Below, piece by piece: positions 1-24,659 of a stretch of 24,659 nucleotides of DNA (its first letter is position 1; every line of letters begins with the position of its first letter). The notes under the pieces were generated by a model. The model saw only the letters and a program-made list of their open reading frames with translations. It had not been told where the DNA came from and did no database searches. A program made the translations under genes and the position numbers. Location of the stretch: positions 1 through 24,659 of the IMG/VR virus record IMGVR_UViG_3300042260_001007; one strand, 5' to 3'. Source of the DNA: a virus.

Positions 1-222
1 ATGCGCCCAAACTTGGGAACACCAGAATATATTTTTACTGCTGTCTATGACGAAACAATCATAGCGGAACAAATTCGTCAAGCTTTGCAAACACAAGTTG
101 CGGAAGTTGAAGATTGGGATATTTCCGGTAAAGCCAATGACAATGGAGTGTTTGAACTTACCATAAATTACGTTATCAATCGAATCCCTCAACCGGCCAT
201 TAAATACCAGCTTATCCTATGA
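1..222 (+). CDS. Small phage protein of unknown function (73 aa)
   Basis: A 73-residue frame opens with ATG at the first base of the window, so the true start could lie upstream. The protein is mixed alpha/beta with no membrane segment and no motif I recognise. Its stop overlaps the next start in an ATGA (219-222), which ties it translationally to the gpG-like gene. By position it is probably a small head-tail joining or tail accessory protein, but that rests only on neighbourhood. Confidence 0.6.
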   Translation: MRPNLGTPEYIFTAVYDETIIAEQIRQALQTQVAEVEDWDISGKANDNGVFELTINYVINRIPQPAIKYQLIL

Positions 223-656
223 GAATTAACAATATTCAAGTTGAAGATTCAGTTAGTCCCGCACTTGCCGATTTAATCAGACGATGCAGCAATCTAAACC
301 CAGTGCTGAGAGATTTTGGCGAATTTTACATGAACGAAATCGATCTCCAATTTGCCCAAGAAACTGACCCTTATGGCAAGACATGGACACCCCTTACCGC
401 TGCATACAAAAACTACAAAATCAAAAAAGGATTTATCCCTAAAATACTGCAACGACGTGGGCACATGAGAGCTAGAGCGGGATATCAGGCTACAAAGAAT
501 GAACTTAGAATTGGCTTTAACGACGACAAGGCAAAGTGGCACGATCGCGGTACTTCCAGAATGCCCGCTCGACAACTTTTACCGGATACTCGCAGGGGAC
601 TTCCGCAAAGGGTACAACAAGAATTAGAGGATTCTCTGTTAGATTATTTAATGTGA
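219..656 (+). CDS. Phage virion morphogenesis protein (Mu gpG-like / tail completion)
   Basis: The 145-residue product has the pattern of the phage virion morphogenesis family (Mu gpG, P2 gpS type), which acts at head-tail joining or tail completion. The N-terminal half carries the early segment DPYGKTWTPLTAAY, matching the family's D-x-x-G-x-x-W-x-x-L signature. The C-terminal third has WHDRGTSRMPARQLLPDT, equivalent to the usual histidine-glycine / P-A-R-x-(F/L)-L block. Length is normal for the family. It overlaps the preceding gene by 4 nt and is followed 6 nt later by a small membrane-protein gene. Family assignment is by eye. Confidence 0.85.
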   Translation: MRINNIQVEDSVSPALADLIRRCSNLNPVLRDFGEFYMNEIDLQFAQETDPYGKTWTPLTAAYKNYKIKKGFIPKILQRRGHMRARAGYQATKNELRIGFNDDKAKWHDRGTSRMPARQLLPDTRRGLPQRVQQELEDSLLDYLM

Positions 657-662
657 ATTATA

Positions 663-935
663 ATGACTGGAAAATACATTTTAGAAATAATTGGGCTGGT
701 AGCCGGAACTGGTATATTGACCTATATTTATCAGGGACTGATAAAAATAAACGCATTAGAGAACAAGGCCAGGGACACACTACAAAAAGTTGACGAGATC
801 GACGATGTACTTAGAAGCCTACAAAAGCTTAAGATCGAAGGAGCAATTTGTAAGCACAAAATCAAGGATGTTGAAAAGTATCTTCAGAAAGGGGGCTACC
901 ATCCCCGTGATATCGATGAGAATAGTTTTTTTTAA
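663..935 (+). CDS. Small membrane-anchored coiled-coil protein
   Basis: The 90-residue product starts with a hydrophobic segment (about residues 5-25, IIGLVAGTGILTYIYQG) followed by a charged, helical, probably coiled-coil stretch rich in K, E and D to about residue 78. This N-in, one-helix-plus-coil layout resembles small phage membrane proteins such as spanin-like or holin-accessory products, but no lysis motif or lipobox is visible. It lies between the gpG-like gene and the portal gene. An overlapping frame at 536-793 is a shadow. Function unknown. Confidence 0.6.
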   Translation: MTGKYILEIIGLVAGTGILTYIYQGLIKINALENKARDTLQKVDEIDDVLRSLQKLKIEGAICKHKIKDVEKYLQKGGYHPRDIDENSFF

Positions 936-1020
936 TCTTTTGCTTAATGGCAAGCCTAAAAACATATCTTCAATTTTGATATTTTAGAAATATTATTTTG
1001 AGATAATTCAATGCTTGCAA

Positions 1021-2694
1021 ATGCTTGCCGCCAACCTCAAACAAGAGATTACCTCAGCCATTAATGACCCCTACTACCATGCTTTCGGTGGCATACCCGC
1101 ACCGGAAGACCCTTTGCAGTGGCTAATTGGCGATCACACTGAAAAATATCAGGAACTATTCCTAGACCCAGATATCACCTCTTGTTTTCAGAAGCGAATT
1201 CACGCAATCACAGCAGCAGAATGGGAAGTGCTACCAGGGGGATCCTCTAAAGCTGATGAGAAAGCAGCTAGACTGGTTAAATTTATTTTGGAAAATCTGG
1301 CATTCGATCGCATCTGCCTAAATTTATTAGAGGCGATCGTTGTCGGCTTCAAAGTGGGGGAGATTCTTTGGGGTCAAACCGAGTGGGAAGATCCGGAAGA
1401 CAAGAAAAAAATTAACATTATTTACCCGGTCGATATCCGAGTCCGTAGCAGCGATCGCTTTACGTTCGTGCGCCCCGACAAGCCAACAAAAAACGCCTCG
1501 CTTTGGGGCTATGAATTGCGATTCTTGACTAATGCCTACTCAATCTATGGGGAACCGCTCCCAGATAAAAAATTTATTATTTATTCGGTCGGGTCTAAAA
1601 CTTCCAATCCGTTTGGGGTAGGACTGGGGGCTGCTTTATATTGGCCTCACCAGTTCAAAAAGCAAGCGGTGATTTCCGCTTTGACCTTTGGTGATCGCTT
1701 TGCCCAGCCCACGGTCGTCGGCAAACACTTGCCGGAGCAAAACCCTAAAAAATTAGAGCAATTTGTCCGGTCGATCACCGAAGGAACTAGCGGGGTAATC
1801 CCCGACGGCATGGAAGTTTTCCTTCTGGAGGCGTCTCGTTCTTCGAGTCAAAATTTTTATGAGTGGCTGATTAAATGGTGCGAAAATCAAGTTAAAAAAA
1901 TCATCCTATCGGAGATGTTCACCGGAGTATCCCAAGGGCTATCAGGGGAACCCGCGCAAAACGATGAGAAAGTTCGGAGAGAGCTTATTAAGTCGGACTC
2001 GGATATGCTGCACGGATGTCTCAACGACTCCCTATTTACTTGGATTACAGAATTTAATTTTAAAGGAGCCAAGCCGCCTAAAGTTTGGCGGGTATTCGCC
2101 GAATCGGAAGATTTGAATGCCAGAGTGAATCGCGATCGCACTTTACAGGATATGGGCTTCAGCCTGAACTATGAAAAATTCACCGAGATTTACGGGGAAG
2201 GGTACAAAGAGCCGGAAGACGAATCTCTCGGTGGATCGATTGAAAAAATCCTAGGCGGTGAATCGACAGCAGAGCCACCACAGGCAACCAAGGAACCGAA
2301 ACCGGAAGCGGAACCGACACCAGATGAACCGGCGACAGAAGAACCGACCCCGGACGCGACCACCAACGAAAATGAATTTGCCGAAGCTTTTGACCTGAGT
2401 GATGCAATGCCAGACCCACTAAACCCCTTGGTAGAGGCAACCGCTCAAAAGCTTGACCGGCAAATCAAAGATTGGGTCGGGGCTGTGCGATCGCTTTCAG
2501 AAAAAGTGCGAGAAAATCCAGCAACCGATGCCCAAAAATTTCAAGAGTTTCAGCAGGGACTATTGGGACTGCAAAAAACTTTGGCTATTGATGAGATGGC
2601 AGAGGCGATCGCGCAATCAAGTTTAATTAGTGAAATGGGCGGTCGGGCCGACGTGATGGATGAAATCGATTTAGAGGAATCAGAAAATGCCTAA
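1021..2694 (+). CDS. Phage portal protein, Mu gp29-like (DUF935)
   Basis: This is the dodecameric portal through which DNA enters and leaves the head. The 557-residue product matches the DUF935 / Mu gp29 family: an N-terminal DP.YHA..G..PAPEDPL opening, a central segment KKIILSEMFTGVSQGLSGEPAQ (about 300-320) and a C-terminal helical domain with the EMAEAIAQSSL block. An acidic, proline- and threonine-rich linker (about residues 420-460) separates the core from the C-terminal domain. ATG at 1021 is preferred over TTG at 1015. Neither has a clear Shine-Dalgarno, and the start region contains a short repeat (atgcttgc aa atgcttgc). The stop overlaps the next gene by 8 nt. In Mu the MuF gene follows the portal; here it is 14 kb away at 17147. 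Confidence 0.9.
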   Translation: MLAANLKQEITSAINDPYYHAFGGIPAPEDPLQWLIGDHTEKYQELFLDPDITSCFQKRIHAITAAEWEVLPGGSSKADEKAARLVKFILENLAFDRICLNLLEAIVVGFKVGEILWGQTEWEDPEDKKKINIIYPVDIRVRSSDRFTFVRPDKPTKNASLWGYELRFLTNAYSIYGEPLPDKKFIIYSVGSKTSNPFGVGLGAALYWPHQFKKQAVISALTFGDRFAQPTVVGKHLPEQNPKKLEQFVRSITEGTSGVIPDGMEVFLLEASRSSSQNFYEWLIKWCENQVKKIILSEMFTGVSQGLSGEPAQNDEKVRRELIKSDSDMLHGCLNDSLFTWITEFNFKGAKPPKVWRVFAESEDLNARVNRDRTLQDMGFSLNYEKFTEIYGEGYKEPEDESLGGSIEKILGGESTAEPPQATKEPKPEAEPTPDEPATEEPTPDATTNENEFAEAFDLSDAMPDPLNPLVEATAQKLDRQIKDWVGAVRSLSEKVRENPATDAQKFQEFQQGLLGLQKTLAIDEMAEAIAQSSLISEMGGRADVMDEIDLEESENA

Positions 2695-3514
2695 CCCTCC
2701 CTATTGGTACAATCAGCAAGCTTTCCGGGAGTTACCCGGAATCGCGCCTATTTCCAGGGGAATTGAGGCTTATTTGCTGACCTATTCTCCTGATTTGAAC
2801 GAGAAAGATATTCTCTGGCAATTTTTGATTGCCCCTTCTCGTCTACAGTTTTCCCGGTCTGCAAAATACAATGAAAACACAGCATTTGCAGACAAGGTGA
2901 GCGATCGGCAATATGCCAATACTTCCGGGTCTACTTTAACAATCAATAATTTAGAATTTCACACCTGGATTTATCAAAAGTCCATGCGCCCTTTGATCGA
3001 GGGGGTGATGGCGTTGATGGAGGCTAAGGAGGACACTTTTGCCCCGCCCATCTTATCTTTCATCATGGGAAAAAGACGATTCGGCCCGTGCGTTTTGACC
3101 GACGTAAACTGGGATGAATTCGCGTGGCTTCAAGGGGAACAAGCGGGCATTAACATGAGTTTAACCCTAGCCCAAATTCGTGACCCAGGACTAAGAGGCG
3201 ACGCCAAAACAACAGAATCCACCAACCAAGAACTAGACGAAACCGTTGATGGGCCTAAACCACGAAATCCTTTGACCGATCGCCAACGAAAAGATGCCAG
3301 TGATGCGGCCAAAGCTTATCTGGTAGAAAATCAGGCCAAGTTTAACTCTGTGGTGGCAGAAGCGATTAAATCGTCTGCATACTTCTTAGAAACTGACAAG
3401 GAATCTGGAGAAGTCAAAATGCTTGACCGTGAGAAAAAATTAATTGGCATTGTGGGACTCTACAATGGCCAGGAATTTTTCGACAAAACCAGCACCATCC
3501 CATTAAAAGAATGA
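2687..3514 (+). CDS. Tail-tube initiator / hub-adaptor-like protein
   Basis: The 275-residue product resembles the proteins that start the tail tube on the hub in contractile phages (XkdP/YqbP or Pvc-type adaptor proteins). The first half carries LWQFLIAPSRLQFSRSAKY, then a beta-rich segment. The central part has PPILSFIMGKRRFGPCVLTDVNWDEF, equivalent to the P-P-x-x-x-F-x-x-G...F-x-G-V-L-T...Y-x-x-F signature. A charged linker follows (about 165-205), then a helical C-terminus. It overlaps the portal by 8 nt and the next gene by 4 nt, and the next gene supplies the LysM-like part often fused to this protein elsewhere. Family call is from pattern, not from a search. Confidence 0.6.
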   Translation: MPNPPYWYNQQAFRELPGIAPISRGIEAYLLTYSPDLNEKDILWQFLIAPSRLQFSRSAKYNENTAFADKVSDRQYANTSGSTLTINNLEFHTWIYQKSMRPLIEGVMALMEAKEDTFAPPILSFIMGKRRFGPCVLTDVNWDEFAWLQGEQAGINMSLTLAQIRDPGLRGDAKTTESTNQELDETVDGPKPRNPLTDRQRKDASDAAKAYLVENQAKFNSVVAEAIKSSAYFLETDKESGEVKMLDREKKLIGIVGLYNGQEFFDKTSTIPLKE

Positions 3515-4008
3515 AATTTCAATCAATCATTAGTGAAGTAGGGCAATCAATCCCCGGGCTGGCTGCCACTTATCTAAAAAATCCCCTGTACTTTCGAGAA
3601 ATCTGTGATCAGAATCAACTCAATCCGATCGCAGATAGTCCTTTACCGATGAATATTCCTTTGAAAATTCCTGCCTTAGAAGCGATCGCGCCCTTGGCTG
3701 CATCCAAGCTAGATAAAGCCACGGAAACCATCAATGCCATCAAAGGCAAGGTGAATCAGGTTGGGCGGTTAAGCGGGCAAATTTCCGGGGATATCTCCGA
3801 TGTTCTCACTTCTGTGGATAAGGTATTGCCCACCCAATACCGAGGCTATACCAAAGCGGCATTGGACGCGATCGCGGATGTAAACGGGGCTATAGGTGAA
3901 GTCGAAAGCACACTAACTTCTACCCTTGAAAAAATTGATAAGTCCCTTAGCAAGGTTAGAAGTTATGGCGGCGATCGAGTGGCATTGGTCGATTGGTTGT
4001 TAAGTTAG
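3511..4008 (+). CDS. LysM-like tail baseplate protein with helical C-terminus
   Basis: The 165-residue protein has near its N-terminus YLKNPLYFREICDQNQLNPI and then IPLKIPALE. This is the LysM-like layout N-P-x-x-(W/Y)-R-x-I...N-x-(L/I)...L-x-I-P seen in small tail proteins (Mu gpX / T4 gp53-like) that link tube, hub and wedge. From about residue 65 on it is helical and low in complexity (T, S, K, D, I), probably a coiled coil. The start overlaps the preceding stop (ATGA at 3511). Together with the gene before it, it looks like a split version of an adaptor-LysM protein. Confidence 0.6.
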   Translation: MKFQSIISEVGQSIPGLAATYLKNPLYFREICDQNQLNPIADSPLPMNIPLKIPALEAIAPLAASKLDKATETINAIKGKVNQVGRLSGQISGDISDVLTSVDKVLPTQYRGYTKAALDAIADVNGAIGEVESTLTSTLEKIDKSLSKVRSYGGDRVALVDWLLS

Positions 4009-4016
4009 GAGTAAAT

Positions 4017-5225
4017 ATGAATTATTACGCTTTAGGATATGCGATCGGAACTACATTATCCGAACTTAAAACATTTACTCCATTGGATTTTGGGGTAAAA
4101 CCTCGTAAGCGATGCCGAACAGGATATAATTGTGGTGGATCTTGCATTAGCACCAAGAAAAAATGCCGAGTGGCTTTGAGTGGAGAAGCTAAAAATTTTG
4201 CCCAATATGTTCGGCAAAATAAAAATAAATTATCAGCGATCCAGAAAAAGAAAGCCAAAGAGCAAAACATCGGATTAACACAGTCTCGACTCAAAAGAGA
4301 AAAGCCCAAAAAAACAACAACATCACAGCACCCACCAAATAGCGCCGCGTTTTTTACTGAAAAAGGCCAAAAAGCTTTGAAGATACTTGATTCTGCATCT
4401 ATAGAAAAGCTGGCGGCCAGCGCAAAAGAAGTAAGGAGTTTAATGGACAACTTTGATCTTTTACGAAAGCAAAGTGACAAACTAAAAAGTTACGAAAATG
4501 AAAAGGCCAGTAAAATTATCTCTCAACGGTATCAAAACTGGAACCGGATTAATGATCTAATTACAGAAAACGAGCCAATTCTTAAAAAAGTTTACGATCA
4601 ACTTTTACAAAAAAGTCGAATTTCTGACGACCAAATTAAACAAGAAATTGGCCGATTAAGCATTAGCCAAAAAGCGCTTAACGCACATCCAGAACTAAAA
4701 TCCGATCTAGAAAGTTACATAAAAATGACCGGCAAAATGCCTAATAATTTATCAACCATTGATTTTATTAAAGACAGAGCTTATGCCGATATGTCCAATC
4801 AACTTCTAAATATTGGCGAGCCTCGGTCATCCTCTACAGAAAGAAGAATAGTTATTTTTCACGAACTAAGTCACTTTGAAGAATTCAACAACTCAAACAT
4901 AGGAAAAGCTGCGGCTGAATGGAGAAAACAAAAAGCCTCTGATTTTGCCAAAAACGGGCAACCTGAAATTAAAGAGTTAAAAACTTTAATCCCTGGATAC
5001 AATTCAGACGAAGACGATTCAGACGAAAAAGCTTTTCAAGACAAATATATAGATCCTTATGTTGGCAGAATTTACCCTCCATATTTAGGGCGTCCAGTCA
5101 GTGAAGTAGTTAGCGTAGGAATTCAGCATTTTGTTTCGCCAAGAAAAATGGCTGAATTGTATCTAATGGATCCATCACATTTTGAATTGTCTTTAGGAAT
5201 TGTAAAGAGTTTACAAGGAGACTAA
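4017..5225 (+). CDS. Putative zincin metallopeptidase (HExxH), toxin- or effector-like
   Basis: The 402-residue product starts best at ATG 4017, 5 nt after AGGAG; an upstream GTG at 3993 lies inside the previous gene. Three parts are visible. First, a cysteine cluster C33-x5-C39-x3-C43-x6-C50 in a basic context (CRTGYNCGGSC). Second, a long lysine-rich helical region (about 60-260). Third, a C-terminal putative zinc-protease domain with H282-E-L-S-H286 and a downstream PVSEVVSVG segment (E363), a plausible third ligand as in gluzincins. The end (LYLMDPSHFEL) is typical of protease domains found at the C-termini of phage or polymorphic-toxin proteins. The gene is richer in A+T and lysine than its neighbours and sits inside the tail operon, followed directly by a small gene. 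It could be a delivered effector, a virion protease or a cargo gene. Activity is inferred. Confidence 0.6.
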   Translation: MNYYALGYAIGTTLSELKTFTPLDFGVKPRKRCRTGYNCGGSCISTKKKCRVALSGEAKNFAQYVRQNKNKLSAIQKKKAKEQNIGLTQSRLKREKPKKTTTSQHPPNSAAFFTEKGQKALKILDSASIEKLAASAKEVRSLMDNFDLLRKQSDKLKSYENEKASKIISQRYQNWNRINDLITENEPILKKVYDQLLQKSRISDDQIKQEIGRLSISQKALNAHPELKSDLESYIKMTGKMPNNLSTIDFIKDRAYADMSNQLLNIGEPRSSSTERRIVIFHELSHFEEFNNSNIGKAAAEWRKQKASDFAKNGQPEIKELKTLIPGYNSDEDDSDEKAFQDKYIDPYVGRIYPPYLGRPVSEVVSVGIQHFVSPRKMAELYLMDPSHFELSLGIVKSLQGD

Positions 5226-5543
5226 ATGGTTATTTACGAAATCAGTATTTCCGATCAAGTGGCTAGGCTCATGCTAGGTGTTGACGATCCAGACAGTTTA
5301 GCCGAAATCCAGTTTGAAGGTAAATTGATCGTCTCAGGTCAAAATTTAATGGATTCTATTAAATTTGAATTTACAAAAAGCTGGTTTGGACGACATGGCC
5401 ATCTTTTTACCACGGAAACCACGGCAGCCGATTTACCTAGAGCATTTGGTCAACTGCCAACACTAGGAGTGCTGTCATATAAGTTGGTTAAAGGGCAAGA
5501 AATCATGGATCAAATAAAAATTGACCCCGATGTTATTTATTAA
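5226..5543 (+). CDS. Small protein paired with the zincin gene; possible immunity partner
   Basis: The 105-residue acidic protein is not recognised. The start codon follows the previous stop immediately, and a good Shine-Dalgarno (AAGGAG) lies inside the end of the zincin gene, so the two are translationally coupled. It has no membrane segment, no signal peptide and no cysteine. The placement of a small acidic gene directly behind a toxin-like protease resembles an effector-immunity pair, but a structural or chaperone role fits equally well. After it come 119 nt without a gene (5544-5662). Confidence 0.5.
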   Translation: MVIYEISISDQVARLMLGVDDPDSLAEIQFEGKLIVSGQNLMDSIKFEFTKSWFGRHGHLFTTETTAADLPRAFGQLPTLGVLSYKLVKGQEIMDQIKIDPDVIY

Positions 5544-5662
5544 AAATATCAGCTAATAATGCAAATATATAGCAAACAAGTTTACGGCTAGGCAAGCCTA
5601 ATATAGTCGGGGTTTTGATTGCTAATATTGACACAAAATATGTGATTTCTCACATAAAAAAC

Positions 5663-6139
5663 ATGAAAGTTGATATTTATATCATTCCTCGGCCCGATGT
5701 TACCGTATATCGATCGCCCATGCCTGAAGTTAACGTTTATAGGCTTTGTAGCACAACTATGAATCTACCGCTTGCCGGACAGCAATTTGAAGCAGATGAA
5801 GATGTCGGTATCAGACTCAATGTATCGACTACTGATAGAAATGAGTCGATCGCAAATACAATCGTGATCCTCAAAATCTATGACAACACCACTACCCCTG
5901 AAACCTTCATTATTTCAAAAGACAATGGGGACGCGGCGAACCCGGCATACAACGGCGGGGGGAAAATTATTCAGATCACGTCTGAGCGATTAACCCTAGA
6001 TTTTGTGCTGACCTACGACGGCGACTTATCCAGCCTTCCTGCCGGCCAACGGACTCTCAGTTATGAAGTCTATCTCGTTGATGGCAGCGGCCGACGCTGT
6101 TTCCGTGGCAAAGGCCAATTTACCCGCAAGGCGGCTTAG
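5663..6139 (+). CDS. Beta-sandwich-like tail or baseplate protein
   Basis: The 158-residue protein (from ATG 5663) appears beta-rich. It ends in LSYEVYLVDGSGRRCFRGKG, a pattern common in Ig-like domains of phage upper-baseplate or fibre-anchoring proteins (S-Y-E-V-x-L-x-D-x-x-G...G-x-F). A longer reading from TTG 5615 adds 16 residues. Neither start has a strong Shine-Dalgarno, so the N-terminus is uncertain. The next gene encodes a similarly built protein, and the two may be distant paralogues. A structural role in the tail is inferred from neighbours. Confidence 0.5.
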   Translation: MKVDIYIIPRPDVTVYRSPMPEVNVYRLCSTTMNLPLAGQQFEADEDVGIRLNVSTTDRNESIANTIVILKIYDNTTTPETFIISKDNGDAANPAYNGGGKIIQITSERLTLDFVLTYDGDLSSLPAGQRTLSYEVYLVDGSGRRCFRGKGQFTRKAA

Positions 6140-6148
6140 GAGGTGATT

Positions 6149-6559
6149 ATGATTACGGTGATGGCTCAAAAGCCCGCTACAACCCCTGTACCGCTCAACA
6201 ATTCCTCATGGTATCGAAATGAGGATATTTTCTGCATTTTATCCATTGATGATGGCAGTGTCCAGGGTAATTCCTTGGACTTATCAAGTGGGACATTAAA
6301 GCTAATTGTGAAGGAATCGACAATCCCGGCATCTCCACCTTTGCACGAATACACCTCTGCACCAGCGGGGGGGATCACCATCACTCACAAGAATGCAGAC
6401 AAAATTATTGCGACCGTCAAAGTTGACAAAGCGCATTTAGCCAGCTTGAGCCCGACTACAGAGATCACACTGGAAGCCCAGTTAATCGCGATCGCGGGTG
6501 CAGAATTGATTGAAAATATTCTGCACATTGCCAAATTCATTTCCAAGGTTCCCATTTAA
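6149..6559 (+). CDS. Beta-rich tail protein, possible paralogue of the preceding gene
   Basis: The 136-residue product is predicted to be mostly beta strands, with GGITITHKNADKIIATVKVD in the middle. This mirrors the GGGKIIQITSERLTLDFVL section of the preceding protein. ATG 6149 is chosen because a near-perfect Shine-Dalgarno (AGGAGG, 6138-6143) sits 5 nt upstream, overlapping the previous stop; GTG 6143 would fall inside it. No signal peptide or catalytic motif. Likely a baseplate or fibre-attachment component by context. Confidence 0.55.
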   Translation: MITVMAQKPATTPVPLNNSSWYRNEDIFCILSIDDGSVQGNSLDLSSGTLKLIVKESTIPASPPLHEYTSAPAGGITITHKNADKIIATVKVDKAHLASLSPTTEITLEAQLIAIAGAELIENILHIAKFISKVPI

Positions 6560-7059
6560 TGCCCACAGACCCCCATATCCACAAAATCCCCAATTACTCA
6601 GGTATTGGGGGTTTTGTGCTATTCACTTTTGGCGCTGACGTGGACGAAAATCACGCTTTCGTCCACAGCCGATCGCATTCAGCCCTGATATACGATTCAA
6701 GCTGGTTTGAGTCGATTACAAACGTGGATTTGCGCGGGCAGCAGTACGGGGCAATAATTACGCACGTTTACGGATCTGAAACTATCCATCCCGTGTACGA
6801 CCTGATGGTTATTTCTAGCTTTGGAACTTTATTTTTGGTAGGAGTAGCCCACAAAGATGAGCCAATCAACTTGGCCTATTGTGCTGTCCCTTGCCTAAAT
6901 GCGGCCAGTGAATCGTGCGCTTTTCCAAAATTTTGCATTCCCGATCCGACTACTTCATTGCCTTGCCCCACGACCAATAATTCCACCTGCCGCTGGCAAC
7001 AACTTAAAGTAGGCAGATGGGAAGAGCTACCGGAACAATTTACCGGATTGCCAATATAG
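6559..7059 (+). CDS. Cysteine-rich phage protein of unknown function
   Basis: The 166-residue protein starts in a TAATG overlap with the gene before it. The N-terminal two thirds is a mixed or beta-rich domain with several H and Y residues. The C-terminal part is rich in cysteine and proline (CAVPC..., CAFPKFC, PCPTTNNSTC; seven Cys within about 45 residues), which may form a small disulphide- or metal-stabilised knot. It is not a family I recognise. Its place between tail genes suggests a minor virion protein. Confidence 0.5.
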   Translation: MPTDPHIHKIPNYSGIGGFVLFTFGADVDENHAFVHSRSHSALIYDSSWFESITNVDLRGQQYGAIITHVYGSETIHPVYDLMVISSFGTLFLVGVAHKDEPINLAYCAVPCLNAASESCAFPKFCIPDPTTSLPCPTTNNSTCRWQQLKVGRWEELPEQFTGLPI

Positions 7060-7074
7060 AGAGGAGAGAATACT

Positions 7075-7299
7075 ATGCCCTGCTGTGGACGCCGAAATCT
7101 TACCCCCCAACAACAAGCGGAATATGATCGAGCAATGATTGAAGCCTACTCAGCCCGCCGAAAATTTGGGGCGGCTTCACCAGAAGCCCAATCAGCGATC
7201 GTTCAAACCAAGGAAATCGTGACTTCGATTTTGAAGCAAGAAAAAGAGAACCGAACCGCCAAGAAAGCCAAAGAAGTTCTTAAAGGAATCGGTAGATGA
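7075..7299 (+). CDS. Small basic helical protein with N-terminal CCGRR
   Basis: The 74-residue product has MPCCGRRNLTPQQQAEYDRAM at its start and then a charged, helical, lysine-rich body ending in a basic tail. A clear Shine-Dalgarno (GAGGAGAG) lies upstream of ATG 7075, and its stop overlaps the start of the next gene (ATGA at 7296). Small proteins opening with CCG sit in the tail operons of other phages as well, but I cannot name a function. Confidence 0.55.
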   Translation: MPCCGRRNLTPQQQAEYDRAMIEAYSARRKFGAASPEAQSAIVQTKEIVTSILKQEKENRTAKKAKEVLKGIGR

Positions 7300-7934
7300 T
7301 TCTAGAACTGGAACGAGCGATCGCCAACCGGATTCGACAAGCGGTATCACACCTGACCCAGGTAGTCGAATTTCCCGATGAACCGGAGGGGCTGGGGCGT
7401 CCAGTGCAGCGATCGCGGATTGTGTTTGGATACCAGAGATCAAGCTTTAGGTGGACTGCCGAAAATGCCCAAGAAAAAACCTTTTTTTTTGAGGCAATTT
7501 TTCAATGTAAAAACCTGAGAACGCATCAAGACCCATGCTATGAATTGCTAGATGCCGTATCCCTATCCCTCACCGGCTGGCGTCCTTTTGCCTTGGCCAC
7601 GCGCAACATTGAACAGGTGGACGAAAGGTTTGTCAGTTTTGGAGAAGGTGTCTGGATATATTCGCAAACCTACAGTCTGACAGTAACAATCTCGGAAGGG
7701 GTGAGAAAAGCCTTATCCCCATTGGAATCACCAACACCAGAAGAACGAGAAGATTTTCTGGCTGAGTATATGGTTCCGATTTTGGGAATTGTTTTGCCCC
7801 CACATATTGAAGTGATTTGTGGATTATGGCGGTCGAAAATTGATAAAGTCGGGGAAGTCTCCAATTCATCCCTCGAAGCCGTTTTTCGGGCTGGCGGCAA
7901 CAATCTTAGCCTCGATACAGAAGTGAGAGAATAG
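7296..7934 (+). CDS. Mu gp37-like protein (DUF1834), probable tail terminator
   Basis: The 212-residue product begins MILELERAIANRIRQAV and has the layout of the DUF1834 / gp37 family: an N-terminal helix, a central beta domain, then a segment describing a strand-rich end (VWIYSQTYSLTVTISE). In Mu-like phages this gene sits beside the tail sheath gene and is thought to cap the tube. The C-terminal about 70 residues (from SPLESPTPEER) look like an extra region. Followed by 63 nt with a striking inverted repeat before the baseplate J gene. Family assignment is moderate. Confidence 0.5.
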   Translation: MILELERAIANRIRQAVSHLTQVVEFPDEPEGLGRPVQRSRIVFGYQRSSFRWTAENAQEKTFFFEAIFQCKNLRTHQDPCYELLDAVSLSLTGWRPFALATRNIEQVDERFVSFGEGVWIYSQTYSLTVTISEGVRKALSPLESPTPEEREDFLAEYMVPILGIVLPPHIEVICGLWRSKIDKVGEVSNSSLEAVFRAGGNNLSLDTEVRE

Positions 7935-7942
7935 CCGATAGC

Positions 7943-7997
7943 AAGCCTAAGATTTATATCGCGATCGCGGTAACTTGAGAAATAAAATCTTAGGCTT
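7943..7997 (+). promoter_or_regulatory. 13-bp perfect inverted repeat abutting the baseplate J start codon
   Basis: AAGCCTAAGATTT (7943-7955) pairs perfectly with AAATCTTAGGCTT (7985-7997), and the ATG of the next gene is at 7998. The 29-nt loop contains a HIP1 palindrome. The only Shine-Dalgarno-like bases (TAGG) lie in the right arm, so an RNA hairpin here could mask the start. It has no U-tract on the plus strand, so it is not an ordinary terminator. Confidence 0.6.
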
Positions 7998-9188
7998 ATG
8001 GTGATTAAATTTGAGCCAATTGAAGCCCCAGTTCTCGACCCTCGAAATGAGAAGGAACTGGTAGAACTAGCCCTAGACCGACTTTATGTGGCATCCGGCG
8101 GCACAATTAATGATTTTGGCCCACACGCCCCAGCGCGGGCGCTAACAGAGGGGCTTTGCTTTGCGATCGCTGAATTGTTGTATTATGCCAATCAATTGCC
8201 AGAAGCGATGGCGATTAATTTTTTGCAGATTGTAGGGGTTCAAAGAAGGTTAGGAACCCCAGCCCAAGCAATGCTCAGAGTTGAATTAATTGAGCCACTT
8301 GATAATCCCTTTGTTATTCCTGCCGGATTTGTAGTTCTTACTAATTCCGGCAGGCTAATGTTTACCCTGGATAGCCAGCTTTTAATTAATCCAGGCTCAA
8401 CCCAGGGAGCCGTGCCTTGCACTTGTACCGAGCTAGGAACCAAAGGAAATGTAGCAGCGAACGTCATCAACCGAACGCCTCAAAAGTTGGCCTATCTTAA
8501 GTCAATTTTCAACCCCGCCGCCGCGTCTGGGGGAACAGATGAAGAATCAATTGATGAAGTTAAGTCTCGCGGTTTCCAAGCCATCCGCCGACGTGGTTTG
8601 ATTTCTAAAGCCGACTATGAAGAAGAAGTGATTTCTTTACTTGGTCCCGGCGCGATCGCATTAGCCAAGGGTAATCTTGGTGCCGATGGCCAAACCTATG
8701 CAGAAAACAATATTCATGTTTTTGCCCTAAACGCTGATGGTGCATTGCTTAATAATGCCCAAGCTTTAGATATTCGCGATCGCTTACGACAGAAAAGCTT
8801 AATGACTGTCGCCGATTTTGTGTGGGTATCATCGCTGGTTTACGCTCCAATTCACACAGAGGTAATTGCCAAAGTATTGCCCAATACCAGCCCCGCAGCG
8901 GTAGCAGAAGCAATTTATCAGCAATTACGGGAATATTTCAAGCCAGGGAAATATCCACCTGGGGAAGCAATTATTCTCAAAGAACTTGAGTATCAGGTGA
9001 GGTTATCTCAAGGAATTCAATACTTGCATTCCGTAACGATAGGCGATACTTATAACCAACCTTACGCCCCGGTTAACTTCCCTTTACCGTTGGCACATTC
9101 TATCCCTGAGTTCCGTTCAGTTTCTTGCATCTTGCAAGGCAGCGATCGCGACTACAGATATATTAAAGGCAACCCGGACTTTTTCTAA
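7998..9188 (+). CDS. Baseplate assembly protein J (Mu gp47-like)
   Basis: The 396-residue product is a baseplate J family wedge protein. N-terminal ELALDRLYVASGGTINDFGPHAPARALTEGL and the helical continuation match the family start. The middle has IPAGFVVLTNSGRLMFTL, the typical (I/V)-P-x-G-x-x-(F/V)...F segment, then SRGFQAIRRRGLISKADYEEEVISLLGPGAIA, the conserved R-A-x-x-x...T/S-x-x-D-Y-E segment. The C-terminal half holds the usual beta domains. Length is in the family range (350-400). The stop overlaps the next start (TAATG, 9188). Confidence 0.9.
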   Translation: MVIKFEPIEAPVLDPRNEKELVELALDRLYVASGGTINDFGPHAPARALTEGLCFAIAELLYYANQLPEAMAINFLQIVGVQRRLGTPAQAMLRVELIEPLDNPFVIPAGFVVLTNSGRLMFTLDSQLLINPGSTQGAVPCTCTELGTKGNVAANVINRTPQKLAYLKSIFNPAAASGGTDEESIDEVKSRGFQAIRRRGLISKADYEEEVISLLGPGAIALAKGNLGADGQTYAENNIHVFALNADGALLNNAQALDIRDRLRQKSLMTVADFVWVSSLVYAPIHTEVIAKVLPNTSPAAVAEAIYQQLREYFKPGKYPPGEAIILKELEYQVRLSQGIQYLHSVTIGDTYNQPYAPVNFPLPLAHSIPEFRSVSCILQGSDRDYRYIKGNPDFF

Positions 9189-10090
9189 TGTTTCTAACTC
9201 GAATCACTGGTTTAATCAAAAATTCAGGCGGCGTCCCTCTCTCTGGACGATTAAAAGTTACCCTTGACTTTCCCCTTATTGACAAAAATACAATCCCTCA
9301 CAGCACCCATACCACAGAAACCGAGGTTTATGAGGTAACTGAGGGTTATGTAGATTTTTCCTTAAAAGAAACCCAAACTCTTAACAGCACCTACCATTTC
9401 CAGTTTTTCTTGGTGCAAAACTTTGAAACCTTTTTTATCGAGTCAGGCGCCATATATGTAGGTCCTAAGCATATCTTTGAAGGGGAATATTACACAGGTA
9501 GTTTTCACACATCCAAAAGCGTTATTCTGTTCCGAGAAGTAGGTGAATCTGAAAAATTAATTATCGACTTTCACGCCCAAATCCCGCCAGTTTCCGAAAT
9601 ATCCTTTTCCAACCTTTTGCCCACGGGCATTAGCTCAAACGTACTAGACACATCGATCGCTCGACTAGCTCAAGAACTGGCAACCAATCCAGAGTTAGTG
9701 GCTCAAATTGCCACCAATTTTACCAACGCTGCAAATATTGCCTCGACACCCGTCGGTCAAGTGAGCGCAGTCACAGTTCAAGGGGCGATCGAAGAACTGG
9801 ACGCCGAAAAATTGGCGATCGCCAGTAACTTGGCTGATCTAGCAAATGCCGCAACTTCCAGAGATAACTTGGGGCTGGGTTCCGCTGCAATCGCTGATTC
9901 AGTGGATTTTGCCGAAGCGGTGCATCAACATAATGGGTCTACCGAGATTTTTTGGAATACCCAGCCTCCTGGTGCCAATCAGTTGATTCTTACGAATGCC
10001 CCCAATGATATCACCGGGCATCCATCCAAGTGGCTATTAGTCTCTGTTGACGGCACTAACTATGTTCTTCCCGCATGGAGAGTAAATTAA
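9188..10090 (+). CDS. Tail fibre-like or tail collar protein
   Basis: The 300-residue protein opens with a beta-rich head domain (residues 1-130, LTRITGLIKNSGGVPLSGRLKV...) followed by a helical and repeat-like shaft: NVLDTSIARLAQELATNPELV, AAISTPVGQ-like strands, and NLADLANAATSRDNLGLGSAA, a motif typical of phage tail-fibre shafts. The C-terminus (ILTNAPNDITGHPSKWLLV) looks like a small beta domain. It directly follows baseplate J, where gp48-type and fibre genes usually lie. No chaperone gene is evident next to it. The host-binding role is inferred. Confidence 0.65.
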   Translation: MFLTRITGLIKNSGGVPLSGRLKVTLDFPLIDKNTIPHSTHTTETEVYEVTEGYVDFSLKETQTLNSTYHFQFFLVQNFETFFIESGAIYVGPKHIFEGEYYTGSFHTSKSVILFREVGESEKLIIDFHAQIPPVSEISFSNLLPTGISSNVLDTSIARLAQELATNPELVAQIATNFTNAANIASTPVGQVSAVTVQGAIEELDAEKLAIASNLADLANAATSRDNLGLGSAAIADSVDFAEAVHQHNGSTEIFWNTQPPGANQLILTNAPNDITGHPSKWLLVSVDGTNYVLPAWRVN

Positions 10091-10091
10091 T

Positions 10092-12707
10092 ATGAGACTG
10101 ATTGCCCCGATCGCCCGCGTTCGGATTGCGGACAATGAATTCATATCTGGCGATGGCTACCTAAAATTTGTTTCCGTTGAATTAGGTGAAGATGCGCGAT
10201 CGTCCTCTTGTCGATTTGAAATTAATGACCCAGAGTTAGATTTTGCCGGGAAATACTTTGAAATCAGCTTTAAGGAAAGTGGCATTCAGGTGCCCGCTGA
10301 TTTATTGGCTGCCAAACCACAACAGCCACCTCCTACGGTTGCGGGGACTGGATTAATCAATATTCCGGGCGGCGGCGGGGAAAGCACTTTTTCTGTTGAT
10401 GGGGTAGGTTCATGGCTGATTTCAAAAACTCCGCATATTCCCGAAAACCAAAAAGCAGAATTCTGGGCCGGTATTCAGTCTCTATCTAGCGAATTAGGTA
10501 TTGATCCCAACTACCTCCCAATTATCATGGTTACGGAAACCGGAGTGGATGGATTCATCAATCCTGCGGAGGGGCATGGAAATGATGCCGAAGGATGCGG
10601 TGGATTAATTCAATTTTGTACCTGGGGTGGAGCGACAGAAGTTGGATACCCGCCCAGTGTGATAAGAGGTTTAAGTGCAGCAGACCAATTGCCTTTAGTT
10701 AGGAAATATTTAAGCACAAAACAAATTCCTTCAGGTGCAGATTTAGCTACTACCTATCTGGCTATTTTAAATCCAGCGTCAATGCCGATTCCGCGAGGCC
10801 AAGACCTTGGCATTAAGGGTCGACAATCCGCCCACTTGTACGACAGTGCGGGCAGAATCACCAAAGAATCACTAGAATCCGGATTGCTTGAAAAGGCAAA
10901 AGTACACGAATTTAACCCTAGTGGACCATCACTTAAATCGGCCCCAACACCGCCACCGATCGCAGATACCACCAAAGCACAAACCACTCCACCTGCTGAC
11001 GGCTCTCCGCCGCCTGCCAAAGCAGAACCGGCAAAGCCCTCGGAAGAATCAAAGAAAGGCACGGAAATAATAATTGAGTTAGGCTATGAAATCGATCGCT
11101 TAATTTCATTTCACTTTATCCACACTGGCACTACCGCCAATGGGCGATCGCCTGGGTCTACGGTTTTTGAGGGTCAGTCAATCCGCTGGATGATGTCCCG
11201 ACGGACAAAAAATTCAACTTACGAAAATATCACCTTACGGCAATTGGCGGAAATTATCTGCCAAGGGTATGGTCTATCACTGGAAATGGAAGGCGATGGC
11301 CCGACATACCAATTCCTCGACCAAAGCGGTATTTCTGATTACCAGCTTTTGCTTCGGGAAGCTAAGGCGATCGGTTACTCGATAGCCGATGACGGGGCAA
11401 TTCTGAAAATTTCCCCTTGGCGGCCAAACTTTACTGGATTCGTAATTACCCCGGATATTCTGGATAAAATCAGTTTCAGCGATCGCGCCACGGCTGAAAT
11501 GCAGAAAAAAATCACCCCAGAGAGCAAAACATCGACTACCGATACCACGGCAGGGGAACAAAAAACCGAGATTGATTTGGCCACAGGAAAAATCAAACAG
11601 ATTAAACCGGAAGACTCGACCGGCACCGGCACAGGGACAATGGCGATGACTGGCGCTGCAACAACTGAAGTAAAGGGAATGGCCGATCAAAGTGAAGCCA
11701 AAGCCACTAGCGATATGATGTCGCCGGTAGTCCCAGGCTCCGATGATAAGTTTTCTAACCAACTTAACCCGGTCACAGAGCAAGTAAAGCCACTAAAACC
11801 AGAAGACCCCAAAGCCGCAACTATTTCAAGTTTTGCCTCAACCTCAACTCCCTTTAAAGAGGAAAAAACCGGACTGCCTACCCAAGAAATTGGTGCAATT
11901 GACTTGGCAGATGGCAAGGCAAAGGCGATCGCAATTAAAGATGAATCTCGCAGAATCAAGGGGTATGAGTCGAATGCCAGCTTTAAAGCCACACCTGAGT
12001 CTCTCACTTTAGCGCCGGGGTCAATAATTGGAATTGCCGAAAGGTGCTTTAAAAGTAAAGCTGCCAAAAAAGCATTTTGCCGAGAGTGGCGAGTTGGCCG
12101 GGTCAAACATACCCTACAACCGGGAAATTTTCGCACAGATATCGATTTTTATACCCCACAGGCAGCCAAACCACCCGCCACAGCGCCAACAGTCGCAGGT
12201 ACGGGACTAAAAAACACCCCAGACCAACCAAGCACGGCCACACCCGGCCAATTTACTCCCAATGCTGGCGGCTACATTTGGCCAATGCGAGGATACTATA
12301 CCAGTCCCTACGGGCCACGATGGGGTAGATTTCATGGTGGAATCGATATTGCCGATGCAGAAGGAACGCCAGTAATGGCGGTGGCAGATGGAAAAGTTAT
12401 TTTTGTCGGGCAACAAGACCCAGGGGATCTTTCCGTCGGATTTGGCAATTTAATCGATATTGAGCATTCCGACAAAAACGTTACCAGATACGCTCATTTG
12501 TTAGAGTTCAAGGTGACAGAAGGCCAAATGGTAAAACAAGGAGATGTTATCGCATTGGAAGGCAACACTGGTGGCAGCACTGGCCCACACCTTCATTTTG
12601 AAATTTGTATTGGCGGACCTTACGGAGACAAAATAAATCCGATTACTGTACTGCCACAGGGAAACCTTGCAGTAATTGACGGATTAGTTCCGCCGGGAAG
12701 TACCTAA
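10092..12707 (+). CDS. Baseplate hub (gpD-like) with inserted lysozyme-like domain and C-terminal M23 peptidase
   Basis: The 871-residue product is the spike/hub end of the tail and appears to carry two peptidoglycan-cutting domains. Residues 1-75 and about 325-475 resemble the hub fold (late control gene D: YQFLDQSGISDYQLLLREAKAIGY). Between them, residues about 105-270 look like a transglycosylase/lysozyme domain: candidate Glu149 in VTETG, then GCGGLIQF. Proline-rich linkers follow. The C-terminal part (about 735-860) is an M23 endopeptidase with H748-x3-D752 and H833-L-H835, the zinc ligands of that family. The linker PTVAGTGL occurs at residues 81-88 and again at 699-706, just ahead of each lytic domain. 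It starts 1 nt after the fibre gene stop. A terminator follows at 12820. Enzymatic activity is inferred from motifs. Confidence 0.85.
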   Translation: MRLIAPIARVRIADNEFISGDGYLKFVSVELGEDARSSSCRFEINDPELDFAGKYFEISFKESGIQVPADLLAAKPQQPPPTVAGTGLINIPGGGGESTFSVDGVGSWLISKTPHIPENQKAEFWAGIQSLSSELGIDPNYLPIIMVTETGVDGFINPAEGHGNDAEGCGGLIQFCTWGGATEVGYPPSVIRGLSAADQLPLVRKYLSTKQIPSGADLATTYLAILNPASMPIPRGQDLGIKGRQSAHLYDSAGRITKESLESGLLEKAKVHEFNPSGPSLKSAPTPPPIADTTKAQTTPPADGSPPPAKAEPAKPSEESKKGTEIIIELGYEIDRLISFHFIHTGTTANGRSPGSTVFEGQSIRWMMSRRTKNSTYENITLRQLAEIICQGYGLSLEMEGDGPTYQFLDQSGISDYQLLLREAKAIGYSIADDGAILKISPWRPNFTGFVITPDILDKISFSDRATAEMQKKITPESKTSTTDTTAGEQKTEIDLATGKIKQIKPEDSTGTGTGTMAMTGAATTEVKGMADQSEAKATSDMMSPVVPGSDDKFSNQLNPVTEQVKPLKPEDPKAATISSFASTSTPFKEEKTGLPTQEIGAIDLADGKAKAIAIKDESRRIKGYESNASFKATPESLTLAPGSIIGIAERCFKSKAAKKAFCREWRVGRVKHTLQPGNFRTDIDFYTPQAAKPPATAPTVAGTGLKNTPDQPSTATPGQFTPNAGGYIWPMRGYYTSPYGPRWGRFHGGIDIADAEGTPVMAVADGKVIFVGQQDPGDLSVGFGNLIDIEHSDKNVTRYAHLLEFKVTEGQMVKQGDVIALEGNTGGSTGPHLHFEICIGGPYGDKINPITVLPQGNLAVIDGLVPPGST

Positions 12708-12723
12708 TCCCACGTTGGCAAAA

Positions 12724-12807
12724 CCCGTCCCAATAGTGGGACGGTTCATCCCAGGGGTGGGACGGGTAGTCTAACATATTAGACGGGTCATCCTGGGTAT
12801 GGGACGG
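12724..12807. repeat. Four 21-bp tandem dyad repeats, each ending GACGG
   Basis: GACGG ends at 12744, 12765, 12786 and 12807, so the period is exactly 21 bp. The first unit has arms CCGTCCCA/TGGGACGG (8 bp, loop ATAG). The second has TCCCA/TGGGA, the third GTCTAA/TTAGAC (loop CATA) and the fourth a weaker dyad. The third unit shares arms with the following terminator (GTCTAAT...ATTAGAC). The period equals two helical turns, as in operators or iterons; tandem RNA hairpins are also possible. Confidence 0.7.
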
Positions 12808-12819
12808 AAAACGCTGGGA

Positions 12820-12861
12820 GTCTAATTAGGCTAAGGTTTCCAGAAACCTATTAGACTTTTT
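12820..12861 (+). terminator. Rho-independent terminator of the late tail operon
   Basis: GTCTAAT (12820-12826) pairs with ATTAGAC (12850-12856), and GGTTTC (12835-12840) pairs with GAAACC (12843-12848) inside it. The stem is followed by TTTTT. It lies 113 nt after the hub gene and ends the long plus-strand operon. Confidence 0.75.
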
Positions 12862-13131
12862 ATTAAATTTCTACTTAAATTTTTTTTAATCAAAAAAAGT
12901 TGCAAAATTGCAATTCAAGAAAAGTACCTAAAGATAGTTTGCTTCGTAAAAAGATTTATCACGATTTACTTGCAAGTAATGAAATCTTGGTTTGGATTAA
13001 ATTTTCCGAGCGGCGTCGGTTGCAAGTGTGCAATAAAAAGCCCCGCAACTTGCGAGGTTTGTGTGACCGTTATGTGATTGGTTTGGCCGCTATATATAGT
13101 GTTTTTGCGCCTAACCTAGCGGGTTGCCAAC
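12862..13131. other. Gene-poor AT-rich stretch with four TTGCAA sites
   Basis: No convincing gene is seen. A frame from TTG at 12900 to 13145 lacks a Shine-Dalgarno and a recognisable product. The first 50 nt are very A+T-rich. TTGCAA occurs at 12900, 12908, 12970 and 13020, and GCAACTTGC at about 13046, an unusual density. With the 21-bp repeats upstream this could be a regulatory or replication site, but there is no rep-type gene nearby. Confidence 0.35.
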
Positions 13132-13154
13132 AAAAAACCCCCTAGATTAGGGGG
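13132..13154 (-). terminator. Rho-independent terminator of the XRE regulator gene
   Basis: CCCCCTA (13138-13144) and TAGGGGG (13148-13154) form a 7-bp stem with a 3-nt loop. On the minus strand it is followed by TTTTTT (13137-13132). It lies 100 nt downstream of the minus-strand regulator stop codon. Confidence 0.75.
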
Positions 13155-13180
13155 CGATCGCATCACTTGAACTTTTTGGG

Positions 13181-13287
13181 GGTTAGTCTTGGCGAAAAAT
13201 CATCAGATCGCTGATGGATTTCCGGGGGTTCCGTCGGTTAAAGCGACAGAACGGTTAGTCTTGGCGAAAAATCATCAGATCGCTGAT
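13181..13287. repeat. 35-bp direct repeat duplicating the 3' end of the XRE gene
   Basis: An identical 35-bp segment lies at 13181-13215 and 13253-13287 (offset 72 bp). The second copy encodes the last codons (SDLMIFRQD-stop) of the minus-strand regulator. The first copy lies downstream of the stop as a non-coding echo, so the gene's end was duplicated locally. Confidence 0.85.
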
Positions 13288-13488
13288 ATCACAGTTAAGA
13301 GCCTGACACAAGCTGGTTAAAAGTTCGTTGTCAATGCGGGGTAGTGTCTCATGCCGCCGCAAATTGCAAATAGTGGCAGGGTGCCGATTTACTGCGATCG
13401 CGAGATCCTTGTTCGTTAACCGCCGATCCGCCATGACTTGTCTTAGACGCCATTGGATCCTAGGTGCCATCTTTGCCATATTTAACAT
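13255..13488 (-). CDS. XRE/Cro-type helix-turn-helix regulator
   Basis: The 77-residue product is a single small helix-turn-helix domain of the Cro/C1 or HTH_26 type. IQWRLRQVMADRRLTNKDLA forms helices 1-2. AVNRHPATICNLRRHETLPR is the recognition segment, and LTSLCQALNCDISDLMIF is the usual closing helix pair. It could begin at Met1, Met4 (MAKMAP) or Met7 (MAPRIQ); no Shine-Dalgarno decides. It is divergent from the strong promoter at 13559, so it is well placed to repress the KilA-N/Bro-N unit, like a phage or plasmid switch. A possible extended -10 (TGGTACAAT on the minus strand, 13528-13536) lies upstream. Its 3' end is partly duplicated downstream. Confidence 0.85.
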   Translation of the reverse strand: MLNMAKMAPRIQWRLRQVMADRRLTNKDLAIAVNRHPATICNLRRHETLPRIDNELLTSLCQALNCDISDLMIFRQD

Positions 13489-13558
13489 AATGTACTAACC
13501 TACTGTAGCTTAATTTGATTATTCCTTATTGTACCATCAAAAAAATAATTTTAGGCTA

Positions 13559-13587
13559 TTGACAATTAGCGGTAGACGCGATATATT
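13559..13587 (+). promoter_or_regulatory. Consensus sigma-70 promoter for the KilA-N/Bro-N unit
   Basis: TTGACA (13559-13564), 17 nt, TATATT (13582-13587) is close to the ideal sigma-70 promoter. It lies in the gap between the divergent XRE gene and the structured leader. The predicted start of transcription falls near 13593-13595. Confidence 0.75.
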
Positions 13588-13758
13588 TAAAACATGGCAA
13601 GCAAAAACACCCCTAACCGCGAATGGTAGGGGACACGGCTAAGACCCGTCGTTGATGCAACGTCATAAACCTAAAAACGTTAAAACCCGCATCAGCGCTT
13701 AACTTTAGTCGTTTACGCTGACACGGGCATTCAGAACCTACAAAAAGGATCTTATTCC
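13588..13758 (+). ncRNA. Structured leader ahead of the 54-aa gene, with an 11-codon mini frame
   Basis: Immediately downstream of the promoter, at the predicted transcript start, ATG 13594 opens a frame of 11 codons (MASKNTPNREW, stop at 13627-13629). The leader then shows CCCCTA...TAGGGG around 13610-13633 and a larger hairpin TCAGCG...CGCTGA with flanking CCCG/CGGG (about 13687-13727). An AACCTA box follows ahead of the Shine-Dalgarno. This could be a leader-peptide attenuator, an RNA regulator or just a structured 5' UTR; no known riboswitch family is recognised. Confidence 0.35.
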
Positions 13759-13923
13759 ATGAATATATCACGACTCGATGTAGTTCGGGCAATTCCTGCG
13801 GATGATTTGGCGGATTTTTCCGAAGCGATCGCAGATGCAGCCCACTATACAACTAACATTATTTTAGGCAAATTAGTAGCAATTGCTGTCAAGAATTACT
13901 TTAAAAAATGTGGTAGTTGCTAA
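13759..13923 (+). CDS. Small protein (54 aa) with hydrophobic middle and C-terminal CGSC
   Basis: ATG 13759 opens 54 codons ending at TAA 13921-13923, with AAAGGA about 9 nt upstream. The product starts MNISRLDVVRAIPADDLADF, continues with a helix AIADAAHYTTNIILGKLVAIAVKNYF and ends KKCGSC. The second half is moderately hydrophobic and could be an amphipathic or membrane-associated helix, and the final C-x-x-C is notable. It is the first gene of the unit behind the 13559 promoter. A minus-strand frame over the same place (13613-13852) lacks these signals. Function unknown. Confidence 0.6.
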   Translation: MNISRLDVVRAIPADDLADFSEAIADAAHYTTNIILGKLVAIAVKNYFKKCGSC

Positions 13924-13948
13924 TAGGTTTGTGATAGAATAAGAAAAA

Positions 13949-14005
13949 GCCCCTCGCGGTGGTGAGACACCCAGGGGCAGTAAACCTAAACAAGGTAGGT
14001 TCACG
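13949..14005 (+). promoter_or_regulatory. Hairpin leader with AACCTA box and masked Shine-Dalgarno (KilA-N gene)
   Basis: GCCCCT (13949-13954) pairs with AGGGGC (13973-13978), with GGTG/CACC nested inside. No U-tract follows, so it is not a standard terminator. GTAAACCTA comes next, then GGTAGGTTCACG and ATG 14006. AACCTA can pair with TAGGTT, which covers the Shine-Dalgarno. A possible extended -10 (TGATAGAAT, 13932-13940) just upstream would start the transcript at the hairpin. Confidence 0.5.
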
Positions 14006-14662
14006 ATGAGCAATTTAACAGTCTTCAACTACAACGGTCAAGTCATCAGCCGACGGGAAAATGGTTTTGTCAACTTGACCCAAATGTGTCAGGCGAATGG
14101 GAAGCGACTGGAGGATTTTCTTTCTCACAAACGAACATTAGACACAATCCATACTCTTTACGCTATTCAGTCTGGGGAAATCTGCCATGTATTAGAAACA
14201 ATTGACGGTGAAACCTGGGGGCATTTTCATCTAGCGGCTGAATTGGCGTATCAGTCCAACGCATCATTCTCTGTTTGGTTTAATATAACTTTTTACGGAG
14301 ATAACCTTATCTTTCCCAGTGTTTCACTAGAAGAGTTTCGCCAATGGGAAGAAAAACACTTCCCTTGGATAAATGATGCTACCAACAAAAACGAGCAAAA
14401 GGGGAGTGTCTATTTTATTCTAAATGAGACTCGAAACATATTAAAGATAGGGTACACTGCTGGCGACCCAATGACAAGGCTTGCGGCCTTCAAATCAGGC
14501 GCAGTCCAAGAAAAGCTAACACTACTTGGACAAGTCGATGGGACGTTAAAGACAGAGGCGATGTACCACTCTTATCTTGCCAGTTACAAGGTGCAAGGCG
14601 AATGGTTCAATTACACATCAGATGTCCGCAAGTTTGTCGAAGAAACCATCCTAGGCGGGTAA
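14006..14662 (+). CDS. KilA-N domain protein fused to a T5orf172-like (GIY-YIG) domain
   Basis: The 218-residue product has an N-terminal KilA-N DNA-binding domain (about residues 3-105: NGQVISRRENGFVNLTQMCQ, then WGHFHLAAELAYQSNASFSVW), found in phage and large-virus regulators. The C-terminal part (about 131-215) matches T5orf172 / Mug113-type GIY-YIG domains: GSVYFILNETRNILKIGYTAG at the start (V-Y-F-I...K-I-G-Y-T), an E in TEAMYHSYL and GEWFNY near the end. Such fusions are thought to bind or nick DNA, so it may regulate the prophage or cut DNA site-specifically. It is transcribed with the 54-aa gene and the Bro-N gene and has the shared hairpin leader. Confidence 0.8.
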   Translation: MSNLTVFNYNGQVISRRENGFVNLTQMCQANGKRLEDFLSHKRTLDTIHTLYAIQSGEICHVLETIDGETWGHFHLAAELAYQSNASFSVWFNITFYGDNLIFPSVSLEEFRQWEEKHFPWINDATNKNEQKGSVYFILNETRNILKIGYTAGDPMTRLAAFKSGAVQEKLTLLGQVDGTLKTEAMYHSYLASYKVQGEWFNYTSDVRKFVEETILGG

Positions 14663-14729
14663 TCGATCGTTGCTAATCAACTGGATGCCGTGATGGAACA
14701 AGTTTGCTTGCCACAGTAAAAAGCAAAAT

Positions 14730-14788
14730 GCCGGGATAACTCTACTTATCCCGGCGCGTAAACCTAGCAAATTAACAATGAGGTTCAC
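14730..14788 (+). promoter_or_regulatory. Hairpin leader with AACCT box (Bro-N gene)
   Basis: GCCGGGATAA (14730-14739) and TTATCCCGGC (14746-14755) form a perfect 10-bp stem with a 6-nt loop. GCGTAAACCTA follows, then GAGGTTCAC and ATG 14789. AACCT and AGGTT are complementary, so the Shine-Dalgarno can be paired. The layout matches the leader of the preceding gene, although the stem sequences differ. Confidence 0.55.
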
Positions 14789-15496
14789 ATGAGTATTGTA
14801 CAAGTTTTTGGCAACTCTGAAATTCGTTTTGTTGACCACCCTGAAGGTAAGTTTGAATTTGGGATTGTGGCTGCTGATATGGCTGCGACGCTGGATGTTC
14901 AAAACACCCATCAGCTACCTGTTGACGATGAATGGAAGGGTGTATGTAGTATCACGACCCCTGGTGGAATCCAGTCTATGACTGTAATCTGGGAACCGGG
15001 CATCTACCAGCTACTCGCAAAATCTCGGAAGCCCCAGGCTAAACCGTTCCAGAAGTGGTTGTTTGAGGAGGTTCTACCAAGTATTCGCAAAACCGGGCAA
15101 TACGTGATCGCGCAGCCCACGCAGCCCCGGCTACCCCAACGAGATGCGATCGCATATATTGAAGCCGCAAAAGAAGTCGAGACAATCAACAACCTAAGCC
15201 TTCAACAATTACTTCGTGACGAATTGATTGATGAATTATCGGCAAAGCGAGGGCAAAAACAACTAGCAGGCGATCCTGTTCAATATACGATTGTTAAGGT
15301 GCGGGCACGAGAATTAGGGTACTCCACAGCAGATATCGGCAATGGTTCCGCGCTAGGAAAATTTGTTGCCAAGGCAATTGCCCCCGCATTTATTGAGCGA
15401 GTCGGAAAATATGAAGTCAAGCATTATCAAGTCAACGATGCTCTCGACACAGCGATCAAAACTTATTTTGGAATGAAGCACTCGTTGGCCAGTTAA
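14789..15496 (+). CDS. Bro-N family (antirepressor-like) protein
   Basis: The 235-residue protein has an N-terminal Bro-N domain (about residues 1-110: VQVFGNSEIRFVDHPEGKFEFGIVAADMAATL, then WEPGIYQLLAKSRKPQAKPFQKWLFEEVLPSIRKTGQY). This is the hallmark of phage antirepressors and baculovirus-repeated-ORF-type DNA-binding proteins. The C-terminal half (about 140-235) is a separate helical and beta domain (YTIVKVRARELGYSTADIGNGSALGKFVAKAI) that may set the partner or target, as KilAC or ANT domains do in relatives. It is the last gene before a strong terminator. In a prophage it would be expected to counter the repressor or alter host transcription. Confidence 0.85.
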   Translation: MSIVQVFGNSEIRFVDHPEGKFEFGIVAADMAATLDVQNTHQLPVDDEWKGVCSITTPGGIQSMTVIWEPGIYQLLAKSRKPQAKPFQKWLFEEVLPSIRKTGQYVIAQPTQPRLPQRDAIAYIEAAKEVETINNLSLQQLLRDELIDELSAKRGQKQLAGDPVQYTIVKVRARELGYSTADIGNGSALGKFVAKAIAPAFIERVGKYEVKHYQVNDALDTAIKTYFGMKHSLAS

Positions 15497-15529
15497 GCAA
15501 TTAAAGTTTCTTTCTAAGACTAACTTTAT

Positions 15530-15555
15530 GCCCCGGTTTTACCCGGGGCTTTTTT
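15530..15555 (+). terminator. Rho-independent terminator after the Bro-N gene
   Basis: GCCCCGG (15530-15536) and CCGGGGC (15543-15549) form a 7-bp stem with a 6-nt loop, followed by TTTTTT. It closes the KilA-N/Bro-N unit. Confidence 0.85.
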
Positions 15556-15680
15556 GATTTGCAATTAGAAATTACCATTTCTGACAGTAACTTTTTCCAA
15601 AAACCAGGCCGTCAGCGATCGCGAATTCTTTTTCTGGAATACGATCGCCCGGAATCGAACCGGCATGGCATCCAATATGC

Positions 15681-16460
15681 GCGATCGCGGTTGAAGACTT
15701 AAATCTTGGCGGCATGACTAAAGCCTCGAAAACCAAGGTTGAGGTTAACGCTGAAACCGGCAAGCTGGAATACGCTAAAGTCAAACGGAAGCAAAAATCA
15801 GGATTAAATAAAGCCCTTTTGCGGAATACGCCGGGGCAACGCCATTCTTTGATCGAATCCAAGGCAAAGATGGCGGATAGAGAATTTTGTAAAATTAAAG
15901 CGGCTTATTCGAGTCAGGAATGCCATCGTTGCGGGCATATTTCTGCCAATAATCGCCCGTCTCAGGCTATTTTTAAATGTGAAAAATGTGGCCACGAAGA
16001 TCACGCGGACAAGAACGCTGCAAAAGTGATCCGCGATCGCGGCATAAAAGTCTTCAAAAGAAGCTACCCCGCTTACACGGGGAAAGTTACGCCTGTGGAG
16101 ATATCCGCCTCAACCCCGACTTTATTGTCGGGGGGTGGAGCCCAGGAACCCAGTAATGGGATTCAGGAGAGTGATTCTCCTAAGATCGCCCCTACTCTCA
16201 CCAATTCCGCGACACTTCGGCGATCGCGGAAGCGAACCTCGAAAAAAACCGCCGAAACCCTTACAGATAAAGCGGTTTGTGGCAATCAAAAACCAGAATC
16301 GATCCGCGCAAATCCCGAACCCCTTGCCCCACCTGATTTTGGAGACAAAAAGCTAAAGGCCACTCTCCCCTTGGCTCCATCCCAAAACCAAAAACGCAAG
16401 CGATTCGCGCAAAACCCAGATCCGAATCAACTCACGCTTGATTTGTGGGGGTCGGGGTGA
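15681..16460 (+). pseudogene. tnpB: 5'-truncated tnpB (IS200/IS605 type) remnant
   Basis: The frame keeps the C-terminal half of a TnpB RNA-guided nuclease. It has the RuvC-II segment AIAVEDLNLGGM, the zinc-ribbon pairs C-x2-C (CHRCGH) and C-x2-C (CEKCGH), then HADKNAAKVIRDRG with the last RuvC Asp. Everything before RuvC-II is missing: upstream the frame is open only back to a TAA at 15588, and the sequence there is not TnpB-like. No start with a Shine-Dalgarno exists before RuvC-II, and the TnpB-like part ends near 16110. A further 115 codons, rich in K, P and S, continue to a stop at 16458-16460, which is supplied by a 37-bp repeat. Probably inactive. A tnpA is not in the window. Confidence 0.75.
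16067..16181 (+). ncRNA. Stem-loop cluster at the tnpB 3' end (reRNA/omegaRNA-like)
   Basis: Four hairpins lie in a row: CCCC/GGGG (16067-16082), CCCCGAC/GTCGGGG (16114-16133), CCCA/TGGG (16149-16160) with flanking GAA/TTC, and AGGAGA/TCTCCT (16165-16181). Structured ends of this kind overlap the 3' part of tnpB genes and form the guide-RNA scaffold. They also cut into the extended frame, which explains its low-complexity tail. RNA function is inferred. Confidence 0.4.
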
Positions 16461-16493
16461 AAATCGACTGGTGAGAGTAAAGGCGATCGTAAG
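16457..16493 (-). repeat. Solitary inverted copy of the 37-bp repeat
   Basis: This is a perfect 37-bp copy, in reverse orientation, of the four repeats at 17878-18130. It begins GTGAAAATCGACTGG and ends CGATCGTAAG on the plus strand. Its second to fourth bases (TGA) form the stop codon of the tnpB remnant frame. With the first array copy (17878-17914) it brackets the two genes between as perfect inverted ends. Confidence 0.95.
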
Positions 16494-16596
16494 CCACCAC
16501 TGGGCATGGAAGCAATTATTGATTGCCTGATTCGTGAGTGCCGGTAATGTTCGGAGCTTATGTTCGGAGTTTGTGTCGTAAGAATTTAGGCAAGCT

Positions 16597-16627
16597 TTGA
16601 CTATAAAACCAATCACGGGAATAATTT
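16597..16627 (+). promoter_or_regulatory. Possible promoter for the unknown/MuF gene pair
   Basis: TTGACT (16597-16602) is followed about 17-19 nt later by A+T-rich bases (AATAATTT, 16620-16627) that could serve as a -10. It lies 22 nt ahead of ATG 16650. Slightly upstream, TGTTCGGAG occurs twice (16548 and 16561), perhaps a short operator. Only a moderate match. Confidence 0.35.
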
Positions 16628-16649
16628 AGGTAAATTTCCAAAAAGCAAA

Positions 16650-17150
16650 ATGAAGCTACCAAATTTAGATGAACTTTCAGAGGATAAAGCCTGGGAAGTA
16701 GGCAAGCTATTAGTTAAGCGGATTTTAGAGGAATCTTACACTGACGGGATTTTTGACTTGACTACGGACTATTCCACCAATGCGATCGCGGCGGGGCAAT
16801 TTGCCTCAAATGTTCGGGATAGAAAAGGCAAACGATTGATGTTTGACTATGAAATCTCCGAACAGGGGGGAGAATACTTCACTGAATACACAATGGCGGA
16901 CAGAGAACAGGCAAAAGAAGTTGACGGGGAAGTTGAAATGAACGAATCGGACTCAGCGGACGCAATGGAGCGGATTGTTAGCCGGTTGGCCGATGACATC
17001 GAGTTCAACGAAAAGTTTACCCCTCAACTTAAGAAGGTGAAAAATCGCGGATTTAGCGGGGATGAAGCCTATCTATATTCTGAGTACCTGATTGATTTGG
17101 CGATCGGGTTTGGCGAAAGATTAGAAGCAATTATGGATATGGAAAAATGA
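16650..17150 (+). CDS. Protein of unknown function paired with MuF
   Basis: The 166-residue product is acidic (many D and E) and mostly helical, with no membrane segment. It starts MKLPNLDELSEDKAWEVGK, has a central FDYEISEQGGEYFTEY and a C-terminal KNRGFSGDEAYLYSEYLIDLA. No family recognised. It overlaps the MuF start (ATGA at 17147) and lies inside the repeat-bracketed cassette, so it is probably a partner or regulator of the head protein rather than part of the tail operon. Its position between a transposon remnant and MuF is unusual. Confidence 0.6.
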   Translation: MKLPNLDELSEDKAWEVGKLLVKRILEESYTDGIFDLTTDYSTNAIAAGQFASNVRDRKGKRLMFDYEISEQGGEYFTEYTMADREQAKEVDGEVEMNESDSADAMERIVSRLADDIEFNEKFTPQLKKVKNRGFSGDEAYLYSEYLIDLAIGFGERLEAIMDMEK

Positions 17151-17869
17151 ATCCCTACAACCTGCCATTTGAGGAAGCGATCGCATATTTTTCCCAAAAA
17201 GTATTAGTCCCCGGTGCTGAATGGGGGGATATTTTAGATGGGGCAAATAACCATGCTTTTTTCGTCTCTCAAGTTACCAGCGCCCAACTTTTGCAAGATA
17301 TGTTTGATGAGGTAAAGAAGTTTATCTCAGAAGGGAAACCTTTTGAAGAATTTAACAAAAATTTCACCGTGATCGCAGAAAAGCATGGATGGGAAGCCCG
17401 CGAAGGAATCGCACGACGGGCGCAAATTGTGGCAGATGCGAATTTACGCACGGCTCAAGCGGCAGGTCGATATCAGCAGATGATGGATCCCTATGTACTC
17501 AAGCGGCGTCCTTATTGGGAGTACCGCCATAGGGACTCTCCCAAATTTCGTCCACACCATAAAGCTTTAAATGGCAAGGTTTTTAGCGCTGTAGATGTGC
17601 AGCAAAACCCAGCTTTGGCGGTTCCCAGCGGTTTTGGTTGTCGGTGCGCTCTCTTTGCGGTGCGATCGCTTCCCGACGGCCAAACCGAGCCAGATCCTAT
17701 CCCGAAAGTTGGCGGCAAAGTGGCAATGGTAATTGATGGCAAGGTAATGCCGATCGCTGATAAGGGGTGGGATTATATGCCGGGGAATAAGGGCGCGATC
17801 GCTGATGAGCTTTTGGCAAAATTGCGCCCGGAACTGAGAGAAAATATCGTTTATCCGGAAAGTCCCTAG
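17147..17869 (+). CDS. MuF-like minor head (head morphogenesis) protein
   Basis: The 240-residue product has the MuF signature in its middle: YWEYRHRDSPKFRPHHKALNG, then VPSGFGCRC with C165-R-C167 (R-x-x-D-S...R-x-x-H-x-x-L-x-G...P-x-x-x-x-C-R-C). The N-terminal helical part (IAYFSQKVLVPGAEW, then NFTVIAEKHGWEAREGIARRAQIV) fits SPP1 gp7/Mu gpF-type head proteins. MuF proteins sit with the portal on the capsid and some carry toxin domains; this one is short and has no such C-terminal extension. It is separated from the portal by about 14 kb and lies between inverted 37-bp repeats. Its stop is 8 nt before the repeat array. Confidence 0.85.
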   Translation: MNPYNLPFEEAIAYFSQKVLVPGAEWGDILDGANNHAFFVSQVTSAQLLQDMFDEVKKFISEGKPFEEFNKNFTVIAEKHGWEAREGIARRAQIVADANLRTAQAAGRYQQMMDPYVLKRRPYWEYRHRDSPKFRPHHKALNGKVFSAVDVQQNPALAVPSGFGCRCALFAVRSLPDGQTEPDPIPKVGGKVAMVIDGKVMPIADKGWDYMPGNKGAIADELLAKLRPELRENIVYPESP

Positions 17870-17877
17870 TTTGTTCT

Positions 17878-18130
17878 CTTACGATCGCCTTTACTCTCAC
17901 CAGTCGATTTTCACACCCGCACTTTACTCGGTTAGATCCCCAGGCAAAGTACGCTTACGATCGCCTTTACTCTCACCAGTCGATTTTCACCGGCTGCATT
18001 GCTCACTCTAGAGGTTCATCTTACGATCGCCTTTACTCTCACCAGTCGATTTTCACTTTGTCGGCAAAAAACTCGATTGCGCGATCGCCTAGCCTTACGA
18101 TCGCCTTTACTCTCACCAGTCGATTTTCAC
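17878..18130. CRISPR. CRISPR-like array: four identical 37-bp repeats, spacers 39, 29 and 37 nt
   Basis: Identical 37-bp copies lie at 17878-17914, 17954-17990, 18020-18056 and 18094-18130, beginning CTTACGATCGCC and ending CGATTTTCAC. The three intervals share no visible sequence. Size and spacing fit a short CRISPR array, and 37 bp is common for cyanobacterial repeats. Against this, there are no cas genes, the repeat lacks the usual GAAAC/GAAAG end and any good stem, one spacer is short, and a fifth copy stands alone in inverse orientation at 16457. A dispersed repeat family or transposon end is therefore equally likely. The last copy supplies the stop of the minus-strand gene at 18127. Confidence 0.5.
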
Positions 18131-18438
18131 GGTTGCACGGGCATCTTTGGCGGATGCTCATTATAGACCGAGAAGGCATAACCATATTCTGCGATCGCTT
18201 GACCTACTCCTGCTATGAGATGAAGGTCGTGTGATTGGGATTTGGTGGGTTCCCATTTGCCAAAATCATCCATAGCAATTATTTGGAAATCAGTGTTATC
18301 TGATTTTCCGACAAATTCTGCTATTTCTTCATAGAGTTCGTCGTAATCTTGATTGGCTGAAAACCATTTAGTTTTATTTGTTTTGTTGTTAGTTTTGGTG
18401 ACGCAAATGTCAGGGCGCATTGAATTTAAATTACTCAT
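18127..18438 (-). CDS. ArdA-like antirestriction protein, short or truncated
   Basis: The 103-residue protein resembles the ArdA DNA-mimic family, which blocks type I restriction enzymes. The pattern is a start like PDICVTKTNNKTNKTKWF, an ELYEEIAEFV helix, then FQIIAMDDFGKW (the family has x-I-x-D-x-E-G-F) and HLIAGVGQAIAEYGYAFSVY. It is acidic as expected. Usual ArdA proteins are about 160-180 residues, so a C-terminal domain is missing: the frame runs into the 37-bp repeat and stops at its TGA. A shorter family member is possible. Antirestriction genes are common on mobile elements, in line with the transfer-like genes downstream. The family match is weak. Confidence 0.45.
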   Translation of the reverse strand: MSNLNSMRPDICVTKTNNKTNKTKWFSANQDYDELYEEIAEFVGKSDNTDFQIIAMDDFGKWEPTKSQSHDLHLIAGVGQAIAEYGYAFSVYNEHPPKMPVQP

Positions 18439-18487
18439 AATTTCTCTTGAATTAGAGGAAAACTACACAACTAACGCCAACCGGCGG

Positions 18488-19294
18488 CTACCGTTTGATT
18501 CCGAACCCCCGACCCGCGTTTTTATGTTTGTCAAATTCTTTTAGAGATTCAACCCAATCTGTTGTGGTGATTGTGGCAGCCATACAATGAATAATTTCCC
18601 CACTGGTTAGAGCAAAAGAATCAGAAATATTATTTATTTCTCTGACTTGAAATGCATCAACCATTGACAAAGCTACCAGAAGTTGGAAGGAAGTTTTAGC
18701 ACTTTCTGATGTCAACCAGTAAATAACTTCTTTGATAATTTTCTGATTGGCCATAGACTTAATTGCAGTAATTTGGCTATCTAAATTTGCCTTAATTCGG
18801 CTTTTTTCCTGATTAGAAATGTTGTAAGCATTCATGCTTTCTATGAAGTTTTCTTTACTCGCTGCTAGAGCAAGTTTTTGGCAAAGTTCGACTATTATTT
18901 CTGAATTCCATCTGGCGTGGCAGATACTAGCGATCGCACTAAGTTTCGGAATCCGATTGAGTTCTCTTTTGCTGAGAATATGCTTGTTAATAGTCAAAAT
19001 TTCCCAGAAATTATTGTTGAAGAGTTGCAATCGCTGACTACGACTTTCTCTGGAAAACATTCCCACTGCTTTCTGATAATCATACTGTTTGGCTCTGGCT
19101 TCGCATTCTAAGCCAGTATTTTTGTGATGCTTGAAGCAGGGGCTAATGTAAATTTCATTACGAAGAAATCCCTGTGTCCAGAATAAATTATTGTGGCATA
19201 AGGGGCAGATAAAACCTTGGGATAAATAATCAGGATAGTTGGCTTCATCTGCTGAAATAATGCTGGTGGTGTAAAGGCTAATTGCTTCTTTCAT
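18488..19294 (-). CDS. CoiA-like zinc-finger protein of unknown role
   Basis: The 268-residue protein has near its N-terminus F-I-C30-P-L-C33 followed by SPCFKHHKNTGLECEARAKQ, the arrangement of the competence protein CoiA-like zinc-binding region (C-P-x-C...F-x-H...C...E/A-x-x-H). CoiA proteins carry a nuclease-like fold after this, but the residues from about 70 on here are mainly helical and no clear nuclease motif is seen. It lies between the ArdA-like gene and the FtsK-like gene and is transcribed with them from the minus strand. It may be a DNA-handling accessory protein; the call is from the N-terminal pattern only. Confidence 0.45.
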   Translation of the reverse strand: MKEAISLYTTSIISADEANYPDYLSQGFICPLCHNNLFWTQGFLRNEIYISPCFKHHKNTGLECEARAKQYDYQKAVGMFSRESRSQRLQLFNNNFWEILTINKHILSKRELNRIPKLSAIASICHARWNSEIIVELCQKLALAASKENFIESMNAYNISNQEKSRIKANLDSQITAIKSMANQKIIKEVIYWLTSESAKTSFQLLVALSMVDAFQVREINNISDSFALTSGEIIHCMAATITTTDWVESLKEFDKHKNAGRGFGIKR

Positions 19295-19324
19295 GGTGAC
19301 AAATTCTCATTATTCTACTATTTT

Positions 19325-19359
19325 ACTACTTTCAATACACAATTTGCATTGAAAGTAGT
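19325..19359 (-). promoter_or_regulatory. 12-bp perfect inverted repeat upstream of the CoiA-like gene
   Basis: ACTACTTTCAAT (19325-19336) and ATTGAAAGTAGT (19348-19359) form a perfect dyad with an 11-nt centre. It lies between the stop of the FtsK-like gene and the start of the CoiA-like gene, and it adjoins a TAAAAT box on the minus strand (19325-19320). An operator is the most natural reading; there is no U-tract for a terminator. Confidence 0.45.
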
Positions 19360-19382
19360 GCAAGATTAAGGTGTAAATTAAA

Positions 19383-21620
19383 TCACCCGCTTCGTATTAT
19401 TAATCTTTTGAAATATTCAAGATTATTTCGGGCGTCCCAAGTTCCAGGATAAATCCAGTTATTGTAGTTATGAGCGCAATCGATTGTCCGATAATTTTCC
19501 GGTTTGTGGACTGCATGAGCCAACGGAAAAATGGCAATGCCAATAACGTCTTTTTCGTTGTCCGCTACCTTTCCCCACCAGCTTCGGTAATAGGCATGGT
19601 GGGCTACTTCGGCTTTACCCCCTGTGATTGGGCATTGCTTTTGTCGGACTTCTCTAGATGTATCTGCCCAACTTCCTGAATATCGAGAATCAAAGTCATC
19701 TGGGTATTCAGGATTAGCGACATAATATGGCCATCCGAAAAATTTCTTTTCGGCTATTTTTCTTAGTTCATCCATCGCGATCGCTTTTTCCTCTCCTGAC
19801 CGGGCATCCCACGCAGCCCAAACAATATCATCAGCATTAGCCCCAATTTTCAATAACCACTCGACAAAATCTTCTCGGTGCATACTTAGGCAGTTTTCAT
19901 ATTGAGATATTTCGGAACTGGGATTTGTTTTGTCAAAATGGGAACCCCCATCACTTACGTTCCAAATTAACTGAATAATTTTGGTTTTGGATGGTTTGTC
20001 AGGGTGTAGTTTCAGTGCTTTAATACGTCGCCATAAGTGATCGCACTTGTTCGGTTTTTTGGGCTTTGAAGTAACGGGAATATCGAGGGACTGAAATGAC
20101 TTTTCCAGAGTTTCCAGATAGCTTGATATTGCCGGATTTAAGTGTTCAACCGCGTTGTTTTCAGTTTTCGTCGGTTGACAGTCGGGACAGTGAAAATTAA
20201 GAGCGATCGCGTGTAATTTTTCTAACTCGGTGTTGTCGTCGTCTGGCACAAATAACGATTGCCCCCTGGTTAACGTCCCGTCGGGTGATTTCCACAAAAA
20301 GTCTCCTTTCCCCAATAAAATTGAGGCACTGGGATTGGTTGGTTCCCCTAGGGCGATTTCGGATTCTTTGCAATTCATTACTTTAAAGCTGAGACGATAA
20401 GGCAGATTGCCTTTCAATAATGTCCCGACAACCGGGAATTTGCCCTGCTTATCTTCCACTACTGGCTTCTGTGTCCCCACCGCCAGAAAAATGCCGACAT
20501 TTCGCATTTTTTGGGCAACGCGGGCAAGCTTCACTTGAGCGTCAGCGGGTTTACAGTCGGGATTTCCCGTTAGCCCCGCCATCCACTCGGCCAACTCATC
20601 CACCAAAAATAGAATCACTGGAAGCTTAGATGCGGATTTTTTATTAAATCCCTCGATGTCTCTCACTTCTAGAGACTTAAATAATTCCTGCCTGCGAATG
20701 CCTTCATCAATAATTTGCCCTAAGAAGCGATCGCCCAAAACGGCATCTTCACAAATGTTTCCCCACAACCACGGGGAATTTTTCAGCCAAGAATATGAGC
20801 CGCCCTTGCAGTCCACGATCGCAAATCTGATTTGTTCTGGGGTGTATCGGTAGATAGCCGAAAGCAGCATAGCATTTGCTCCTACGGACTTACCGCTGCC
20901 ACTGGTCCCCGCAAACAGGAATGAAGCGCTCTCACCTTTGGGTGACAGCTTGTGGCTGATTAGTTCGCGGCTTAGGGAATTGATACCCAGAATTAAGCTA
21001 GGGCTATCTGATCTCTTTTCGGGTGGTAAGTTAAAGGTCGGAAACTCGCGGTTTCTTCTGGGAATTTCCACCACAAGATTGCCGCGATCGACATAAGTCG
21101 AAACCGCTAGAGCAGAGGGTAGGCCAATGGCGGCATGAATTAAGTCGCTTTTTTTGGAAGCTTCCGTAGCTTGCTTGGAAGACTTGGGCTGGAATTCCAG
21201 ACGAATTAACGATGCCCCCTCATGGCACTTGGCAAAATTCAATTCGATGGGTTTTGTTTCGGTTAAAAGTGCCTCAATAATTTTAAGGGCATATTCCCCG
21301 GATTCACCCGGTGGCAGGCTAGAGCGATTAACACTTGGAAGTACCGCCACTTCCTGCGATGCACCAGCGATCGCACTGGCTTCGACATCAGCATACCGTT
21401 CAATCGCCGCTTGCTTTTTAATTCTCAAGAACGGTTCCATCTCATCTGATTCGATTTCAGACTTTACCCCCAATACGGCTGGGGGGACGGCTCCCAACAA
21501 CAGCACTATTCTGAGTGTTTTTTCGCCCGACAAACTGGCACCTAGCGCACCCAGAAGAAATAACCATGTGCATCCGGCTAAGGCGATTGCAGTGCCTCTC
21601 TTTTTATTGGCAAACTCCAT
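19383..21620 (-). CDS. Membrane-anchored FtsK/SpoIIIE-type DNA translocase with HNH-like C-terminus
   Basis: The 745-residue product has two N-terminal membrane segments (about 11-30 and 37-52), a linker domain, and a RecA-like FtsK/HerA motor with Walker A GTSGSGKS (238-245) and Walker B ILFLVDE (336-342). Such ATPases pump double-stranded DNA, as in chromosome segregation or TraB-type plasmid transfer. The C-terminal about 250 residues are not an FtsK gamma domain. They have charged helices and then CPITGGKAEVAHH (C663 to H675) and PLAHAVHK, which resembles an HNH-type fold with some cysteines lost. Start choice is supported by GGAGGTGT, which overlaps the end of the preceding small membrane gene. 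The role is probably DNA transfer, partition or packaging; the HNH call is tentative. Confidence 0.75.
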   Translation of the reverse strand: MEFANKKRGTAIALAGCTWLFLLGALGASLSGEKTLRIVLLLGAVPPAVLGVKSEIESDEMEPFLRIKKQAAIERYADVEASAIAGASQEVAVLPSVNRSSLPPGESGEYALKIIEALLTETKPIELNFAKCHEGASLIRLEFQPKSSKQATEASKKSDLIHAAIGLPSALAVSTYVDRGNLVVEIPRRNREFPTFNLPPEKRSDSPSLILGINSLSRELISHKLSPKGESASFLFAGTSGSGKSVGANAMLLSAIYRYTPEQIRFAIVDCKGGSYSWLKNSPWLWGNICEDAVLGDRFLGQIIDEGIRRQELFKSLEVRDIEGFNKKSASKLPVILFLVDELAEWMAGLTGNPDCKPADAQVKLARVAQKMRNVGIFLAVGTQKPVVEDKQGKFPVVGTLLKGNLPYRLSFKVMNCKESEIALGEPTNPSASILLGKGDFLWKSPDGTLTRGQSLFVPDDDNTELEKLHAIALNFHCPDCQPTKTENNAVEHLNPAISSYLETLEKSFQSLDIPVTSKPKKPNKCDHLWRRIKALKLHPDKPSKTKIIQLIWNVSDGGSHFDKTNPSSEISQYENCLSMHREDFVEWLLKIGANADDIVWAAWDARSGEEKAIAMDELRKIAEKKFFGWPYYVANPEYPDDFDSRYSGSWADTSREVRQKQCPITGGKAEVAHHAYYRSWWGKVADNEKDVIGIAIFPLAHAVHKPENYRTIDCAHNYNNWIYPGTWDARNNLEYFKRLIIRSG

Positions 21621-21623
21621 TTT

Positions 21624-21890
21624 TTATACACCTCCGATCAACAGAGTGAGAAGTAATCCACCCATAAGTAAAATTACAAAACTTTGGCTTTGTGACTGCC
21701 GACGTGATTCGTGAATTGCGATCGCGATAAGCACTAATTCAATCGCAATTATCCCAATAGCCATCCAAAACAGAATCAGGTCTAAAGATGGGATTGACAT
21801 TGCCAAGAATGCCGCGATCGGGTGCCGTGGAACGATAGAAAAAAATAAGCTTTGTGCTACGATGGGTAAGGTAATGAGATTCAATTTCAT
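21624..21890 (-). CDS. Small membrane protein with two to three transmembrane segments
   Basis: The 88-residue protein is hydrophobic: a first segment near LITLPIVAQSLFFSIV, a long one LILFWMAIGIIAIELVLIAIAI and a C-terminal SFVILLMGGLLLTLLIGGV, with the charged stretch HESRRQSQSQS between the last two. It is 3 nt upstream of the FtsK-like gene, and its last codons form that gene's Shine-Dalgarno, so the two are coupled. It may help place the translocase in the membrane. Shine-Dalgarno AGAAGGA precedes its own start. Confidence 0.6.
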   Translation of the reverse strand: MKLNLITLPIVAQSLFFSIVPRHPIAAFLAMSIPSLDLILFWMAIGIIAIELVLIAIAIHESRRQSQSQSFVILLMGGLLLTLLIGGV

Positions 21891-21914
21891 TGTTTTTTCC
21901 TTCTTTTCGCTATA

Positions 21915-21949
21915 AAAAAGCCCTAGGACTTGTCATTCTAGGGCTTTTT
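21915..21949 (-). terminator. Symmetric stem-loop between operon parts
   Basis: AAAAAGCCCTAG (21915-21926) and CTAGGGCTTTTT (21938-21949) form a 12-bp stem. On the minus strand the stem is followed by TTTTTTAT, so it should end transcripts from the upstream genes (22311-21958). It could let some transcription through to the membrane/FtsK genes, which otherwise need a promoter of their own. Confidence 0.65.
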
Positions 21950-21957
21950 GTTAACAA

Positions 21958-22311
21958 TTAACCTTTGGCGGCGGCAAGTAATTTTGCCTTGATGTCTGTT
22001 AGTTGTTGTCGATCTCTCACTGATTCCCCGTATGCCAAATAAGCAACTTTTCTTGCTTGATTTTCGTGCCGATTAATTTTTCGTAATCCCTGTACATACT
22101 GGGTGGCAAGCTGTTCTCGCTTCTCTGCCTCTTGTGCCATCTGAATAACTGGTTTCACTTCTGCCTCTAGGCTGGTAATATCTTGCTTAAAAAATCTGTC
22201 TATGGTGCGATCGCACCATCCAATGTCACTAAACGCTTGAGCTTGACGACCGGCTCGAAACAGGAAATTATCGCCAATTACCCACCTAAAATCCAAAATT
22301 TTTTCAAACAT
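21958..22311 (-). CDS. Helical protein of unknown function
   Basis: The 117-residue product is charged and mainly helical, with a likely coiled-coil part from SLEAEVKPVIQMAQEAEKREQLA to the end. It starts MFEKILDFRWVIGDNFLFRAG; TAAGGG lies upstream of the start on the minus strand. No family recognised. Located between a small membrane-coil protein and the symmetric terminator, it probably belongs to the same transfer- or partition-like set. Confidence 0.55.
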   Translation of the reverse strand: MFEKILDFRWVIGDNFLFRAGRQAQAFSDIGWCDRTIDRFFKQDITSLEAEVKPVIQMAQEAEKREQLATQYVQGLRKINRHENQARKVAYLAYGESVRDRQQLTDIKAKLLAAAKG

Positions 22312-22321
22312 TTTATTACCC

Positions 22322-22513
22322 TTAATCGGTTAGATTGGCTTCTTTGTATCCTTGAATGTAAATTTCAAGATTCTCTATTCTTTCCGATAAAAACTGGTTT
22401 TCCATCTTTAGTCGGGAAGATTCTTCAGTGGCGCTTAAGACCGAAAAAAATGCTGGGACAATTCCAACCGCCATTCCCATACAAAACACAAAATAAATAG
22501 CTGTTTTTTCCAT
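22322..22513 (-). CDS. Small single-pass membrane coiled-coil protein
   Basis: The 63-residue protein has one N-terminal membrane segment (about 4-26, AIYFVFCMGMAVGIVPAFFSVL) and then a coiled coil (RLKMENQFLSERIENLEIYI). AGAGGA lies upstream of the start codon. It resembles the one-helix coiled-coil subunits that appear in small phage or plasmid membrane complexes, but no homologue can be named. Confidence 0.55.
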   Translation of the reverse strand: MEKTAIYFVFCMGMAVGIVPAFFSVLSATEESSRLKMENQFLSERIENLEIYIQGYKEANLTD

Positions 22514-22532
22514 GATTCCTCTGATTAATTGT

Positions 22533-22554
22533 CCTAGCGGTGAACCCCGCTAGG
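22533..22554 (-). promoter_or_regulatory. Hairpin between two minus-strand genes
   Basis: CCTAGCGG (22533-22540) and CCGCTAGG (22547-22554) form an 8-bp stem with a 6-nt loop, 20 nt ahead of the small membrane gene. The minus strand has no U-tract after it, but the plus strand has a weak one (ATTTTATTTTTT). Confidence 0.5.
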
Positions 22555-22564
22555 ATTTTATTTT

Positions 22565-23473
22565 TTAGGGTCTATTTGATGCCGCGATCGCTGCCCGGAT
22601 TGCTAAAGCATTGGCCTTATCGGACGCTACCGGGGCTAAGGCTATTTGAGAAATTCTTGTTGCCAGTGTTCGGACTTCTGTTAAGCGATCGGCGATCGAC
22701 TTTCCGGCATTTACTACGTTTCTTTCTCTGATTTGCTCAGTGCGGGACTGTAGCTTTTGAGCGGCGGCCACCAACGTTGCTCTGAACAACCTGCTTTGGT
22801 CATATTGCTGAACAATCGCGTCAGCCTGATTTAGTACAAATTGCTGGGTTATCGCTTCGTGATAGCCTAAGTTTTCGGCTGCCACTTCACCGAGGTAATC
22901 TCCCAATCCGCCAATGGCAAACGTTTCATCTTCGGCGGTTTGCTGACTCAGTTGGGCTGAAATTTCAGGATTAAGTTTTTCGAGTTCTTTGGCGCAAGCA
23001 TTTATATATTGCTCTGCTGTTTGAGTGCCAGTTCCGCCGAGTTCGGGTAAAACCGCTTTGCGGGTTTCGGCTATCAAGAACTCCCAGTTGTCGTCAATCG
23101 CCCCACTGAATCCAATATTCCACGCGGTTGCTGTGAGATTGATTAGGCGCATCGCTTCGCTAGGGCGAATTTTTAGCTGGCTTGCCAGTTGCTCCACCGA
23201 TTTGAATTGATGTGAAGTCGGCAATGGTGCAGCGGATTTTGTGCTTGGTTGCGGGGCGAATCCTTTTCCGGTAGTCGGGGCTGGGGTTTGTCCGCCAAAG
23301 CGCGATCGCAGATAAGCAGATTGCTCTTGAGATAGCAACGGCAAGCCTTCGGCACTTGCCACGCTTGATGGACACATTCCCGCACTTTTAAGAGCATCAA
23401 TTAGTTGGGGAATTGGGGTGCAAAGTTCTTTTGCTAGGGCGCTTAGGGCAATTCCTGTGGTTAAGTTACTCAT
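22565..23473 (-). CDS. Protein with IF2-N-like helical domains
   Basis: The 302-residue protein is taken from ATG 23473 because AAAGGAGG lies upstream; a longer frame to 23572 overlaps the gene before it. The first about 60 residues (IALSALAKELCTPIPQLIDALKSAGM...LLSQEQSAYLRSRF) resemble the small winged-helix-like domain at the N-terminus of translation initiation factor IF-2. A second region (about 90-150, SVEQLASQLKIRPSEAMRLI) may be another. A proline/threonine-rich linker separates them. The rest is helical and lacks a motif. Such domains occur in DNA-binding proteins of mobile elements. A role in plasmid partition or regulation is possible, not shown. Confidence 0.6.
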   Translation of the reverse strand: MSNLTTGIALSALAKELCTPIPQLIDALKSAGMCPSSVASAEGLPLLSQEQSAYLRSRFGGQTPAPTTGKGFAPQPSTKSAAPLPTSHQFKSVEQLASQLKIRPSEAMRLINLTATAWNIGFSGAIDDNWEFLIAETRKAVLPELGGTGTQTAEQYINACAKELEKLNPEISAQLSQQTAEDETFAIGGLGDYLGEVAAENLGYHEAITQQFVLNQADAIVQQYDQSRLFRATLVAAAQKLQSRTEQIRERNVVNAGKSIADRLTEVRTLATRISQIALAPVASDKANALAIRAAIAASNRP

Positions 23474-23489
23474 GGTGTGGTGCCTCCTT

Positions 23490-23828
23490 TTAATTAATTC
23501 GGCGAATTTCGCCATACTGGACGCCAAACTTTTCTGCAATCTGTTTGGCTTTTTTTTCGGGAAACCCTTCAAACTGGGAATCCTTTATTAGTCTTTGGGT
23601 AGTTTTGGTCCGCTTGGTGTGGGCAATTAAGCAGAGGATTGCTAATTCCCGGCTAAAGATTTCACCCTCGCGGGGAACACAGATCCCGCTTCCGCAGCAC
23701 CGCCTCGCAATTTGGCGGTATTCGATATAGGTCTGATCTTTGATTGGGGTATCAAACCCTCTCACTTTTCCGAGAATTTCCTTGGCCTGCTCCCTGGTAT
23801 AGGGAAGGTCGTAAAAAATTGTTGTCAT
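23490..23828 (-). CDS. Small basic protein of unknown function, operon-leading
   Basis: The 112-residue protein from ATG 23828 (MTTIFYDLPYTREQAKEIL) is basic in its C-terminal half (KRTKTTQRLIKDSQFEGFPEKKAKQIAEKFG), which might be a helix-turn-helix-like or DNA-binding element, with a C-C pair in RRCCGSGIC. An in-frame ATG 27 nt further upstream is possible but less likely. It is the first gene of the minus operon, downstream of the repeat-rich region. Its stop is 16 nt before the next start, whose Shine-Dalgarno overlaps its end. Confidence 0.55.
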   Translation of the reverse strand: MTTIFYDLPYTREQAKEILGKVRGFDTPIKDQTYIEYRQIARRCCGSGICVPREGEIFSRELAILCLIAHTKRTKTTQRLIKDSQFEGFPEKKAKQIAEKFGVQYGEIRRIN

Positions 23829-24203
23829 AACGGATAAACAATGTGATAATTGCAACTTATTAACTTACTTGAGTTTTTGGGTTGCTTTGTGTCAAAGGGT
23901 TGAGCGGCTAAGGCGACCATCAAAGTAAGCGTTGTTTGCTCGTTGGTAGCGCGTTGTTTGCTCGTTGTTCTTAATTTATTCCGGTTTCCCCTGTGTTGGG
24001 TGAAATGGCGGAAAATTTTCCTTAAATTGGGCTGAAATTTTTAAAAATAGCCGTCAAATGGCGCAAATACGTTAAAGCCGTGAAGAAAATTTTCTTCACG
24101 GCTTGTTTAAAAAAATAATTTAAGTGGTAAAATAAAATTTAAAGCCTCTGGAGTAGCGATCAAACTTTTCCAGAGGCGACCATTCTGTATCAGGTCAGAT
24201 ATT
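23829..24203. other. Divergent repeat-rich region (possible origin or transfer site)
   Basis: No gene is seen in these 375 nt between divergent genes. A 17-bp direct repeat (GCGTTGTTTGCTCGTTG) occurs at 23929-23945 and 23951-23967, spaced 22 nt start to start. A perfect 30-bp palindrome without a loop covers 24075-24104 (arms AAGCCGTGAAGAAAA / TTTTCTTCACGGCTT), followed by an A+T-rich stretch. A hairpin GCCTCTGGA/TCCAGAGGC (24144-24152, 24169-24177) lies just ahead of the plus-strand gene. Iteron-like repeats, palindrome and A+T-rich DNA fit an origin, oriT or promoter-operator region. Confidence 0.5.
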
Positions 24204-24659
24204 ATGGTAGCACAAAAAGATCGATTTGCAGCGAAAATCACTAGAGAGCGATCGCTAACTCAGCAATACAATAGCAATCCCTACAAGATGGAACGATTAT
24301 ATGAGCCAACCGAGCCAAGGAATTTTCCCCCTCAGCCTTGGTACGAAATGTCCATAGACCCGCCCGATGGCTGGACAGAGGAGAACTTCCGGCAATGCTG
24401 GAACTTCCAATGGGGTGAGTCCCAAAAGGAATTTTGTTTAGCCCTAGCAAAAGTTTTAGGACTTAGAGAGAATGATGGCAGTCTAAAACCGCCAGAAAAG
24501 GCAGCCGAGTGCTTGATCAAGGATTTGCAAAAGCATGGGAAGCTTCGGTATTGCTATTTACAGATGCTTTGGGCGATTCATCGGCTAGGAGTGATGTCTT
24601 ACTACCAGCGCGATCGCTTATTTGTCCAATCCCTGATCAATCGAGACATGGCAGCATAA
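24204..24659 (+). CDS. Protein of unknown function
   Basis: The 151-residue product ends at the final base triplet of the window (TAA). The first about 30 residues are basic and polar (MVAQKDRFAAKITRERSLTQ). Next comes an acidic, proline- and tryptophan-rich middle (EPRNFPPQPWYEMSIDPPDGW), then helices (EFCLALAKVLGLREND, AAECLIKDLQKHGKLRYCYLQML) resembling a small all-helical domain. No family recognised. An alternative start at Met28 (MERLYEPTEP) is possible. It stands divergent to the minus operon behind the hairpin at 24144 and may be regulated by it. A DNA-binding or replication-linked role is only a guess from position. Confidence 0.5.
   Translation: MVAQKDRFAAKITRERSLTQQYNSNPYKMERLYEPTEPRNFPPQPWYEMSIDPPDGWTEENFRQCWNFQWGESQKEFCLALAKVLGLRENDGSLKPPEKAAECLIKDLQKHGKLRYCYLQMLWAIHRLGVMSYYQRDRLFVQSLINRDMAA

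Follow-up and report, generated by a model that had tools for sequence, protein, structure and literature searches.

The window – the whole 24,659-nucleotide stretch that was analysed, a 24.7-kb virus record from IMG/VR – encodes a 745-amino-acid protein that, as far as architecture and module membership go, is very probably a membrane-anchored FtsK-type dsDNA pump fused to an HNH domain and a member of a recurring gene module. The fusion draws attention to an apparently undescribed module found in cyanobacterial phages and mobile elements, which would consist of a membrane protein of ~90 aa, a membrane P-loop ATPase and an HNH protein. The use that we tentatively favor is the handling of foreign DNA at the membrane, that is, exclusion; the reading as a whole, with this use included, has a probability of roughly 0.45.

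A motor with N-terminal hydrophobic segments and no gamma domain

The gene is open for 745 codons from an ATG preceded by a Shine-Dalgarno-like stretch (GGAGGTG). Its features are:

19383–21620, minus strand: FtsK-HNH fusion protein, 745 aa (open frame from ATG)
21465–21596, minus strand: two hydrophobic segments, residues ~9–27 and 34–52 (hydropathy windows at residues 9 and 34)
20211–21293, minus strand: FtsK/SpoIIIE-type motor, residues ~110–470 (Pfam core 232–386)
19881–20048, minus strand: wHTH-like motif at the C-terminal end of the FtsK portion, residues ~525–580, TKIIQLIWNVSDGGS (BLAST alignment)
19395–19697, minus strand: HNH domain, residues 642–742 (profile matches, AF2, Foldseek)
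19596–19601, minus strand: H674–H675, invariant HH pair of the HNH family (alignment)
19506–19508, minus strand: H705, invariant His of the HNH helix (alignment)
19470–19472, minus strand: H717, last conserved His, shifted by a 7-residue insertion (alignment)

FtsK-like proteins are frequent in phages, where they are filed as 'moron' genes. An earlier, sequence-only reading had taken this gene for an FtsK-type DNA pump, and the motor was confirmed: FtsK_SpoIIIE (PF01580) matches residues 232–386 with 81.3 bits against a curated cut-off of 24 (E = 9.3e-23; Pfam), the FtsK-like family phrog_1358 matches the motor in a PHROG search (E = 2.3e-43), and Walker A (GTSGSGKS, residues 238–245) and Walker-B-like (VILFLVDE, residues 335–342) motifs are in place. 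The two hydrophobic segments, called from hydropathy windows, probably form a membrane hairpin. The protein thus shares with FtsK/SpoIIIE translocases the motor domain, the Walker motifs and N-terminal hydrophobic segments, and differs from them in being phage-borne, in lacking gamma and in carrying a wHTH-like motif and an HNH domain. FtsK proper has a KOPS-reading gamma domain and four N-terminal membrane segments, whereas the window protein has two hydrophobic windows and – as the earlier reading had supposed – no gamma domain (no Pfam match at E≤1 in the 745-aa ORF). The wHTH-like motif recurs in other FtsK-like proteins of cyanobacteria: it aligns with the C-terminal end of the RM-2018a FtsK (BLAST) and resembles the C-terminus of an unfused FtsK described below (L155); the model of its fold is of low confidence. 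A helical linker of ~60 aa separates this motif from the HNH domain.

A divergent HNH domain that keeps its histidines

The C-terminus found no match by tblastn (phages and plasmids) and nothing significant among Pfam, PHROGs or PDB sequences. The clue came from a 110-aa protein of Leptolyngbya phage Lbo402-yong5 (hereafter yong5), annotated as NinG. It aligns with the end of the window protein (34% over 70 aa), and through it a family of short HNH proteins from cyanobacterial phages was reached. A profile HMM whose source is standalone cyanobacterial-phage HNH ORFs (59 hits) matches residues 664–740 with 23.6 bits (E = 6.2e-6; hmmsearch); since the maximum for 20,000 shuffled C-termini was 12.7 bits, the similarity exceeds chance. 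When a six-member HNH alignment was compared with the whole ORF by hhalign, residues 642–742 were matched with a probability of 95% (E = 3.5e-8), and the same alignment gave no signal in seven other window proteins. The homology runs on through an RYS..W motif. Two long ORFs with weak HNH matches (L076 and L082) were set aside: their architecture differs.

A structure prediction (AF2) of residues 500–745 was poor outside the HNH region (pLDDT 61), and the HNH domain was therefore modelled on its own. The focused AlphaFold model, a predicted beta-beta-alpha fold, reached pLDDT 79 and pTM 0.71, and its ten best Foldseek matches in the PDB, each weak (best E = 0.07), were all HNH nucleases; they include Cas5-HNH, the type I-E HNH Cascade, IscB, EcoKMcrA, TagI and the Cas9 HNH domain.

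The sequence-only reading had proposed an HNH-like end that had lost some cysteines, and had named three of the motifs found here: CPITGG (663), VAHHAYY (672) and GIAIFPLAHAVHK (694), with CAHNYNNW following at 715. That proposal held up: the domain is homologous to HNH proteins of the four-cysteine type, of whose structural zinc cysteines one is kept (C663) and three are lost, while H674, H675, H705 and H717 are invariant in 22 aligned sequences, the window included. The suggested check on the catalytic His/Asn residues showed the four histidines to be retained and the middle Asn to be lost, its column being Ala in the window; in relatives with all cysteines this column is itself N, H, D or S. 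With the standalone cyanophage HNH proteins (for example the yong5 'NinG protein' and A1L_73 of Anabaena phage A-1(L)) the domain has in common RY...W, the HH, H and H positions, and GxxxFP. Those proteins, however, are separate, of 100–150 aa, with four zinc cysteines, whereas the window domain is fused, three cysteines short and longer by a 7-residue insertion. It is also highly divergent, with a tree branch of 3.3.

A recurring ATPase–HNH module

Relatives of the HNH domain are often encoded by a separate gene immediately 3' of a membrane P-loop ATPase gene, in many cases overlapping it. The minus strand of yong5 has a parallel gene run with a membrane ATPase (annotated 'DNA translocase coupling protein'), followed 1.2 kb downstream by the HNH gene. 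On a phage contig (L012) the two genes overlap by four bases (ATGA), and the HNH gene likewise overlaps or closely abuts a membrane ATPase gene in L035, L065 (a Synechococcales genome), L092, L093, L095, L100, L144, L145, L147, L148, L149, L151, L152 and L155. When the HNH proteins were clustered at 60% identity, nine of the 26 clusters were adjacent to an ATPase, five were fused to one, three lay near one (within 1.8 kb) and nine were unlinked, compared to 21 of the 1313 remaining genes from those loci (1.6%) directly behind such an ATPase; the loci were picked for carrying HNH, and these counts are not population frequencies. Genomes carry several copies of HNH genes from the cyanophage family, spread over different contigs.

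In most related loci the ATPase gene is preceded by a gene of ~90 aa with two to four hydrophobic segments. The neighbors of the FtsK-HNH gene in the window are:

21624–21890, minus strand: 88-aa membrane protein gene, stop 3 nt before the FtsK-HNH ATG (ORF list, gene order)
21958–22311, minus strand: 117-aa ORF in the same gene run, lacking detectable homology to other modules (ORF list)
22322–22513, minus strand: 63-aa ORF, hydrophobic N-terminus followed by a likely coiled coil (ORF list, sequence)
22565–23572, minus strand: 335-aa ORF, weak IF2_N-like N-terminus (E = 0.008, under the cut-off; Pfam)
23490–23855, minus strand: 121-aa ORF that starts the gene run (ORF list)
18488–19294, minus strand: 268-aa ORF, 3' of the FtsK-HNH gene (ORF list)

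The 88-aa gene occupies the position of the ~90-aa gene elsewhere. Homology between the small genes of the window and their counterparts in yong5, L012, L018, L035 and L065 is not detectable although they are similarly ordered, and for this reason only gene order is claimed. The small membrane partners suggested by the sequence-only reading are therefore upheld as to gene order and not as to homology, and the lack of homology among the other small genes weighs against membership of the recurring module.

Four observations are peripheral. The window motor is only weakly similar to the yong5-type ATPases (24.6%, E = 8e-4), and homology between them is not claimed. The 268-aa ORF carries CP.C...F.HH....CEAR, which recalls CoiA N-termini, but PF06054 gives no match and the assignment was dropped. 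A branch of this HNH family on chromosome-sized or other host contigs (L094, L096–L097) has an extra hydrophobic C-terminal segment and no ATPase neighbor. Upstream of the module in L012, positions 3811–4200 hold a low-complexity ORF of Gly/Ser/Tyr/Asp repeats that is open in several frames.

Unfused and independently fused forms

The earlier call for homologues of the fusion had a mixed outcome. No close relative was found among viral contigs, plasmids, phage records or two cyanobacterial genome samples (386 and 391, partly overlapping), and pattern scans of viral and genome contigs with the whole protein or its C-terminus returned none. The same two parts, in the same order, were nevertheless recovered in two other settings. 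In L155 (G546) a 679-aa FtsK of the same motor family (phrog_1358, E = 1.6e-47; 26% identity to the window motor) is preceded by a 122-aa membrane protein with four segments, and its end is overlapped by a 105-aa HNH gene; by sequence, this unfused pair is the counterpart of the window gene. In G507, a cyanobacterial genome, five divergent ORFs of 653–738 aa (L139–L143) join the same HNH family to a different membrane ATPase, and are followed on the 3' side by a DnaG-like primase (L139) or SF2 helicases (L141, L142). Since the G507 fusions carry another type of ATPase than the window fusion, the joining of ATPase and HNH probably arose at least twice. That a conserved HNH partner has been joined to a motor on more than one occasion argues well, on genetic grounds, for pump and HNH acting together, and the recurrent fusion yields a testable biochemical prediction.

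These forms also bear on whether the window gene is an accidental fusion or an assembly artefact. The missing close relative would fit such an origin, but the frame is continuous, HNH homology extends through the RYS..W motif behind the ~60-aa linker, and G507 supplies five further in-frame fusions: we regard an artefact as very improbable.

The G507 paralogues raise a different doubt. The HH pair is kept in L139 and L140, replaced by HR in L141 and L142 and by YQ in L143, so the HNH domain can persist without its full active site. Together with the long branch of the window domain, this makes it a serious alternative that the domain has degenerated into a DNA-binding tail that does not cut and stands in for the FtsK gamma domain, the protein being simply a DNA pump; this would be compatible with each of the roles considered below. 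The loss of three zinc cysteines and of the Asn position points the same way, and all of these features count against a pump-nuclease. On the other hand, H674, H675, H705 and H717 are all kept in the window protein, and the Asn position also varies in relatives that retain every cysteine. On balance we think a non-cutting domain rather unlikely.

Phage context and possible roles

On the plus strand, genes for portal, Mu-F-like, neck, baseplate and tail-hub proteins identify the window as a tailed phage of the contractile type, and the tail-hub protein has its nearest relatives in phages of Leptolyngbya and other cyanobacteria. The FtsK-HNH gene sits in a run on the minus strand, from 23855 down to 18488. 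The L012 contig has portal, Mu-F and neck genes in common with the window, and in both the module lies near the Mu-F/portal genes. The yong5 module is flanked by the terminase and portal genes and shares its strand with the capsid genes.

Such positions would suit a helper in morphogenesis or genome entry that aids packaging or draws the phage genome in, comparable to the HNH partners of terminases. But in the window and L012 the head genes are on the other strand, yong5 already encodes a terminase of its own, and what follows the module elsewhere is a primase, a helicase or some other gene: a role of this kind appears distinctly improbable.

A second role to be weighed is that the pump carries the element's own dsDNA across a membrane, from cell to cell (along a filament, for example), with the HNH domain making the initiating cut or trimming. 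Streptomyces TraB moves dsDNA through the membrane, and the window protein resembles it in its FtsK motor, in a candidate C-terminal DNA reader (the wHTH-like stretch) and in small membrane partners, with its two hydrophobic segments adding to the case; TraB differs in having no nuclease domain. The 8-bp clt repeats of TraB systems also have no equivalent: between 17870 and 24210 only scattered, common GCGATCGC palindromes were found, besides the 37-nt repeat array described below. In Thermus, TdtA together with the nuclease NurA provides a precedent for a pump and a nuclease in DNA donation (transjugation) by an integrative element, ICE (PMC5365140). There too a membrane-associated ATPase of the FtsK/HerA superfamily works with a nuclease on a mobile element, but the nuclease is NurA-like and encoded by a separate gene upstream (PMC5365140); the module proteins scanned gave no NurA match (Pfam). 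The multiple copies of HNH-family genes per genome would also suit transfer. Against it, a tailed phage already has its own route between cells, and an unsystematic look through the window turned up neither a relaxase nor a conjugation gene. We consider transfer unlikely, if less so than packaging or entry, and rank it second.

The sequence-only reading had suggested a transfer or defence machine, which may be right on either count. The role we favor is exclusion, with a phage-borne device against competing phages or plasmids as perhaps the most likely use. FtsK/HerA motors form a hexameric ring that pumps dsDNA. We infer that the N-terminal hairpin and the 88-aa partner would anchor such a hexamer at the cytoplasmic membrane, its HNH domains facing the cytoplasm; the wHTH-like stretch would pick the DNA, the ring would pump it, and the tethered HNH domain would nick or cut the DNA as it passes. 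Capture systems of the HerA/FtsK type, in which a nuclease is paired with the motor, offer a precedent (PMC10853773): in DndH and SspH the nuclease is joined to the motor as in the window, although DndH has another nuclease fold and the partner genes of the capture systems differ from those found here (PMC10853773). A PADLOC search for Ssp/Dnd partners matched only the motor (SspH) and none of four other window proteins in a record that may be a fragment; that no defence match goes beyond this generic motor weighs against exclusion. Nor does the module look like a stand-alone defence island, given its place between terminase and portal genes in yong5.

The pairing of pump and nuclease is thus already known, while the cyanobacterial ATPase–HNH module is apparently undescribed: no account of an HNH and membrane-ATPase module in cyanobacterial phages or genomes, or of the FtsK fusion, was found in the open-licence literature. 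Tentatively, it may be an unrecognised, fast-diversifying machine of small membrane protein, pump ATPase and HNH, with pump and HNH fused at least twice, that excludes competing DNA at the membrane or moves the element's own DNA across it.

Other features of the window

The 871-aa tail-hub protein (10092–12707) ends in an M23-type peptidase. At 14006–14662 a KilA-N protein with a T5orf172/MUG113 GIY-YIG-like end adjoins an Ant/BRO-type antirepressor (14789–15496). Pattern scans of viral contigs with the portal and the 335-aa protein as queries returned no relatives.

Near the module, at 17878–18130, lie four identical copies of a 37-nt repeat, CTTACGATCGCCTTTACTCTCACCAGTCGATTTTCAC, separated by spacers of 39, 29 and 37 nt, where zero copies are expected by chance. 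The array is CRISPR-like; no cas gene was recognised with it, and the repeat is absent from the other viral contigs searched. Alternatively, it may serve the neighboring FtsK-HNH module as a cis-acting site. A comparable array of 37-nt repeats occurs in phage N-1 (PMC4916379). A fifth perfect copy, inverted, lies at 16457–16493, at the end of a truncated remnant of an OrfB-like transposase (15714–16460).
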